Source of the DNA: Gallaecimonas kandeliae
GTDB taxonomy: Bacteria; Pseudomonadota; Gammaproteobacteria; Enterobacterales; Gallaecimonadaceae
NCBI RefSeq assembly: GCF_030450055.1
Contig: NZ_CP118480.1
Span: 1,329,415-1,393,414, forward strand
Direction of reading: 5' to 3'
Length of the DNA stretch: 64,000 nt
Shown piece by piece: positions 1 through 64,000 of this stretch. A model generated the notes under the pieces. It saw nothing but the letters and a program-made list of their open reading frames with translations, was not told the DNA's origin and did not search any database. The translations under genes were made by a program, and so were the position numbers. Positions within the stretch are counted from its first letter, which is position 1; the number at the start of each line of letters is the position of its first letter.

Positions 1-20
1 AAGCCGTTTTTTTATGCATG

Positions 21-47
21 AAAAAGGCGCCCTAGGGCGCCTTTTTT
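21..47 (-). terminator. Rho-independent terminator of the 2OG oxygenase gene
   Basis: An inverted repeat with arms AAAGGCGCC and GGCGCCTTT around CTAG is flanked by A and T runs, so it can work in both directions. It lies just past the stop codon of the oxygenase gene. Confidence 0.85.
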
Positions 48-48
48 C

Positions 49-981
49 TTACTTGATGAGGCCGATCTCGCGCAGCCTTTCCATCAGGTAGTCGTCGGCA
101 CTGATGGCCGGGTCCCGCTTGGGTCTGTCTTCGCTGACGCAGCTGTCCAGGGCGTCGATGATGACGTCCGGGTTGAAGTGCAGGAAGAAGGGAATGGAGT
201 AGCGGGAGCTGCTGGAGAAGGGCGCTGGCGGGTTCACCACGCGGTGGGTGGTGGAGGGCAGCAGGTAGTTGGTCAGGCGCTGCAACATGTCACCGATGTT
301 GCAGATGATGGCGCCTTCGATGATGGTCACCTCTATCCAGCTACCGTCTTTGGCCAGCACTTCCAGGCCGGGTTCGCGGGAGCCTACCAGCAGGGTCAGG
401 ACGTTGATGTCCTCGTGGGCGGCGGCGCGCACGCTGGGGGTGCCTTCATCGACGATGGGCGGGTAGTGCAGGGGGCGCAGTATGGAGTTGCCCAGGTTCA
501 CCTTGCCTCGGAAGAAATCGCGGGGCTGCTTGAGGTAGACGGCCAGGGCGTCCAGCACCTTGTTGCCGAGGGTATCCAGGGCCTGGTACAGGGACAGCAT
601 GCGCGGCTTGAACTGCGGCACTTCCTCTGGCCAGACGTTGGGCTGCAGCTGCGGGTAGGGGGCTTCCCCTTCCAACTCGCGGCCGACGTGCCAGAACTCC
701 TTGAGATCGACGTGCTTGGCATCTTTTGCGATCTCGGTGCCGAAGGGGGTATAGCCGCGGGCGCCGCCCTTGCCGGCCAGGTGGTACTGTTTCTTGACGT
801 CCTCGGGCTGGGCAAACAGCTCGCGGCTGATGTCCAGGGCGCCGTGGATCACCTCGTCCGCTATGCCGTGTTGGGTCAGGGCGACAAAGCCGAACGATTC
901 GTAGCCTTGGCCGATATCCTGGACGAAGGCGTCGAAATCAGTGTCGTAACGGCTCATGTCGATATGAGGTATGGAAGCCAT
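49..981 (-). CDS. 2-oxoglutarate/Fe(II)-dependent oxygenase, isopenicillin N synthase family
   Basis: A 310-aa soluble enzyme of the isopenicillin N synthase-like dioxygenase family, which oxidises small molecules using Fe(II), O2 and usually 2-oxoglutarate. The N-terminal DIOX_N-type part covers about residues 5-120. The jelly-roll core carries the metal triad H189-x-D191 (in AHEDIN) and H246 (in TTHRV), and R260-Y-S262 is the usual 2-oxoacid anchor. I chose the ATG at 981 because AAGGA precedes it at good spacing; an upstream ATG at 1020 has no such site. It is a single-gene unit. The substrate cannot be told from sequence; similar proteins in marine gammaproteobacteria are annotated only to family. 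Confidence 0.88.
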   Translation of the reverse strand: MASIPHIDMSRYDTDFDAFVQDIGQGYESFGFVALTQHGIADEVIHGALDISRELFAQPEDVKKQYHLAGKGGARGYTPFGTEIAKDAKHVDLKEFWHVGRELEGEAPYPQLQPNVWPEEVPQFKPRMLSLYQALDTLGNKVLDALAVYLKQPRDFFRGKVNLGNSILRPLHYPPIVDEGTPSVRAAAHEDINVLTLLVGSREPGLEVLAKDGSWIEVTIIEGAIICNIGDMLQRLTNYLLPSTTHRVVNPPAPFSSSSRYSIPFFLHFNPDVIIDALDSCVSEDRPKRDPAISADDYLMERLREIGLIK

Positions 982-1080
982 TTTCTGATCCTTGTTATCT
1001 AATCGATTGCGTGAAGCCAAAAAAGCTCCGGGATCCTAGTCATGCCGGGCGGCTTCGGCAAGTGTGTTGTTCAGAAAAGG

Positions 1081-1107
1081 CCCAGCCGCGGTTGGACGCG
1101 GCTGGGT
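1081..1107 (-). terminator. Rho-independent terminator of the HExxH lipoprotein gene
   Basis: A hairpin with 10-bp arms CCCAGCCGCG and CGCGGCTGGG is followed, reading leftward, by CCTTTTC. It sits 8 bp past the lipoprotein stop codon and upstream of the oxygenase gene. Confidence 0.8.
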
Positions 1108-1114
1108 TTGGGGC

Positions 1115-3079
1115 TCAGTGGCGGGGCAGGGGGGGCATGAAGCTGCGGCGCTTCATGCTGGGCAGGGGGTCGTAAGCCGGTGCCGTGTCTGAGGCTGAGG
1201 CGATGCTGCTGGCCTTGAGGGGGGCACCGCTGGCGCAGGCCGGGGTCAGGTTGTCTGTCCAGCCCTCACCCTGACACATCTCCTGGGGTGTCAAGGTGCT
1301 GAGCAGGCCGCTGGCGGCGCTGTAGGCCTCCGGCAGAATGTTCTGCACCGCAAAGAGGGCCCGGGGGCGGAGCTGGCTGGCGCCGATGCGGTTGCGCTGA
1401 CCCCTGTCCACCTTGTAGTCATTGCCGGAGGTGGGGTTGCTGGGCAGGTTGGTGACGGCCATGTCGCGGTCTATGCCGAGGCGCAGTTTGACCATGGTTT
1501 CTTCGAAGAGCATGGCCAAGTCTTCACGGGTGCTGGCGAAGTTGTAGTAGTCGTTGGCGCCGTCAGGGAAGAAGAAGCCGGAGATGTCGCTGGGCTGGTA
1601 GGCCTTCTGGGTGGCGTTGGCCGTGGCGCCATAGAAGCTGACCTGCCCCAGTTGGCGCATCTCGTTCGACTGCAACGGATATTGGGTGGCGAGTTGGTCA
1701 GAAACGATGGGGTCCTTCAGGGCCTGGTTGGCGAAGCTGTCGTTGCCGTCGATGCCGGCGCTGAGCTTCTGTTGGGACATGAAATCGTTGGCATGGGTCA
1801 GCTCATGGTAGAGCAGGGAGCCCAGATCCGCTTCCAGCTCGCTGAATTGCCTGCTCTGGCGCGCTTCGGGGTCGGTGCTGCGGAAGGCATAGTCGTTGTT
1901 CTTGACGTAGCGCCAGGGCATCAGGAACTGCAGATCAGAGCCGAAGCTGCTGCGGTAATCGGGCTGCTCGTTGATCATGTCCCGCTCGGCCGGGGTCAGC
2001 CAGAGGCTGTCTGGGTCCAGGTAGATGGCGCCGGTCAGGGCCCAGTAGAAAGAGGGGCGCACATCGTTGGAGATGACGATGGCGGTGGTGGCCCTCAGCA
2101 TCTTCTTGAAGTCGTTGTTGCCGTCAAGCTGGGTCAGGAAGTCCTGGAAGCGCTCGCCCATCCAGTCGCTGGAGACCAGCACCCTGTCCATGATCTGGGC
2201 GACGGTGGGGTCGCTGTAATCGCGGCCTATGGGCGGCAAGGTATTGACGGTGCAAAGGTTGCTGTCGGTCAGCTGGTTGTTGTAGACGCACTTTTTCAGC
2301 ACGGCGGCGTAGGGGCTGCTGCTCTTGTAGGGGTAGACGTTGTTCAGCCCGTAATGGGTAGCGCAGCTGCTGCCGTCGCCGTCGCAGAAATAGGGGCTGG
2401 TGATGTCCGGCTTGTTCTGCACCACCACGTAGGCCCTGTCGGTCAGGGTGCCGGCATTGGTCTGGACGCTGCCTTCGAACACCATTACGGCATCATTAGT
2501 GACTTTGGGCGCCGTCACCAGCAGCAGCGGTTGGCTGCTGTCCCGTTCCAGGGTTGCGGTGGGGCCTGAGACTTGCTTGAAGGACCAACTGCTGACGCTG
2601 CTGATGCCGGTGGCATTGAGGCGCAGGGAGAACTGGGCGCTTTCGCTGACGGCCCTGTCAAGGCGCAGCTGGGCCTTGGGCTGGCTGTCGGCGCCGACGG
2701 CCATGCTGAAATCTTGGCTCAGGGAGCTGCCGTCACTCTTGGTGGCGGTAAAACGGAAGCTGTAGTTGCCGGCATCCACGGCATCGAAGCCGACCCCGGC
2801 CGTCTTGTCGGCCAGCAGGGTGACGCTGGGGCCGCTCAGCTGCTGCCATTGATAAGAGGTGTAGGTGCCGGCGGGCAGCTGGGCCACCATGCCGACGGCC
2901 TGGCCGGTATTGGCCTGCTCGTCACCTGTGATGGTCAGACTGGTGACAGGGGGAGGGGTGCTGCCGCTGATGCCGCTGTCGGTGCCACCGCCGCCGCCAC
3001 CACCACCACCGCAGGCGCTGAGCAGGGAAAGGGAAAAAGCCAGGGACAATAGCCTGGGAAGGGAAAAAGATGCCGTCAT
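1115..3079 (-). CDS. Large secreted lipoprotein with Ig/PKD-like repeats and an HExxH motif
   Basis: A 654-aa protein starting with a lipoprotein signal peptide: lipobox LSAC, C23. Nine consecutive glycines follow directly, encoded by GGT/GGC triplets at 2984-3010, a tract prone to slippage. Residues of about 45-225 look like two beta-sandwich (PKD/Ig-like) repeats with alternating Ser/Thr and Val. The C-terminal half is unrelated and contains H425-E-L-T-H429, an HExxH zinc-protease signature, in LLYHELTHANDF, followed by Glu-rich helices that could give a third ligand. I infer an outer-membrane-anchored metallopeptidase-like protein, but family membership is not certain. It is monocistronic, between DUF2069 and the oxygenase gene. 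Confidence 0.75.
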   Translation of the reverse strand: MTASFSLPRLLSLAFSLSLLSACGGGGGGGGGTDSGISGSTPPPVTSLTITGDEQANTGQAVGMVAQLPAGTYTSYQWQQLSGPSVTLLADKTAGVGFDAVDAGNYSFRFTATKSDGSSLSQDFSMAVGADSQPKAQLRLDRAVSESAQFSLRLNATGISSVSSWSFKQVSGPTATLERDSSQPLLLVTAPKVTNDAVMVFEGSVQTNAGTLTDRAYVVVQNKPDITSPYFCDGDGSSCATHYGLNNVYPYKSSSPYAAVLKKCVYNNQLTDSNLCTVNTLPPIGRDYSDPTVAQIMDRVLVSSDWMGERFQDFLTQLDGNNDFKKMLRATTAIVISNDVRPSFYWALTGAIYLDPDSLWLTPAERDMINEQPDYRSSFGSDLQFLMPWRYVKNNDYAFRSTDPEARQSRQFSELEADLGSLLYHELTHANDFMSQQKLSAGIDGNDSFANQALKDPIVSDQLATQYPLQSNEMRQLGQVSFYGATANATQKAYQPSDISGFFFPDGANDYYNFASTREDLAMLFEETMVKLRLGIDRDMAVTNLPSNPTSGNDYKVDRGQRNRIGASQLRPRALFAVQNILPEAYSAASGLLSTLTPQEMCQGEGWTDNLTPACASGAPLKASSIASASDTAPAYDPLPSMKRRSFMPPLPRH

Positions 3080-3106
3080 AACATGCTCTTATAAGTAACT
3101 GAGACG

Positions 3107-3499
3107 TTAACGAGGTTGTGTTCTTTTTAATCCAAGATCAAGTTCTTTACCGCGCCAGCGGGCATAGAAGACGCTGCCGATAAACATCAGGGCCACCAGC
3201 AGCAATTCCATCGCCGCCAGCAACCGTTCTTCTGGGTTGGTCCAGAGCAGGGTCAGGCCATGGGCCAAGTACAGCATCAGGATGAAGTTGGCCCAGGCAT
3301 AGGTGTAGGGGTTGCCCTTGAGCATCCCCTTCAGGGGCAGCAGCAGCGGGCCCAGGCCGAAGGCCAGCACGAAACCGGTGCTGAGCCCGGGGTGGGGGGC
3401 CAACCACAGTTGCCAGAGCGGCACGTAAAGCAGAAGCCCCAGGTAGCCGGCCAAGGCCAAATGGCGCATCAGGCGGGTACGGGAGGCTTCTGCTTTCAT
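3107..3499 (-). CDS. DUF2069 inner-membrane protein
   Basis: A 130-aa hydrophobic protein with about four transmembrane segments (near residues 12-32, 36-56, 64-82 and 87-108) and a basic C-terminus, matching the DUF2069 family typical of gammaproteobacteria. The ATG at 3499 overlaps the stop codon of the flavodoxin-like gene by 4 bp (ATGA), so translation is probably coupled; it follows that gene and arsC in one operon. Function is unknown. The gene order with arsC, wrbA-like and bepA genes is seen in Shewanella-type genomes. Confidence 0.82.
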   Translation of the reverse strand: MKAEASRTRLMRHLALAGYLGLLLYVPLWQLWLAPHPGLSTGFVLAFGLGPLLLPLKGMLKGNPYTYAWANFILMLYLAHGLTLLWTNPEERLLAAMELLLVALMFIGSVFYARWRGKELDLGLKRTQPR

Positions 3500-4041
3500 G
3501 GGGCCATCCTCTTGGCGATGTCGGCCAAGCGCCGGCCCATGGCCAGGCACAAGGTTTTTTCATCGGCCGATATCCCCTTTTCCAAGGCCCAGTGGCTGGG
3601 GCCATAGGGGGTTCCGCCGCTCTGGGTATGGTGCAGCGCAGGCTCTGTGTAGGGCAGGCCCAGCACCAGCATGCCGTGGTGCAGCAGCGGCACCATCATG
3701 GTCAGCAAGGTGCTTTCGTGGCCGCCATGGAGGCTGGCGGCCGAGGTGAAGACGCAGGCTGGCTTGTCCACCAGGCTGCCGGCCAGCCACTGGGCGGCGG
3801 TATCGTCCCAGAAGGCCTTCATGGGGGCGGCCATGCCGCCGAAGCGGGTGGGGCTGCCCAGCGCCAAGGCGCTGGCCTCTTCCAGTTCGGCCTGGGTGAC
3901 TACGGGATCCTGGGGCTCGGCGCAGTCGATGGTGCGCAGCCAAGTCTCAACCCCTTGCTCTTCGACGCCGCGGGCGATGAGCCTGGCCATCTGGCGAGTG
4001 GCGCCGCTACGGCTGTAGTAGAGCACCAGCACCGGCTTCAT
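3496..4041 (-). CDS. wrbA: WrbA-like NAD(P)H:quinone oxidoreductase
   Basis: A 181-aa flavodoxin-fold enzyme, slightly shorter than E. coli WrbA (198 aa). The N-terminus VLVLYYSRSGATRQMA is the FMN phosphate-binding loop. GSPTRFGGMAAPMKAF and TSAASLHGG are the further WrbA/flavodoxin motifs that shape the flavin site. It should reduce quinones by two electrons in the cytoplasm, which limits redox cycling. It overlaps both neighbours by 4 bp: arsC upstream and DUF2069 downstream. Family assignment is firm; whether it is the orthologue of wrbA or a paralogue (type IV quinone oxidoreductase) is less so. Confidence 0.87.
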   Translation of the reverse strand: MKPVLVLYYSRSGATRQMARLIARGVEEQGVETWLRTIDCAEPQDPVVTQAELEEASALALGSPTRFGGMAAPMKAFWDDTAAQWLAGSLVDKPACVFTSAASLHGGHESTLLTMMVPLLHHGMLVLGLPYTEPALHHTQSGGTPYGPSHWALEKGISADEKTLCLAMGRRLADIAKRMAP

Positions 4042-4379
4042 AGGATCTCCAGCACCTGCTCCGGCGGCCTGCCCAGGCGGGCCTGGTCACCCTTGATGAG
4101 GATGGGGCGCTCGATGAGCTTGGGGTGCTCGGCCATGGCGGCCAGCAGCACCGCTTCATCTTCGACGGCGGCCAAACCCAGTTCCTTGTAGAGATCTTCC
4201 TTGGTGCGCATCAGCTGGCGGGCCGAGGCAAAGCCCAGCTTCTTTAAGATGCCCTTGAGGGTCTCGACATCAGGAGGCGTGTCCAGGTAGAGCACCACTT
4301 CGGGGGCCTGGCCCTTGGCTTCCAGCAGGGCCAGGGTCTCACGGGATTTGGAACAGCGGGGATTGTGGTAAAGCTGCAT
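4038..4379 (-). CDS. arsC: ArsC/YfgD-like glutaredoxin-dependent reductase
   Basis: A 113-aa member of the ArsC thioredoxin-fold family. The active site is YHNPRCSKSRE with C9 as nucleophile, and the conserved arginine segment LIERPI is near the end. The ATG at 4379 is preceded by AAGGAGAT. The chromosomal position next to bepA matches E. coli yfgD, whose arsenate role is unproven; the protein may be a general thiol reductase. There are no arsenic resistance genes nearby. It ends 4 bp inside the wrbA-like gene. Confidence 0.9.
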   Translation of the reverse strand: MQLYHNPRCSKSRETLALLEAKGQAPEVVLYLDTPPDVETLKGILKKLGFASARQLMRTKEDLYKELGLAAVEDEAVLLAAMAEHPKLIERPILIKGDQARLGRPPEQVLEIL

Positions 4380-4447
4380 GGGATCTCCTTGTTGGCGCAG
4401 AGCCGTCATTGTAACGGCCCTGAGCCGGCATCCAAGCCTTCCTTTTG

Positions 4448-5890
4448 TCAGCGCAGGGCTTCGAGCCTCGCCTTCTTGGCCTTGAGCTGGGCGATACGGC
4501 CCTCGATGCGCCGCTGTTCTATGACGTTGTCGCCATAGGCCTGGTAGGCCCTGTTGAAGTAAGTGATGGCCCTGTCGAAGGCGCCGTGGTAGGCCATCTG
4601 CTCCGCTTGCCAGGCTTCCCTGGCGCCGTTGTGCTTGGCCAGGGCTTGAGCTTGAACCATCATGTCCATCCCTAAGGGGTCTTCTGGGTGGATATAGAGG
4701 AAGGGCTCCAGCACCTTGATGGCTTCCTCGCCTTTCTCCGCATGGATCCAGGCATTGGCCAGGTTCAAGGCCACCACTGGGCTGTTGGGCCTGATCTCGG
4801 CTTCCGGCTCGATGAAATGGGCCGCTTCCTCGGCGCGGTTAAGGCCGATCAGGGAGTCCACCTTCAGCACCTTGTAGAAGAGGTTGTGGGGTGCCTTCTT
4901 GATCAGCGCTTCCGCCGTGGCCAGGGCCTCTTCATTCTTGTCCAGTTGCAGGTCGGTGAGGGCTATGCCGTAACGCACCGCCTCTTCGAAGGCGTAGTCC
5001 TTTTTCTTCAACTCGTTTTCCAGGCGGGCCCTGACCTTCTCCGGTTCGTCGCCGTAGTTGGCCCTGATCAGCATTTTCACCAGGGCAAAATCCAGGGACG
5101 GCGGATTGTTGACCTTGGGATACTGGAAGGCGCGGTCCCTGGCTTCGGCCACCCGCGATTCGGTCAGGGGGTGGTCCAGCAGGAATTCCGGCGGCTTCCT
5201 GACGAAGCGGTACTTGGCCACCAGCTTGTCGAAGAAATCGGCCATTGCCCTGGGGTCGAAACCGGCCTTATAGAGGGTGCGGAAGCCCACCCTGTCCGCC
5301 TCGGCTTCGTTGGAGCGGGTGTAGTTGGTGCTGAACTGCTGGTTGGCGGCAATGGAGGCTTGCAGGCCGGCCATGCCCGCCTCGGGGTTGGCGATGCCCA
5401 CCAGTATGGAGGCGGCGATGCCGGCCAGGGTCAGGGGCAGGTTCTCCTTGCTCTGCTCCATCTTGCGGGCCAGGTGGCGCTGGGTGACGTGGGCTATCTC
5501 GTGGGCCATGACCGAAGCCAGTTCGTCTTCGCTGTCCGCCTCTGTGATGATGCCGGTGAAGATGGCCACGTGGCCGCCAAAGTAGGCGAATGCGTTCAGG
5601 TCGTTGACCTGAAGCACCATGAAATCAAAGGGATAGTTGACATTGTCCGCATGGGCCACCAGCTTGTGGCCCAGGGCCTGCACATATTCGGTGACCAGGG
5701 GATCCAGCACCATGGGGGCCTGGGAGCGCAACTGGTAGGTATAGAGTTCCCCCAGGGACTCTTCCTTCTCCAGGCTCAGCACCGACAGCCCGGCCGTGCC
5801 GATCTGCGGCAGGTCGCTGCTGGCCATGGTGGGGAGGGGAGCGGCTATGCTCAGGCTGAGCAGGGTCGCGATGATTCCTTTGTGCTTCAT
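4448..5890 (-). CDS. bepA: BepA periplasmic M48 metalloprotease and chaperone with TPR domain
   Basis: A 480-aa protein, the usual BepA (YfgC) length. A cleavable signal peptide ends near residue 24 (PTMASS). The M48 domain carries H130-E-I-A-H134 with the downstream E195-x-x-x-D199 motif. Residues of about 290-480 form TPR helices that dock on the BAM complex. BepA helps LptD assembly and degrades misassembled outer-membrane proteins. It lies upstream of arsC with a 68-bp gap that contains TACAAT, a possible separate promoter for arsC, and is divergent from the TusA-like/perM pair, as in related genomes. Confidence 0.95.
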   Translation of the reverse strand: MKHKGIIATLLSLSIAAPLPTMASSDLPQIGTAGLSVLSLEKEESLGELYTYQLRSQAPMVLDPLVTEYVQALGHKLVAHADNVNYPFDFMVLQVNDLNAFAYFGGHVAIFTGIITEADSEDELASVMAHEIAHVTQRHLARKMEQSKENLPLTLAGIAASILVGIANPEAGMAGLQASIAANQQFSTNYTRSNEAEADRVGFRTLYKAGFDPRAMADFFDKLVAKYRFVRKPPEFLLDHPLTESRVAEARDRAFQYPKVNNPPSLDFALVKMLIRANYGDEPEKVRARLENELKKKDYAFEEAVRYGIALTDLQLDKNEEALATAEALIKKAPHNLFYKVLKVDSLIGLNRAEEAAHFIEPEAEIRPNSPVVALNLANAWIHAEKGEEAIKVLEPFLYIHPEDPLGMDMMVQAQALAKHNGAREAWQAEQMAYHGAFDRAITYFNRAYQAYGDNVIEQRRIEGRIAQLKAKKARLEALR

Positions 5891-6006
5891 TCAGTTGACT
5901 CGCTATGGCGGGCCTAAACAACATAACAACTGGACCATCAAAAGTCCTGTTTGTTTCATCAGCCTTGTCCTCCATAATGGGCGGCCAAGGCAAACCGGAG
6001 CTGACA

Positions 6007-6261
6007 GTGCGTGTTGACCTCACTTCCTACCGTTGCCCCCTGGCCTTGGTACAGGCCAAGCTGAGCATCCGTGACTGGCCCCGGCAGTCGCCCTTGGAGC
6101 TGCTGCTGGCCGAGGCGTCTAGCCTGGCCGATCTGTGCCGCTGGCTGGACAGCCAGGGCCTGCCCCATGAACAAGAACGGCAAGGAGCCTTTTTTCAGCT
6201 ACGCCTCATGCCGCTGCAGCCAGACTCTGCCGACCTTCCCCCTGCCAAGGAGATGCTGTGA
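6007..6261 (+). CDS. TusA/SirA-family sulfurtransferase-like protein
   Basis: An 84-aa small protein of the TusA fold. The motif TSYRCPLALVQAKL has the CPxP-type cysteine, but the second proline is replaced (CPLA). I prefer the GTG at 6007 because GGAG lies 6 bp upstream and the length then matches TusA (about 81 aa); an ATG at 5977 without a ribosome site would add 10 residues. It overlaps perM by 4 bp (GTGA). TusA proteins pass persulfide sulfur to partners such as tRNA 2-thiolation enzymes; this divergent copy beside perM is of unknown role. Confidence 0.75.
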   Translation: MRVDLTSYRCPLALVQAKLSIRDWPRQSPLELLLAEASSLADLCRWLDSQGLPHEQERQGAFFQLRLMPLQPDSADLPPAKEML

Positions 6262-7337
6262 AAGACTTGGTGCTAGATTGGTTCCGCCGCCGTTTTTCCG
6301 ACCCCAACGCCATTACCCTCTTCCTGTTGCTGGTGTTCGGCTTTTTTGCCATCTACGCCTTCGGGGCCGTGATGGCGCCGCTGCTGGTGGCCCTGGTGCT
6401 GGCCTACCTGCTGGAGTGGCCGGTGCAGCAGCTGGTGCGCTGCCGCTTTTCCCGCACCTGGGCCACCGTGCTGGTGATGATCGCTTTCCTCGGCATCAGC
6501 CTGCTGGCCCTGGTGTTCCTGGTGCCGACCCTCTGGACCCAGACCTCCAACCTGGTCAAAGAGCTGCCCAACATGCTGGACCAGTTGCGCCATTTCGTGA
6601 TGGAGCTGCCGAGCCGCTACCCCAGCCTGGTACAGCCAGAGCAGATCCAGACCTTGCTGGACGAGTCCCAGAAGACCTTGCTGAGCTGGGCCCAGACGGC
6701 CTTGGGGGCCACTGTCGGCTCTCTGGGCAACGTGGTGGCCATCATGATCTACCTGATCCTGGTGCCGCTGCTGATGTTCTTCCTGCTCAAGGACAAGGAC
6801 AGCCTGCTGGCCGGCCTCGGCCGCTTCCTGCCCCGCAACCGCAAACTGGCCCAGCAGGTCTGGCACGAGATGAACCTGCAGATCGTCAACTACATCCGCG
6901 GCAAGGTGTTGGAGATCCTGGTGGTGGGCATCGCTACCTATGTCACCTTCGCCTTGTTCGGCATGCGCTACTCGGTGCTGCTGGGGCTGGCGGTGGGGCT
7001 GTCGGTGCTGATCCCCTATATCGGCGCCGTGGTGGTGACCATTCCCGTGGTGCTGGTGGCGGCCTTCCAATGGGGCCTGGACAGCACCTTCCTCTATCTG
7101 ATGCTGGCCTACGGAGTGATCCAGGCCCTGGACGGCAACCTGCTGGTGCCCATTCTCTTCTCCGAGGCGGTGAACCTGCACCCCATCTTCATCATCTTGG
7201 CGGTGCTCTTCTTCGGTGGGATCTGGGGCTTCTGGGGGGTCTTCTTCGCCATCCCCCTGGCGACCCTGGTCAAGGCGGTGATCAACGCCTGGCCGCGGCC
7301 CGAACCGGCCCAGGAAAAGGCGGCCGAAGTGCAATAA
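6258..7337 (+). CDS. perM: PerM/AI-2E-family membrane permease
   Basis: A 359-aa polytopic inner-membrane protein with paired N-terminal helices (residues of about 20-75), a soluble central segment, and five or more C-terminal helices including GLAVGLSVLIPYIGAVV, the conserved AI-2E transporter motif. The start is GTG, with AAGGAGAT just upstream and the TusA-like stop overlapping. It corresponds to E. coli perM (yfgO), next to bepA. Despite the family name, the transported substrate in this branch is not established. Confidence 0.9.
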   Translation: MKDLVLDWFRRRFSDPNAITLFLLLVFGFFAIYAFGAVMAPLLVALVLAYLLEWPVQQLVRCRFSRTWATVLVMIAFLGISLLALVFLVPTLWTQTSNLVKELPNMLDQLRHFVMELPSRYPSLVQPEQIQTLLDESQKTLLSWAQTALGATVGSLGNVVAIMIYLILVPLLMFFLLKDKDSLLAGLGRFLPRNRKLAQQVWHEMNLQIVNYIRGKVLEILVVGIATYVTFALFGMRYSVLLGLAVGLSVLIPYIGAVVVTIPVVLVAAFQWGLDSTFLYLMLAYGVIQALDGNLLVPILFSEAVNLHPIFIILAVLFFGGIWGFWGVFFAIPLATLVKAVINAWPRPEPAQEKAAEVQ

Positions 7338-7340
7338 GAC

Positions 7341-7363
7341 AAAGGGCCCTGTTGGGCCCTTTC
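7341..7363. terminator. Shared terminator between perM and the GNAT gene
   Basis: Hairpin AAAGGGCCC-TGTT-GGGCCCTTT lies between two converging genes and has A and T flanks on both sides. Confidence 0.8.
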
Positions 7364-7367
7364 TCGT

Positions 7368-7835
7368 TCAGAGGTCTTTTCCCATGGTCCAGTTGACCAG
7401 CAGCTGGCCGTGGCGGGGCACCTGGTTTTCCCGCACCACCACAAAACCCTGGCCCTCGAAGAAGGGCCTGGCGAGCTTTGAGGCGTCGACACTGAGCCGG
7501 GCCAGGCCCTGCTCCCTGGCCTGGGCTTCCAGGGCCTGGTAAAGGGCTGTTGCCACCCCACGGCGCTGGTGGTCCGGGTGGCTGAAGGCCAGGCCTATGA
7601 AACCGCCTCTCTCCAGGGTCATGAAACCCAGCACCTGGCTGTCTTCTTCCGCCACCAGGGGCTTTAGCTCGTTGAGCTTTCGTTGCCATAGGGCCTGGTC
7701 TATGGGGTAGGGCGCCCAGGCGTCGAGCTCCGCCTGGCTGTAAGGGCCCAGGGCCGAGCGATGCACACTCTCGTAGAAAAGCCTGGCCAAGGCCCCGGCG
7801 TCGTCGGCCCTGTATGGCCTGACCCTCAGTGGCAC
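7368..7835 (-). CDS. GNAT-family N-acetyltransferase
   Basis: A 155-aa acetyltransferase. N-terminal RVRPYRADDAGALARLFYES is the beta1-alpha1 GNAT opening, and HPDHQRRGVATALYQALE is the acetyl-CoA pyrophosphate loop (Q/RxxGxA). The likely start is GTG at 7835, overlapping the ltaE end by 10 bp, so it is probably translationally coupled to ltaE. It has no obvious strong ribosome site of its own. The substrate is unknown. Confidence 0.8.
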   Translation of the reverse strand: MPLRVRPYRADDAGALARLFYESVHRSALGPYSQAELDAWAPYPIDQALWQRKLNELKPLVAEEDSQVLGFMTLERGGFIGLAFSHPDHQRRGVATALYQALEAQAREQGLARLSVDASKLARPFFEGQGFVVVRENQVPRHGQLLVNWTMGKDL

Positions 7836-8833
7836 CGGTAGAACTCGCCGATGCTGGCGGCCAGTAGCTCCACGTCTTCTTCCTTGATGCCCAGGTGGGT
7901 GACGAAGCGCATCGGCTTGCCGGCGGTGATGAGGATGCCGCGGCCCTGCAGGAAGGCTTTCAATGCCTGCTCCCGGCCCTGGTTGCAACGGGCATAGAGG
8001 ATGTTGGTGGGGGTGGCGGTGACGGTCAGAGCCCCTATGGCGGCCAGCCGCTCGGCCAGCAGGGCGGCGTGGTCGTGATCTTCCTTGAGGCGGCCGGGCA
8101 TCTTGTCGAGGGCGATATGGGCCGCCGCCGCTATGATGCCGGCCTGGCGCATGCCGCCGCCGACCATCTTGCGCAGGCGCCGGGCGCGGGCAATGAACTC
8201 CGCATCGCCCATCAGCAGCGAGCCGATGGGGGCGCCAAGGCCCTTGGACAGGCAGATGCTCACCGAGTCGTAGTGGCGGGTGATGGCCTTGATGTCCACA
8301 TCCAAGGCCACGGCGGCGTTGAAGGCGCGGGCGCCGTCCAGATGCAGCTTGAGGCCGCGAGCCTTGCACAGGGCCGCCACCTGGGCCTGGTAGTCCAGGC
8401 CCAGCACCTTGCCCCCTATGGTGTTCTCGAGGGACACCAGGCGGGTGCGGGCGAAATGGAAGTCATCGGCCTTGATGGCCGCCTCCAGCTTGTCCAGGGC
8501 CAGGCTGCCATCGGGTTCGTTGTCGATGGGCTGGGGCTGGATGCTGCCCAGCACGGCGGCGCCGCCCGCTTCATATTTGTAGTTGTGGGCCTGCTGGCCG
8601 CAGAGGTATTCGTCGCCCCGGTCGCAATGACTCATCAGCGCCAAGAGGTTGGCCTGGGTGCCGGAGCTGGTGAAGAGGCCGGCTTCGAAGCCCAGCTTGT
8701 CGCAGGCGAAGGCTTCCAGGGCGTTGACGGTAGGATCGTCGCCGTAGACGTCGTCCCCCACCTGGGCCAGGGCCATGGCCTGGCGCATCTCGTCGGTCGG
8801 CTGGGTGACGGTGTCGCTGCGAAAATCGATCAT
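7826..8833 (-). CDS. ltaE: Low-specificity L-threonine aldolase
   Basis: A 335-aa PLP enzyme (fold type I) that splits L-threonine and L-allo-threonine to glycine and acetaldehyde. N-terminal FRSDTVTQPT is the family signature. K197 in SICLSKGLG is the Schiff-base lysine, and HLDGARAFNA holds the PLP-binding aspartate. Length and residue numbering match E. coli LtaE closely. First gene of a two-gene unit with a GNAT protein. Confidence 0.95.
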   Translation of the reverse strand: MIDFRSDTVTQPTDEMRQAMALAQVGDDVYGDDPTVNALEAFACDKLGFEAGLFTSSGTQANLLALMSHCDRGDEYLCGQQAHNYKYEAGGAAVLGSIQPQPIDNEPDGSLALDKLEAAIKADDFHFARTRLVSLENTIGGKVLGLDYQAQVAALCKARGLKLHLDGARAFNAAVALDVDIKAITRHYDSVSICLSKGLGAPIGSLLMGDAEFIARARRLRKMVGGGMRQAGIIAAAAHIALDKMPGRLKEDHDHAALLAERLAAIGALTVTATPTNILYARCNQGREQALKAFLQGRGILITAGKPMRFVTHLGIKEEDVELLAASIGEFYRCH

Positions 8834-8990
8834 GAAAACTCCCGAGGCTGTGGCGTGCTTCTGGTTATATCCCAGAGCCCAGGCCCCTGCCCAGCTTTTG
8901 CGACGACGATCCCGGTTTTGGCGTTAAGGGTGTATGCTTGCCGCATCGGTAGTACGGCGGCCAGGATGCCGCTTTTTCATCGAGGTGATG

Positions 8991-10844
8991 ATGTTGTTTG
9001 GATGGTTTGAAAGGCGTCTCGATCCCCTGCCCAAGGCCGAACCCACAGAGCCGCCACGTACCCTGGTGGCTTTTTGCCTGCACTACACCAAGGGCGCCTG
9101 GCCTTACCTGGCGCTGGCCGCCACCCTGATGGCGGCGGTGGCCCTGACCGAGGTCTGGCTGTTCGGTTTCTTGGGCCGCATCGTCGACTGGCTCTCTGGC
9201 CTTGACCGCGAAACCTTCCTCCAGGAGCAGGGCCTCAAGCTGACCGCCATGGCGCTGATGGTGCTTGTGGGGCTGCCGGCCCTGGTGGGGCTGCACTCGC
9301 TGCTCAACTACCAGACCATCATCGGCAACTTCCCGATGCGCATCCGCTGGCAGGTGCACCGCTACCTGCTCAAGCAGTCCCTGGCCTTCTATCAGGACGA
9401 GTTCGCCGGCCGGGTGGCCACCAAGATGATGCAGACCGCCCTGGCCGTACGCGAATGCGTGATGAAGCTGATGGACGTGCTCAATTACGTGGCCGTCTAT
9501 TTCCTCGGCACCCTCTTCATCGTCGGCCAGGCCGACAAACGGCTGGTGGTGCCGCTGCTGCTGTGGCTGGGCTGCTACTTCCTGCTGCTGCGCTATTTCG
9601 TGCCCCGCCTCAGCCAGGTGTCGGCCAAGCAGGCCGACGCCCGCTCGGTGATGACGGGGCGCATCGTCGACAGCTACACCAACATCCAGACGGTGAAACT
9701 CTTCTCCCACGCCAAGCGCGAGGCGGATTACGCCGAAGAGGGCATGCGCGGCTTCATCAACACCGTCTATGGCCAGATGCGGCTGGTGACCCAGCTCAAC
9801 GTCTGCCTCTACCTGATGAATGCCTTGCTGCTGAGCTCGGTGGCGGCCCTGGCCCTCTGGCTCTGGCTGCACGAACTGGTGTCGGTCGGTGCCGTGGCCG
9901 TGGCCCTGGGCCTGGTGCTGCGGCTCTGGGGCATGTCCCAGTGGATCATGTGGGAAGTGTCGGCGCTCTTCGAGAACATCGGCACAGTGCAGGACGGCAT
10001 CGGCTCCCTGGCCGCGCCGCGGCTGGTGGAAGACAAGCCGGGTGCCCAGGACCTGGCCGTGCGCCAGGGCGGCATCGCCTTTCAGGACATCCGTTTCCAC
10101 TACGGCAAGGACAGCGGCGTCATCGAAGGCCTCAGCCTCGACATCAAGCCCGGCGAGAAGGTGGGGCTGGTGGGCCGCTCCGGGGCCGGCAAGTCCACCT
10201 TGGTCAACCTGCTGCTGCGCTTCTATGACCTCGAAGGAGGCCGCATCCTCATCGACGACCAAGACATCAGCGCCGTGACCCAGGACAGCCTGCGCGCCCA
10301 GATAGGCATGGTCACCCAGGACACTTCCCTGCTGCACCGCTCGGTCCGCGACAACATCCTCTACGGCCGCCCCGACGCCACCGAGGAGATGATGCTGGAG
10401 GCGGCCCGCAAGGCCGAGGCGGCCGGCTTCGTCGAGGATCTCTCCGACGCCAAGGGCCGCACCGGCTATGACGCCCACGTGGGCGAGCGCGGCGTCAAGC
10501 TCTCCGGCGGCCAGCGCCAGCGTATCGCCATCGCCCGGGTGATGCTCAAGGACGCCCCCATCCTCATCCTCGACGAGGCCACCTCGGCCCTGGATTCCGA
10601 GGTGGAGGCGGCCATCCAGGAGAACCTCTACCGGTTGATGGCCGGCAAGACGGTGATCGCCATCGCCCACCGCCTCTCCACCATAGCGGCCATGGATCGC
10701 CTGGTGGTGATGGACAAGGGCCAGATAGTGGAGATGGGCAGCCACGAGGAGCTGCTGGCCCACGGTGGCATCTACGCCCAGCTTTGGGAGCGCCAGTCAG
10801 GCGGCTTCCTGGACCCGGGCGAGATGGAAGAACTGAGGGCATGA
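8991..10844 (+). CDS. ABC exporter, fused permease and ATPase
   Basis: A 617-aa half-transporter with an N-terminal six-helix exporter domain (residues of about 25-320) and a C-terminal ATPase. Walker A is GRSGAGKST (395-403). The signature is LSGGQRQRIA, Walker B is ILILDEATSALD, and the H-loop is IAIAHRLST. I chose the ATG at 8991 because GAGG sits 5 bp before it; the ATG at 8988 is too close. It probably works as a homodimer exporting lipids or hydrophobic compounds. Substrate not identifiable. It is a single gene, divergent from ltaE. Confidence 0.9.
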   Translation: MLFGWFERRLDPLPKAEPTEPPRTLVAFCLHYTKGAWPYLALAATLMAAVALTEVWLFGFLGRIVDWLSGLDRETFLQEQGLKLTAMALMVLVGLPALVGLHSLLNYQTIIGNFPMRIRWQVHRYLLKQSLAFYQDEFAGRVATKMMQTALAVRECVMKLMDVLNYVAVYFLGTLFIVGQADKRLVVPLLLWLGCYFLLLRYFVPRLSQVSAKQADARSVMTGRIVDSYTNIQTVKLFSHAKREADYAEEGMRGFINTVYGQMRLVTQLNVCLYLMNALLLSSVAALALWLWLHELVSVGAVAVALGLVLRLWGMSQWIMWEVSALFENIGTVQDGIGSLAAPRLVEDKPGAQDLAVRQGGIAFQDIRFHYGKDSGVIEGLSLDIKPGEKVGLVGRSGAGKSTLVNLLLRFYDLEGGRILIDDQDISAVTQDSLRAQIGMVTQDTSLLHRSVRDNILYGRPDATEEMMLEAARKAEAAGFVEDLSDAKGRTGYDAHVGERGVKLSGGQRQRIAIARVMLKDAPILILDEATSALDSEVEAAIQENLYRLMAGKTVIAIAHRLSTIAAMDRLVVMDKGQIVEMGSHEELLAHGGIYAQLWERQSGGFLDPGEMEELRA

Positions 10845-10871
10845 AAAAAGGCGGCTTAGGCCGCCTTTTTT
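10844..10871. terminator. Terminator between the ABC exporter and DUF2780
   Basis: Hairpin AAAAAAGGCGGC-TTAG-... with the matching arm GCCGCCTTTTTT serves both converging genes. It overlaps the last base of the exporter stop codon. Confidence 0.85.
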
Positions 10872-10883
10872 GTCGCGTATCGC

Positions 10884-11411
10884 TTAGCCGCCCAGCAGGG
10901 CCGTCTTCAGGCTCTGCATCAGTTCGGTGCCGCCCTTGGACTGCACATAGTCCAGCACGGTGGGCAGGAACTGGCGCACCATGCCCGAGTCCATGCCCAA
11001 GGATTCGAAGGCGCCGTTCAGAGTAGCCAGGTTGCTGTCGGCCCCCAGCAGGGCGCCGGCCTTGCCCAGCAGGCTGCTGTTGCCGCCGTTCTGGGCGTCG
11101 GAGTCCACCTGGGCCGCGTCGGGCGCGGCGGCCAGCAGCTTGTCCATGCCCGGGACCACCTGGCTGAGCTTGGCAAAATCGGTGTTGCTCATCTTGTCCT
11201 TGGCCAGGGCGAAGAGGGCGCCGGCGCCGCCGGTGGCCTGATCCTGGCTGACGCCCAGGCTCGACATCAGGGTTTCCACCAGGCTGCCCTGGGGCTGGGT
11301 GGCTTTGGTCTGGGTCGCGCTCTTGAGGGCATCACCCAGCTTGCCAAGGCTCATGGCCTGGACGGGCAGGGCGCTTGCCAGCAGCAACGCTGTCACCATC
11401 AATGCTCTCAT
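10884..11411 (-). CDS. DUF2780 secreted protein
   Basis: A 175-aa protein with a signal peptide cleaved near ALPVQA-MS (residue 19). The mature part is rich in Ala, Gly, Leu and Asp, with repeated helical segments such as GGAGALFALAKDKM and LLGKAGALLGADSN. This pattern fits DUF2780 (VcgC/VcgE-like), seen in Vibrio and related bacteria. No catalytic motif is visible, and function is unknown. A ribosome site AGGAGG lies 5 bp upstream of the ATG. It is upstream-adjacent to the bcp tail array and does not share an operon with bcp, which ends in that array. Confidence 0.75.
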   Translation of the reverse strand: MRALMVTALLLASALPVQAMSLGKLGDALKSATQTKATQPQGSLVETLMSSLGVSQDQATGGAGALFALAKDKMSNTDFAKLSQVVPGMDKLLAAAPDAAQVDSDAQNGGNSSLLGKAGALLGADSNLATLNGAFESLGMDSGMVRQFLPTVLDYVQSKGGTELMQSLKTALLGG

Positions 11412-11499
11412 TTTTCCTCCTGAAAGACGGCCATCCGGCCCCTTCCTGTATTAGCCCTTTTCCCAAGGCCCGTCGAGGGGTATTTGCCTTGGGGCCGCC

Positions 11500-11858
11500 T
11501 GCTCAGCCGTTGGCCTTGAGCCAGTCCAGTACCATCTGGTGGTGGTCGCTGGTCTTGGCCCTGTTGAATTGGCAACGGACCCTGCGTCTGCTCAGCCGTT
11601 GGCCTTGATCCAGTCCAGTACCACCTGGTGGTGGTCGCTGGTCTTGGGCCTGTTGAATTGGCAACGGACCCAGCGTCTGCTCAGCCGTTGGCCTTGATCC
11701 AGTCCAGTACCACCTGGTGGTGGTCGCTGGTCTTGGGCCTGTTGAATTGGCAACGGACCCTGCGTCTGCTCAGCCGTTGGCCTTGAGCCAGTCCAGTACT
11801 ACCTGGTGGTGGTCGCTGGTCTTGGGCCTGTTGAATTGGCAACGGACCCTGCGTCTGC
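11500..11858 (-). repeat. Tandem array of four extra bcp 3'-end copies, 89-bp period
   Basis: Units begin at 11500, 11589, 11678 and 11767, and the fifth, at 11856, is the real end of bcp; the period is exactly 89 bp. Each unit, read leftward, has about 35 bp of spacer and then about 54 bp matching the last bcp codons from AAGACC to GGCTGA, stop included. Encoded tails are KTSDHHQVVLDWIKANG or variants with V to M and I to L. The spacer holds an imperfect palindrome with arms GGCCTGTTG and CAACGGACC around AATTGG, for example at 11647-11670. This fills the 447-bp gap between bcp and DUF2780, in which I see no other gene. Confidence 0.95.
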
Positions 11859-12335
11859 TCAGCCGTTGGCCTTGATCCAGTCCAGTACTACCTGGTGGTG
11901 GTCGCTGGTCTTGAACTTGTCGAAGCGGTGACGGACAGTGCCGTCCGGCCCTATTAAAAAGCTGAGGCGGTGGATGCCGTCGAACTCGCGGCCCATGAAT
12001 TTCTTCAGGCCCCAGACCCCGAAGGCTTCGGCAACGCTGTGGTCCTCGTCGGCCAGCAGCGGGAAGTTGAGGGACTGCTTCTGTTCGAAGTTCTTGAGGC
12101 GCTTGACCGGATCCGGGCTGATGCCCACCACGGCCACGCCCTGGGCTTTGAGTTCGGCCAGGCTGTCGCGCAGGCCACAGGCCTGGACAGTGCAGCCCGG
12201 GGTGCTGGCCTTGGGATAGAAATAGACCAGCAACTGGCGGCCGGCGAAATCGCCGAGGCGGACTGGGTTGCCGTCCTGATCCCTGAGGTCGAAGGCCGGG
12301 GCCTTGTCGCCCGGGCCCAATGGCTGAATGCTCAT
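11859..12335 (-). CDS. bcp: Thioredoxin-dependent thiol peroxidase (Bcp/PrxQ)
   Basis: A 158-aa peroxiredoxin of the Bcp class, reducing hydrogen and organic peroxides. PKASTPGCTVQACGLRD carries the peroxidatic C48 and resolving C53, spaced as in E. coli Bcp. The ATG at 12335 follows AAGGAGTAAGG. It lies 2 bp after gcvR in a gcvR-bcp unit. Its 3' end is repeated four more times downstream (11500-11858), so the gene is complete but followed by partial copies of itself. Confidence 0.95.
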   Translation of the reverse strand: MSIQPLGPGDKAPAFDLRDQDGNPVRLGDFAGRQLLVYFYPKASTPGCTVQACGLRDSLAELKAQGVAVVGISPDPVKRLKNFEQKQSLNFPLLADEDHSVAEAFGVWGLKKFMGREFDGIHRLSFLIGPDGTVRHRFDKFKTSDHHQVVLDWIKANG

Positions 12336-12337
12336 CC

Positions 12338-12874
12338 TTACTCCTTGTGCCTGATCTCTGTCAGGGGGGTCTGGTGGGACAGGGTCACGTCCAGCTCGGC
12401 GCTCTGGCACAGCGGCGCCAGGGCCTGCTCGAATTCGCCAAGATCTGCCCCTTCGGGCAGGTTGATACGCATGTTGAGGTGCAGGCGGTCACCCTCGGTA
12501 TTGGCGGCCAGTGCCGAGATACTGGCCTGGCGCTCGGCCATGAACTGGGTTATCTGGGAGATGATGCCGGGTCTGTCGCGGGTGCTGGCCGCCAGCTCCA
12601 GGCGGTGGGCATGGTTGGCCGCCTGGTGGGTGCCGGTACGTTTCATCATGGTCAGCAGGTGATGGTCACGGGCCAGCACCGGCAACTGGCTTTCGAGCCG
12701 GGCTATGGCGTTCCAGTCGCCGCTCAGCAGCATGAAAAGGGTGAATTCGTTGCCGAGGATGGCCATGCGGCTGTCGACGATATTGCAGTGGCAGCTGCTG
12801 GCCATTTTGACCAGTTCGTTGACGATGCCCGGCCTGTCTTCACCGACGGCGGTGACCACCAGAAATTGGCTCAT
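12338..12874 (-). CDS. gcvR: Glycine cleavage system regulator GcvR
   Basis: A 178-aa protein with two ACT domains (about residues 3-75 and 90-165). VVTAVGEDRPGIVNEL and LAASTRDRPGIISQI are the repeated amino-acid-binding turns. GcvR binds GcvA and relieves activation of gcvTHP when glycine is low. Gene order bcp-gcvR-dapA-bamC-purC is the same as in E. coli, here with gcvR-bcp divergent from dapA. Confidence 0.93.
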   Translation of the reverse strand: MSQFLVVTAVGEDRPGIVNELVKMASSCHCNIVDSRMAILGNEFTLFMLLSGDWNAIARLESQLPVLARDHHLLTMMKRTGTHQAANHAHRLELAASTRDRPGIISQITQFMAERQASISALAANTEGDRLHLNMRINLPEGADLGEFEQALAPLCQSAELDVTLSHQTPLTEIRHKE

Positions 12875-12965
12875 TCAATGTCCTTTGCAGGGTGTTAACA
12901 GCTGGCTTGTGTTGCGGAGGGGGCAAAAGTACCATACCAAGCCAATAACAATACAGGAGCATAAC

Positions 12966-13844
12966 ATGTTCACCGGCAGCATCGTCGCCCTGGTCACCCC
13001 CATGACCACAGAGGGAGCCGTAGATTTCGAGGCCCTCAAACGCCTTGTTGAATGGCATATCCAAGAGGGGACCCAGGGGATCGTTGCCATGGGCACCACG
13101 GGTGAGTCCGCCACCCTGGAGACCGATGAACATGTTGCCGTAGTCCAGGCCGTCTGCGACGCCGCCGCCGGCCGGGTCCAGGTTATCGCCGGTAACGGCG
13201 GCAGCGCCACCCACAGGGTGGTGGCCCTGACCAAGGCCCTCGACGAGCTCCCCATCGACGGTTATCTCACCGCCACCCCGGCCTATAACAAGCCGACCCA
13301 GGAAGGCCTGATAGCCCACTTCAAGGCTGTGGCTGCCGCCACCGCCAAGCCGATATTGCTCTACAACGTGCCTGGCCGCACCGCCGTGGACATGAAACCC
13401 CAGACAGTGGCCACCTTGAGTGAACTTCCCAACATAGTGGGTATCAAAGAGGCCACTGGCGACCTGGCCCGGCTCGCCGACCTGCAGGCCCTGGTGGCCG
13501 AGGACTTCGTCCTGTTGTCCGGTGACGACGCTACCTGCCGCGCCTTCATGGCGGCGGGCGGCCACGGCATCATCAGCGTCACCGTCAACGTCGCCCCCAA
13601 GGCCATGCGTGAGATGTGTGACGCGGCCCTGAGGGGCGATGCCATGGCGGCGCTCAAGCGGGATCTGCCCATCCAGGGACTGCACAGGTCGCTCTTTATC
13701 GAAAGCAACCCGACGCCGGCCAAGTGGGCGCTCAAGCGCCTCGGCCTGCTGGCAACTGACACTTTGCGTTTGCCGCTTGTTCCCCTGACCGCAGCGGGGC
13801 AGGCGAGCGTTGAGGCCGATCTCAAGAAAGCCGGCCTTATTTGA
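12966..13844 (+). CDS. dapA: 4-hydroxy-tetrahydrodipicolinate synthase
   Basis: A 292-aa TIM-barrel aldolase that condenses pyruvate with aspartate semialdehyde, the first step specific to lysine and diaminopimelate. K161 in GIKEATGD forms the Schiff base, Y133 sits in LLYNVPGRT, and T44-T45 in GTTGES complete the proton relay. Numbering equals E. coli DapA. The ATG at 12966 follows AGGAG by 7 bp; longer reading frames upstream run back into gcvR and are not real. First gene of dapA-bamC. Confidence 0.97.
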   Translation: MFTGSIVALVTPMTTEGAVDFEALKRLVEWHIQEGTQGIVAMGTTGESATLETDEHVAVVQAVCDAAAGRVQVIAGNGGSATHRVVALTKALDELPIDGYLTATPAYNKPTQEGLIAHFKAVAAATAKPILLYNVPGRTAVDMKPQTVATLSELPNIVGIKEATGDLARLADLQALVAEDFVLLSGDDATCRAFMAAGGHGIISVTVNVAPKAMREMCDAALRGDAMAALKRDLPIQGLHRSLFIESNPTPAKWALKRLGLLATDTLRLPLVPLTAAGQASVEADLKKAGLI

Positions 13845-13853
13845 GGTATTTGG

Positions 13854-14930
13854 ATGACCATAAGAAAAACCACCCTGGCCCTGGCCGTCATCGCCCTGGC
13901 CGGTTGCTCCAGCACCATGGATAAGCGCCAGGCAGACGGCGGTTTCGCCTATGCCGACGTCAAGCCCCAGCCCCCCCTCCAGGCCCCGGCCGGCCTGCAT
14001 CCGCCCAAGGATGACGGCAAGTACGCCATTCCCCAGCTCAAGGGCCAGGGTCCTGTGGGCAAGGAACTGGATATCCGCGCCCCGCGCCTGGTGCTGACCC
14101 TGGCGGGTGGCTCCCGCCTCGAGGAAAGCGAGTCCGGCTCCAAGGTGGAGATCGACGCCACTGACGGAGTGGGTGACGTGGTCGCCATCATCAACAGCCG
14201 CCTGGATGAGTGGCTCAAGGCCCGCAATATCCCGGTCGACAAGCGTACTGGCACCGACATCGACACCGGCTGGTTCGTGCCTGCCGACCAGGACAGTATG
14301 ATGAAGGCGGCGGACGACTTCCCCGTCAAGCGCCGCTTCGCCATCCATATCGAGGCCCCTGCGCACAAGCGCAGCGCCGTGGTGACCGTCAAGTCCCTGG
14401 GCGCCGAAAAGGCGGATGACGACGAGGCGAGCATCGGCAGCGGTGAGCGGGCCTCTGTGGCCGTGCTCAACGACTACCTGGCCTTCTACGCCGGCAAGGA
14501 CACCGTCAGCCAGCGCGAAATGGCCCTGTCCAAGTACAGGCCCATCGCCGTGACCCTGAGCCAGAGCGGCGAAGTACCGGCCTTTACCCTGGGCGCGGAC
14601 TTCGAGCGAGCCTGGAGCCGCCTGCCCATGGTGCTGGAACACCTGGGCTTTGCGGTCAAGGACATCGACAAGAGCCTGGGCACCATTTTCGTCAGCTACG
14701 AAGGCAACCCGGACAGCTCCTTCTGGAGCGGCCTCTTCGGTGGCGGTGGCAAGGATCTCAGCTTCAAGCACGGCAAGTACCAGGTACTGCTGGGCGAGAA
14801 GGGCGAGAACACCTCCATGACCATCACCGACAAGGATGGCCAGCCCCTGGCCGCCGACAAGTACAGCGAGATGTACAATCCTTTCTCCGAGCTGATGGCC
14901 GATCCCAAGCTCGAAGAATTCAAGAAATAG
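13854..14930 (+). CDS. bamC: Outer-membrane assembly lipoprotein BamC
   Basis: A 358-aa lipoprotein of the BAM complex that inserts beta-barrel proteins. Lipobox LAGC with C18. A long unstructured Pro-rich region (about 20-75) precedes two helix-grip domains (about 80-200 and 240-345). It starts 9 bp after dapA and is probably co-transcribed with it, as in E. coli, where purC follows. Length is close to E. coli BamC (344 aa). Confidence 0.93.
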
Positions 14931-14999
14931 CGCTGACAAGGCGCTTCTTGCCGATTAAAATACCCGGGCCGCGCGATGCGGCCCTTCTTTTTCGCCCAG

Positions 15000-15015
15000 G
15001 CGCAAACGTTTTCAG
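15000..15015 (+). promoter_or_regulatory. PurR-box-like operator upstream of purC
   Basis: GCGCAAACGTTTTCAG matches the established PurR operator consensus ACGCAAACGTTTTCNT at all but the outermost positions. It sits 20 bp before the purC start codon. Confidence 0.8.
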
Positions 15016-15034
15016 CAACCGGAGTCCTCATAGG

Positions 15035-15748
15035 ATGGAAAAACGCCAAGAGCTTTACCGTGGCAAAGCCAAGTCTGTTTACACCACGGATAATCCTGAC
15101 TACCTGATCCTGCACTTTCGTAACGACACTTCGGCCTTTGACGGCGAGAAGGTAGAGCAGCTGGCGCGCAAGGGCATGGTGAACAACAAGTTCAACCATT
15201 TCATCATGGAAAAGCTGGAAGCTGCCGGCATCCCCACCCAGATCGAGAAGTTGCTGGGCGACGACGAAGTGCTGGTCAAGAAGCTGGACATGATCCCGGT
15301 CGAATGCGTGATCCGCAACTACGCCGCCGGCTCCCTGGTGCGCCGCCTGGGCGTGGAAGAGGGCAAGAAGCTGGATCCCCAGACCTTCGAGCTGTTCCTG
15401 AAGAACGACGCCCTGCACGACCCCATGGTCAACGACAGCCTCTGCGAAGCCTTTGGCTGGGCGACGGCCGACCAGCTGGCCCGCATGAAGGCGCTGACCT
15501 ACAAGGTCAATCAAGTGCTGTCCAAGCTGTTCGATGACGCCGGCATGCTGCTGGTGGACTTCAAGCTCGAGTTCGGCCTCTTCAAGGGTGAAATAGTCCT
15601 CGGCGACGAATTCAGCCCCGACGGCTGCCGGATCTGGGACAAGGAAACCAAGAAGAAGCTGGACAAGGACCGCTTCCGCCAGGGCCTCGGCGGCGTCGTC
15701 GAAGCCTACGAAGAAGTGGCCGCCCGCCTGGGCGTCAAGCTCGACTAA
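15035..15748 (+). CDS. purC: SAICAR synthase
   Basis: A 237-aa enzyme joining CAIR and aspartate with ATP in purine synthesis. N-terminal [14 protein letters not shown] is the nucleotide-binding loop, and [16 protein letters not shown] is the conserved substrate region. Length equals E. coli PurC (237 aa). The ATG at 15035 is preceded by GGAG at somewhat long spacing; start choice rests on family alignment. A PurR-like box 20 bp upstream predicts repression by purines. Followed by a strong terminator. Confidence 0.97.
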
Positions 15749-15770
15749 GGCGTCTTTCTTGCTGCGAAGA

Positions 15771-15796
15771 ACCCCGGCCCAGGCCGGGGTTTTTTG
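15771..15796 (+). terminator. purC terminator
   Basis: Hairpin ACCCCGGCC-CA-GGCCGGGGT is followed by TTTTTG. Confidence 0.88.
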
Positions 15797-15918
15797 TTGC
15801 CCTGCGCCTGACAACTTCTTTGGAAGGGCTGGCGAAGGTCCTTGCCTCGTGCCATCTTGACCAGGCAAGCCTTCCCATCAATGGACGCCCCCAGGGGCCC
15901 GGCACAAGGACAGTCATC

Positions 15919-16323
15919 ATGTGGACCTATGAGACCCATATTCATATTCAAGCATCCCCGGCGCGGATCTGGCAGCTGTTCAGCGACCTGCCGGGCTGGC
16001 GGCGCTGGAACAGCGGCATAGCCGAGATAGAGCTGCTGGGGCCTTTTGCCGAGGGCACCTGCTTTTTGATGAAGCCACCCGGCGAGGATACCTTCAGCAG
16101 CACCTTGCTGGAGGTGCGGGAGAACGCCGGCTTTACCGACAGGACAGTGCTGGGGGACAACTGCGTGCTGGTGCACCACCGCATAGCACCCGACGGCGAG
16201 GGGGTCAGGGTGACCTACAGCACCGAGGTCACAGGGCCTGACGCCGACGATATTGGGCCCATGGTGACGGCCGATTTTCCGGAAGTCCTGGCGGCCCTCA
16301 AGGCGCTGGCTGAGGCGCCTTGA
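15919..16323 (+). CDS. SRPBCC-fold (START/polyketide-cyclase-like) protein
   Basis: A 134-aa protein whose N-terminus ETHIHIQASPARIWQLFSDL followed by PGWRRWNSGI is the classic opening of SRPBCC ligand-binding proteins. The last helix is long and Ala/Leu-rich. The ATG at 15919 follows AAGGA. It likely binds a hydrophobic small molecule in the cytoplasm. The ligand is not identifiable and neighbours give no clue. Confidence 0.8.
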   Translation: MWTYETHIHIQASPARIWQLFSDLPGWRRWNSGIAEIELLGPFAEGTCFLMKPPGEDTFSSTLLEVRENAGFTDRTVLGDNCVLVHHRIAPDGEGVRVTYSTEVTGPDADDIGPMVTADFPEVLAALKALAEAP

Positions 16324-16337
16324 ACAGGCCTTAAGAT

Positions 16338-16363
16338 GAGGCCTTGACACCGATCAAGGCCTC
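16338..16363. other. Perfect hairpin downstream of the SRPBCC gene
   Basis: Arms GAGGCCTTGA and TCAAGGCCTC are perfect complements around CACCGA. No T run follows on either strand, so it is either a weak terminator or an RNA-stabilising hairpin. Confidence 0.6.
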
Positions 16364-16432
16364 GCCTGGGGCTGGCGGCTACCTTGAGTCAAGACCCGTG
16401 GAATGGGCCGCGGATAGAGCAAGGAGCGAAAC

Positions 16433-16813
16433 ATGACCCTTATCAGGCACGGCTTCTCCATCGGGCTGGAGCGCATCGACCAGGACTTCTTCCTCAGCCT
16501 CAAGGCGGTGGGCAAGCTGACCCATGAGGACTACCAGACCATCAATCCCTTCCTCGACAGTGCCCTTGGCGCCGTGGACCAGCCCAAGGTCAAGGTGCTG
16601 TTCGACGCAACAGAGTTGGAGGGCTGGGAACTTAGGGCCGCCTGGGATGATTTTCGCCTGGGGCTCAAGCACGGCGGGGAGTTCGACAAGATAGCCTTGC
16701 TTGGCAACAAGGGCTGGCAGAAGCTGGCGGCCAGGGTCGGGGCCTGGTTTGTCTCAGGGGAAGTGAAGTACTTCGAGGACGAAGGCGAGGCCCTGGACTG
16801 GTTGGCCCGGTAG
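16433..16813 (+). CDS. SpoIIAA-like STAS/SEC14-fold protein
   Basis: A 126-aa protein resembling the SpoIIAA-like (DUF3478) family: alternating beta strands and helices, with KVKVLFDATELEGW (residues of about 53-66) as the central strand-loop, and the C-terminal pattern VGAWFVSGEVKYFEDEGEAL typical of the family. The ATG follows AAGGAG. No operon partner beyond the small membrane gene 41 bp downstream. Role unknown. Confidence 0.75.
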   Translation: MTLIRHGFSIGLERIDQDFFLSLKAVGKLTHEDYQTINPFLDSALGAVDQPKVKVLFDATELEGWELRAAWDDFRLGLKHGGEFDKIALLGNKGWQKLAARVGAWFVSGEVKYFEDEGEALDWLAR

Positions 16814-16854
16814 GCGGACGCTGTTATGCTGCCCGCCTTGTTTGAGGAGGGGCT

Positions 16855-17022
16855 ATGAAGCTGTTCAAGGGTTTCCTGGTATTCCTGATGCTGGCCGTGG
16901 TGGTGACCCTGGTGGTGGGTACCGCCAAGCGGCTGGGCCTGCCCAGTTGGCTGGCCCTGGCCCTGGTGCCAGTGGCGCTGCTGTTAGGGTGGCTGGGCTA
17001 CAGAAAAGCCAACCGGGAATAA
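16855..17022 (+). CDS. Small two-helix membrane protein, 55 aa
   Basis: A 55-aa protein with two hydrophobic segments (residues of about 5-23 and 31-47) split by TAKRLGLPS and ending in YRKANRE. GAGGAGGGG lies upstream of the ATG, so translation is well supported. It may share a transcript with the SpoIIAA-like gene. A terminator overlaps the stop codon. It is too small for a firm family assignment. Confidence 0.7.
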   Translation: MKLFKGFLVFLMLAVVVTLVVGTAKRLGLPSWLALALVPVALLLGWLGYRKANRE

Positions 17023-17051
17023 AAAAGCGCGGGCCTGGCCCGCGCTTTTTC
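17021..17051. terminator. Shared terminator of the small membrane gene and the tricorn gene
   Basis: Hairpin AAAGCGCGGGCC-TG-GGCCCGCGCTTTTT lies between converging genes. Confidence 0.85.
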
Positions 17052-17052
17052 G

Positions 17053-20000
17053 TTACTTACCCAGAGTGTCGGGAATGGGTGGTGAGGTCTTGAAGCGTAC
17101 CGGCTTGAAGCCCTTGAGCTCGGTCAGCACCTCGTCGATGGCCCTGTCGAGCTGGGCGTCCTTCCCTTCGTTGACCGCCTTGGGCAGCAGCTTCACCTCG
17201 ATGTCCGGCACTATGCCGACGTTTTCGGCCAGCCAGTGGCCATTGGCGTCGAAGATGCGGATAAAGGGCACCGTCAGGGTGCCGCCATCCACCAGCGGCG
17301 GGTTGTGGTAGATGGCGATGAGGCCGCCCCAGGTGCGGGTGCCGATCAGCTTGCCGATGCCAAGGTGGCGGAAGGCATAGGGCAGGAAGTCGCCGCCCGA
17401 GCCGGCATCCTGATCGATGAGCATCACCTTGGGGCCGTCGAGGGCGCCGGCCGGCGAACCCCAGACCTTGCCGTCGCGGTCACGAAAGCCTGCCAGGTAG
17501 CGCCGCGACAGCACGTCCGTGATGTAGTTGGCGATCTGGCCGCCGCCGTTGGAACGCTCGTCGAGGATGATGCCTTCCTTGTCCAATTGGGCGAAGAAGA
17601 GGCGGTTGAAGAAGGTGAAGCCGGCCTCGGCGGTGTTGGGCAGGTAGACGTAGCCGACTCTGCCCTTGGACATCTTGTCCACGTAGCGGCGGTTGGCGTC
17701 TATCCAGTCCCAGAGCCGCAGCTCCCCCTCGCGGGCCGTGGGTACCACCGTCACTTCGTGGGCGTCCTTGCCGCTGGGGCTGCTGGCGATGCTGAGCCGC
17801 ACCTGCTGGCCGACCTGGTTTTCGAAGGGGGCGTAGAAGTTGTCGCCGGCGCCGTAGGGGCGGCCGTTCACCGCCAGCACATAGTCCCCTTCCTTGACCT
17901 TGATGCCGGGCGCCGCCAGCGGCGCTGCCAGGTAGGGGTTCCACTGGCCACCGTCATAGATCTTGGTGAGCCGGAAGGCGCCGTTTTCCAGGGCGACATC
18001 GGCCCCCAGCAGGCCGACGCTTGCCGCCTCGCCCCTGGGGCTGTCGCCGCCGTAGGCGCGGTTATGACCCACCTGCAGCTCCCCTATCATGCTGACGATA
18101 AGGGCGGTGAGATCGCTCCTGGTACCCACGTCATCCACCAGGGGGCGGTAGCGGTCGTAGATGCCTTGCCAGTCCAGGCCGTGCATGTTGGCGGCATAGA
18201 AGAAGTCTTTTTCCATGCGCCAGGCGTCGGTGAAGATCTGCGGCCATTCCTTGGCGGGGTCGACCTTCAGTTTGAGGTCCTTGAGGTCAAGAGCCTTGGG
18301 GTCGAGTTTTTCCTCGGCCTTGGCGGTCATCAGGCTGTGATGGGGACCCATCAGCAGCATCAACTTGCCGTCGCGGCTGAGGCCGAAGCCGGCCACCTTG
18401 TCAGTCACTTCCTTGGCTTCGCGCTTTTCCATGTCGAAGCGCATGATACGGCCCTGGGCGTCGTCATCCATGCCGGGGCCGCTGCTGGCGCCGGGCTGGG
18501 GGTTGTCGAGGTAGAAGAGGGCGCCATCGCTGGCCACCGCCAGCTGCGAATAGGCCCGCTCGTCCACCGGCAGCGGCACTATGCGCTGGCTGAGATCTTC
18601 AAGGTCGATTTTTACCGGTTTGGGCTTGGCTTCCTTGTCGTCTTTTTGCTTGTCCTTGGCGTCCACCTCCTTGGCCGCCTTTTCCTCGTCGGATTTGGGC
18701 AGCAGCGGCGAGCTGCCGTCCTTTTGCAGCACCAGGGCGTAGAGGCCGGCCCTATAGGGGCGCTCCTGGGTGGACATGTCGATGCCGGCGGCGCTGGTGC
18801 CGCTGTTGGTGGAGGCCATGAAGTAGAGGTACTTGCCGTCCGGCGAGAAGGCCGGGTTGGAGGCGTCGCTCATGCCCTGGGTTACGGCTGTGGCCTTGCC
18901 CGACTTGAAGTTGTAGAGGAAAAGCCGCCGGTTGAAGCTGGGGCCCACTAGGCTGTAGGCCAGCCAGGCACCGTCCGGGGATACGGCGTCCCTGTCGCTG
19001 CCATTCAAGAAGGTGGTGCGGATGGGGCTGGTGGCGATGGTCTGGATGTCGCCCGACTTGAGATCGATGACCTTGAGGTGCAGGTGGCTGTCGCGAAAGA
19101 CGATTTTGCGGTCCTCGTCGGCGAAGGTGACCAGCGAGAAGTAGTTGCTGGGCTCCTTGGACAGATCGAAATGCCTGCCCGCCTTGCCGTTCTGGTCGCT
19201 CAGCACCAGCTGGTAGTGGCCGCGCTCGTCCGACAGGTAAGCGAGCTGGTCACCCTTGGCGGACCAAATCCCGGTCATCTCCCTGACCCCGTCGGACTGG
19301 CTGAGGTTGCGGACGGAGCCGTGCTCCACAGGCACTGTGAAGATCTCGCCCCTGGCCGTCACCACCACCCGCTTGCCGGTGGGAGAGAGCTGGGCCGCTT
19401 CGATATTGTCCTGGACGTTCTTCCACTGGATGCGCCGCTCGGGCAGTTCGGGGTGGACGTCGATGTCGAGCACCCGGCCCTTGTTTTGGTCGAGATCCCA
19501 AAGATGCAACTGGCCACCGGCCGAAAAGATGATGTCGTGGCCATGGGCGTTGGCGCTCTGGATATCCCAGGGCCGGGTATCGGTGACGGGCCAGACCCCT
19601 TTCTGTTTGTCATAGCCGTAGAGGCCAACTGAACCGCCGCGGTCGGAGAGGAAGTAGAGATCCGCCCCTACCCACATGGGCTGGAAGTCGCTGGCATGTT
19701 CATGGGGCACTTCTTCCATGGCGCCGCTCTTGGGATCGAGGATCCAGATGGGCGGGGTGTCGCCGCCGCGGTGCTGGCGCCAGCCGCTGGCGCCGCGGTT
19801 GGCCATGATGATGGGCCTGTAGGCCAACTGTTTGCCGTCTGGCGACCAGGCCGGATCTTCGGCCCTGGCCGCCATCACCCGGGCCGGCATGCCGCCCCTT
19901 GCCGCCACTTCGAAGGCCTGGGCGGCCCTGTTATGGCCGATATCGCGATCGCTTGTGAAGAGCACCGATTTGCCGTCCGGGCTCCAGCCTTCCACCAGGT

Positions 20001-20337
20001 CGTGGCCCGGGTGCCAGGTCAGGCGTTTGGGTTGGCCGCCGTTGACGTCGACAAGATAGACATCGGCGTTACCGCCGTGGACCGAGGTGAAGGCAAGCTG
20101 CCTGCCGTCGGGGGAAAATTGGGGCCTGCTGTCGGCGTCTGGGCCTGTGGTGAGCTGGCGGGGGTGGCCGCCGTCAAGGTCAGCCACCCAGATGTCGCCG
20201 GCATAGACGAAGGCGATATGGTCTTTGGATAAATCCGGCTCCTTGAGCAGCCTTGTGCCCTGGGCCAGGGCCTGTTGGCCGCCGAGGGCCAGGATGACGC
20301 CAAGGGCCAAAATCCCTGGGCTGGGTCGGTTCGACAT
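17053..20337 (-). CDS. Tricorn-type S41 peptidase with TolB-like propeller
   Basis: A 1094-aa secreted or periplasmic protease. The signal peptide ends near QQALAQ (residue 26). Then come beta-propeller repeats (DADSRPQFSPDGRQLAFTS and similar, about 30-650), a Lys/Asp/Glu-rich linker near 555-580, a tricorn C1 region, a PDZ domain (about 835-900) and the S41 protease core. H758 (in VGHNRAYG) and S980 (in DAGSGGDF) are the likely catalytic residues. The ATG at 20337 has GGAGA upstream. Tricorn-like enzymes trim peptides into short oligopeptides; this copy is divergent from a VOC gene. Confidence 0.9.
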   Translation of the reverse strand: MSNRPSPGILALGVILALGGQQALAQGTRLLKEPDLSKDHIAFVYAGDIWVADLDGGHPRQLTTGPDADSRPQFSPDGRQLAFTSVHGGNADVYLVDVNGGQPKRLTWHPGHDLVEGWSPDGKSVLFTSDRDIGHNRAAQAFEVAARGGMPARVMAARAEDPAWSPDGKQLAYRPIIMANRGASGWRQHRGGDTPPIWILDPKSGAMEEVPHEHASDFQPMWVGADLYFLSDRGGSVGLYGYDKQKGVWPVTDTRPWDIQSANAHGHDIIFSAGGQLHLWDLDQNKGRVLDIDVHPELPERRIQWKNVQDNIEAAQLSPTGKRVVVTARGEIFTVPVEHGSVRNLSQSDGVREMTGIWSAKGDQLAYLSDERGHYQLVLSDQNGKAGRHFDLSKEPSNYFSLVTFADEDRKIVFRDSHLHLKVIDLKSGDIQTIATSPIRTTFLNGSDRDAVSPDGAWLAYSLVGPSFNRRLFLYNFKSGKATAVTQGMSDASNPAFSPDGKYLYFMASTNSGTSAAGIDMSTQERPYRAGLYALVLQKDGSSPLLPKSDEEKAAKEVDAKDKQKDDKEAKPKPVKIDLEDLSQRIVPLPVDERAYSQLAVASDGALFYLDNPQPGASSGPGMDDDAQGRIMRFDMEKREAKEVTDKVAGFGLSRDGKLMLLMGPHHSLMTAKAEEKLDPKALDLKDLKLKVDPAKEWPQIFTDAWRMEKDFFYAANMHGLDWQGIYDRYRPLVDDVGTRSDLTALIVSMIGELQVGHNRAYGGDSPRGEAASVGLLGADVALENGAFRLTKIYDGGQWNPYLAAPLAAPGIKVKEGDYVLAVNGRPYGAGDNFYAPFENQVGQQVRLSIASSPSGKDAHEVTVVPTAREGELRLWDWIDANRRYVDKMSKGRVGYVYLPNTAEAGFTFFNRLFFAQLDKEGIILDERSNGGGQIANYITDVLSRRYLAGFRDRDGKVWGSPAGALDGPKVMLIDQDAGSGGDFLPYAFRHLGIGKLIGTRTWGGLIAIYHNPPLVDGGTLTVPFIRIFDANGHWLAENVGIVPDIEVKLLPKAVNEGKDAQLDRAIDEVLTELKGFKPVRFKTSPPIPDTLGK

Positions 20338-20454
20338 GCTTCTCTCCCTGTTTTTTTGGTTGTCGAATCCGCAGTGTAGACCCTGCCAATACCTTGAATT
20401 GTTTGGAAATGGCCTTATTTTGTTCGCAGATGTAACGCGGAAAAGGACAGAGCG

Positions 20455-20841
20455 ATGGCCGTATTGGGTTTTAACCACATCAATCTGAGGGCGCCGAGGC
20501 CGTTGCTGGACGAGCTGCGGGATTTTTACTGTCAGGTGGTAGGCCTGAAGCTGGGCGAGCGGCCACCTTTTCAAAGTTTTGGCTACTGGCTCTACGGTGG
20601 CGGCCTGGATCTGGTCCATCTCACCGAGACCCGGCCCGGCGAAGAGCGCGGCACCAAGCCAACCAGCTTCGACCATGTGGCCTTTCGCTGCCAAGGCCCC
20701 AAGGCGGTGGAAGCGCGCCTTCAGGCCGCCGGCATTCCTTATCAGCGGGATTGGGTACCGGAGCGGGGCGAGCTGCAACTCTTCCTGCAAGACCCCGCCG
20801 GCAACGGCGTGGAACTCAACTTTGCCGCCAAAGACGGCTGA
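20455..20841 (+). CDS. VOC-family (glyoxalase/bleomycin-resistance fold) protein
   Basis: A 128-aa single-unit vicinal oxygen chelate protein with paired beta-alpha-beta-beta-beta modules: VLGFNHINLRAP...FYCQVVGLKLGERP then TSFDHVAFRCQGP...ELQLFLQDPAGNGVELNF. Candidate metal ligands are H8 near the start, H of FDHVAF, and the final Glu in VELNF. It likely acts as a dimer. Substrate unknown. Confidence 0.85.
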   Translation: MAVLGFNHINLRAPRPLLDELRDFYCQVVGLKLGERPPFQSFGYWLYGGGLDLVHLTETRPGEERGTKPTSFDHVAFRCQGPKAVEARLQAAGIPYQRDWVPERGELQLFLQDPAGNGVELNFAAKDG

Positions 20842-20873
20842 GGGGCTAGGCTTATCCAGAGGGGAGGGGCTGG

Positions 20874-21158
20874 ATGAAGTCGCATTGGAGCAAAGCGGTC
20901 AGCGAACAGAGCAAGGCCCTGGATCTGGAGCCGGGGATCTTCACCCTGGACGATCCGTGCCAGATAGCCCTTGCCCTCAAGGACGCCGCCGAGGCCAGTC
21001 AGTGCCGCCAGGCCGACCCCTTCTGCTCTGCCCTGGCCATGCTCAACTTCTATATCAACAGGGCCGGCAGTAAGCTGCCTGCCGAGCGGCGGGCACTGCT
21101 GGAGCAGGCCAAGAACGAGCTGCGGCTGCTTTACGGCCGGCCACGCCGCCATCTCTAG
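20874..21158 (+). CDS. DUF3175 protein
   Basis: A 94-aa basic protein matching DUF3175: KAVSEQSKALDLEPGIFTLD, then DPCQIALALKDAAEAS, then SALAMLNFYINRAG and a helical Arg/Leu-rich end. It is 32 bp after the VOC gene and may share its transcript. GAGGGG lies upstream of the ATG. Function unknown. Confidence 0.75.
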   Translation: MKSHWSKAVSEQSKALDLEPGIFTLDDPCQIALALKDAAEASQCRQADPFCSALAMLNFYINRAGSKLPAERRALLEQAKNELRLLYGRPRRHL

Positions 21159-21198
21159 TGTGCTAGACAGTAGCTAAGCCCTGCCTTGGTTGTCTGCC

Positions 21199-23754
21199 AT
21201 GCCCCAGCCCCAAACACCCGAGTCATTCCAAGGCCTGTCCAGCCAGGAGGCCAAGGCTCGCCTCGAACGCCTGGGGCCCAATGCCCTGCCGGTGGCCCAG
21301 CGCCGCTCCCTCTTCTCGCTGCTGGCCGCGACCCTGCGCGAGCCCATCTTGCTGCTCCTGCTGGCCTGCGAACTCATCTATTTCATCCTGGGGGATACCC
21401 AGGAAGCCCTGGTGCTGCTGGGCTTCGTGGCGCTGATCCTGGCCATAGGCCTCTACCAGGAATGGAAGACGGAGCGCTCCCTGGACCGGCTGCGGGAGCT
21501 GTCCAGCCCCAGGGCCTTGGTGATCCGGGACGGCCAGCGCCAGCGCATCGCCGGCCAGGCGCTGGTGGAAGGGGATCTGCTGGTGCTGGCGGAAGGGGAC
21601 AGGGTGGCCGCCGATGCCAGGCTCTGCCAAGGCGGCCGGCTCAGCCTCGACGAGTCTTTGCTGACCGGTGAGTCGCTGCCGGTGGCCAAGGACAAGGCCG
21701 GGGACAGCGTCTATGCCGGCACCCTGGTGGTGCAGGGCCAGGGGTTGGCCGAGGTGGTGGCGACGGGGGAGCGCAGCCAACTGGGGCTTATCGGCAAGTC
21801 CCTCCAGGCCCTGCCCCAGGAGGAGACGCCGCGGCAGAAGGAGACCCGGGCCATGGTGGCCAGGCTCAGCGGCCTCGCCATCGCCGTTTGCCTGCTGGTG
21901 GCGCTGCTCCACGGCCTTCGCAGCGGCGACTGGCTGCAGGGGCTGCTGGCCGGCCTGGCCCTGGCCATGGCCATTTTGCCCAACGAGATCCCCGTGGTGC
22001 TGGCCATCTTCCTGGCCCTGGGGGCCTGGCGCTTCTCCCGGCACAGGGTGCTGACCCGGCGGCTGGCGGTGGTGGAGGCCCTGGGGGCCATCACAGTGCT
22101 TTGTGTCGACAAGACAGGCACCCTGACCTTCAACCGCATGGCGGTGCGCCAGCTTAATCCCTTCCGGCAGGGCCGCTTTGTGCCCCTGGACCTGGACGAG
22201 CTCGGCGGCCAGGCCCTGCCGGAAGCGGTGCACGATCTCGTGGAGTTCGGCATCCTGGCCAGCCGCAAGGAGCCCTTCGACCCCATGGAGAAGGCGCTCA
22301 GGCAGCTGGGCCAGGAGCAGTTGGCCAGCACAGAGCACCTCCATGACGACTGGCGGCTTTGCCAGGAATATCCCTTGTCCAACGAGCTGCTGGCCATGTC
22401 CTGCGTCTGGGAGAGCGAAAACGGGGAGCTGCACCTGGCCGCCAAGGGCGCCCCCGAAGCCATCGCCTCTCTCTGCCACCTCGACAGGGACAGGCAGGCG
22501 CTGCTGGCCGGGCAGGTCCAGGCCATGGCGGCCTCCGGGCTGCGGGTACTGGGGGTGGCCAGGGGCCGGCAGAAGGCCGGGCGGCCCCAGCTCCACCCGG
22601 CCTTGCCGCAGTCGCGCCTGGGGGGGGACAGGCGGCTGCCGCTAGGCCAGCACGACTTCGAGTTCGAGTTCCTGGGCTTGGTGGGCCTTGCCGATCCCCT
22701 GCGCCCCAGCACTGCCCCGGCCTTGGCCCAGTGCCGCCAGGCGGGGATCCGGGTGCTGATGTTGACCGGGGACCATCCGGCCACCGCCCTCGAGGTGGCG
22801 AGGCAGGCGGGCCTGGCGGCAGGGGACATGCTGACCGGTGAAGAGCTGGCGGCGCTCAGCGACGAGGCACTGGCGAGCCGCCTCGAGGGGCTGGCCTTGG
22901 TGGCGCGGGTCATGCCGGAGCAGAAGCTGCGGCTGGTCCAGGCCCTCAAGGCGGCGGGAGAAGTGGTGGCCATGACAGGAGACGGCGTCAACGACGCCCC
23001 CGCCCTCAAGGCCGCCCATGTGGGTATCGCCATGGGCGAGCGGGGCACGGACGTGGCCAGGGAGGCGGCCGATCTGGTGCTGCTGGAGGACGATTTCCGC
23101 TCCATAGTGGCGGCCATAGCGCTCGGCCGGCGCGTCTTCGACAACCTGCGCAAGGCCATGGTCTATGTGCTGGCCGTCCACCTGCCGATCCTGGGCATGT
23201 CGCTGCTGCCGGTGCTGCTGGGCTGGCCCCTGGTGCTGCTGCCTGTCCATATCGCCTTTTTGCACCTGGTCATCGACCCCGCCTGCACATTGGTGTTCGA
23301 GGCCGAAGCCCCCGAGCCCGCCCTGATGCGCCGCCCGCCCCAGGCCCCCGGCGAGCCGCTGTTCGACAGATCCATGTTGGGGCTGGCGCTGGCGCAGGGG
23401 CTCAGTGTGCTGCTGATCCTGCTGGCGGTGTTCGCCACCGCCTTCTATTGGGGCCAAGGGGAGGCCGACGCCAGGGCCCTGGCCTTCACCACCCTGATCG
23501 TCGCCAACCTGGCCACCATAGTGGCCAACCGATCCTGGTCCAAGCCGCTGCATCAGACCCTGGGCCAGCCCAATGCCGCCCTCTGGTGGGTGCTGGGCGG
23601 CACCCTCTTGTTCCTGGCCCTGGTGCTCTACGTGCCGGCCCTGCGGACGCTGTTCAGCTTCTCGTTGCTCCATCCCCTGGATCTGTTGCTGAGCCTGGTG
23701 GCAGGGGGGCTTGGCCTGCTCTGGTTCGAGCTGCTCAAGCTCAGGCGCGCCTGA
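21199..23754 (+). CDS. Cation-translocating P-type ATPase
   Basis: An 851-aa ion pump. The actuator loop is LTGES, the phosphorylation site is D304-KTGTLT, and the hinge is TGDGVNDAPALKAAHVGIAMG. It has an N-terminal cation-ATPase domain and four C-terminal helices as in P2-type pumps. The fourth-helix ion motif reads LPNEIPVVLAIF, unlike PEGLP of calcium pumps; related bacterial proteins have PEEFPVVL. The ion is therefore uncertain. ATG at 21199 fits the family; there is no clear ribosome site, and a TTG at 21190 is the alternative. Confidence 0.9.
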   Translation: MPQPQTPESFQGLSSQEAKARLERLGPNALPVAQRRSLFSLLAATLREPILLLLLACELIYFILGDTQEALVLLGFVALILAIGLYQEWKTERSLDRLRELSSPRALVIRDGQRQRIAGQALVEGDLLVLAEGDRVAADARLCQGGRLSLDESLLTGESLPVAKDKAGDSVYAGTLVVQGQGLAEVVATGERSQLGLIGKSLQALPQEETPRQKETRAMVARLSGLAIAVCLLVALLHGLRSGDWLQGLLAGLALAMAILPNEIPVVLAIFLALGAWRFSRHRVLTRRLAVVEALGAITVLCVDKTGTLTFNRMAVRQLNPFRQGRFVPLDLDELGGQALPEAVHDLVEFGILASRKEPFDPMEKALRQLGQEQLASTEHLHDDWRLCQEYPLSNELLAMSCVWESENGELHLAAKGAPEAIASLCHLDRDRQALLAGQVQAMAASGLRVLGVARGRQKAGRPQLHPALPQSRLGGDRRLPLGQHDFEFEFLGLVGLADPLRPSTAPALAQCRQAGIRVLMLTGDHPATALEVARQAGLAAGDMLTGEELAALSDEALASRLEGLALVARVMPEQKLRLVQALKAAGEVVAMTGDGVNDAPALKAAHVGIAMGERGTDVAREAADLVLLEDDFRSIVAAIALGRRVFDNLRKAMVYVLAVHLPILGMSLLPVLLGWPLVLLPVHIAFLHLVIDPACTLVFEAEAPEPALMRRPPQAPGEPLFDRSMLGLALAQGLSVLLILLAVFATAFYWGQGEADARALAFTTLIVANLATIVANRSWSKPLHQTLGQPNAALWWVLGGTLLFLALVLYVPALRTLFSFSLLHPLDLLLSLVAGGLGLLWFELLKLRRA

Positions 23755-23836
23755 GTGGCGGCCCGGCGCCTTGGCCTTGCTCCGACCCTGGGCCTGTGTT
23801 TTGTTGTGGCCTGAACGACAACCAGGGAAAGCACCA

Positions 23837-24319
23837 ATGGCCGTTGAAATCAAAGTCGCCGACTACCACAACCCCCAGGACGCCCAGGACCTGGGTTATC
23901 TCCTTGGCTGCTACGCCGCCGATCCCATGGGCGGCGGCGAGTCGCTGAGCGCTGAGCACCTGGCGGCCCTGCCGGCCAAGCTCGCCGAGCTGCCCTATGC
24001 CCTCAGCCTGCTCTGCCATGTGGACGGCAAGCCGGCGGGGCTGCTCAACGCCTTCGAGGGCTTTTCCACCTTCAAGGGCAAGCCCCTCTACAACATCCAC
24101 GATCTGGTGGTGCTGGAAGCCTTCCGCGGCCAGGGTCTGAGCCTGCAACTGCTGGCTCGGCTCGAGGAGCTGGCCAAGGAAAAGGGCTGCTGCAAGCTGA
24201 CCCTGGAGGTGCTGGAAGGCAACCAGCCGGCCCGCCAGGCCTACCTCAAGTTCGGCTTCGCCGGCTACGAGCTGGATCCGGCCATGGGCAAGGCGCTGTT
24301 CTGGCAAAAGCTCCTTTGA
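23837..24319 (+). CDS. GNAT-family N-acetyltransferase
   Basis: A 160-aa protein. NIHDLVVLEAFRGQGLSLQL contains the acetyl-CoA loop (RGQGLS), and LEVLEGNQPARQAYLKFGFAGYELD is the standard C-terminal GNAT motif B. N-terminal residues of about 10-70 resemble the YhdJ/RimI-like opening. The ATG at 23837 is preceded by AGGGAAA. Substrate unknown. Confidence 0.85.
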   Translation: MAVEIKVADYHNPQDAQDLGYLLGCYAADPMGGGESLSAEHLAALPAKLAELPYALSLLCHVDGKPAGLLNAFEGFSTFKGKPLYNIHDLVVLEAFRGQGLSLQLLARLEELAKEKGCCKLTLEVLEGNQPARQAYLKFGFAGYELDPAMGKALFWQKLL

Positions 24320-24370
24320 GGCGGCCTCTGGCCGTGGCAGAGTAGGGCTTTCAATTAAGGGGAAATCCTC

Positions 24371-24952
24371 ATGGGAACCAACAGGTTGGAAGCCTTCAGC
24401 GACGGCGTCATCGCCATCCTTATCACCATAATGGTGCTGGAGATGAAGGTGCCCCATGGGGGGGATCTCAAGGCTTTGCTGCCGGTACTGCCGGTGTTCC
24501 TGAGCTATGTGCTGAGCTTCATCTACCTCGGCATCTACTGGAACAACCACCACCATATGCTGCACACGGTGGCGAGGGTGACTGGCCCCATGCTTTGGGC
24601 CAACCTGCACCTGCTGTTCTGGCTGTCCCTCATTCCCTTCGCCACCGGCTGGATGGGGGAGAACCACCTGGCGGCGGCTCCCACCGCCCTCTATGGCCTG
24701 GTGCTGCTGATGTGCGCCGTCGCCTACTTCATCCTCCAGGGCCTCATCATCCGCAGCCAGGGGCCGGATTCGGTATTGAAAAAGGCCATTGGCCGGGATT
24801 GGAAAGGCAAACTGTCCACCTTGTTTTACATGGTAGGCATAGGGGGCGCCTTCTGGCACTGCGAGCTGGCGGTGGCTTGCTATGTGCTGGTGGCCCTGCT
24901 CTGGCTAGCGCCGGATCAGCGCATAGAGCGGACCCTGACCCAGCAGGGTTGA
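24371..24952 (+). CDS. TMEM175-family potassium channel-like protein (DUF1211)
   Basis: A 193-aa membrane protein with about six helices. RLEAFSDGVIAILITIMVLE carries the FSDG signature that lines the pore of bacterial TMEM175 channels, and NNHHHMLHTVARVTGPMLWA is the conserved second-third helix region. Bacterial members form tetramers conducting K+ weakly selectively. A ribosome site AAGGGGAAAT precedes the ATG. Single gene. Confidence 0.88.
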   Translation: MGTNRLEAFSDGVIAILITIMVLEMKVPHGGDLKALLPVLPVFLSYVLSFIYLGIYWNNHHHMLHTVARVTGPMLWANLHLLFWLSLIPFATGWMGENHLAAAPTALYGLVLLMCAVAYFILQGLIIRSQGPDSVLKKAIGRDWKGKLSTLFYMVGIGGAFWHCELAVACYVLVALLWLAPDQRIERTLTQQG

Positions 24953-25077
24953 AACAACCCGATGGTAAATTAGCAGAAATGTAACAACTCCAGGCGTGTC
25001 ACATTTTTACAAAAGTCAGGGTGCCTTGCTTGCTGTAGGATAGGCCACCACAAAATTGCAGCAGGCAGGTGAGCGTC

Positions 25078-25635
25078 GTGTTGAAGGTGATGAGGGTATT
25101 GGTGCTGGCCACCCTGATGACAGGTTGCGCCCAGCAACAGGTGACGAGCTGGCAGGCCCAGGATCCCCAGGCGGTGGCGCAGGTGATGGTGCTGGTGGCC
25201 GGGGTCCAGCCGGAGCAGCGCCTGGCTTTGGAGCAGGAATTTGCCGCCAGCCTCAGCCGCCAGGGTATAGCGGCCAGCGCTTGTGGCGACAAGGCCCTGG
25301 CCCTGGTGGAGCAGGGCCAGGGCTTTCAGTTGGCCAAGCTGCTCAAGAAGCGCGGCGTCAGCCACACCCTGCTGATCTCCCTCAAACCCCAGGACCATGC
25401 CGACAAGGGCGACAGGCCAGCCCCCTACCAGTTCGCCCCCCTGTGGGTAGCCTCGTCGGCCTTGCTCCAGGCCGCCGACAAGGCCAAGGGAGCCGAGCCC
25501 CTGGCCTGGCAGTTCAGCCTCTACGAGGTGGCCAGCAGCCGTCTCATATGGGCCAGCAGGCCCCAACGGGGGCAGAGCGAACCGGCCCTGGCGGATGCCC
25601 TTGCCACGCAGTGGCGCGCCGGCAGCCTGCTTTGA
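25078..25635 (+). CDS. Putative lipoprotein of unknown function
   Basis: A protein of about 185 aa with a short signal peptide and lipobox LMTGC. The start is GTG at 25078 (preceded by AGGTGAG) or the GTG at 25069. The mature part has a Rossmann-like strand VAQVMVLVAGVQPEQRLALE and later FSLYEVASSRLIWASRP, resembling DUF4136-type or penicillin-binding-activator-like folds, but I recognise no family. Monocistronic. Confidence 0.65.
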   Translation: MLKVMRVLVLATLMTGCAQQQVTSWQAQDPQAVAQVMVLVAGVQPEQRLALEQEFAASLSRQGIAASACGDKALALVEQGQGFQLAKLLKKRGVSHTLLISLKPQDHADKGDRPAPYQFAPLWVASSALLQAADKAKGAEPLAWQFSLYEVASSRLIWASRPQRGQSEPALADALATQWRAGSLL

Positions 25636-25734
25636 CCATAAAGGGGCCTAGGCTCCTCTTCTGTTGGTAAAAAGGCCCCAGGGCCCGCCCGCTCTTGTTA
25701 AGCTGTCGCCAGGGTTTTTCAAGGCAAGACAACC

Positions 25735-26514
25735 ATGTGTGAAATGCTTGGCATGAGTGCCAACGTGCCGACCGACATCTGCTTCAGCTTTGCCGGCCTT
25801 ATCAAACGCGGCGGCGCCACGGGCCCCCATAAGGACGGCTGGGGCATCACCTTCTACGAGGGCAAGGGCTGCCGGACCTTCAAGGATCCAGAGGCGTCCC
25901 ACCAGTCGCCCATAGCCGGCTTCCTCAAGGACTATCCCATCAAGAGCTGCGCCGTGGTCTCCCATATCCGCCAGGCCAACAGGGGCAAGGTGGGGCTGGA
26001 GAACACCCATCCCTTCACCCGTGAGCTTTGGGGCCGCAACTGGACCTTTGCCCACAACGGCCAACTGAGCGGCTACCAGGGCCTGGCAACAGGCACCAGC
26101 ATCCCCGTCGGCCAGACCGATTCAGAGAAGGCCTTCTGCCACCTGCTGCACCGCATCCGTGAGCGCTTCCCGGACGGGCCGCCGGCGCGGCAACAGACCT
26201 TCTGGCGCTTCGTGGCCCGAGTGGCGGACGAGCTGCGGGCCCTGGGGGTCTTCAACATGCTGCTCAGCGACGGCCATTACCTGATGGCCTATTGCAGCAA
26301 CAACCTGCACTGGCTGACCCGGCGCGCCCCATTCGGGGCGGCCAAGCTCATCGACGAAGACATGGAAGTGGATTTCGGGGCCCTGACCACCCCGGACGAC
26401 GTGGTGACGGTGATCGCCACCCGGCCCCTGACGGTGGGGGAGCCCTGGGCCGCCATGGCCCCGGGGCAATACGTGGTGTTCAAGCTGGGGGAGGTCTACT
26501 TCAGGGGGCCTTAG
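25735..26514 (+). CDS. yafJ: Class II glutamine amidotransferase, YafJ family
   Basis: A 259-aa Ntn-hydrolase. Cys2 (MCEMLGMSANVPTD) becomes the N-terminal nucleophile after Met removal. GGATGPHKDGWGITFYEG and FAHNGQLSGYQG are the glutamine-binding segments. YafJ-type proteins cleave a glutamine-like or related amide, substrate unsettled. Its last 14 bp overlap the convergent DUF3108 gene. Confidence 0.9.
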   Translation: MCEMLGMSANVPTDICFSFAGLIKRGGATGPHKDGWGITFYEGKGCRTFKDPEASHQSPIAGFLKDYPIKSCAVVSHIRQANRGKVGLENTHPFTRELWGRNWTFAHNGQLSGYQGLATGTSIPVGQTDSEKAFCHLLHRIRERFPDGPPARQQTFWRFVARVADELRALGVFNMLLSDGHYLMAYCSNNLHWLTRRAPFGAAKLIDEDMEVDFGALTTPDDVVTVIATRPLTVGEPWAAMAPGQYVVFKLGEVYFRGP

Positions 26515-27244
26515 GGGCAGTTGCAGGGGCGGCCGCAGGTTCGGCCCTCGGCATCTTGGGCCCGCCGTGGTACTCGGCCAGCACCAGTTCCATCTGTTCC
26601 ACCCCGTCCTTGGCCTGCCAGAGCCTGACCAGGCTGTAGTTGAGGCTGGGGGCCAGCCAGAAGATGGTCTGGCGGCTGGAGTTCTTGCCGCGCACCCGCT
26701 CCACCCTCAGGGTATCCAGCTCCCCGTAAGGGGTCTTGATGCGCTCTTCCCCGGCCACCTTGAAGTGGTAGTCCTTCTCCTTGAGCCCTTGGACTATGTG
26801 GTAACTGACGTCCTGCTTGCCGGCGGCGATATCCAGGGCCAGTTGCTGCTGGTAGGAGAGGGGATCGTAGAAGGTGCCTTCGATATTGATGCCGGCGCCG
26901 CCGCTGCGCACCGTATGGCCGTCAGTGGTCTGGCTGGAGCTGTCGTCAGGGCCTGTGCCGGTGCGCTTGTAGCTGTAACGCAGGGACTGGACCTGGCCGT
27001 CCTGGACCTTGAAGGAGGCTTCCTCCGAGCGCTGGTCGGTGAAGATCAGCCAGCGCAGATCCGAGGCGTTCTTGAGGACATAGGTATCGCCGTCCTGCTC
27101 CAGGCTGCGGCTGCCCATGCCCAGGGTCTTGCCTTTGCGCAGTACCTTGTAGATGGCGTCGTAGCTGGAGAGGGGGGAAGCGGCAACCGGCAGCGCGAGC
27201 AGCGCTGCCAGCGCCAGGGGGATCAATTGATTGCGTAACCGCAT
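26501..27244 (-). CDS. DUF3108 periplasmic protein
   Basis: A 247-aa protein with a signal peptide (cleavage near PVAA-SP, residue 22). SYDAIYKVLRKGKTLGMGSR and SLRYSYKRTG match the DUF3108 beta-rich barrel. It starts 22 bp inside purN, so it is translated from the purMN message, as in Shewanella-type genomes. Its C-terminus is Ala/Pro-rich and overlaps yafJ in antisense. Confidence 0.82.
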   Translation of the reverse strand: MRLRNQLIPLALAALLALPVAASPLSSYDAIYKVLRKGKTLGMGSRSLEQDGDTYVLKNASDLRWLIFTDQRSEEASFKVQDGQVQSLRYSYKRTGTGPDDSSSQTTDGHTVRSGGAGINIEGTFYDPLSYQQQLALDIAAGKQDVSYHIVQGLKEKDYHFKVAGEERIKTPYGELDTLRVERVRGKNSSRQTIFWLAPSLNYSLVRLWQAKDGVEQMELVLAEYHGGPKMPRAEPAAAPATAPKAP

Positions 27245-27861
27245 GGCGGTAAAACCTGTCCGTCAAGCCAGGCCCTACCTTCGCCCATTTGCAACCTGCC
27301 GTCAACGAACCAGCCGCATACCAGGGGGTAGAGGATGTGTTCCTGCCGGTGCACCTTCTGGGCCAGGCTGTCGGCGTCGTCACCCGCTTCTATGGCCACT
27401 TTGGCCTGGGCTATGACGGGGCCGCCGTCCAGCTCGGCGGTGACGAAATGCACTGACACCCCGTGCTCGGCGTCGCCTTCGTCCAGGGCCCGCTGATGGG
27501 TATGCAAGCCCTTGTATTTGGGGAGCAGCGAGGGGTGGATGTTGAGCAGTCGGCCTTCGAAGGCACCGACAAAGACGGGCGTGAGGATGCGCATAAAGCC
27601 GGCCAGCACCACCAGATCGGGCTCGAAGCCGTTGACGGCCTCGACCAGGGCGGCATCGTAGCTTTCCCTGTCACCAAAGCCTTTGTGGCTGAGCACCAGG
27701 GTCTCGATACCGGCCTTGGCGGCCCTTTCCAGGCCGTAGGCATCGCCCTTGTTGGAGACGACGCCCACCACCTGGGCCTGGAGGTTGCCTGCGCTGCAGG
27801 CGTCGATGATCGCCTGCAGGTTGGAGCCACTACCGGAGATCAGGACGACAATACGCTTCAA
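27223..27861 (-). CDS. purN: Phosphoribosylglycinamide formyltransferase
   Basis: A 212-aa enzyme transferring a formyl group from 10-formyl-THF to [20 protein letters not shown] is the phosphate loop. [21 protein letters not shown] holds the catalytic His, and [18 protein letters not shown] the catalytic Asp. It overlaps purM by 4 bp and DUF3108 by 22 bp. Confidence 0.96.
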
Positions 27862-28898
27862 TGGATCTCTACCGCTTTGTCGCCGTCGTTACGCGCCGCT
27901 ATGGTGCCGATGTGCCAGGGCTTCTCGCCCTGTTGTTCCAGCACGGCCAGGGCTTCTTCCAGTTGGGAGGCGGGCACTACCAGCACCATGCCGACGCCGC
28001 AGTTGAAGGTGCGGTACATCTCTTCGCGGGTGACGTTGCCTTCGGCTTGCAGCCAGTTGAAGATGGCCGGCCACTGCCAGGAAGCTTCGTTGACCACGGC
28101 CTTGGCGCTGTCCGGCAGGACGCGGGGAATGTTTTCCCAGAAGCCGCCGCCGGTGATGTGGGACAGGGCCTTGACGCGCACCTTGCGGATGAGCTCCAGC
28201 ACCGGCTTGACGTAGATGCGGGTGGGTTCCAGCAGCAGGTCAGCCAAGGGCTTACCGTCGACGAGGGTGTCGGCGCTGGCACCGGCCACTTCGACGATCT
28301 TGCGCACCAGGGAGTAGCCGTTGGAGTGCGGGCCTGAGGAGGGCAGGGCGATCAGGGCGTCGCCTTCGTCCACGCCGGAGCCGTCGATGATCTTGGACTT
28401 TTCCACCACGCCGACGCAGAAGCCGGCCAGGTCGTAGTCGTCACCTTCGTACATGCCGGGCATCTCGGCCGTCTCGCCACCGATGAGGGCGCAGCCGGAC
28501 TGCTCACAGCCCTGGCCTATGCCGGCCACCACTTGGGCTGCGACGTCCACGTCCAGCTTGCCGGTGGCGTAGTAGTCGAGGAAGAACAGCGGCTCGGCGC
28601 CTTGGACTATGAGGTCGTTGACGCACATGGCCACCAGGTCGATGCCGACGCCGTCGTGGCGGTTCCAGTCCAGGGCCAGGCGCAGCTTGGTGCCGACGCC
28701 GTCGGTACCGGCCACCAGTACCGGCTCTTGATAGCCGGTCGGGATCTGGCAGAGGGCGCCAAAGCCGCCCAGGCCCCCCATGACTTCGGGGCGGCTGGTG
28801 CGGCGGGCCACACCTTTGATCCTTTCTACCAGGGCGTTGCCTGCATCGATGTCTACACCGGCGTCTTTATAGGACAGGGACGTGCGTTTTTCGCTCAT
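27858..28898 (-). CDS. purM: AIR synthase
   Basis: A 346-aa ATP-dependent ligase forming aminoimidazole ribonucleotide. [18 protein letters not shown] and [20 protein letters not shown] are the paired PurM/PurL-fold motifs. Length matches E. coli PurM (345 aa). A PurR-like box lies 64 bp upstream. First gene of purM-purN-DUF3108. Confidence 0.97.
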
Positions 28899-28961
28899 CG
28901 TCTTCCTCTAGGGATGTTGGGGGGATTTTGGCGGGGCGTATTGTAGCCGGGCCGGGCCTAA

Positions 28962-28977
28962 GTTGAAACGTTTTCCT
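28962..28977 (-). promoter_or_regulatory. PurR-box-like operator upstream of purMN
   Basis: GTTGAAACGTTTTCCT keeps the core AAACGTTTTC of the PurR operator, 11 of 16 consensus positions. It lies in the 156-bp gap between divergent purM and upp, so it could affect either. Confidence 0.6.
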
Positions 28978-29054
28978 GGCGGCTTTTTCCTTTGCCCGCC
29001 CGGCAGGCGGCAGGTAAAATCGATGAGTTTTTTGCCAGCTGAAAAGGAAGCGCC

Positions 29055-29681
29055 ATGAAGATCAGTGAAGTCAAACACCCCCTGGTCCAGCACAAGCTGG
29101 GCCTGATGCGTGAAGCCGACATCAGCACCAAGCGCTTTCGCGAGCTGGCCGCCGAAGTGGGCAGCCTGCTGACCTACGAAGCCACCAAGGACTTCGAGCT
29201 GGAAACCGTCACCATCCATGGCTGGAACGGCCCCGTCGAGGTGCAACAGCTCAAGGGCAAGAAGGTGACGGTGGTGCCCATCCTTCGCGCCGGCATGGGC
29301 ATGCTGGACGGGGTGCTGGAGCTGATCCCCTCTGCCCGGGTGTCTGTGGTGGGCATGTACCGCAACGAGGAAACCCTGGAGCCCGTGCCTTACTTCGAGA
29401 AGCTCTGCAAGGATCTGCCGGAGCGGGTGGCCCTGGTCATAGACCCCATGCTGGCCACAGGCGGCACCATGGTGGCCACCCTGGATCTCTTGAAGCAACG
29501 CGGTTGCCAGCACATCAAGGTGCTGGTGCTGGTGGCGGCCCCCGAGGGCATCAAGGCCCTGGAAGAGGCCCACCCCGACGTGGAGCTTTATACAGCGGCC
29601 ATCGACTCGCACCTCAACGAGCACGGCTACATCATCCCCGGCCTCGGTGACGCCGGCGACAAGATCTTCGGCACCAAGTGA
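29055..29681 (+). CDS. upp: Uracil phosphoribosyltransferase
   Basis: A 208-aa enzyme making UMP from uracil and [24 protein letters not shown] is the PRPP loop, and [15 protein letters not shown] is the uracil-binding end. Length equals E. coli Upp. Followed by uraA after a hairpin, giving a salvage-uptake pair, and divergent from purM as in E. coli. Confidence 0.97.
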
Positions 29682-29686
29682 TCCCG

Positions 29687-29708
29687 CCCGGCCCCAGGCC
29701 GGGTTTTT
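29687..29708 (+). terminator. Intergenic terminator/attenuator between upp and uraA
   Basis: CCCGGCC-CCA-GGCCGGG is followed by six T. It lies inside the presumed upp-uraA unit and would lower uraA expression relative to upp. Confidence 0.75.
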
Positions 29709-29728
29709 TCCATCCAGAGGACTGCTCC

Positions 29729-30982
29729 ATGACTTCCCTGCCCCCCGGCCACCACCGCATCGACAGCCTGCCGAAAAGGGCGCTGATCGGTGCCCAGATG
29801 CTGTTCGTGGCCTTCGGCGCCCTGGTGCTGATGCCGCTGCTGACCGGCCTCGACCCCAACGTCGCCTTCTTTACCGCAGGCCTCGGCACCCTGCTGTTCC
29901 AGCTCATCACAGGCCGCCTGGTGCCGGTGTTCCTGGCCTCCAGCTTCGCTTTCATAGCCCCTGTGATCATGGGCACCCAGCAGTTCGGCCTGCCCGCCAC
30001 CCTGGGGGGCCTGGCCGCCTGCGGCCTGGTCTACGTGGCCCTGGCGAGCCTGGTCAAGCTGCGGGGCGTGGCCGTCATAGAGCGGCTGCTGCCCCCTGTG
30101 GTAGTGGGGCCCATCATCATCGTCATCGGCCTGTCCCTGGCAGGTATCGGCGTCAATATGGCGATGGGCAAGACAGGGGACGGCGCCAAGGTGCTGGTGC
30201 CGGCCGGCCAGGCGCTGCTGGTCTCCATGAGCGCCCTGGTCACCACCTTGGCGGTGGCGACCCTGGCCAAGGGCATCTTCAAGCTCATTCCCATCATCGC
30301 CGGCATAGTGGTCGGTTATGGCCTGTCGTTGATGCTCGGCATCGTCTCTTTTGACGCCATTAAGGCGGCGCCCTGGCTGGCCATGCCCCATTTCACGGCA
30401 CCGGAATTTCGCTGGGACGCCATCCTCTGGATGCTGCCCGTCGCCCTGGCCCCGGCCATAGAACACGTGGGTGACGTGCTGGCCATCGGCTCGGTCACAG
30501 GCCGCGACTACCTGCAAAAGCCCGGCCTGCATCGCACCCTGCTGGGGGATGGCCTGGCCACGACCCTGGCCGCCTGTTTCGGCGGCCCGCCCAACACCAC
30601 CTATTCGGAGGTGACAGGCGCCGTGACCCTGACCCGCAGCTTCGACCCGCGCATCATGACCTGGTCGGCCATCTTCGCCATAGTGCTGGCCTTCGTCGGC
30701 AAGCTGGGAGCGGCGCTGCAATCCATCCCCTCCGTGGTGATGGGCGGCATCATGGTGCTGCTGTTCGGCTCCATCGCCTCGGTGGGCATCAATACCCTGG
30801 TGCGCTCCCGGGTGGACTTGAGCCAGTCCCGCAACCTGGTGATCTGCTCAGTGGTGCTGGTGTTCGGCATCGGCGGCATGGTGATCAGCCTGGGGAGCTT
30901 TACCTTGCAGGGGATCAGCCTCTGTGCCCTGGTGGCCATACTGCTGAACCTGGTATTACCCAGGGATCAGGTCAGGTCTTGA
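29729..30982 (+). CDS. uraA: Uracil permease (NCS2 family)
   Basis: A 417-aa membrane symporter of the NCS2 family with about 14 segments. FAFIAPVIMGTQQFG, AIEHVGDVLAIGSVTG and the pair EVTGAVTLTRSF are family signature regions; E in AIEHVGD and E in TYSEVTG are the likely substrate and proton residues. Coupled with upp in the uracil uptake-salvage route. The ATG at 29729 follows AGAGGA. Confidence 0.93.
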   Translation: MTSLPPGHHRIDSLPKRALIGAQMLFVAFGALVLMPLLTGLDPNVAFFTAGLGTLLFQLITGRLVPVFLASSFAFIAPVIMGTQQFGLPATLGGLAACGLVYVALASLVKLRGVAVIERLLPPVVVGPIIIVIGLSLAGIGVNMAMGKTGDGAKVLVPAGQALLVSMSALVTTLAVATLAKGIFKLIPIIAGIVVGYGLSLMLGIVSFDAIKAAPWLAMPHFTAPEFRWDAILWMLPVALAPAIEHVGDVLAIGSVTGRDYLQKPGLHRTLLGDGLATTLAACFGGPPNTTYSEVTGAVTLTRSFDPRIMTWSAIFAIVLAFVGKLGAALQSIPSVVMGGIMVLLFGSIASVGINTLVRSRVDLSQSRNLVICSVVLVFGIGGMVISLGSFTLQGISLCALVAILLNLVLPRDQVRS

Positions 30983-31034
30983 GTCAGGGGGGGCCTGCCC
31001 CTATGATCCCCCTATTCGCGGTACGGAGAACCCC

Positions 31035-32036
31035 ATGAGAGCCACCCTTTTTGCTTGCCTTGCCCTGCTGAGCACCCAACTGCCGGCGGTGCAGGTCGAG
31101 GATCTGTACCGCAGCCAGGTGCAGGTGCCCAGCCAGACGGAAGCGGCGCGCAGCACTGCCCTGAAGACGGCCCTGGCCCAGACCCTGGTGCGGGTCACCG
31201 GCAACGGCGCCGCGGCCAGCAACCCGGCCCTGGCCGATCTGCTGAGTGATCCCAGCCCCTTTCTGCTGTCCTACCGCTACGAGCAGGACAAGGACGGCCT
31301 GACCCTCTATGCCGCCTTCGACAAGCGCCCCCTGGAACAGGCCATCTGGCAGCGGGGCCTGGCAGTCTGGGGCGCCGACAGGCCCACCACCCTGTTGTGG
31401 GTGGCCCAGGAGCAGGACGGCAAGCGCGATCTGGTGAGCGACGCCTCCAACCCGGCCCTGGCCAAGGTGCTGGTGGACGAAGGCAAGGCGCGGGGCCTGC
31501 CGCTGCTGCTGCCGCTCTGGGATCTCGACGACAAGCTCAAGCTGGACGTGCTGGACGTCTGGGGGCGTTTTCGCGAGCCGGTGGCCGACGCCTCCAGCCG
31601 CTACCAGGCGCCCCAGTTCCTGATGGCCAAGGTCAGCGCCGAAGGCAATGGCTTTGTGGCCGACTGGCAACTGGCCGGCAATGTGGCAGCCAGCGGCCAG
31701 GGCCAGGGGGCCAGCCCCGGCGATGCCCTCAAGGCCATGGTGGACGAGCTGGCCGACCAGCTTGCCGACAGCCTGGCGGTCAAGGGCCAGCTCTCGGCCA
31801 ACCTCACCCAGCTGACCCTGGTGGGGGTAGGGCGTTCCGCCGACTACCTGGCGGCCCTCGACGAACTCAAGGCCCTGCCGCTGGTGGCCGATGCCAGCGT
31901 TACCGCCGTCAACCAAGGCCAGGTGACCTTCAGCCTGCAATTGCGGGGCGATGAAGGCCAGCTCAACCAGGCCCTGGCCCTGAGCCGCCATTTCGAGGCC
32001 GGCCCAGACGGCCAGTACCATTACGTGAACCGCTGA
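31035..32036 (+). CDS. DUF2066 periplasmic protein
   Basis: A 333-aa protein with a signal peptide (cleavage near TQLPA, residue 17). VEDLYRSQVQVPSQTEAAR is the conserved DUF2066 opening. It lies directly upstream of hda (9-bp gap), a recurrent gammaproteobacterial gene pair. Function unknown. Confidence 0.85.
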   Translation: MRATLFACLALLSTQLPAVQVEDLYRSQVQVPSQTEAARSTALKTALAQTLVRVTGNGAAASNPALADLLSDPSPFLLSYRYEQDKDGLTLYAAFDKRPLEQAIWQRGLAVWGADRPTTLLWVAQEQDGKRDLVSDASNPALAKVLVDEGKARGLPLLLPLWDLDDKLKLDVLDVWGRFREPVADASSRYQAPQFLMAKVSAEGNGFVADWQLAGNVAASGQGQGASPGDALKAMVDELADQLADSLAVKGQLSANLTQLTLVGVGRSADYLAALDELKALPLVADASVTAVNQGQVTFSLQLRGDEGQLNQALALSRHFEAGPDGQYHYVNR

Positions 32037-32045
32037 GGACCAAGC

Positions 32046-32738
32046 GTGCAGTTACCCCTTGCCGTCCAGCTACCTGACGACGAGACCTTTGTCAGTTTCT
32101 ACCCCGGCGACAACGCCCAACTGGTGGCGGCGGTGAAGAACGCCGCCCGCGCCGAAGGGAAAAGGGTGCTCTACCTCTGGGGCAAGGGCATGAGCGGCCG
32201 CAGCCACCTGCTGCACGCCGCCTGTGCCCTGGCCGCCGAGCGCGGCGCCGCCGCCGCCTACCTGCCGTTGAAGGCCCGTGACCAGATGGCCCCGGCCATG
32301 CTCGAAGGCATGGAGAAGCTGGCCCTGGTCTGCATCGACGACGTCGGCGCCATCGCCGGCGACAACCCCTGGGAGAGCCAGGTGTTCGACCTCTACAACA
32401 GGGTGCTGGAAACCCGGGACGGGGCCCACCTGGTGATCACCGCCGAGGCGCCGCCCCAGCAGTTGGGCCTGGAACTGGCGGATCTGGTCTCCCGCCTCGA
32501 CTGGGGGGTCACCTACCAGCTCCAGCCCCTGGACGACGAAGGCAAGCTGGCCGCCCTGCAGTTGCGGGCCGGGCTGCGCGGCTTCACCTTGCCGGATGAC
32601 GTGGGCCGCTTCCTGCTGAACCGGCTGTCGAGGGACATGCGTTCTCTCTTCGAGGCCCTGGACGCCCTGGACAGGGCCTCCATCGCCGCCCAGCGCAAGC
32701 TGACCATTCCTTTTGTGAAGCAGGCGCTGCAGCTCTGA
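32046..32738 (+). CDS. hda: Hda, DnaA regulatory inactivator
   Basis: A 230-aa AAA+ protein that with the DNA-loaded sliding clamp stimulates ATP hydrolysis by Dna[18 protein letters not shown] contains the N-terminal clamp-binding motif. [17 protein letters not shown] is the degenerate Walker [13 protein letters not shown] is Walker B. The start is GTG at 32046. The C-terminal 19 codons recur downstream (see the repeat). Confidence 0.95.
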
Positions 32739-32825
32739 GGTTTCAGGAGCCCGGGACAGGGCTCCTACATGGCCGCCCAGCGCAAGCTGACCATTCCCTT
32801 TGTGAAGCAAGCCTTGCAGCTCTAA
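32681..32825 (+). repeat. Tail duplication of hda (gene end 32681-32738, copy 32768-32825)
   Basis: The last 58 bp of hda recur at 32768-32825, 87 bp downstream, with 6 differences. Within codons shared with hda all changes are synonymous: CCT/CCC, CAG/CAA, GCG/GCC, CTG/TTG and stop TGA/TAA. The copy begins with ATG and reads [18 protein letters not shown]. The 29-bp spacer carries a hairpin with arms AGGAGCCC and GGGCTCCT around GGGACA. Spacing of 87 keeps the frame: reading through the hda TGA would reach the copy with no other stop. Confidence 0.95.
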
Positions 32826-32835
32826 TTTTCCCAAT

Positions 32836-32866
32836 AAAAAAGGGGGCCGGATGGCCCCCTTTTTTA
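32836..32866. terminator. Terminator between hda tail copy and tpiA
   Basis: AAAAAAGGGGGCC-GGAT-GGCCCCCTTTTTT forms a strong two-way hairpin. Confidence 0.88.
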
Positions 32867-32876
32867 TGTGCCAGTG

Positions 32877-33641
32877 TCAGGCGGCGCCCTTGATGGCGTC
32901 CTTGAAGATGGCGCTGAATTCGCTGGCGTCCAGGGAGGCACCGCCCACCAGGGCGCCGTCCACGTCGTCCATCATGAACAGGGAGCGGGCGTTGCTGGCC
33001 TTGACCGAGCCGCCGTAGAGGATGCGCAGGGCGTCGCTATGGGCCTTGTCCTGGGCCGCCACCTGGGCGCGGATGAAGGCGTGGACCTTCTGGGCGTCGA
33101 TAGGGCTGGCGGCCTGGCCTGAGCCTATGGCCCAGACCGGCTCGTAGGCCACGACGGCGTCTTCGAAGCTCTTGCGGCCGCAGCGCTTTACCACCGCTTG
33201 CAGCTGGTGGCCTATGACGTCCTGGGTTTCGCCGTTGTTGCGCTCGGCCTGGGTCTCGCCGACGCAGAGCACAGGGGTGAGGCCGGCTTCTTTGACGGCT
33301 TCGAACTTGCGGGCCACCAGTTCGTCGGTCTCATGGTGCAGGGCGCGGCGCTCGGAATGGCCCACCAGCACGTAACGGACCCCGAATTCCTTGAGCATGT
33401 CGGGGGAGACTTCCCCGGTGAAGGCGCCTTGGCGGTTGAAGTCGATGTTTTGGGCGCCGAGGGCGATGTTGCTGTAGCGCAGCAAGCGTTCGGCCTGGCC
33501 CATGAAGATCACCGGCGGGCAGACGGCCACTTCGACCCCTTCCACCTCGTTGGCCGTGACCATCAGTTCGACCAGCAGTTTTTCGACGGAAGCCTTGGTA
33601 CCGTGCAGCTTCCAGTTTCCCATCACCAGAGGACGACGCAT
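32877..33641 (-). CDS. tpiA: Triosephosphate isomerase
   Basis: A 254-aa TIM barrel interconverting DHAP and glyceraldehyde-3-phosphate. MGNWKLHG carries K11, VLVGHSERR carries H95, and VAYEPVWAIGSG holds the catalytic glutamate. The ATG at 33641 follows AAGGAG. Monocistronic. Confidence 0.97.
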   Translation of the reverse strand: MRRPLVMGNWKLHGTKASVEKLLVELMVTANEVEGVEVAVCPPVIFMGQAERLLRYSNIALGAQNIDFNRQGAFTGEVSPDMLKEFGVRYVLVGHSERRALHHETDELVARKFEAVKEAGLTPVLCVGETQAERNNGETQDVIGHQLQAVVKRCGRKSFEDAVVAYEPVWAIGSGQAASPIDAQKVHAFIRAQVAAQDKAHSDALRILYGGSVKASNARSLFMMDDVDGALVGGASLDASEFSAIFKDAIKGAA

Positions 33642-33704
33642 TCCGGGTGATCTCCTTTCCTGTAGGGTTTGTTCATTATTATCGGGGCGAGAGGATACCA
33701 CAGC

Positions 33705-34745
33705 TTAAAGCAGCGCTTGCCGCCATTGGCCGTTTTTGAGGCTGGCCGCGAAGGCGTCGCTCAGGCGGTTGCCGGCGTCGATGACGGCCTGCCAGTAAGC
33801 GATGCGCTCCTGGTCGCTGAAGCGCTCGAAGTCCTTGCGGTCGGAGATCTTGCCATGGGGCAGGCTTGCCACCAACTCGGGGGAGGGCGCCACCATCACC
33901 ACCTTGTCGTAATGGGCCGCCTTGGCCTTGCGCCACTTGAGGCCCTTGTCGAACCAGCCCGGTATGGCCTGGGGGTAGAAGTGGGGGTAGAGCACCAGGC
34001 CCTTTGGCTCCAGGGGCAGGTCGAAGTGGTAGTCGAGGATGCCGCCGTCCCTGTGCAGGCCGTGGCGGCTGCCGTCCAGGCGCACCCCTTCCAGCACCAG
34101 GGGTATGGCGCCCGTGGCCTCCAGGGCCAGGGGCAGGTTCTGCTCGGTAAGCCGCAGATATTCGGTGGGCAGATCGGCCGTGCCCAGCCAGGCCGGCGCC
34201 TCGCCATTGTGGAAGACGGCGCGGCCGAAAAAGAGGCCGAGGGCCTTGCGGTGCAGCAGGTTGCCGAAGGCGGCCAGGCCCAGGCCCAGCAGCTGGGGCC
34301 CCTTGCGCTCGCTCTTCAGGAGCCCCTTGCAGCCGGCGGTGATGAGGTGCAGCCGCTTTTGTTCGTTACCTATGATGTCGCCGGCCCCTTGGCTGCCCAG
34401 CAGGGTAGCGACCATGGCGCGGCTGGAATCGGAGATGGCCTTGGGGCTGGCGTCATCGGCGTGAGAAAGATGATGGTAGAAGTCGCGAAAGCGCTCTATG
34501 GCCGCCACGGAGTCGCCGCAGGCATGGGCCGCCATGCGCCAGCCTCCCACAGAGGTGCCCAGCAGATCCAACCGCTGTCCCTTGAAAAAATCCCCGGCCA
34601 GGAAGCGGTCCAGCCCCGACAGCACGAACCACTTAGGGCCACCTGAGGCGCCGAGCAGGGTGGAGAACTGGGCGGCGTCGAAGCCGTCCTTTAACAGTTG
34701 GGCCCGGGCGCTGGCGCCGGCCTTGATCACGAAGGGCAGGGACAT
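33705..34745 (-). CDS. Patatin-like phospholipase
   Basis: A 346-aa hydrolase of the patatin family. GASGGPKWFVLSG is the oxyanion hole. LLGTSVGGWRM is the nucleophile elbow GxSxG. RDGGILDYHFD holds the catalytic Asp of the Ser-Asp dyad. No signal peptide is visible, so it is probably cytoplasmic. Start at the ATG at 34745, with no strong ribosome site. Confidence 0.82.
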   Translation of the reverse strand: MSLPFVIKAGASARAQLLKDGFDAAQFSTLLGASGGPKWFVLSGLDRFLAGDFFKGQRLDLLGTSVGGWRMAAHACGDSVAAIERFRDFYHHLSHADDASPKAISDSSRAMVATLLGSQGAGDIIGNEQKRLHLITAGCKGLLKSERKGPQLLGLGLAAFGNLLHRKALGLFFGRAVFHNGEAPAWLGTADLPTEYLRLTEQNLPLALEATGAIPLVLEGVRLDGSRHGLHRDGGILDYHFDLPLEPKGLVLYPHFYPQAIPGWFDKGLKWRKAKAAHYDKVVMVAPSPELVASLPHGKISDRKDFERFSDQERIAYWQAVIDAGNRLSDAFAASLKNGQWRQALL

Positions 34746-34811
34746 GGCAAAGCAAAAGACAGTGGAAACTGGGGGCAAGGATGCCAAAGGCCGGCGCCAG
34801 CGACAACGGCT

Positions 34812-34840
34812 TTGACAAGGGAGTCTTCATCAGTTAGATA
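34812..34840 (+). promoter_or_regulatory. Candidate promoter of the SPFH gene
   Basis: TTGACA (34812-34817), 17 bp, then TAGATA (34835-34840). The -35 is perfect and the -10 is weak. It is followed by the AT-rich inverted segment GATATCTAATTGATATC. Confidence 0.5.
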
Positions 34841-34870
34841 TCTAATTGATATCAATTCAAGGAGTGAGTC

Positions 34871-35725
34871 ATGAAAGAGATCCGTCGCAACCCTGCCTCC
34901 GGCTACCTGATGCTGGTGGTGCTGCCTGCCCTGATGCTGGTTTCATTGCTGGTGTTGGTGGGCGTCAACATCGGCCTGGTGAAGGTGCTGGCAGCGTTGC
35001 TGTTGCTGTGCAGTGTCATCAGCCTGGGGGGCTTTTTCATGGTGGCCCCCAACGAGGCCAAGGTGCTGCAGCTGTTCGGCTCCTATGTGGGCACAGCCGT
35101 CAGCCCCGGGCTGCGCTGGGCCAACCCCTTCTATTCCAAGAAGCGGGTGTCGCAGCGGGTGCGCAATTTCGACAGCGACAAGCTCAAGGTCAACGACCAT
35201 GCCGGCAACCCCATAGAGATAGCGGCCGTGGTGGTATGGCGGGTGGTGGACACCTACGAGGCGGTGTTCGAGGTGGACGACTTCGAGGACTTCGTCTCCA
35301 TCCAGTCCGAGGCGGCTGTCAGGAACCTGGCCAGCTCCTACCCCTATGACCAGCACCAGGAAGGGGAGGTGGCACTGCGCAGCCACACCCAGGACATCGC
35401 CGAGAAGCTCAAGGTCGAGATCCAGGACCGCCTGGACAAGGCCGGGGTGGAAGTCATAGAGGCGCGCATTTCCCACCTGGCCTATGCGCCGGAAATCGCC
35501 TCGGCCATGCTGCGCCGCCAGCAGGCCGCCGCCATAGTGGCCGCCCGTTCCCAACTGGTGGAAGGGGCCGTGTCCATGGTGCATATGGCCCTCAGCGAAC
35601 TCAAGGAACAGGGGGTGGTGGAGCTGGACGAGGAGCGCAAGGCGGTGATGGTCTCCAACCTGCTGGTGGTGCTCTGCGGCGAGAGCCATACCCAGCCGGT
35701 GGTCAACGCCGGCAGCCTCTACTGA
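34871..35725 (+). CDS. SPFH/band-7 (slipin-like) membrane protein
   Basis: A 284-aa protein with two N-terminal membrane segments (about residues 15-35 and 37-57) followed by an SPFH domain (about 60-225). [20 protein letters not shown] starts the band-7 fold, and [20 protein letters not shown] and [19 protein letters not shown] are typical. AGGAGTGAG precedes the ATG. A ribbon-helix-helix gene follows 3 bp later, a pairing seen in other proteobacteria. Confidence 0.87.
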
Positions 35726-35728
35726 GCC

Positions 35729-35908
35729 ATGGCCAAGAAAGCCTATCCCCTGCGCATCGACGAACAGGTACTGGCCGCCCTGCAAGGCTGGGCGGACGAC
35801 GAGCTGCGCTCTTTGAATGCCCAGATAGAATATGTGCTGCGCCAGGCCCTCTATGCCCAGGGCCGGCTGAGGCCCCCCAAGCCCAAGGTGGTGGAAGACA
35901 AGGAATGA
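35729..35908 (+). CDS. Small ribbon-helix-helix (Arc-like) protein
   Basis: A 59-aa basic protein. KAYPLRIDEQVLAALQGWAD and LRSLNAQIEYVLRQALYA fit the beta strand and two helices of Arc/MetJ-type DNA-binding proteins. It starts 3 bp after the SPFH stop and is certainly co-transcribed. It may regulate the pair or act as an adaptor. Not detected by length cut-offs because it is so short. Confidence 0.8.
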   Translation: MAKKAYPLRIDEQVLAALQGWADDELRSLNAQIEYVLRQALYAQGRLRPPKPKVVEDKE

Positions 35909-35936
35909 AAAAGGCGGCCCAGGCCGCCTTTTTCAC
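35907..35936. terminator. Shared terminator of the SPFH operon and cdd
   Basis: AAAAAGGCGGCC-CA-GGCCGCCTTTTT overlaps the stop codons on both sides. Confidence 0.85.
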
Positions 35937-36814
35937 AAGTCCAGCAACTCGGGTGCCGGCAGCCCCAGGGCCTTGGCCAACTGGGCCGTGCTCTCAAAGA
36001 GATCCACTTTGCCTAGATGCTGGGCCAGCACCAGGCGGCTGGCCTGCCAGGGCAGGCCCTCCATGGCGGCCAGGATCAGCGCCGCCTGCAAAGGCGGCAG
36101 GCTGGGGTTGTAGGCGGCGTTCTCCAGGTAGCTTCCGGTCACCAGCCGCTCGCCCATCTGCAAGGCTACCCCAGCGGCGGTGCCGCTGTAGGGGCTGTGG
36201 CTGTGGCTGGCGGCCTGGGCCGCCGCCTGGTGCAGAGGATCGGCGCTGGTGGCGGCAAGACTCAGGTTGGTGGGGCCCAGCAGCCGCTGGGGCTTATCCA
36301 AGTCCCAGGGGCCGAAGGCGTCCGGCAGGTAGTCCTTCAGGGTCAGGGCAGGGCGGCCCGGCAGCAGCACCCGCAGGCTCAACTCTTCGTCTATCTCGCT
36401 CATGAACTGGCGGCAGTGGCCACAGGGGCTGTAGTTGACGGCCAGGGTGCTGAGCCGGGTTTCACCGGCTTGGCGGGCATGGGTGATGGCGCATTGCTCG
36501 GCGTGGATGGTCATGGCCAGGGTGGCGCCGGCAAATTCCTGGTTGGCGCCGAAGTACCAGCTGCCGCTGGCCCCCGCCACTATGGCACCCACATAGAACT
36601 CGGAAATGCCGGGGTGGGCGAAGCAGCGGGCCAGGGGCAGCAGGGCCAGCATCAGCTGGTCGCCGTCCAGGCCGCTCAGGGCTTGCCAGGCTGCTATCTC
36701 ATCCGGGGCCAGCCGGGCCGCGAAGGGCCGGCGGTCCAGCCATTGGCGCACCGGGTTTTGCAGCCCAGACGGCAAAAGCGGCAATGAAGCCGCCAACAAC
36801 TCTTTGTTCATCAA
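35933..36814 (-). CDS. cdd: Cytidine deaminase
   Basis: A 293-aa homodimeric zinc enzyme of the E. coli type (294 aa). H104-A-E106 binds zinc and carries the catalytic Glu, and P-C131-G-H-C134 completes the zinc site. The C-terminal half is the inactive repeat. It deaminates cytidine and deoxycytidine. It lies 3 bp downstream of ldhA and may be co-transcribed with lrgAB-ldhA. Confidence 0.95.
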   Translation of the reverse strand: MMNKELLAASLPLLPSGLQNPVRQWLDRRPFAARLAPDEIAAWQALSGLDGDQLMLALLPLARCFAHPGISEFYVGAIVAGASGSWYFGANQEFAGATLAMTIHAEQCAITHARQAGETRLSTLAVNYSPCGHCRQFMSEIDEELSLRVLLPGRPALTLKDYLPDAFGPWDLDKPQRLLGPTNLSLAATSADPLHQAAAQAASHSHSPYSGTAAGVALQMGERLVTGSYLENAAYNPSLPPLQAALILAAMEGLPWQASRLVLAQHLGKVDLFESTAQLAKALGLPAPELLDL

Positions 36815-36817
36815 AAA

Positions 36818-37807
36818 TCAAGCCTTGGTCAATTCGTTGCCGCTGCGTCGGCCTTGCCCGAAGGCGTCGAGGTTGTCGACGGTGGTGCGCGCTATGGCGC
36901 TTAAGGCTTCCTGGGTGAAGTAACCCTGGTGGCCTGTGATCACCACGTTGGGGAAGGTGAGCAGCCGCTGGAACACATCATCGGGGATGATGGCGTTGGA
37001 GAGATCCTCGAAGAAAAGGTCCCCCTCTTGTTCGTACACGTCCAGTCCCAGGTAGCCCAGCTGCCCTGACTTGAGGGCTGCTATGGCCGCCTGGGTGTCC
37101 AGTAGAGCACCTCGGCTGGTATTGATCAACATCACACCCTGCTTCATCAGGGCCAGGCTGTCGGCGTCGATGAGGTGGCGGCTGTCCGGGGTCAGGGGCA
37201 GGTGCAGGCTGACGATGTCGGCCTGGGGCAGGGCCTGCTCCAGGGGCAGGTAGCGGCCGCCCAGGGCCTCGAAGGCCGGGTTGGGCCTTGGGTCCACGGC
37301 CAGCAGCCGGCAGCCGAAGCCGGCCAGGATACGGGCCGTGGCCAGGCCGATGGCGCCGGTGCCAATGAGGGCCGCCGTCTTGCCGTGGAGGTTGAAGCCC
37401 AGCAGCCCCTCCAGGCTGAAGTTGTTTTCGCGCACCCGATTGTAGGCCCTGTGCAGGCGGCGGTTGAGCATCAGCATCAGGGCCACGGCGTGTTCGGCCA
37501 CCGCCTCCGGGCTGTAGGCCGGCACCCTGGCCACCCGCAGGCCCAAGCGGTCGGCGGCATTGAGATCCAGGTTGTTGTAGCCGGCACAGCGCAGGGCGAC
37601 CATGGTCACACCGGCCTCTTTGAGTTTTTCGAGGACGGGGGCGGAGAGGTCGTCGTTGACGAAGGCGCAGACGGCCTGGCAACCGGCGGCGAGGCTCGCC
37701 GTCAGGGCGTCCAGGCGGGGTTCGAGGAAGTGCCAGTCGATGGCACCCTTGGCTGCCTCGAGGGACGCCTTGTCATAGGGCTTGCTGGAAAATACCGCGA
37801 CTTTCAT
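36818..37807 (-). CDS. ldhA: Fermentative D-lactate dehydrogenase
   Basis: A 329-aa D-2-hydroxyacid dehydrogenase, same length as E. coli LdhA. GKTAALIGTGAIGLATARIL is the NAD loop. The catalytic R, E and H lie in INTSRGALLDT, DVYEQEGDL and ITGHQGYFT. It reduces pyruvate to D-lactate. It overlaps the lrgB stop by 4 bp, tying lactate production to a holin-like pair. Confidence 0.94.
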   Translation of the reverse strand: MKVAVFSSKPYDKASLEAAKGAIDWHFLEPRLDALTASLAAGCQAVCAFVNDDLSAPVLEKLKEAGVTMVALRCAGYNNLDLNAADRLGLRVARVPAYSPEAVAEHAVALMLMLNRRLHRAYNRVRENNFSLEGLLGFNLHGKTAALIGTGAIGLATARILAGFGCRLLAVDPRPNPAFEALGGRYLPLEQALPQADIVSLHLPLTPDSRHLIDADSLALMKQGVMLINTSRGALLDTQAAIAALKSGQLGYLGLDVYEQEGDLFFEDLSNAIIPDDVFQRLLTFPNVVITGHQGYFTQEALSAIARTTVDNLDAFGQGRRSGNELTKA

Positions 37808-38493
37808 GTCATCCACTCCGTGAGTAAGGGCACCAGCAGCGGGGCTAGCAGTGCCGTCAAAATGCCGCAAAGGCTGAGGGCCAGGCTGGAGAAGGCGGCC
37901 GCTTCCGGGCTTTCCTCTACCATCCGCGCCGTGCCCACCGCATGGGCAGCGCAGCCCATGGCAAGGCCTCTCGCTTCGGGGCTTTTGACCCCGGCCTTGT
38001 CCAAGATCCAGGGGCCCAGTACGGCCCCCGCTATGCCGGCCAGGATCACCAGCACCGCCGTCAGGGGGGCTATGCCGCCCAGTTTCTGGCTGACCCCCAT
38101 GGCGATGGGGGTAGTGACGGCCTTGGGCGCCAGGGACAGGGCCACCGTCTTGTCGGCGCCAAGGGCCCAGGCCAGCAACACCGTCAGCGTCAGGGCCAGC
38201 AGCACCCCCAGCAGCAGGGTCACCAGCAGGGCCTTCCACTGGGCGCGGATCAGCGCCAGTTGCTGGTAGAGGGGGTAGGCCAGGGCCACCACGGCCGGCT
38301 CCAGGAATAAGTTGATAAAGCGCCCGCCCGCCATGTAGCGCTCGTAGGGGATATGGCAATAGATCAGCAGCGGCACCAGGCAGGCGATGGCCAGCAGCAC
38401 CGGGTTCAGCAGTGGGCTTTTCACCTTGGCTTGCAGGGTGCGAAAGCCCCAGTAGAGCGCCAGGGTCAGGGCCAGCAGGGCGGTTTCAATCAT
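37804..38493 (-). CDS. LrgB/CidB-family membrane protein
   Basis: A 229-aa polytopic membrane protein. LSLAPKAVTTPIAMGVSQKL and GIAGAVLGPWILDKAGVKSP are the conserved LrgB segments. In Staphylococcus these pairs affect murein hydrolase activity and carry pyruvate or by-products in some bacteria. It overlaps lrgA (8 bp) and ldhA (4 bp). Confidence 0.9.
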   Translation of the reverse strand: MIETALLALTLALYWGFRTLQAKVKSPLLNPVLLAIACLVPLLIYCHIPYERYMAGGRFINLFLEPAVVALAYPLYQQLALIRAQWKALLVTLLLGVLLALTLTVLLAWALGADKTVALSLAPKAVTTPIAMGVSQKLGGIAPLTAVLVILAGIAGAVLGPWILDKAGVKSPEARGLAMGCAAHAVGTARMVEESPEAAAFSSLALSLCGILTALLAPLLVPLLTEWMT

Positions 38494-38830
38494 GGGGCTG
38501 CCTCCGCTGATGCCAGGTACCCACCGCCAGGATCAGTAGCCAGGTGGAGAGCAGGGTGGTGCCCAGCAGGGCCAGGGCATGGCTGCTGATGAGGTCCAGG
38601 TAGTTCATCAGCCCCACCCCGGCCGGGATGAAAAGCAGCGTCATGTGGCGCAGCAGGGGCGTGACGAAGGGGCTGACCCAGTGGCCCTTGACGAGGCCAG
38701 AGGATAGGGCCAGGAACAGCAGCAGCATGCCGATGATGCTGCCCGGTATGGGCAAATGGCTGAGGTAAACCAGCCCCTTACCCAGGTAGAGGCAGCTGAA
38801 AAGAATGAGGACGGCCCGCAACAGCTTCAT
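38486..38830 (-). CDS. CidA/LrgA holin-like protein
   Basis: A 114-aa protein with four helices. LPIPGSIIGMLLLFLALSSG and PFVTPLLRHMTLLFIPAGVG are the family signatures. First gene of a unit with lrgB and ldhA. The ATG at 38830 is chosen from family length; no strong ribosome site is visible. Confidence 0.87.
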   Translation of the reverse strand: MKLLRAVLILFSCLYLGKGLVYLSHLPIPGSIIGMLLLFLALSSGLVKGHWVSPFVTPLLRHMTLLFIPAGVGLMNYLDLISSHALALLGTTLLSTWLLILAVGTWHQRRQPHD

Positions 38831-38914
38831 TACATGATTGAAATGCAGGGGATTTTGTGGGCATTTTATCACGCATCCCCAAGGCCTGTAGCCTAAGTGC
38901 CCCATTTTTGACCT

Positions 38915-40471
38915 ATGGCAAATAACCCTTCCTACCTTCTCGCCCTCGACTGCGGCACCCAGTCGGTCCGTGCCCTGCTGTTTGACCGGGAGGGCCAGCT
39001 GCTGGCCAAGCGCCAGCAAGCCTTTCAGCCGCCTTTCTACCAGGGCCCGGGCGGCAGCGCCGAGCTGGAGGCGCAGCATTTCTGGCAAGCCCTCTGCCAG
39101 GCCAGCAAGGGCCTGCTCAGGGAAACCGGCATAGACCCCAAGGCCATAGCGGGGGCGGCCCTCACCACCCAGCGTGGCACCCTGCTGCACCTGGACGGTG
39201 AGGGCCAGCCCCTGCGCCCGGCCATCATCTGGCCTGACCGGCGCCGCGCCAGCCAGTTGCCGGCCATCCCCTGGCATTGGCGCCTGGCGCTGATGGCGGC
39301 AGGGCAACTGGGCACAGTGCGCCATTTCCAGGCCGAGGCCGAGATCAACTGGGTGGCCCAGCATGAGCCCAGGGTCCATGCCGAGGCCAAGAAGGTGGGG
39401 CTGCTCTCTGCCTGGCTGACCCTCAAGCTCACCGGCCAGTACCGGGATTCGGTGGCTTCCCAGGTCGGCTTCTTGCCCTTTTCCTATCGCCGCCAGGCCT
39501 GGGCCGAGCCTTGGGACTGGAAGTGGCAGGCCCTCAAGGTACGCCGTGACCAGCTTCCCGAACTGGTGGCGCCTTGCCAATTGCTGGGGGAGCTGAGCCT
39601 GGACGCCGCCGAGGCCACTGGCCTGCCGGCGGGCCTCAAGCTCTTCGCCGCCGGCGGCGACAAGCAGGCAGAAGTGCTGGGGGCCGGGGTGGCCGGCGAG
39701 GAACTGGCCTCCATCAGCCTCGGCACCACCGCCACCATCACAGGCCTCAGCCACAAGTACAAAGAGGCGGTGCGTTTCCTGCCGCCATACCCGGCCCTGG
39801 TGCCCGGGGCCTATTGCCTGGAGGTGCAGCTCAACCGCGGCTTCTGGTTGCTGCGCTGGTTGCTGCAGGAATTCGGGGAGGTGGAGACCCAGGCGGCCAA
39901 GGCCGAGGCCAGGGCGGCGGAGGAGATCGTCGAGGAGCTGATCAGCGCCGTGCCGCCGGGCTCGGACGGCCTGGTCTTCGACCCCCATATGGCGCCCGGC
40001 GTCATCTACCCCGGGCCCGAAGCCCGCGGCGCCTTGGTGGGCCTGACCGACGGCCATAGCCGTGCCCATCTCTACCGGGCCCTGATCGAAGGCATCGCCT
40101 ACGCCCTCAAGGCCGGCAAGGACAGGCTGGAAAAAGCCAAGGGCCAGGCCTTTAGCGGCATCCGGGTGTCGGGGGGCGGCAGCCAGTCGGATACCGTGAT
40201 GCAGATCCTCGCCGACGTGCTGGGCCAGCCCGTCAGCCGGCCCCATACCTTCGAGGCCTCGGGCCTGGGGGCGGCCATGGCGGCGGCCGTGGGCCTGGGT
40301 TGGTATCCGGACATGGCGGCGGCCGGCGAGGCCATGTGCCACCAGGGCCAATGCTTTTGGCCGCAGCCTGAGCACCAGCGGACTTACCAGCGCCTCTACC
40401 AAGAGATTTATAAGCCGATTTATGGCAAGCTCAGGCCCCTCTACAAGCGGCTCCTCAACTGGAAGGATTGA
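38915..40471 (+). CDS. FGGY-family carbohydrate kinase
   Basis: A 518-aa two-domain sugar kinase. LLALDCGTQSVRALLFDREG is the N-terminal phosphate loop, and RVSGGGSQSDTVMQILADVL with GLGAAMAAAVGLG is the FGGY C-terminal signature. D232-like position in the middle is the probable base. It is paired with an oxidoreductase 2 bp downstream. The sugar cannot be told; xylulose- or erythritol-type kinases are the nearest in form. Confidence 0.87.
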   Translation: MANNPSYLLALDCGTQSVRALLFDREGQLLAKRQQAFQPPFYQGPGGSAELEAQHFWQALCQASKGLLRETGIDPKAIAGAALTTQRGTLLHLDGEGQPLRPAIIWPDRRRASQLPAIPWHWRLALMAAGQLGTVRHFQAEAEINWVAQHEPRVHAEAKKVGLLSAWLTLKLTGQYRDSVASQVGFLPFSYRRQAWAEPWDWKWQALKVRRDQLPELVAPCQLLGELSLDAAEATGLPAGLKLFAAGGDKQAEVLGAGVAGEELASISLGTTATITGLSHKYKEAVRFLPPYPALVPGAYCLEVQLNRGFWLLRWLLQEFGEVETQAAKAEARAAEEIVEELISAVPPGSDGLVFDPHMAPGVIYPGPEARGALVGLTDGHSRAHLYRALIEGIAYALKAGKDRLEKAKGQAFSGIRVSGGGSQSDTVMQILADVLGQPVSRPHTFEASGLGAAMAAAVGLGWYPDMAAAGEAMCHQGQCFWPQPEHQRTYQRLYQEIYKPIYGKLRPLYKRLLNWKD

Positions 40472-40473
40472 AG

Positions 40474-41337
40474 ATGAAAGTGGCATTTCTGGGCCTCGGC
40501 GTCATGGGCTATCCCATGGCCGGCCACCTGCAGCAGGCGGGCTTTGACGTCTGCGTCTACAACAGGACTGGTGCCAAGGCCGAGGCCTGGGCCAAGCAAC
40601 ATGGCGGCCGCTATGCCGCCACCCCCGCCGAGGCGGCCCAGGGTGCCGAGCTGGTGATGATGTGCGTCGGCGACGACGACGACGTGCGCAGTGTCGCCGA
40701 GCAGGCCCTGGCCGGCATGGCCAGCGGCGCCATACTGGTGGACCACACCACCGCCAGCGCCATCGTCGCCCGCGAACTGCACCAGGCCCTTTTGGCCCGC
40801 GGCATCGGCTTCCTGGACGCGCCCGTTTCCGGCGGCCAGGCCGGCGCCGAGAACGGCCAGCTGACCATCATGGTCGGGGGCGATGAGGCCAGCTACGCCA
40901 AGGCCGAGCCGGTGCTCAAGACCTACGCCAAGCAGATCAAGCGCCTGGGTGAGGCAGGTGCCGGCCAGCTCTGCAAGATGGTCAACCAGATCTGCATCGC
41001 CGGCGTGGTGCAGGGCCTGGCCGAGGGCATCAACTTCGCCAAGCAGGCCGGCCTCAACGTGGCCGACGTGGTGGAGGTGATCGCCAAGGGGGCCGCCCAG
41101 AGCTGGCAGATGGAAAACCGCGCCTTGACCATGGACAAGGGGCAGTACGAATTCGGCTTCGCCGTGGATTGGATGCGCAAGGACTTGGCCATCGCCCTGG
41201 ACGAGGCGCGCCGCAACGGCAGCCAGTTGCCCCTGACCGCCCTGGTGGACCAGTTCTATGCCGAGGTGCAGCGCCTCGGCGGCAGCCGCTGGGACACCTC
41301 CAGCCTGCTGGCCCGCCTGGAGGCGAGCAAGGCCTGA
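40474..41337 (+). CDS. 3-hydroxyisobutyrate dehydrogenase-family reductase
   Basis: A 287-aa NAD(P)-dependent beta-hydroxyacid dehydrogenase. VAFLGLGVMGYPMAGHL is the Rossmann loop. DAPVSGGQAGAENGQLTIMV is the substrate loop. GQLCKMVNQICIAG carries the catalytic lysine. Members include tartronate semialdehyde and succinic semialdehyde reductases. The ATG at 40474 follows GGAAGGATT. Its pairing with the FGGY kinase suggests one pathway. Confidence 0.88.
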   Translation: MKVAFLGLGVMGYPMAGHLQQAGFDVCVYNRTGAKAEAWAKQHGGRYAATPAEAAQGAELVMMCVGDDDDVRSVAEQALAGMASGAILVDHTTASAIVARELHQALLARGIGFLDAPVSGGQAGAENGQLTIMVGGDEASYAKAEPVLKTYAKQIKRLGEAGAGQLCKMVNQICIAGVVQGLAEGINFAKQAGLNVADVVEVIAKGAAQSWQMENRALTMDKGQYEFGFAVDWMRKDLAIALDEARRNGSQLPLTALVDQFYAEVQRLGGSRWDTSSLLARLEASKA

Positions 41338-41338
41338 T

Positions 41339-41370
41339 AAAAAAAGCCGCCCTTGAGGCGGCTTTTTTTA
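41339..41370 (+). terminator. Terminator of the kinase-reductase operon
   Basis: AAAAAAGCCGCC-CTTGA-GGCGGCTTTTTTT directly after the stop codon. Confidence 0.88.
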
Positions 41371-41418
41371 CGCTGGCATATCAGCTTCCTGTGGTTCCAG
41401 CGCCTTACAAGTGCTGGT

Positions 41419-41718
41419 TCAGGGCAGCACCTTCTTAAAGGGTTTGACCACCACCTTCTGGTAGACGCCGGCTTCGACGTAGGGGTCGGCGTCGGCCCAG
41501 GCCTGGGCTTCGGCCAGGCTGTCGAACTCGGCCACCACCAGGGAGCCGGTGAAGCCGGCCTCACCCGGATCGTTGGCGTCTATGGCCGGCAGTGGGCCGG
41601 CCAGCACCAGGCGGCCGGCTTCCTGCAACAGCTTCAGCCGCTCCAGGTGGGCGGGGCGGGCCGGCTGGCGCAGGGGCAGGGAATGGGGAACGTCTTCACT
41701 GGCGATCATGTACAGCAT
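41419..41718 (-). CDS. yciI: YciI-family protein
   Basis: A 99-aa dimeric ferredoxin-like protein. [20 protein letters not shown] contains the conserved H and D region, and [17 protein letters not shown] the second. E. coli YciI is linked to the same trp/yciB neighbourhood. The ATG follows AAGGAG. Upstream lies a terminator-like hairpin that could regulate it. Confidence 0.92.
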
Positions 41719-41757
41719 GGGGCTCTCCTTGGTTGAGGCCCTTAGCTTACGCAAAAG

Positions 41758-41787
41758 AAAAAGCCCCGGCAGCAGCCGGGGCAAAAA
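41758..41787 (-). terminator. Terminator-like hairpin in the 5' region of yciI
   Basis: GCCCCGGC-TGCT-GCCGGGGC followed leftward by TTTTTC lies 45 bp before the yciI start. It cannot serve yciB, which has its own terminator at 41947. Confidence 0.8.
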
Positions 41788-41946
41788 ATCACTATCAGGA
41801 TGTCTCAGAGATGGACTGGCGCTGTATCGCAATGCCAATTCGCAGGCATTGTGCCGCCATGGCGTGACATTTTGATGACTGTTTGGACAAGAGGCGACAA
41901 CTTAGCCAAAGGCGAGCAAAGCAGCAGGACTGCACTCCTTCCTGCT
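41788..41946 (-). ncRNA. Candidate small RNA or yciI leader between two terminators
   Basis: About 160 bp with no annotated gene, bounded by yciB's terminator and the hairpin before yciI. It includes a stem with arms CAATGCC and GGCATTG around TGCGAATT. A 21-codon frame at 41795-41860 (begins MAAQCLRIG, ends QSISETS) has no ribosome site. I see no clear promoter. Either an sRNA or a regulated leader. Confidence 0.35.
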
Positions 41947-41975
41947 ATGAAAAAGGCCGCCCGGGGCGGCCTTTG
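41947..41975 (-). terminator. yciB terminator
   Basis: AAAGGCCGCC-CC-GGGCGGCCTTT followed by TTC on the minus strand, 4 bp after the stop. Confidence 0.82.
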
Positions 41976-41978
41976 CGA

Positions 41979-42512
41979 TCAGGACTTTTCTTCTTCCGGC
42001 AGATGCTTGTAGATAAGCATACCGGTCACCACTATGGCCAAGAGGTTGAGGCCAGTGGTGCCGAACAGCTTGAAGTTGACCCAGGCGTCCTGGGAATAGT
42101 GGTAGGCCACATAGAGGTTGAGGGCGGCAAGGCCGGCGAAGAAGGCGCTCCAGCCGAAGCTCAGGTTGCGCCAGACGCCGTCAGGCAGCGTCAGCTGGCC
42201 GCCCAGCATGGTCTTGAGCAGGCTCTCGCCCTTGAGCTGGGCCAGCAGCAGGGCCAGGGCGAAGGCGAGGTAGACCACAGTCACCTTCCACTTGATGAAG
42301 AGGGGGTCCCGGAATATGAGGGTCATGCTGCCGAAGACGACCACGGCCCCCAGCAGCCACCACTGCTGCTTGCTGATGGCCTTGCCCATGGCCTTGAAGA
42401 TCACCAGCAGCAGGGCCGTGCTGGCCATCAGGGCCCAGGTGGCGGTGTAGATGCCGCCCAGCTTGTAGGCGATGAAAAAGACGATGAGCGGCAGGTAATC
42501 AAGAACAGCCAT
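41979..42512 (-). CDS. yciB: Inner-membrane septation protein A (YciB/IspZ)
   Basis: A 177-aa protein with about five helices. DYLPLIVFFIAYKLGGIYTA is the diagnostic N-terminus, and GWSAFFAGLAALNLYVAY the central one. It supports cell elongation and division by contacting envelope-synthesis proteins. Preceded by GGAGG. Confidence 0.94.
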   Translation of the reverse strand: MAVLDYLPLIVFFIAYKLGGIYTATWALMASTALLLVIFKAMGKAISKQQWWLLGAVVVFGSMTLIFRDPLFIKWKVTVVYLAFALALLLAQLKGESLLKTMLGGQLTLPDGVWRNLSFGWSAFFAGLAALNLYVAYHYSQDAWVNFKLFGTTGLNLLAIVVTGMLIYKHLPEEEKS

Positions 42513-42583
42513 GCAATCCTCCAGACAACTGCCGCCCAGTCTACGCCAACTGGCTCCCCACTCCAAAGCCCCGCGCTGGGTCA

Positions 42584-44002
42584 TCAACTCATGCGTTTGA
42601 TGAACTCCTGGATGATGGTGAGGTAGATCTGGTCTCCCAGCACCTTGTCCTCCACCCCTGAGTCGATGTTGGGGTTGTCGTTGACCTCTATCACCACCGG
42701 CTTGCCGTCCACCACCTTGAGATCCACCCCGAACAGGCTGTCCCCCATCAGGTTGGCGGCCTTGACCGCCGTTTCCACCACCTTCTTGGGGGCGGCGGCC
42801 ACCGGCAATGTCTCGAAACCGCCGGACTGGGTCTTCTTGCCGGAGTGGTTGTAGATCTGCCAATGGCCCCGGCTCATGAAATACTTGCTGACAAAAAGAG
42901 GCTGCCGGTTGAGCACCCCCACCCGCCAGTCGTATTCGGTGTAGCAATACTCCTGCAGCAGGATCAGCGCCGACTGTTTGAAGAAGGCCTGGGCATGATG
43001 GTGCACCTCCTCCATGTCCTTGGCCTTGACCACGCCCCGGGAAAAGGAGCCGTCCGGTATCTTCATCACCAGTGGGAATCCCAGCTCCTGGGCCGCGGCC
43101 ACCAGGGCCTCCTCGTCGCCGTGTTGCACCACCCGGGTCTTGGGGATAGCCACCTTGGCCTGCTCCAGGCGCTCGGCGAGGTAGATCTTGTTGGTGCAGC
43201 GCAGTATGGCCTCGGGGGTGTCGATGACGGCCAGCCCCAGGTTCTCGGCACGGCGTGCCATCTGGAAGCTCTGGCCGTGGATGCTGGTGGTCTCGCGGAT
43301 GAAGAGGCCGTCGTATTCGGCCAGCCGTGCGGCCTGCTTGTGGGTGATGAGATCCACCTGAACCCCCAGGGTGCGGCCGGCGCGGATAAAGCGCTTGAGG
43401 GCGCCGGTGTCCGACGGCGGGAACTTCTCTTGTGGGTCCACCAGCATGGCGAGATCGAAGCGGTACTTGCGCTTGGGCTTCTTGACCCGCCAGATCTTGG
43501 CGGAAAAGGCGTCCAGGGCTTCGGCGAAGAGGGTTTCCTCGGCGTCGCTGAGATCCTTGAGCCCCTTGGGCTTGAGCTTGGTGATGACCCCCTCCTTGAT
43601 GCTGGCCTCCAGGATAGGGGCCGGGAAACGGTCGAACAGCTGTAGCCCCAGCTCGGCGAACTGCGGGTCCAGGGTGCGGCCGAAGAAGACGCGAAAGTTC
43701 GACTCGGTCTCAACCGGGGCCTTGACCGTCTTCAGCTCAGGGCCGTAGAGGCCGCGGCTGGCCAGGTCGTTCAAGGTGGCGACAGAGGGAATGACCCTGT
43801 GGCCACGGGCTTCGGCCAGCAGCGAGCAGTAATAGCCCTCGCCCAGGTAGCGATAGGAGCCGGTGAGGTTGAGTACCTGGACCTTGTCCCCTTCCTTGGT
43901 GGGATGGAGCTTGAGGTATTGGCGGGCGGTCAGCAGATCTTCCGAGGGGTAGAGGCCTCCCCACTGTTTTCTGTCCTTGAGGAGGATATAAAGCCGGGTC
44001 AT
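42584..44002 (-). CDS. RimK-family ATP-grasp ligase with N-terminal extension
   Basis: A 472-aa protein, longer than RimK (300 aa). An N-terminal RimK-associated domain of about 170 residues (LYILLKDRKQWGGLYPSED) precedes an ATP-grasp ligase. GFPLVMKIPDGSFSRGVVK binds ATP, and DSLFGVDLKVVDGKPVVIEV then NDNPNIDSG binds Mg. It should form an amide, probably adding glutamate-like residues to an amine or peptide. Divergent from the GNAT-C39 gene 187 bp away. Confidence 0.88.
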   Translation of the reverse strand: MTRLYILLKDRKQWGGLYPSEDLLTARQYLKLHPTKEGDKVQVLNLTGSYRYLGEGYYCSLLAEARGHRVIPSVATLNDLASRGLYGPELKTVKAPVETESNFRVFFGRTLDPQFAELGLQLFDRFPAPILEASIKEGVITKLKPKGLKDLSDAEETLFAEALDAFSAKIWRVKKPKRKYRFDLAMLVDPQEKFPPSDTGALKRFIRAGRTLGVQVDLITHKQAARLAEYDGLFIRETTSIHGQSFQMARRAENLGLAVIDTPEAILRCTNKIYLAERLEQAKVAIPKTRVVQHGDEEALVAAAQELGFPLVMKIPDGSFSRGVVKAKDMEEVHHHAQAFFKQSALILLQEYCYTEYDWRVGVLNRQPLFVSKYFMSRGHWQIYNHSGKKTQSGGFETLPVAAAPKKVVETAVKAANLMGDSLFGVDLKVVDGKPVVIEVNDNPNIDSGVEDKVLGDQIYLTIIQEFIKRMS

Positions 44003-44189
44003 GGTCGCTCCTGAACTAGGGTAGTGCTGCGCTGGCGGGCGCTGATGGCCTGCTTGGGCGCCGCCAGCATGCGCCTGCAAAGACGCCTTCGCAAACAAGG
44101 GTTTCTTGTTCTTAAGACAAGCAACCTTTGCTGTCGGGCGCCTCCAATTATGGCTATTGTGCTGTTAAGCCGCGTAACTGGTGTTCGAC

Positions 44190-45272
44190 ATGAAACTGCG
44201 CCTTGCCACCCTTAGGGATCTCGAGGATCTCCACGACCTGGAACTGAAGGCCTTTACCCACGACAGGCTGGACAGGCGCCGCTGGCGCCACCTGCTGAAG
44301 GAGGCCCATGGCCAGGTCTGGGTGGCAGAGGAAAAGACCAAGCTGCTGGGGGCCGCGGTGCTGCTGCTGAAAAAGGGCACGGCCCTGGCCCGGCTCTATT
44401 CCCTGGCGGTGGACCCCAAGGCCCGTGGCCGCGGCATCGCCAAGGCCCTGATGGACAAGCTCGAGGAAGCGGCCCTGGCCGAGGGCATGGTCGCCATCCG
44501 CCTGGAAGTGCAGCAGGGCAACGAGGCCGCCATAGGCCTCTACGGGCGCTGCGGCTTCAAGGTCATAGCGCCGCTGCTGGCCTACTACGAGGACGGCGGC
44601 GACGGCCTGCGCATGGAAAAGCGCCTCAAGGGCAAGCTGCCCAGGGGCAGCCTCAAGGTGCCTTATTATGCCCAGCAGACCAGCTTCACCTGCGGCCCCG
44701 CTTGCCTGCTGATGGCCCTGTCGGCGCTGAAGAAGAAGCACAGGCCCAGCATCAGCAACGAACTCAACCTCTGGCGCGAGTCCACCACCATCTACATGAC
44801 CTCGGGCCACGGCGGCTGCTCCGGCGAGGGCCTGGCATTGGCGGCCAAAGCCCATGGCCTGGAGGTGAGCCTCTGCGTCTCCGACCGGGAAGTGCCCTTC
44901 GTCGAAGGGGTCAGGAACCTGGAGAAGAAGCGCATCATCTCAGTGGTGCACGAGGATTTTTCCAAGCGCCTCAAGAAGGCCGGGGTGGCCCGCATCATCC
45001 AGCGCCTGGAGCTCGACGCCCTCAAGCGGCACCTGGACGGCGGCGGCCTGGCGCTGGTACTCATCTCCACCTACCTGATGCACAACGAGAAGGCGCCGCA
45101 CTGGGTGCTGGTGGTGGCCATGGACAAGCGTTTCGTCTACCTGCATGACCCGGATTTGGACCAGGGCCAGAGCGTGACCGACAACATCGCCATGCCTGTT
45201 CCCCTGGCCATGTTCCAACGCATGTCGCGCCAGGGACGACGCCAATATTCGGCCGCACTGCTGCTACGCTAA
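44190..45272 (+). CDS. Fused GNAT acetyltransferase and C39-like peptidase
   Basis: A 360-aa fusion. Residues of about 1-145 are a RimI-type GNAT with DPKARGRGIAKALMDKLEE (acetyl-CoA loop) and IGLYGRCGFKV. Residues of about 155-355 are papain-like C39: C168 in FTCGPACLLMAL, H304 in PHWVLVVA and D320 in LHDPD. The ATG at 44190 fits the fold; a GTG at 44181 is possible. The divergent ATP-grasp suggests joint action on peptides. Confidence 0.85.
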   Translation: MKLRLATLRDLEDLHDLELKAFTHDRLDRRRWRHLLKEAHGQVWVAEEKTKLLGAAVLLLKKGTALARLYSLAVDPKARGRGIAKALMDKLEEAALAEGMVAIRLEVQQGNEAAIGLYGRCGFKVIAPLLAYYEDGGDGLRMEKRLKGKLPRGSLKVPYYAQQTSFTCGPACLLMALSALKKKHRPSISNELNLWRESTTIYMTSGHGGCSGEGLALAAKAHGLEVSLCVSDREVPFVEGVRNLEKKRIISVVHEDFSKRLKKAGVARIIQRLELDALKRHLDGGGLALVLISTYLMHNEKAPHWVLVVAMDKRFVYLHDPDLDQGQSVTDNIAMPVPLAMFQRMSRQGRRQYSAALLLR

Positions 45273-45332
45273 ATAAGGAAACGAAGGACAGGCGAGTCTC
45301 ACGAAAATAACGCTGTACGCTGGCGCCGCTTA

Positions 45333-45518
45333 TGCTACTATGGTCATCGGTCGCAGCTTGCAGGTTGCGGCTTTACTTCATGTAACAGTCAAGATTTGAT
45401 ACTTCGCTACACATTCCGCTTTACCAGAAATGTTGTCCTGAAGCTTCACTAACTGTTTGTCATCATAAGTAATTTGTTTAACGCGCCTCGGCGCACAGTC
45501 AACTTCAGGAGACATCCC
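45333..45518 (+). promoter_or_regulatory. Candidate promoter and long 5' leader of the cold-shock gene
   Basis: An extended -10 (TGC then TACTAT at 45336-45341) would give a 5' leader of about 170 nt, similar in length to the E. coli cspA leader that senses cold. The leader is AT-rich compared with the neighbourhood. No clear -35 and no recognisable cold box. Confidence 0.35.
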
Positions 45519-45728
45519 ATGTCCAAGTCTACCGGCACTGTAAAGTGGTTCAACGAAGAGAAAGGTTTTGGCTTCATCACCCCTGAGAACGGCGGTTCTG
45601 ACGTATTCGTTCACTTCCGCGCCATCCAGGGCAACGGTTTCCGCGTTCTGAAGGAAGGCCAAAAGGTTTCCTTCGACGTAGAACAAGGCCAGAAAGGCCC
45701 CCAAGCTGCCAACGTCGTCGCTCTGTAA
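45519..45728 (+). CDS. CspA-family cold-shock protein
   Basis: A 69-aa single OB-fold RNA and DNA chaperone. [20 protein letters not shown] contains RNP1 (KGFGFI), and [10 protein letters not shown] contains RNP2. AGGAGA precedes the ATG. Codon use is biased to strong codons (GTT, TTC, GGT), unlike the neighbours, suggesting high expression. Confidence 0.95.
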
Positions 45729-45749
45729 GACCACGTTACCCAGCTTAAG

Positions 45750-45777
45750 AAAAAGGACGCTTCGGCGTCCTTTTTTC
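45750..45777. terminator. Terminator between csp and DUF3820
   Basis: AAAAAGGACGC-TTCG-GCGTCCTTTTTT has a stable UUCG loop and serves both converging genes. Confidence 0.88.
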
Positions 45778-45784
45778 ATGCCCG

Positions 45785-46003
45785 TCAAAAAGGACGCTGC
45801 AAAGGGTCCAGCAACCTGTCCAGGCCTTCTATCTTGAGCGCCAATGCCAGCGCCATCAATTCTCCCAGCTCGCCTTCGGGAAACCCCTTCTTCTGAAACC
45901 ACAGCAGGTATTCCTCCGGCAGCTTCATCAGGAACCGGCCCTGGTATTTGCCGAAGGGCATGCGGGTGTTGGCGAGCTTGAGCAGTGTGGCTTTGTCGAA
46001 CAT
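45785..46003 (-). CDS. DUF3820 protein
   Basis: A 72-aa protein; TRMPFGKYQGRFLMKLPEEY and LLWFQKKGFPEGELGELMAL match DUF3820 (also annotated as a putative quorum-sensing-regulated factor). The ATG follows GAGG by 6 bp. Role unknown. Confidence 0.85.
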   Translation of the reverse strand: MFDKATLLKLANTRMPFGKYQGRFLMKLPEEYLLWFQKKGFPEGELGELMALALALKIEGLDRLLDPLQRPF

Positions 46004-46033
46004 GGCGGCCTCTTTTTGGAGGCCAGCATAACA

Positions 46034-46058
46034 GAAAGGGCCCATCGGGCCCTTTCCT
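46034..46058. terminator. trp operon terminator
   Basis: AAAGGGCCC-ATC-GGGCCCTTT directly follows the trpA stop on the minus strand. The T run is imperfect. Confidence 0.75.
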
Positions 46059-46843
46059 TTAGGCTTGGCGGCTGGCCGCCTTCATGCCTTCGACAAACCT
46101 CGCCAGGGCCTTGGGCCCGCGCTCGGCCGCCTTCACGGTGGCGCTGCCGCTGATGGCGCCGTCGCAGCCGGCCTCCAACGCCGCCCTGACCTGGGACGGT
46201 TCCCCTATGCCAAAGCCCAGCACCACAGGGGCCGACTGGTAGCGCCGCAAGGTCTCGATGATGTGGCCCAGCGGCTTGCCGGCCGCCGTCTCCGTGCCTG
46301 TGACCCCGGCCCTCGATACCAGGTAGACGTAACCCTCGCTGAGTTCGGCCACGGCTTTGAGGGTTTCCTCCGAGCCGTTGGGGGGCGCTATCAGCACAGG
46401 CGCTACGCCGGCCGTCTTGGCGGCGGCCACGAAGGGCTGGGATTCCCTGACCGGCACGTCCGCCACCAGCACCGAATCCACCCCGGCGGCCTTGGCCTGC
46501 TGGTAGAAGCTGTCGATGCCGGCGGCAAAGACCAGGTTGGCGTAGGTCAGCAGCCCCACCGGGATCTGCGGGTACCTGTCTTTGAGGCGGCGGATAAGGT
46601 CCAACGCTTTTTGCGGCGTGGTGCCGGCAGCGAGGGCCCTCAGGGTCGCACCCTGGATGGTGGGGCCGTCGGCTACGGGATCGGAGAAGGGCATGCCCAG
46701 CTCCAGGGCGTCGGCGCCGTTTTCCACCAGCAGGCAGAGGTGCTCGAAACTGGTCTCCAGATCCGGGTCGCCCAGGGTCAGGAAGGGGATGAAGGCGCCT
46801 TCGTCCTGGGCTTTGAGGCGGTCAAAGAGGGATTGGTACAGGC

Positions 46844-46847
<4 letters not shown>
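46059..46847 (-). CDS. trpA: Tryptophan synthase alpha chain
   Basis: A 262-aa TIM barrel that cleaves indole-glycerol phosphate to indole. [20 protein letters not shown] holds the catalytic Glu and Asp, and PFLTLGDPD is the start motif. A few residues shorter than E. coli (268). It overlaps trpB by 4 bp (ATGA). Confidence 0.96.
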
Positions 46848-48018
<1,171 letters not shown>

Positions 48019-48022
<4 letters not shown>

Positions 48023-49368
48023 GCTTGCCTCATCAATTGGAATGTCTGCTGGATAAGGGCGGCGTCCTTGACGCCGGGGGCGGACTCCAGCTTGGAATTG
48101 AGATCCAGGCCCAGTATGCCGGGGACCTTGAGGGCGGCCTGGACATTGGCCGGGCCCAGGCCGCCGGCCAGCATCAGGGGCAGTTTGGCGGGGTTTTGGA
48201 TGGCCTGCCAGTCAAAGCTCTGGCCTGTGCCGCCGAATTGGCCGCCGTCCTGGCTGTCCAGCACCAGGCGGTCCACGGCCAGGGTGCTGGGGGCCTCCAC
48301 GGTGCTGGCCTTCCAGAGCTGCGCCTGTGTGAGGCCGCGCAGGGCCGCCACGTAGTCGGCATCTTCATCGCCGTGCAGCTGTACGGCGAAAAGCCCCAAG
48401 GCCTCGGCCGCCTCGGCCACTTCCGCCACCGGGGCGTCCTTGAAGACCCCCACATAAGCCAAAGGAGCGGCCTGGGTGATGGCCTTGGCCTCGGCCAGGG
48501 TCACTTGGCGGGGGCTCTTGGCGGCGAAGATGAGGCCGCCGTAGGTGGCGCCGGCTTCATAAGCGGCCTTGGCGTCCTGGGGCCGGGTCAGGCCGCAGAC
48601 CTTGTGCTCGCCGAGGATGAGCTGGCGGCAGGCGAGGTTGACGTCGCTCTTGCTCATCAGCTCGGATCCCACCAAGAAGCCCCTGGCCACCTTCCGCAGG
48701 CGCTGTACGTCGCCGTGGGTGCGGATCCCGGACTCGCTGATGATGACCCTGTCCTCGGGAATGCCCTCGGCCAGGGTCTCGGTACGGCGCAAATCGATGG
48801 ACAGGTCGTGGAGGTTGCGGTTGTTGATGCCGATGATGCGGGCGCCGAGGCGCACGGCCCTGTCCCGCTCCTCAGCGGTGGCCACTTCGGTCAGCACGTC
48901 CAGGCCGAATTTGCCGGCTTCCTCGGCCAGTTGCCGGTAGCTGGCGTCGTCCAGCACCGACAGCATCAAAAGGATGGCGTCGGCCCCCAGGTAGCGGGCC
49001 AGGCGCACTTGGAAGGGGTCGATGAAGAAGTCCTTCATCAGCACCGGCACCTTGACTTCGGCCGCCACCGCCGCCAGGTAATCAGGATGGCCCTGGAAGT
49101 AGGGCTCGTCGGTCAGCACCGAGATGCCGCTGGCGTAGGACTGGTAGGCCTTGGCCAGGGCCAAGGCATCGAAGTCGGGGCGGATCAGTCCCTTGGAGGG
49201 GCTGGCTTTCTTGCACTCGAGGATAAAGCCGCTGCCGTAGCGCAGGCTGTGTTCCAGGGAGCGCCGGGATTGGGGCAGGGCCATGGTGGCGGCCCTGGGA
49301 TAGCGGGCCTTGAGGGCCGGCAGGTCCGCTTTCTTGCGCTCAACGATCTGCTCAAGCACTGTCGCCAC
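48019..49368 (-). CDS. trpCF: Fused indole-glycerol-phosphate synthase / PRA isomerase
   Basis: A 449-aa fusion. TrpC part (about 1-255): [20 protein letters not shown] and [10 protein letters not shown]; TrpF part (about 258-449): [11 protein letters not shown] and [15 protein letters not shown]. The start is GTG at 49368, 7 bp after AGGAG, overlapping the trpD end by 17 bp. Confidence 0.95.
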
Positions 49369-50362
49369 GAAGGATCTCCTTGAGTTGTTGCAGGGTGGCG
49401 TGGGCCCGGCCGGACGCCAGTATCTCGGCGGCCAGGGCAACACCTTCCTTCAGACCGGCAGCCTTGCCGGCCAAGTAGAAGAGGGCCCCCGCATTGGCGG
49501 CCACAGCGTCAAAGTAAGGGCCGCGCTCGCCGGTCGCAAGCAGCTTTTCCAGGGCGGCGGCGTTGAAGGCGGCATCGCCGCCGGCCAGCTCGTCTATGGC
49601 CCTTTCCTCAAGGCCCAGATCCGCCGGGGTCAGCTTGTACTGGATAAGGGCGCCGTCCAGCAGCTCCACCACCTGGGTGGGGCCGTGCAGGGCCAGCTCG
49701 TCGAGGCCGCTGCCGTGCACCACCAGGGCCCGCTCCACTCCCAGGGCCTTGAGGGCGCTGGCCACCACGTCCAGCAGGGCGGGATCGTAGACCCCCATCA
49801 GCTGCAGGTTGGGGCGGGCGGGGTTGACCAGGGGCCCCACCAGGTTGAAGAGGGTGCGGGTCTTGAGCGCCCTGCGCACCGGCATGGCGTGTTTGATGCC
49901 GGGGTGGTATTGGGGGGCGGCGATAAAGCAGAGGTTGGTGTTCATCAAGGCGCGGTGGGCGACGGTGGACGGCACCGTCACCGGCACCCCCAGGGCGCCC
50001 AGCACGTCGGTGCTGCCGGACTGGGAGGACACGGCCCTGTTGCCGTGCTTGGCCACCTTGACGCCACCGGCGGCGGCCACGAAGGCGGCGGTGGTGGAGA
50101 TGTTGAGGGTGTTGGCGCCGTCACCGCCGGTGCCGCAGCAGTCGATGAGATCCCCCTGGGGCCGGGGGAAGGGATTGGCGGCGGCCAGCAGCGCCTGGGC
50201 CAGGCCCTGCAGTTCACTGCTCTGCTCGCCGCGCAGCTTCATGGCGGTGAGGGCGGCGGCAAGCGTCACGTCTTCGAGGCGGCCGGCGGCCATCTCTGTG
50301 AAGAAGGCCTGGGCCTCGGTCACGTCCAGGGCCTTGCCCTGCAGCAGCGTATCCAGGCTCAT
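49352..50362 (-). CDS. trpD: Anthranilate phosphoribosyltransferase
   Basis: A 336-aa enzyme transferring ribose phosphate to anthranilate. CCGTGGDGANTLNISTT is the PRPP loop, and KHGNRAVSSQSGSTDVLGAL the anthranilate region. It is separate from trpG, unlike E. coli. It overlaps trpG by 4 bp. Confidence 0.96.
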   Translation of the reverse strand: MSLDTLLQGKALDVTEAQAFFTEMAAGRLEDVTLAAALTAMKLRGEQSSELQGLAQALLAAANPFPRPQGDLIDCCGTGGDGANTLNISTTAAFVAAAGGVKVAKHGNRAVSSQSGSTDVLGALGVPVTVPSTVAHRALMNTNLCFIAAPQYHPGIKHAMPVRRALKTRTLFNLVGPLVNPARPNLQLMGVYDPALLDVVASALKALGVERALVVHGSGLDELALHGPTQVVELLDGALIQYKLTPADLGLEERAIDELAGGDAAFNAAALEKLLATGERGPYFDAVAANAGALFYLAGKAAGLKEGVALAAEILASGRAHATLQQLKEILRGDSA

Positions 50363-50937
50363 GATGCACCTCGCAGCAAAGTCAGGGCGTTGGCCAGCAG
50401 CTGGTGACCGCCTTGGGTCAGCAGGGACTCGGGGTGGAATTGCAGGCCCAGCGCCGGGTATTGCTTGTGGCTCACCGCCATCACCTGGTCTTCGCTGGTG
50501 GCCAGTACCGTCAGGCAGTCGGGCACCAGGTCGGCCACCAGGCTGTGGTAGCGGCCCACCATGGGGGCGCTGCCCATGCCCTGGAAGAGGGGATGGTCCT
50601 GGATGGCCAGGCGGAAGGCCTTGCCGTGGCGGGGCGGGGCCGAGCGCTTGAGGCTGCCGCCGCACAGCTCCACCAGGGCCTGGTGGCCCAGGCAGACGCC
50701 CAGCACCGGGAAGCGGCCCAGGGCTTCGGCCAGCAGTGCCTTGAGGTTGCCGGCCTGGTCCGGGGTGCCGGGGCCGGGGGAGATCAGCAGCACTGCGCCG
50801 CTCTGGCTTTGCAGCTTGGCCAGTACCGTCTCTACCGAGACGTTGTTGCGGTAGACCACCACTTCTTCGCCGAGGCGGCGGCAGTCGTCCACCAGGTTGT
50901 AGGTAAAGGAGTCGAAGTTATCCAGCAGCACTATCAT
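50359..50937 (-). CDS. trpG: Anthranilate synthase glutaminase subunit
   Basis: A 192-aa class I amidotransferase. VLGVCLGHQALVELCGG contains the nucleophilic Cys, and LGLQFHPESLLT the His-Glu pair. It supplies ammonia to TrpE, which it overlaps by 4 bp. Confidence 0.96.
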   Translation of the reverse strand: MIVLLDNFDSFTYNLVDDCRRLGEEVVVYRNNVSVETVLAKLQSQSGAVLLISPGPGTPDQAGNLKALLAEALGRFPVLGVCLGHQALVELCGGSLKRSAPPRHGKAFRLAIQDHPLFQGMGSAPMVGRYHSLVADLVPDCLTVLATSEDQVMAVSHKQYPALGLQFHPESLLTQGGHQLLANALTLLRGAS

Positions 50938-52442
50938 GACTGCACCTCCACGGCGCCCAGGGCCCGCAGTACAGAGGCGGCCTTGTGGCGGGTCTCGTCG
51001 GCTTCGAGCTGGGGGACCGAGTCGTAAACCACGCCGGCGCCGGCCTGGACGCAGGCCACGCCGTCCTGGACCAGGGCGGAGCGGATGACGATGGCGCTGT
51101 CCATGTCGCCGCGGGCGGTGAGGTAGCCGATGGCGCCGCCGTAGGCGCCGCGGCGGCGGCCTTCGGTCTCACGGATGAGGCGGGTGGCCATCAGTTTGGG
51201 GGCGCCGCTGAGGGTGCCCATGTTGAGCGCCGACTGGTAGGCGTGCAGGGCATCGAGATCGCCGCGCAAGGTGCCTTTGACCCGGGATACCAGGTGCATC
51301 ACCTTTTCGTAGCGGTCCACCTTGAGGAGATCGGTGACGGTGCGGCTGGCGGGCTCCGAGACCCGGGCCACGTCGTTGCGGGCCAAGTCCACCAGCATCA
51401 GGTGCTCGGCCTGCTCTTTCTCGTCCAGGCGCATCTCCAGTTCGAAACGGCTGTCTTCGTCGGCGTCGCTGCCGCGGGGTCGGGTGCCGGCGATGGGGTA
51501 GATGGCCAGCTCACGGCTCTGGCTGTCGACGGTCAGGGCGCTTTCCGGGCTGGCGCCGAAGAGCACGAAGTCGCCGGCGTTGAGATAAAACATGTAGGGG
51601 CTGGGGTTCTGGGCCCGCAGCGCCTGGTAGCTGATGAGGGGCGCAGGGCAGGGGGCCAAGAAGCGCCGCGAGGGCACCACCTGGAAGCAGTCGCCGGCGA
51701 GGATGTGCTCCTTGAGGGCCGATACCTGGGCCTTGAAGGCCTCGTCGTCCGGCTCTACCCGCGCCTGGGGCGGGGCTTGGATGGCCAGGGCCGGCAGGGG
51801 AGCGGCCTGGGCCAGCTGCTGCTGGTAACCGGCCAGGCGCCGGGACAGCTCGAAGTAGCTGGCGGAGCCCTGGCCACCCAGGGCCAGGGCCAGCAGGGTG
51901 GCGCTGCCGGTGCGGTGGTTTAGGTAGAGGGCGGTCTCGGCAAGGTACAGGCAGAGATCCGGCACCCTTTCGTTGCCGTCGAGCTCGGGCAGATCCTCGA
52001 GGCTGGCCACCAGATCGAAACCGAAGAGGCCGGCCACCAGGCTCTCGAAGGGCAGGTCGGCGTCCTTGGGCAAGAGCGCCAGCAATTCCCGCAGCACCGT
52101 GAAGACAGAAGGGGCCTTGAGGCGGCTGTCCTCGTCCAGCTCGGTGTCCGGCTGCTCGAAGCTCAGGCTGAAGGTATTGCCTTCCACCTGGGCATTGAGG
52201 CGCTCCGCCAGCACCGGCAGCAGCACCTCGCCGTTGGCGGTGAGGGCCTGGACAGTGACGGTGCGGCCGAGGGCGGTGATCTTCAGGGCCGCGTCCGTGA
52301 TGACCAGGCTCTGGGTGGCGTTGCCGGCGCTGGGCTCGGCGGATTCCAGCAGCAGGCTGTGGGTCTTGGCCCCCAGGGCCCGGTAGGCCACCAGGGGATC
52401 GGGGCAGGCGCCGAGGCGCAGGCGCAGCAGGGCGGGTCTCAC
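50934..52442 (-). CDS. trpE: Anthranilate synthase component I
   Basis: A 502-aa chorismate-using enzyme. HSLLLESAEPS includes the LLES tryptophan feedback site. PIAGTRPRGSDADEDSRFEL and DLARNDVARV are catalytic and Mg motifs. The start is GTG overlapping the DAHP synthase stop (GTGA). Confidence 0.97.
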   Translation of the reverse strand: MRPALLRLRLGACPDPLVAYRALGAKTHSLLLESAEPSAGNATQSLVITDAALKITALGRTVTVQALTANGEVLLPVLAERLNAQVEGNTFSLSFEQPDTELDEDSRLKAPSVFTVLRELLALLPKDADLPFESLVAGLFGFDLVASLEDLPELDGNERVPDLCLYLAETALYLNHRTGSATLLALALGGQGSASYFELSRRLAGYQQQLAQAAPLPALAIQAPPQARVEPDDEAFKAQVSALKEHILAGDCFQVVPSRRFLAPCPAPLISYQALRAQNPSPYMFYLNAGDFVLFGASPESALTVDSQSRELAIYPIAGTRPRGSDADEDSRFELEMRLDEKEQAEHLMLVDLARNDVARVSEPASRTVTDLLKVDRYEKVMHLVSRVKGTLRGDLDALHAYQSALNMGTLSGAPKLMATRLIRETEGRRRGAYGGAIGYLTARGDMDSAIVIRSALVQDGVACVQAGAGVVYDSVPQLEADETRHKAASVLRALGAVEVQS

Positions 52443-53452
52443 AGGGTCCTCCCGGCGGCGGCCACGAAGGGTTTGAGTTCGCGCATCAGCTGTTCGAACA
52501 TGGCGGCGGTCAGGGCCTGGTGGCCGTCGGAGAGGGCTTCCTTGGGATTGAGGTGGGCCTCGACGATGACGCCATCGGCGCCGACGGCGGCGGCGGCCCG
52601 GGCCAGGGGGATCACCAGCTCGCGGATGCCGGTGCCGTGGGAAGGGTCCACCACCACCGGCAGGTGGGTCTTCTGCTTCAGCAGGGCCACGGCGTTAAGA
52701 TCCAGGGTGTTGCGGGTGGCGGTCTCGAAGGTGCGGATGCCGCGCTCGCAGAGCACCACTTGGGGGTTGCCGTGGGCGACTATGTATTCGGCGGCCAGCA
52801 GGAACTCTTCGATGCTGGCGGACAGGCCTCTTTTCAGCATCACCGGCTTGCCGCAGCGGCCCACCGCTTCCAGCAGCCGGTAGTTGTACATGTTGCGGGC
52901 GCCGATCTGCAGCATGTCCACGTGCTCGGCCATGGCGTCCACGTCTTCCGGGCTCACCACCTCGGAGACGGTGGGCAACCCCAGCACCTCGTTGGCTTCC
53001 TTGAGCAGCTTGAGGCCTTCCAGACCCAGGCCCTGGAAGGCGTAGGGGCTGGTGCGGGGCTTGAAGGCGCCGCCGCGCAGACCGATGGCGCCGTGGTGCT
53101 GGACCATTTCTGCCACCCCCAGCAGCTGCTCGCGGGATTCCACGGCGCAGGGCCCGGCAATGACCACGAAACGCTCGCCGCCGATCTTGACCTTGCCCAG
53201 CGGCACCTGGGTGTCGTGGGGATGCAGTTCGCGGGACACCAGCTTGTGCTTGGAGAGGATGGGTTTGACCTCCTCCACTATGGGGTCGGCTTCGAGGTTC
53301 AGCTCGTCCAGCACCCGCTCGTCGCCGATGGCACCGAGGACGATGCGCTCGACGCCGGGCATGTAGAGGGGCTTGAGGTTCTTGGCTTCGATGCGGGCGA
53401 GGATGGTCTTGGCATCGGCTTCGGTGGCATGGGGTTTCAGTACGATGATCAT
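52439..53452 (-). CDS. DAHP synthase, type I-beta with N-terminal regulatory domain
   Basis: A 337-aa enzyme for the first shikimate step (PEP plus erythrose-4-phosphate). An N-terminal ferredoxin-like regulatory domain (about 1-70) precedes the barrel with VIAGPCAVESREQLLGVAEM and VVDPSHGTGIRELVIPLAR. This form (Thermotoga/Bacillus type) differs from E. coli AroFGH. It overlaps trpE by 4 bp and is preceded by the two leader attenuators, so it is co-regulated with tryptophan genes. The N-terminal domain usually gives feedback inhibition. Confidence 0.9.
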   Translation of the reverse strand: MIIVLKPHATEADAKTILARIEAKNLKPLYMPGVERIVLGAIGDERVLDELNLEADPIVEEVKPILSKHKLVSRELHPHDTQVPLGKVKIGGERFVVIAGPCAVESREQLLGVAEMVQHHGAIGLRGGAFKPRTSPYAFQGLGLEGLKLLKEANEVLGLPTVSEVVSPEDVDAMAEHVDMLQIGARNMYNYRLLEAVGRCGKPVMLKRGLSASIEEFLLAAEYIVAHGNPQVVLCERGIRTFETATRNTLDLNAVALLKQKTHLPVVVDPSHGTGIRELVIPLARAAAAVGADGVIVEAHLNPKEALSDGHQALTAAMFEQLMRELKPFVAAAGRTL

Positions 53453-53476
53453 GATGTTTTCCTTTGATTCAAAAAC

Positions 53477-53504
53477 GAAAAAGCCCGCTTTCTCAGCGGG
53501 CTTT
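53477..53504 (-). terminator. trp attenuator terminator 2
   Basis: AAGCCCGCT-GAGAA-AGCGGGCTT then TTTCG on the minus strand, 25 bp before the DAHP synthase start. The segment GCGGGCT at the end of leader 2 can pair with its first arm, giving the antiterminator. Confidence 0.88.
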
Positions 53505-53536
53505 TGGATGTCGGTTCGACAAACAACAAGGTGCAG

Positions 53537-53602
53537 CTAGCCCGCCTGAAGCCAGGAGCGCCACCACCAACGGAAAGTCATGCTGTTTGTCTTGCTGCTC
53601 AT
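53537..53602 (-). CDS. Second Trp leader peptide
   Basis: A 21-aa peptide with the run RWWWRSW at residues 11-17 (four Trp). It starts at 53602 right after the first terminator and ends in TAG. GGAG lies 11 bp upstream and AAGG 2 bp upstream. The sequence GCGGGCT spans the codons before the stop and complements terminator 2. Confidence 0.85.
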   Translation of the reverse strand: MSSKTNSMTFRWWWRSWLQAG

Positions 53603-53623
53603 TGCCTTAAAAACTCCAGAAAC

Positions 53624-53650
53624 GAAAAAGGGCCCGCTTTCTGCGGGCCC
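53624..53650 (-). terminator. trp attenuator terminator 1
   Basis: GGGCCCGC-AGAAA-GCGGGCCC then TTTTTCG on the minus strand. It shares the loop AGAAAGCGGGC and TTTTTCGTTT with terminator 2, suggesting duplication. GCGGGCT directly after leader 1 can pair with its first arm. Confidence 0.9.
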
Positions 53651-53689
53651 TTCTTGGAAATCGTAAACACGACCAAGCTCACAGCCCGC

Positions 53690-53737
53690 TTAAGGGTTGT
53701 GCCACCACCAGATGAGGTTGAATGCTTGGTTTTGCAT
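53690..53737 (-). CDS. trpL: First Trp leader peptide
   Basis: A 15-aa peptide MQNQAFNLIWWWHNP with three consecutive Trp codons. It ends in TAA followed by GCGGGCT. It is the classical leader for ribosome-mediated attenuation; starved ribosomes stall at WWW and prevent terminator 1. Confidence 0.92.
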   Translation of the reverse strand: MQNQAFNLIWWWHNP

Positions 53738-53774
53738 GGGTCGTGTTTCTTTCAATAGTTGAATTGCTATCCAA

Positions 53775-53801
53775 GCTATAGGCCTTTTTTACCCCTGTCA
53801 A
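53775..53801 (-). promoter_or_regulatory. Candidate trp operon promoter
   Basis: TTGACA (53796-53801) with TATAGC 15 bp later (53775-53780), 38 bp before the leader 1 start codon. The -35 is perfect. I see no clear TrpR operator. Confidence 0.6.
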
Positions 53802-53827
53802 CGCCTTCTTTCAGTTAGAATGGCCCC

Positions 53828-54652
53828 ATGCTTTACGACCTGCACAGCCACACCCATTTTTCCGACGGCCGCCTCTCCCCCAGGGAGCTGGTGGCGCGGG
53901 CTATTGAGCGCCGGGTAAGCCACCTGGCCATCACCGATCATGACAGCGTCGCGGGCCTCGCCGAAGCCCGAGAAGCGGCGGGAGAGGCGCTTGAGCTCAT
54001 CAACGGCATCGAGTTTTCCACCTGCTGGCAGAACAAGGAGATCCACGTGGTGGGTCTCTGGGTGGAGCCGCAGCATGAGGCCCTGACCACCCTCATCGCC
54101 GCCCAGGCCGAGCGCCGGGAGCGGCGCGCAGAGGAAATGGCCAGGCGCCTGGAGAAGGCCCGGGTGCCCGGCGCCCTGGAAGGCGCCCGCGCCCTGGCAG
54201 GCTCAGGCACCCTGACCCGGGCCCATTTCGCGCAGTACATCATGAACCAGGGCAAGGCCCCGACCATGCAGGCGGTGTTCAAGAAATACCTGACCCGCGG
54301 CAACCCCGGTTATGTGCCGCCACCCTGGCCCGAGATGGGCGAGGCCATTGCGGCTATCAGGGCTGCCGGCGGCGTCGCCGTGCTGGCCCACCCGGGCCGC
54401 TATAAGCTTTCCGGTAAATGGCTGCGCAAGCTGGTGGCGGACTTTGCCGAGCAGGGCGGCCAGGCCCTGGAAGTGGCCCAGTGCCAGCAACCCCTGAATG
54501 AGCGGCGTTTCCTGGCGGAATTGGCCGCCGAGCACCAACTCGCCGGCTCCCAGGGGTCCGATTTTCATTACCCCAGCCCTTTTTCGGAGCTGGGGCGCAA
54601 CCTTTACCTGCCGGCGGGCTGCCGCGCAGTCTGGGAGAGGGAATCCTTATGA
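53828..54652 (+). CDS. rnm: 5'-3' exoribonuclease RNase AM (YciV/TrpH)
   Basis: A 274-aa PHP-domain phosphoesterase. DLHSHTHFSDG, ITDHDSVAG, VLAHPGRYK and GSDFHYP bind three metals. It matures the 5' ends of rRNAs and degrades short RNAs. Divergent from the trp leader and overlapping yciO by 4 bp, as in E. coli. Confidence 0.94.
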   Translation: MLYDLHSHTHFSDGRLSPRELVARAIERRVSHLAITDHDSVAGLAEAREAAGEALELINGIEFSTCWQNKEIHVVGLWVEPQHEALTTLIAAQAERRERRAEEMARRLEKARVPGALEGARALAGSGTLTRAHFAQYIMNQGKAPTMQAVFKKYLTRGNPGYVPPPWPEMGEAIAAIRAAGGVAVLAHPGRYKLSGKWLRKLVADFAEQGGQALEVAQCQQPLNERRFLAELAAEHQLAGSQGSDFHYPSPFSELGRNLYLPAGCRAVWERESL

Positions 54653-55269
54653 GCCAATTTTTCTACGTCCACCCGGAGAACCCCCAGGCCAGGCTGATCA
54701 GCCAGGCCGTGGCCATCATCCGTAGCGGTGGCGTCATCGTCTACCCCACCGATTCGGGCTATGCCCTGGGTTGCCACCTGGGGGACAAGGCGGCCCTGGA
54801 GCGCATAGTGCGCATCCGCCAGCTGCATGACGACCACAATTTTACCCTGGTCTGCAAGGATCTCTCCGAGTTGTCCCTCTATGCCAGGGTGGACAACCAG
54901 GCCTTTCGCCTTATCCGCAACAACACCCCTGGGCCTTACACCTTCATCCTCAAGGGCACCAAGGAGGTGCCCAAGCGCCTGCTCAACCCCAAGCGCAAGA
55001 CCATAGGGCTGCGGGTGCCGGACAACGTCATCGCCCTGGCGCTGCTGGAAGCCCTGGGGGAGCCGTTGATGTCGACGTCGCTTATCCTGCCCGGCAACGA
55101 CTTTACCGAGTCGGATCCCGAGGATTTCCGTTTCGGCCTGGAGCGGCAGGTGGACCTCATCATCCACGGCGGCGTGCTGGGGGAAAAACCCACCAGCGTC
55201 ATTGACATGAGCGAAGAGGCCGTCGAGATTGTCAGGGTCGGCGCAGGAGACGTGACCCCCTTCCAATGA
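54649..55269 (+). CDS. yciO: YciO, Sua5/YrdC-fold protein
   Basis: A 206-aa protein of the L-threonylcarbamoyladenylate synthase family. GGVIVYPTDSGYALGCHLGD is the nucleotide region, and FILKGTKEVPKRLLNPKRKT the second. It is distinct from the essential TsaC and its role is not settled. It overlaps rnm and scpA by 4 bp. Confidence 0.93.
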   Translation: MSQFFYVHPENPQARLISQAVAIIRSGGVIVYPTDSGYALGCHLGDKAALERIVRIRQLHDDHNFTLVCKDLSELSLYARVDNQAFRLIRNNTPGPYTFILKGTKEVPKRLLNPKRKTIGLRVPDNVIALALLEALGEPLMSTSLILPGNDFTESDPEDFRFGLERQVDLIIHGGVLGEKPTSVIDMSEEAVEIVRVGAGDVTPFQ

Positions 55270-56090
55270 CCCAGGACACCCCGACCCAGCCCATACAGCA
55301 GCCTTTGCCGCTGGCCTTTGTCCACGGGCAGCCTTTCACCGAGCTGCCCGAGGATCTCTATATCCCGCCACAGGCGCTGGAGGTCTTCCTCGAAGCCTTC
55401 GAGGGCCCCCTGGATCTGCTGCTCTACCTCATCCGCCGCGACAAGGTCGACATCGTCGACATGCCCCTGGCCCGTATCACGGCCCAGTACATGGAGTACG
55501 TGGAGCTGATGCAGGAGCTGAAGCTGGAGCTGGCCGCCGAATACCTGGTGATGGCCGCCATCCTCGCCGAGATCAAATCCCGGCTGCTGCTGCCAAGGAG
55601 GGTCAGCGAAGAGGGCGAGGAAGAGGTGGACCCCAGGGCCGAGCTGATCCGCCGCCTCCAGGAATACGAGGTGATGAAGCAGGCCGCCCAGGACATCGAC
55701 GCCCTGCCGCGGGTGGAGCGGGACACCTTTATCGCCGGCGCCGACACAGGCCCCGGCTGTGCCCCCATCAAGCTGCAGCCCGAGGTGGCGCTGGAAGAGC
55801 TGGTGTTGGCGCTGTCGGGGGTGCTCAAGCGCGCGGCCATGTTCGAAAAGCACCAGATCAGCAAGGAAAAGCTCAGCACCCGCGAGCGCATGGCCAGGGT
55901 GCTGGAGATCCTGGCCGAGGCCGGCCACCTGCCCTTTGTCGCCCTTTTTACGCCCGAAGAGGGCCGGTCCGGCGTGGTGGTCACCTTCGTGGCTATCCTT
56001 GAACTGCAGAAGCTGGCTGCGGTGCGCATCATCCAGCCCGAGCCCCTGAGCCCTATCCGCGTGGAGATCCGCCATGGCCAGGACAGGTGA
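55266..56090 (+). CDS. scpA: Segregation and condensation protein A
   Basis: A 274-aa kleisin. VFLEAFEGPLDLLLYLIRRD is the SMC-binding N-terminus. AAEYLVMAAILAEIKSRLLL is the central helix. The C-terminal winged helix ends at the gene tail RVEIRHGQDR. That tail is repeated 58 bp later over the start of scpB. Confidence 0.93.
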   Translation: MTQDTPTQPIQQPLPLAFVHGQPFTELPEDLYIPPQALEVFLEAFEGPLDLLLYLIRRDKVDIVDMPLARITAQYMEYVELMQELKLELAAEYLVMAAILAEIKSRLLLPRRVSEEGEEEVDPRAELIRRLQEYEVMKQAAQDIDALPRVERDTFIAGADTGPGCAPIKLQPEVALEELVLALSGVLKRAAMFEKHQISKEKLSTRERMARVLEILAEAGHLPFVALFTPEEGRSGVVVTFVAILELQKLAAVRIIQPEPLSPIRVEIRHGQDR

Positions 56091-56152
56091 CGAAGGACGC
56101 CAACGGGTGTCGTTGAGAGTGGAGGTCAGCCATGGCCAAGATCAGTGACGAA
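56061..56152 (+). repeat. Tail duplication of scpA overlapping the scpB start (56061-56094 and 56119-56152)
   Basis: 34-bp segments 58 bp apart, 28 identical. In the scpA frame the first reads VEIRHGQDR-stop, the second VEVSHGQDQ-stop. Several differences are synonymous (CAG/CAA, GAC/GAT, and CGC/AGA just outside). The scpB ATG (56132) lies inside the second copy. Confidence 0.85.
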
Positions 56153-56695
56153 CAGCTTAAACAGGTGCTGGAGGCGGCCCTGTTCGTGGCCGGCCGGCCC
56201 CTGTCGGCCCAAGATCTGCTGGACAGCGTGCTGGCAGGCTATACAATCTCGCGTCCCAAGCTCACCAAGGCCCTGCAGGCCCTGGAGCTGGACTACAGGC
56301 CCCGCGGCATCCAACTGGTGGAAGTGGCCAGCGGTTGGCGCTTCCAGGCCAACGACGCCCTGAGCCCGCTGCTGTCCCGGCTCTGGGTAGAAAAGGCACC
56401 GCGGTACTCGCGGGCGACCCTGGAGACCCTGGCCCTCATCGCCTACCGCCAGCCCATTACCCGCGGCGAGATTGAGGAAGTGCGGGGCGTTGCCGTCAGC
56501 ACCCAGATCATCCGCACCCTGGAAGAGCGGGGTTGGATCCGGGTGGTGGGGACCAAGGAAGTGCCTGGCCGCCCGGCGCTGTTTGGCACTACCCGCCAGT
56601 TTCTGGACGACATGAATTTGAAAAGCCTGGGCGATTTGCCCGAGCTGATGGACATCACCAACCCAGCCGAGAGGCTCGAAGAGGAAACCCCATGA
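56132..56695 (+). CDS. scpB: Segregation and condensation protein B
   Basis: A 187-aa double winged-helix protein that dimerises and binds Scp[21 protein letters not shown] and [20 protein letters not shown] followed by [20 protein letters not shown]. Gap of 41 bp from scpA, unlike the other tight junctions, filled by the scpA tail copy. It overlaps rluB by 4 bp. Confidence 0.95.
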
Positions 56696-57750
56696 CAGAG
56701 AAATTGCAGAAAGTCCTGGCCCGTGCCGGCCACGGCTCCCGCCGCCAGCTTGAAGCCCTGATCGCCGCCGGCCGCATCAGCGTCAACGGCAAGGTCGCCA
56801 CCCTGGGCGACCGTATCGACAGCCATGCCGAAGTGCGTATCGACGGCCATATAGTGCCCATCAGCAGCTCCGAAGAGGTGGTCTGCCGAGTGCTGATGTA
56901 CAACAAGCCCGAAGGCGAACTCTGCTCGCGCAAGGATCCCGAAGGCAGGGCCACCGTCTTCGACCGCCTACCGCGCCTCAAGCAGGGCCGCTGGGTGGCC
57001 GTCGGCCGCCTCGACATCAACACCTCTGGCCTGCTGCTGTTCACCACAGACGGCGAGCTGGCCAACCGCTTGATGCACCCCAGCCACCAGGTGGAGCGGG
57101 AGTACCAGGTGCGCATCTTCGGTGAAGTGACAGACGCCATGCTCAAGACCTTGCGCAAGGGCGTGCAGCTTGAAGACGGCCCGGCCCACTTCAACAGCAT
57201 CAGGTTCACCGGCGGCGAAGGCATGAACCAATGGTTCGCCGTCACCCTGGCAGAGGGCCGCAACCGCGAAGTGCGCCGGCTTTGGGAATCCCAGGGAGTA
57301 CAGGTGTCGCGCCTTATCCGTACCCAGTACGGCAAGATGGATCTCGACCGCCAACTGCCCCAGGGCGGCTGGAAGGAGCTGGCCAAGCCCGAAGTCAACT
57401 ACCTGCGCACCCTGGTAGGCCTGCCGGAAGAGACTCGTACCCTGTTGGACGAGCGGGCCGACGCCAAGGACAACCCTTATGTCCTTGCCGCCCGTATCCG
57501 CCGCGCCGTCAAGCGTGACAAGGCCAGGGAAACAGAGCAGGGCCGTGGCCAGCAGCGCCAGGAAAAGCCCCGCCAGGAAAAGCCCGGCAAAGAAGGTCCC
57601 AGGCTGCGCGGCGAGCAAGCCGGCACCAAGAAGCCGGGCCGCCCCGGTGACAAGGCCCGTCAAGGTGGCGAACAGGGAAGGCCTGCCCGCCCCGGCGGCC
57701 GCAAGGCCCCCACCAGGGCCGGCCGCAATGAGAGCCGCCGCAAGCCCTGA
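56692..57750 (+). CDS. rluB: 23S rRNA pseudouridine 2605 synthase
   Basis: A 352-aa enzyme. An N-terminal S4 domain ([20 protein letters not shown]) precedes the RsuA-type catalytic domain with the Asp in [14 protein letters not shown] long C-terminal tail (about 260-352) is rich in Arg, Lys, Pro, Gly and Gln and probably disordered, binding RNA. Confidence 0.95.
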
Positions 57751-57751
57751 T

Positions 57752-57782
57752 AAAAAAAGCCGCCCTTTGGGCGGCTTTTTCG
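57752..57782. terminator. Terminator of the rnm-rluB operon and TonB receptor
   Basis: AAAAAAAGCCGCC-CTTT-GGGCGGCTTTTT lies between converging genes. Confidence 0.87.
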
Positions 57783-57792
57783 TTGGGGTGCT

Positions 57793-60393
57793 TTAGAAGC
57801 GGTAGTTGACCCTGAAGTAGGCGAAACGGCCTTGGGCGGACGCTGTCTCGGTGTCGTAGCCCATGAAGTCGTTGTCGGAGAAGGGCGGCTTCTCGTTGAA
57901 GAGGTTGTTGGCGCCCAGCGTCAGTTTCCAGTGCTCCAGGCCCTGGTAGCTGACGCTGGTGTCCAACGTCACGAAGCGGTCCACCGTGCCGTCGGCGCCG
58001 ACGTCGACGTTGTCTTCGTACTGGCCGATGTAGTTGACCCTGGCGGTGGCGGCCCAGTCGTTCAGGCTCCAATCCAGGGCGGCGTTCCAGCGCCATTCGG
58101 GGTGGCGCCACTTGCCGGCCAGGTTACGTTCTTTGCCGTCTGCCTTGATCTCCTTGAAGTTGTTCACCCAGGTCAGCAGGTAGCTCAGGTTGAAGAGGCC
58201 AACGTTGCTGTCCAGGTGGTAGCGCATGTCGAGATCGATGCCGTCTGTCTTCTGGCCACCGAGGTTCTGGTACTGGTCGACTATCTGGAAGATGCGGCCG
58301 GGCACGCCGTTGGCGGCCGGTTCACGGATCACCTGGAAGTTGTCTTCCGCTACCCCATTGGCCATTTGCGTCAAACGGTACTGGGTGTCGGTGTCGATGA
58401 GGTTCTTCTGGTCGTAATTCCAGTAGTCCATCACCACTTCCAGTGCGTCGAGGGGCTGCCAGACCATGCCGAGGTTGTAGGAGTCGGATTTCTCCGGCTT
58501 CAGATCCGGGTTACCGGACAGGATCACGGTGCGCTCCAGGCCTTTGCAGTCCTCATCGGCTCCGGTTTTCTCGCAGCGCAGCGGGTCTGTAAGACTTGGC
58601 GACTCTTGGGTCGGGCCCAGGCCCAGCTGCACCAGGGATGGGGCGCGGAAGGCCTTGCCCCAGGAGCCGCGCAGCATCAGATCCTCTGTGACCTTGTACT
58701 GCAGGGCGACTTTGGGGCTGGTGTTGGTGCCGAAGTCGGAATAGTGCTCGTAACGCAGGGCCAACTGGGCTTCCAGTTTTTCCACTATCGGCAGGGCCAG
58801 TTCGCCGTAGACCGAATACTGGTTGCGGCTGCCGAAGGCGGTGGTGGCTTCGGTGCCGAACACCTCGCCGCGCAGGAACAGCTCGTCCGGGACGTCTTCT
58901 ATCTCCTCCTGGCGGTATTCGACGCCGACGGCGTATTGGCTGTCGCCGCCGGGCAGGGCGAAGGCGTCACCGGAGATCTGGCCGTCCCAGGCCTTGGTCA
59001 CGGAGCGGCCGGAACGGGTGGTCTGGACGCTGATATCGTCGATGACCGCCGGATCCTGCTCTGTGGCGAAGGGGTTGTAGAGGCCGGCGTTGATGGCGTC
59101 CTGGAAGCGGGAACTCTGCACAAAGCCGGACTTGCCGTATTCGTGGCTGCGGGAGCGGGAGTAGGTGTAGGACAGTTCCCAGTCGAAAGCGTTTTGCTGG
59201 CCGTTCAGGCCCAGCACCAGGCGCTGGTTGTCCGCTTCCACCTGCTTGTGGCGGGCACCGGCTTCGGTGGTGCGGCGGCGCATGGTCAGGTCTTCACCCG
59301 GGAAGGGGTTGGTGGCTGCGCCAGAGGTGAACAGGGGGTTGTCCGCCAGCATGTAGAACTCCCCGAAGGAGGGGCTGGGGGCGCCATGCACGTTGCTGGT
59401 GGAGTGCTGGACGTTGGCTTCCATGAAGCCGGTGATGTTTTCGGTGATCTCCTGCTGGTGGGTCAGGATGAGGCCGGTTCGCTCTGTGGAGGGGTTGAGG
59501 GTCATCCAGGGCGCGTAGTTGAAGCGACAATAAGCTCCAATACGGTCTTCAACAGGGCAGTTGACGTCCGGCTGCCATTCGTAGAGATCGGATTTGGGGG
59601 TGATGGATCCGTCCGCGCCCACTGTGGCGGGGATATAGGAGCCGGGGTTGCCGGAAGAGGATCTATGGTCTGTACCACCACGGCTGCTCTGGTCAGCATT
59701 CCTGGAGTAGCTGCGGTCGCTGTAGAAGGTCTCGTCGCGCTTGAAGTAGTCCAGGATCACGGTGGTGTGGGCCTTGTCGTCGCCGTGGCCCCAGAGCAGG
59801 GAGGCGGACTTCTCGGCGCCGCCGCCGTCCTTGGTGTCGCCCATGCTGGCGTTGATCTCGGTGCCGTCGAAATTCTTCTTGAGGATGACGTTGACCACGC
59901 CGGCGATGGCGTCGGAGCCGTAGATGGCCGAGGCGCCGTCCTTGAGCACGTCGATACGCTCTATGGCGGCGACGGGGATGGCGTTGATGTCCACGAAGGC
60001 GGTGTCTATGCCCTGGGCGAAGGCGTTGACGGCGATGCGCCTGCCGTTCAGCAGCACCAGGGTGGAGTCGGCCCCCAGGCCGCGCAGGGATATACCGGCT
60101 GAGCCGTTGGCGGTGGAGTCGGAGTCGTTACCCTGGGGGCTGAAGCTGCCGTTGCCGGCAACGGGCAGCTTCTTCAGCAGTTCGCCCAGATCACGGGCGC
60201 CGGAACGGGCTATCTGGTTGGCGTCGATGTAGAGCACGGGTGAGGGGCCTTCCAGGTCGGCCCTGCGGATATGGGAACCGGTCACTTCGATACGTTCGAC
60301 CTGATCGTCCTTCTTGTCATCGGCGGCCTGGGCCAGGGACGAGGCTGCCAGGGTGCTGAGCACGGCCGTGGCCAACAGGGTTTTGCGATACAT
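57793..60393 (-). CDS. TonB-dependent outer-membrane receptor
   Basis: An 866-aa receptor with signal peptide (cleavage near SLAQA-AD, residue 23). The plug is VERIEVTGSHIRRADLEGPS. The beta barrel ends in FRVNYRF with C-terminal Phe as in outer-membrane proteins. Start at the ATG at 60393 after GGAGG. No regulator or ABC genes are adjacent, so the ligand is unknown. A palindrome 32 bp upstream is a likely operator. Confidence 0.92.
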   Translation of the reverse strand: MYRKTLLATAVLSTLAASSLAQAADDKKDDQVERIEVTGSHIRRADLEGPSPVLYIDANQIARSGARDLGELLKKLPVAGNGSFSPQGNDSDSTANGSAGISLRGLGADSTLVLLNGRRIAVNAFAQGIDTAFVDINAIPVAAIERIDVLKDGASAIYGSDAIAGVVNVILKKNFDGTEINASMGDTKDGGGAEKSASLLWGHGDDKAHTTVILDYFKRDETFYSDRSYSRNADQSSRGGTDHRSSSGNPGSYIPATVGADGSITPKSDLYEWQPDVNCPVEDRIGAYCRFNYAPWMTLNPSTERTGLILTHQQEITENITGFMEANVQHSTSNVHGAPSPSFGEFYMLADNPLFTSGAATNPFPGEDLTMRRRTTEAGARHKQVEADNQRLVLGLNGQQNAFDWELSYTYSRSRSHEYGKSGFVQSSRFQDAINAGLYNPFATEQDPAVIDDISVQTTRSGRSVTKAWDGQISGDAFALPGGDSQYAVGVEYRQEEIEDVPDELFLRGEVFGTEATTAFGSRNQYSVYGELALPIVEKLEAQLALRYEHYSDFGTNTSPKVALQYKVTEDLMLRGSWGKAFRAPSLVQLGLGPTQESPSLTDPLRCEKTGADEDCKGLERTVILSGNPDLKPEKSDSYNLGMVWQPLDALEVVMDYWNYDQKNLIDTDTQYRLTQMANGVAEDNFQVIREPAANGVPGRIFQIVDQYQNLGGQKTDGIDLDMRYHLDSNVGLFNLSYLLTWVNNFKEIKADGKERNLAGKWRHPEWRWNAALDWSLNDWAATARVNYIGQYEDNVDVGADGTVDRFVTLDTSVSYQGLEHWKLTLGANNLFNEKPPFSDNDFMGYDTETASAQGRFAYFRVNYRF

Positions 60394-60424
60394 GGGGGTC
60401 CTCCCGTCGTTATATTTTTGTTGT

Positions 60425-60440
60425 GTTACCAAATGGTAAC
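60425..60440. promoter_or_regulatory. Palindromic operator candidate upstream of the TonB receptor
   Basis: GTTACCAAATGGTAAC is a perfect inverted repeat of 6-bp arms around AAAT, 32 bp before the start codon. Similar half-sites occur in GntR/LacI-family sugar regulators, but assignment is inference. Confidence 0.55.
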
Positions 60441-60565
60441 GAAACCAACATAAGGCGCCTGAGGTAGGGCCTGGAAAGGCAGTTTGATGTTTTTTGTTTG
60501 TTAAAGTGCCTTCTTTTGAAAGGCCTCGAGCAAGGGGGGGAAGCGGCTTTGTTGGGGGCGGGAAA

Positions 60566-60595
60566 GAAAAACGCCGGCGGGTGCCGGCGTTTTTT
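60566..60595 (-). terminator. Terminator of the Lys/Ala/Pro-rich gene
   Basis: ACGCCGGC-ACCC-GCCGGCGT then TTTTC on the minus strand, starting directly after the stop codon. Confidence 0.85.
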
Positions 60596-60978
60596 CAGAA
60601 GCCGCGGGGGCGGCGGCAGTGGTGGTCACGGCCTTCCAGGACATCTTCCCAGAACGCCTTGGGCAGCAGGCCGCTACCGGCACTGACTTGGGTGACCGCT
60701 TTCTTGGCCGGTGCCGCCTTGGGGGCAGCGGCTTTCTTGGGGGCGGCTTTCGGCTCTGCCTTGGGCGCGGCCGCTTTCTTGGCCGGGGTGGCCTTGGCCT
60801 CGCCGGCGCCGCCTTTGAGTTCGGCAGTCATATCGACGATATCCGCCAGGCGGACGCTTTTGCCGCCGTCGATGGCATACCAGCTGCCTTTTTGCTCGAT
60901 CTGCGGTTCTTTGCCGTTTTTGGCGTTGTAGGCAGCGATGAAGTCTGCCAATACTTGGTCTTTATCCAGAGTGGCCAT
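60595..60978 (-). CDS. Lys/Ala/Pro-rich protein with histone H1-like segment
   Basis: A 127-aa protein. The N-terminal 55 residues form a small domain (DQVLADFIAAYNAKNGKEPQ, SWYAIDGG, VRLADIVDMTAEL). A low-complexity stretch follows (about 60-94) of repeating PAKKAAAPKAEPKAAPKK, as in bacterial H1-like proteins. The end is LLPKAFWEDVLEGRDHHCRR. I recognise no named family with confidence. It has a strong promoter and terminator, suggesting abundant expression. Confidence 0.75.
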   Translation of the reverse strand: MATLDKDQVLADFIAAYNAKNGKEPQIEQKGSWYAIDGGKSVRLADIVDMTAELKGGAGEAKATPAKKAAAPKAEPKAAPKKAAAPKAAPAKKAVTQVSAGSGLLPKAFWEDVLEGRDHHCRRPRGF

Positions 60979-61028
60979 GGCCCTTTCCTTATATTCCTCG
61001 ACGTATAGGCGTGTTTAACCCGCCAGAT

Positions 61029-61057
61029 TTTATACTTATTTTAACAACCCCTGTCTA
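61029..61057 (-). promoter_or_regulatory. Promoter of the Lys/Ala/Pro-rich gene
   Basis: TAGACA (61052-61057), 17 bp, TATAAA (61029-61034), each matching 5 of 6 consensus bases. Confidence 0.7.
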
Positions 61058-61117
61058 ATTTCATGGTTTTTGCCCTCAAGGTCCCCCTTTATCCTGGGCG
61101 GCGAAGAAGGAGGAAAA

Positions 61118-61873
61118 ATGGAACGTCAGCACTTGCTCGGCTACTTGGACGAGTTGCTCAAGCCCACGCTTTTTCGTGATTATGCCCCCAACGGCCTGCA
61201 GGTGGAGGGCGGCGAGGAAGTCACCCGCATCATGACCGGGGTTACCGCCAGCCAGGCCCTGATCGACGAGGCCATCGGCTGGGGGGCCGATCTGCTGCTG
61301 GTGCATCACGGTTATTTCTGGAAGAACGAACCCCAGATCATCACCGGCATCAAGGCCAAGCGCATCAAGAGCCTCTTGGCCCACGACATCAACCTGGTGG
61401 GCTACCATCTGCCCCTGGACGCCCACCAGGGCCTGGGTAACAACGCCCAACTGGCCCGCCAGCTGGAGCTGGAGGTGCGTGGCGCCCTCGACGACGAGCT
61501 GGGCAAGGGCCTGGTGTGGAAGGGGCGCTTGCCGATGCCCATGCAGGCTCTGGACTTCTGCGCCTACCTGGAAGCCAAGCTTGGCCGCCGCCCCCTGCAC
61601 CTGCCGGGGGGACCCGAGGTGATAGAGACCGTCGCCTGGTGCACCGGCGGTGCCCAGGACTACATCGACTTGGCCGCCGATGCCGGCGTCGATGCCTTCA
61701 TCTCCGGTGAAGTCTCGGAGCGCACCACCCACATTGCCGCCGAGCGTGGCCTTCATTACTTCGCCGCCGGCCACCATGCCACAGAGCGCTATGGCATCAA
61801 GGCCTTGGGTGAGCACCTGGCCGACCAGTTCGATCTGGACGTGCGCTTCGTAGATCTGCCCAATCCCGTATGA
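61118..61873 (+). CDS. Nif3-like dinuclear metal protein (YbgI)
   Basis: A 251-aa protein of the Nif3/YbgI family. LLLVHHGYFWKNEPQIITG gives two His ligands, and YFAAGHHATERYGIKALGE the rest. Hexameric toroid with a di-metal site; hydrolase activity is presumed. AGAAGGAGG precedes the ATG at 61118. It overlaps cmoM by 4 bp. Confidence 0.93.
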   Translation: MERQHLLGYLDELLKPTLFRDYAPNGLQVEGGEEVTRIMTGVTASQALIDEAIGWGADLLLVHHGYFWKNEPQIITGIKAKRIKSLLAHDINLVGYHLPLDAHQGLGNNAQLARQLELEVRGALDDELGKGLVWKGRLPMPMQALDFCAYLEAKLGRRPLHLPGGPEVIETVAWCTGGAQDYIDLAADAGVDAFISGEVSERTTHIAAERGLHYFAAGHHATERYGIKALGEHLADQFDLDVRFVDLPNPV

Positions 61874-62613
61874 CCCAAGACCGCATCTTTGAAGACCGCC
61901 TGGCGGCCAAGTTCGGCCGCCGCATCTACGACAGCTACAAGGGCGCCTTGCGCCAACACCTGGTGCTGAGGGATCTCAAGCCGCTGCTGGCAGAGCTCCT
62001 GGACATACTGGACGTGGGCGGCGGCCAGGGGGAGATGAGCCTGCTGCTGGCCGGCCTTGGCCACCGCCTGGAGCTGGCCGAGCCGTCCGCCGAGATGCTG
62101 GCCAAGGCCCGCGAGGCCTTTGCAACTGCCGGTGTCCAGGTGCAGTGCCGCCAGGCCCGGCTCAAGGAGCTTACCGGCCAGTACCCGCTGGTGCTCTTCC
62201 ACGCCGTACTGGAGTGGCTGGGGGACCAGCACGGCTCACTGCAACAGGTGATGGACAGGGTGGCACCAGGCGGTCACCTCTCCTTGCTCTTCTACAACCG
62301 CCACAGCATCGACTTCAACCACCTCATCCGCGGCAACTACCGTCACCTGGAAAGGGGCAGCTACGGTGGCGGTCACAGCCTGACCCCTCACAGCCCGCTC
62401 TGGCCGGAAGACGTCTACGGTTGGCTGGAGGAGGCCGGCTGGACCCTGGAGGCCAAGACCGGCATCCGCTGTTTTTCCGACTATTTCCAGAAAGGGGAGC
62501 AGCAGCCGGATCTCGAGACCCGGATCCGCTGGGAGGAATGGGTGGCCAATCGCGAGCCCTATCGCAGCCTGGCCCGCTATATCCACGTCCTGGCCAGGAG
62601 GCCGGCTGAATAG
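61870..62613 (+). CDS. cmoM: tRNA cmo5U methyltransferase CmoM
   Basis: A 247-aa SAM enzyme (former SmtA). ILDVGGGQGEMSLLLAGLGH is the SAM loop, LVLFHAVLEWLGDQ is diagnostic, and the tail YIHVLARRPAE matches YIHVTARKP of E. coli. It methylates carboxymethoxyuridine at tRNA position 34. A short copy of its tail lies 52 bp later. Confidence 0.92.
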   Translation: MTQDRIFEDRLAAKFGRRIYDSYKGALRQHLVLRDLKPLLAELLDILDVGGGQGEMSLLLAGLGHRLELAEPSAEMLAKAREAFATAGVQVQCRQARLKELTGQYPLVLFHAVLEWLGDQHGSLQQVMDRVAPGGHLSLLFYNRHSIDFNHLIRGNYRHLERGSYGGGHSLTPHSPLWPEDVYGWLEEAGWTLEAKTGIRCFSDYFQKGEQQPDLETRIRWEEWVANREPYRSLARYIHVLARRPAE

Positions 62614-62661
62614 AGCCCGGGCTGCGGTTAGATCCCAGGTCCTGGCCAGGAGGCCTGGCTG
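62587..62661 (+). repeat. Short tail duplication of cmoM (62587-62603 and 62639-62655)
   Basis: A 17-bp exact match (GTCCTGGCCAGGAGGCC) 52 bp apart, then one base extra and GGCTGA. The copy reads VLARRPG-stop versus VLARRPAE-stop. Between them is the palindrome AGCCCGGGCT. The segment is GC-rich, so chance is harder to exclude than at the other loci. Confidence 0.6.
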
Positions 62662-62751
62662 AGGCCCTGACCCTTTCCCATGCCAGCTCTTGGCAATAAA
62701 GGCAGGCCTGCGGGCCAGTCTGCAGCTTACCTTTTCTCGACGAGAAAGGCC

Positions 62752-63513
62752 TCAGTGCCAGAGAGGGCCATGGGGACCCTTGCCAAGGGGGGCCCTGGCG
62801 GCCCTGGCTATGGCCCCTTGCAGGTATTGGTGGGCCAGTAGCACGGCCATGGCCAGGGGCTTGCCCTTGGCCAACTCCGTGGCAATGGCGGCGGCCAGGG
62901 TGCAGCCGGTGCCGTGCAGCTGGCCGTCCGGCTGGCGTCGGGCGGTGAGGCTGGACAGGCGCTTGCCGTCCCAGAGCCAGTCGGTGAGCAGGGCCCCCTG
63001 GCCGTGGCCGCCCTTGAGCAGGAAGGCGCAGGGCAGGGAGGCCTTGAGGCCTTCGAGCAGGGCCTTGGGTTCCAGGCTTTGGGCCAGCAGGGCGCCGGCC
63101 TCTGGCAGGTTTGGGGTCAGCAGGGAACAATGGGGCAGCAGGGCCGCTATGGCTTCCAAGGCCCCCAGGCGCAGGCCGCTGCTGGCCGACAGTACCGGAT
63201 CCAGTACCAGCGGCGCCTGGCCTTGCCAGGCTTCCAATTCGGCTGCCACCGCCTGGGCTATGGCCGGGCTACCCAGCATGCCCACCTTGATGGCCAGGGG
63301 CGGGATGTCGGCCAGCACAGCCCGCAATTGGGCCGCCACCAGGCTGGGGGGCAGTAGCTCCAAGGCCTGCACCCCCTGGCTGCTTTGCACCGTCAAGGCG
63401 GTGGGCAGGGCCATGGCATAGCCGTCCAGGGCCTGGCAGGTCTTGATGTCGGCCTGGATACCGGCGCCGCCGGACGGATCCGAACCGCCGATAAAGAGCA
63501 CGGGATAGCGCAT
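62752..63513 (-). CDS. thiD: Hydroxymethylpyrimidine/phosphomethylpyrimidine kinase
   Basis: A 253-aa ribokinase-fold enzyme of thiamine synthesis. FIGGSDPSGGAGIQADIKT is the substrate loop, and GTGCTLAAAIATELAKGKPL the anion hole with catalytic-type Asp/Cys region. ATG at 63513. Single gene; no TPP riboswitch is seen upstream. Confidence 0.95.
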   Translation of the reverse strand: MRYPVLFIGGSDPSGGAGIQADIKTCQALDGYAMALPTALTVQSSQGVQALELLPPSLVAAQLRAVLADIPPLAIKVGMLGSPAIAQAVAAELEAWQGQAPLVLDPVLSASSGLRLGALEAIAALLPHCSLLTPNLPEAGALLAQSLEPKALLEGLKASLPCAFLLKGGHGQGALLTDWLWDGKRLSSLTARRQPDGQLHGTGCTLAAAIATELAKGKPLAMAVLLAHQYLQGAIARAARAPLGKGPHGPLWH

Positions 63514-63645
63514 GGCCAGTCCTGCATCTGAAGGAAACAACGCCTAATGGTCGGTCAACTGAGCCCGCCGGGCAAGGCGGATTGCCAGGGCGTGCCAGCC
63601 TTGACACAATCTGGCCATTACTCGTTCAGGTCGCCAAGGAACTGC

Positions 63646-64000
63646 ATGCCTTACCAAGCCCTTCTTTCCCTCTGGGCCCGCCCCAGGGAAACCTACAGAG
63701 CCATCATCCAGCACAGGCCGGGCAACAGTTCTGTTGGCCTTTACGTGCTGGCCTTCTACCTGACCCTGGCCCAGCACCTGCTCAGCAGCCACCACAGCTC
63801 TTTGGCGGTGACCCTACTGGTGCTGGTAGCCCCCCTGGTGGCGACGACGCTGCTCTACCTGCAGGGCTGGATGTTGCGGCTGGTGTGCGGCTGGTTCGAC
63901 GGCCAGGCCCAGGCCCTCGGGATCCGGACCGCCCTGGCCTGGGGCGGCGTCCCCGCCACCCTGGGCATCCTCCTCTGGCTATTGGGTTACCTGCTCTACG
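63646..64000 (+). CDS. Yip1-domain membrane protein (5' part, cut by window end)
   Basis: The first 118 residues are visible. LWARPRETYRAIIQHRPG is the Yip1/YIP1 family opening, followed by three hydrophobic segments (about 33-50, 55-80 and 100-118). AAGGA precedes the ATG at 63646. The rest lies beyond the window. Confidence 0.8.
   Translation, partial: MPYQALLSLWARPRETYRAIIQHRPGNSSVGLYVLAFYLTLAQHLLSSHHSSLAVTLLVLVAPLVATTLLYLQGWMLRLVCGWFDGQAQALGIRTALAWGGVPATLGILLWLLGYLLY

Follow-up and report, generated by a model that had tools for sequence, protein, structure and literature searches.

Two candidate tryptophan attenuators in series ahead of a DAHP synthase-trp operon in Gallaecimonas kandeliae, in a genome without a match to TrpR

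The trp attenuator is a textbook example of control at the RNA level, and it is taught as a single module backed by a repressor. In a 64,000-nucleotide stretch of the Gallaecimonas kandeliae genome, referred to here as the window, two short Trp-rich reading frames, each followed by a GC-rich stem and a U run, lie one behind the other upstream of a DAHP synthase (DAHPS) gene and the trp genes (Table 1). Do both control the operon, and do they answer the same signal? We read them as two ribosome-mediated attenuators for one shared signal, arranged in series between a single promoter and the DAHPS-trp operon, and put the probability of this reading at roughly 0.83. Serial attenuation had been proposed by a first-pass annotation made from the letters of the DNA; the four-region anatomy, folding, conservation within the genus and recurrence in relatives described below support it. 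Three points go beyond that annotation: DAHPS as the first gene, the wide spread of the layout, and the absence of a TrpR match from this genome.

Table 1. Features of the tandem leader region and the operon downstream (positions in the window).
Feature	Position	Strand	Remarks
RNase RNM family gene	53828-54652	+	divergent neighbour, outside the switch
Predicted sigma-70 promoter, TTGACA-N17-TAGCTT	53773-53801 (hexamers 53801-53796, 53778-53773)	-	not listed by the consensus scan
Leader peptide 1, 15 aa, MQNQAFNLIWWWHNP	53737-53690	-	Trp codons (WWW) 53710-53702
Module 1 region 2, GCGGGCT	53683-53689	-	antiterminator arm, 7 bp with region 3
Module 1 terminator stem and U run	53655-53625	-	missed by the generic scan
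Module 1 region 3, GGGCCCGC	53650-53643	-	
Module 1 region 4, GCGGGCCC	53637-53630	-	
Module 1 U run	53629-53625	-	
Leader peptide 2, 21 aa, MSSKTNSMTFRWWWRSWLQAG	53602-53537	-	Trp codons 53569-53561 and 53554-53552
Module 2 region 2, GCGGGCT	53539-53545	-	overlaps last codons and stop of leader 2
Module 2 terminator	53505-53479	-	Trp_leader 50.8 bits over 53475-53575; also found by the generic scan
Module 2 region 3, AAAAGCCCGCT	53505-53495	-	
Module 2 region 4, AGCGGGCTTTT	53489-53479	-	
DAHP synthase (3-deoxy-7-phosphoheptulonate synthase), PRK08673/TIGR01361 type	52439-53452	-	first structural gene
trpE	50934-52442	-	family match
trpG	50359-50937	-	family match
trpD	49352-50665	-	family match from residue 105; true start likely internal to the ORF
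trpC-trpF fusion	48019-49443	-	family match from residue 26
trpB	46844-48022	-	family match
trpA	46059-47009	-	family match from residue 62

The annotation had described two complete attenuator modules, and the coordinates, the peptides and a mechanical scan of the 64 kb window confirm that description. It had also placed GCGGGCT after the leader 1 stop codon and within the last codons of leader 2, correctly in both cases. Directly 3' of the leader 1 stop codon stands GCGGGCTGTG, followed by a GC stem with a U run, and the region cores of both modules in this genome are GCGGGC/GCCCGC. Sequences shared by the two terminators had been pointed out as well. The sharing of AGAAAGCGGGC holds in this genome but is accidental: the sequence spans loops, which differ among genus members, and it is therefore no evidence of a recent duplication of one module, an origin we consider unsupported.

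A mechanical rule recovered both modules in the window, with ORF 1 begun at an upstream TTG; it calls a module where a short ORF encodes two Trp residues close together and a GC stem-loop with TTTT comes 10-130 nt after it. A third match, at 42130-41952, was false, its peptide having no close Trp pair. None of 30 dinucleotide-shuffled windows gave any match to this rule, and a strict rule applied to shuffled leaders (the 520 nt upstream of DAHPS in relatives) found even one module in 0/1080. Generic tools saw less of the arrangement. Plain folding z-scores were modest, at -2.47 and -1.71 for the two modules; a terminator scan listed terminator 2 and not terminator 1, whose stem runs into its U tract, and its 6 terminator-like sites were no excess over the mean of 6.6 in shuffles. 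Pfam had no match for six of seven leader peptides tried, and the seventh, from a relative, matched Trp_leader2. Against the Rfam Trp_leader model (RF00513), module 2 scored above the 41-bit gathering cut-off, and module 1 reached 27.1 bits, under that cut-off and no higher than other sub-cut-off places in the same genome, which score up to 31.1 bits; module 1 is accordingly classed here by its anatomy and not as a member of RF00513. Fifteen tandem loci were searched with Rfam at the cut-off; a single module was recovered in 6 and both modules in none. Annotation based on Rfam would overlook the tandem arrangement.

For the two modules to act in series, both should lie on one transcript. The predicted promoter (Table 1) lies 64 nt before ATG 1, placing the predicted start near 53766, so that about 28 nt of 5' UTR would precede leader 1. 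The consensus promoter scan found no promoters in the region, and this likely upstream promoter was missed by the same scan. Within the genus, TTGACA stands at -63 to -66 from ATG 1 in four of five members and at -36 in the fifth, and TTGAC occurs at most 150 nt upstream of leader 1 in 34 of the 36 loci that have two modules by the strict rule (hereafter strict tandem loci). A promoter between the modules, which the annotation had named as evidence that would count against its reading, was looked for by sequence and none was seen: the window has no TTGAC between stop 1 and ATG 2, the consensus scan found no promoter there, and the 22-nt gap from terminator 1 to ATG 2 is too short to leave room for one. 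On this sequence evidence we reject such a promoter for the window. Over the 36 strict tandem loci the same gap ranges from 0 to 71 nt with a median of 42, and is below 36 nt in 14; TTGAC lies between stop 1 and ATG 2 in three of them (L078, L084, L121).

The position of the upstream hexamer suggests a further feature of the relatives. TTGAC stands 34-39 nt before ATG 1 in 31 of 41 tandem loci (for example L047, L081, L083, L120, L126 and L132) versus 1 of 12 other loci. The 41 are the 36 strict loci and five recognized by eye; the measurement for L077 was improper, no spacing was obtained for L079 or L123, and many of the second hexamers are poor. With TTGAC at 34-39 nt, transcription would start at or next to the AUG, so that a leaderless leader mRNA is predicted. 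The two gates may thus differ in kind, gate 1 often being read from a predicted leaderless mRNA in relatives and gate 2 having to start internally. Two other amino acid operons of this genome were also inspected. At the leuA locus (L225) a Leu-rich leader is followed by one attenuator-like terminator, and TTGACA lies 36 nt before an in-frame leader ATG (by eye), suggesting a leaderless leader mRNA there too. The hisG locus (L224) has a single His attenuator, MNTVLLNIALHHHHHATE and one terminator; the his leader packs its codons in one peptide (HHHHH), and trp uses two leaders. With one attenuator each in his and leu, the two operons examined, tandem control as a genome-wide habit is rejected.

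Both modules are present in the same place in all five genus members searched. In the genus alignment the Trp codons and regions 2, 3 and 4 of both modules are kept, and loops and spacers drift; the WWWHNP block of leader 1 and the WWW..SW..QAG pattern of leader 2 are each kept in 5/5. Leader 2 of this genome reads RWWWRSWLQAG, with Arg codons flanking the Trp run on both sides, as might be expected if the gates sensed different things, leader 1 Trp and leader 2 another aromatic amino acid, the rate of translation or the supply of arginine. The Salmonella mgtCBR leader sets a precedent for paired attenuators that answer two signals (PMC3641672, in excerpt). One relative in the order, L046 (G026), in which no trpE was seen after DAHPS, has a leader (by eye) MNLSHQYFYFFGWFCSHSGREGMVCG, rich in mixed Phe, Tyr and Trp codons and followed by one terminator; this leader is possibly a general aromatic sensor, and leader codons can therefore widen. 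Against separate signals, leader 2 of the other four genus members is WWWWHSWRQAG, with a longer Trp run and His in place of the adjacent Arg, and both leaders contain close Trp pairs in 36/36 strict tandem loci, which is weak evidence because the rule demands them. We judge separate signals improbable and retain a shared Trp signal for both gates.

Ribosome-dependent switching was modelled by folding nascent RNA that ran from the ribosome edge through region 3 and stopped short of region 4; the edge was assumed to lie 13 nt downstream of the A-site codon's first base. With the ribosome on the Trp codons, the mean pairing of region 3 was 0.83 in module 1 and 0.76 in module 2, versus 0.03 and 0.01, respectively, with the ribosome at the stop codon. 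The test was extended to a set of 89 modules, 87 of them different in sequence from these two; stalled values exceeded stop values in 87 of the 89, with medians of 0.77 and 0.09. A shorter RNA offers fewer partners, and a spacer-shuffled control therefore matters; its medians were 0.50 stalled and 0.41 at the stop codon, and the difference between the two states was larger than the mean of the module's own spacer shuffles in 82 of 89 modules. The leader of L212, E. coli-like by its TrpL sequence, gave 0.62 stalled and 0.00 at the stop codon in the same test. When region 4 was included, the terminator was the minimum-energy fold at every ribosome position, so that the switch relies on the order in which the regions are transcribed, just as the classical model has it. 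Stalling at the fourth Trp codon of leader 2 gave a weaker antiterminator (0.53). From these folds, each module is predicted to have the position-dependent antiterminator of a ribosome-mediated attenuator.

The folds also bear on what each gate would do when untranslated. With no ribosome present, region 3 pairing in this genome was 0.83 in module 1 and 0.29 in module 2, so that a ribosome-free module 1 is predicted to antiterminate too. This asymmetry is not general, the ribosome-free medians over the 36 tandem loci being 0.76 for first and 0.66 for second modules. Ribosome-free module 2 is also high in two of the five genus members (0.74 and 0.87); here and in two further genus members of the five, lack of translation is predicted to close gate 2 and not gate 1.

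Changes in the stem core provide a separate view of the antiterminator. The terminator arm lacks CCCGC in nine of 89 modules. In eight of the nine, region 2 pairs more strongly with the region 3 of its own module than it does, on average, with standard ones, by a narrow margin in L121 and L135; only L050 departs from this. Compensated cores include CCCGTT/AACGGG (L127), CCCGTC/GACGGG (L130) and, with G-U pairs, CCCACTT/AGGTGGG (L071). Where the stem core has changed, the antiterminator arm has thus mostly changed along with it. In L085, L124, L127 and L130 the change is confined to module 1, module 2 retaining the standard core, so that internal consistency is maintained separately in each module. 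Averaged over the full set, pairing was 18.6 with a module's own region 3 and 17.3 with a swapped one, a small gap that reflects how similar most cores are. Pairing across modules as a general coupling device is unsupported, the module 1 core differing from that of module 2 in L079, L085, L121, L124, L127 and L130.

The annotation had suggested searching relatives for one versus two modules. DAHPS of this type (E <= 1e-80) occurs in 56 of 394 sampled genomes of the order. We examined 54 DAHPS-led loci, leaving out L051 (92 nt upstream only) and G339 (gene at a contig edge), over a span of 520 nt upstream of DAHPS; the strict-rule count also dropped L092, L114 and L115, and families carry tool-assigned labels, f1-f27. 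By the strict rule two modules were found in 36 of the 54 loci, one in 16 and none in 2. A trpE match followed DAHPS in 51 of the 54, a weak match to the start of trpE only in most loci of one batch; none was seen within the stretch examined in L046, L134 and L136. Five further loci have two modules by eye and were missed by the strict rule, as the second terminator is imperfect (L049), the second ORF extends past its own terminator (L052), the upstream terminator has too few GC pairs (L077), the first module lies outside the 520 nt searched (L122) or the second short ORF has a single Trp (L135). L122 (G392) also has about 300 nt with imperfect repeats around CCAGGGATGGACTGTATG between its second module and DAHPS. 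Leader 1 of L136 (G383) appears broken, with a stop before the Trp codons, and a promoter-like site and a terminator remain.

Outside the order, 25 of 26 class-level loci had no module by the strict rule and 1 had one; the four of them with trpE following, L089-L092, each showed a single Trp leader in a looser scan. Among 77 trpE-led loci, none had two complete modules, 45 had one module alone, 16 had one module and a second Trp ORF without a detected terminator, and 16 had none by rule. In a DAHPS tree rooted on four loci outside the order, two-module operons occupy the deepest branches inside the order, with four changes among three labelled states; several inner branches of this tree are weak, 7 of its 59 rows are unlabelled, four labels were given by eye, and L122 stands as unclear.

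Two kinds of second ORF without a detected terminator were seen in relatives. In five DAHPS-led f7 loci (L071, L073, L074, L075, L076) a second short reading frame, MLTTKVKSWFIWWLQPIYAG or a near-identical one, lies 30-33 nt ahead of DAHPS, and L171 has the same type upstream of trpE. Among the six, variation falls most often at third positions and is synonymous at 8 of 13 variable codons, which suggests that the amino acid sequence is what is conserved; it may act as an arrest peptide or as a translational device. The other kind, a WRW short ORF (e.g. MIFQLKKHNWRW) after terminator 1, occurs in TrpR-less L151, L152 and L197-L202 (f25), L159 and L160 (f12), L165, L166 and L208 (f13), and the DAHPS-led L068 and L069 (f25); by the same rule, the TrpR-carrying f12 genome examined (L177) has no WRW second ORF. 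Release of the DAHPS ribosome site by the terminator-less ORFs of f7 and f25 was considered and rejected, as no consistent fold change with ribosome position was seen in seven loci.

These second leaders bear on whether both modules work in the tandem loci. One gate can evidently exist without a terminator, because seven loci of f7 and f25 have a second leader and no detected second terminator, and module 1 of this genome scores under the Rfam cut-off; both points would suit a single working module accompanied by a decaying or constitutive remnant of a duplication. Such a remnant would not be expected to keep its functional blocks in 5/5 genus members as loops and spacers drift, which both modules do. 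Nor does it fit the folding test, in which 34 of 36 first modules and 30 of 36 second modules of the strict tandem loci switch by more than 0.2, or the four first modules with a compensated core of their own. We consider a single working module unlikely, and two working attenuators in series the better account.

What accompanies the second module? The TrpR model (TIGR01321, E 0.001) had no match in this genome (G000) or in G001-G004. It matched 178 of 394 genomes of the order, none of them a two-module genome. The three DAHPS-led operons in TrpR-carrying genomes, all in f6, have a single module each; strict two-module loci thus number 36 of 51 TrpR-less versus 0 of 3 TrpR-carrying DAHPS-led loci, a contrast that depends on one family (f6, 3 loci). 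In trpE-led loci a second Trp ORF follows terminator 1 in 0/30 TrpR-carrying and 16/47 TrpR-less cases, the remaining TrpR-less loci having one module without a second Trp ORF (26/47) or none by rule (5/47). The association is suggestive only: loci of one family are related by descent, and many leaders in TrpR-less genomes have just one module. Loss of TrpR as a sufficient cause is rejected: one module stands alone in f10, f16, f20 and most f7 leaders examined, all TrpR-less. Published regulon work describes TrpR as retained across many groups of Gammaproteobacteria and missing from other classes, and places the Shewanella trp operon outside the TrpR regulon, with control by attenuation (PMC5343134, in excerpt). 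Tentatively, a TrpR-less lineage might control the aromatic gateway enzyme and the trp operon by RNA alone, two serial attenuators replacing attenuator plus repressor and forming an AND gate on Trp starvation; the terminator-less second Trp ORF of TrpR-less f7, f12, f13 and f25 would be a further form of RNA-only control.

In the proposed mechanism both gates would respond to charged tRNA-Trp. A ribosome held at the Trp codons would leave region 2 free to pair with region 3 as the antiterminator, and one reaching the stop codon would cover region 2, allowing region 3 to pair with region 4 as the terminator. Because RNA polymerase would have to get through both gates, the two fractions that read through should multiply when Trp is plentiful, and full expression would need Trp starvation to be sensed twice. 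We infer that the terminators act in vivo, that read-through multiplies in this way and that the pair stands in for TrpR; the wider range and sharper response that the annotation had expected of serial gates would follow from the same model. The tandem layout may provide a dynamic range that in other genomes comes from a repressor. A natural double trp attenuator, recurring in dozens of genomes without a TrpR match, makes it testable how serial gates for the same signal shape range and sensitivity.

Compared with the classical E. coli-type trp attenuator (RF00513), each module has the same Trp-rich leader peptide, competing 2:3 and 3:4 pairings and U-tract terminator; the locus differs in having two complete modules, DAHPS as the first gene and no TrpR match in the genome. 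The trpLE(G) operon of Sinorhizobium meliloti likewise combines Trp attenuation with an absence of promoter repression, and its trpL RNA starts at the leader AUG, a known leaderless case, as predicted for 31 of 41 tandem loci; it differs in having one module, in an alphaproteobacterium, and from the 5' UTR predicted here (PMC7298713, in excerpt). That system also suggests another role for module 1. The S. meliloti leader RNA rnTrpL and peptide peTrpL act in trans, and its trp leader operon is said to be unrepressed at the promoter (PMC7298713, in excerpt), so the product of terminator 1, a Trp-signalled short RNA or leader peptide, could itself matter in trans, with gate 2 controlling the operon. 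Leader peptide 1, however, varies between families upstream of the Trp codons, and a trans-acting product is compatible with serial attenuation and does not exclude it. As a replacement for two gates in series we regard it as very improbable.

No account of paired trp leader peptides was found in the open-access literature searched, which took in excerpts of two surveys, one on leader peptides (PMC4833913) and one on regulatory RNAs of Shewanella (PMC2659441). The excerpt of PMC3641672 calls the tandem attenuators of mgtCBR a singular example. There, as is proposed here, a single leader holds two short ORFs that govern whether transcription enters the coding region; the mgtCBR ORFs answer different signals, ATP and proline, whereas both leaders here are Trp-coded and, unlike those of mgtCBR, each is then followed by its own intrinsic terminator. 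Bacillota trp operons carry two, rarely three, complete T-boxes for the same signal in series, for which a digital-like, pseudo-cooperative response is expected (PMC12452182, in excerpt). T-boxes bind uncharged tRNA directly (PMC12452182, in excerpt), whereas here a translating ribosome would read the Trp codons. By this analogy, the arrangement in Gallaecimonas and its relatives is best read as the leader-peptide counterpart of tandem T-boxes.
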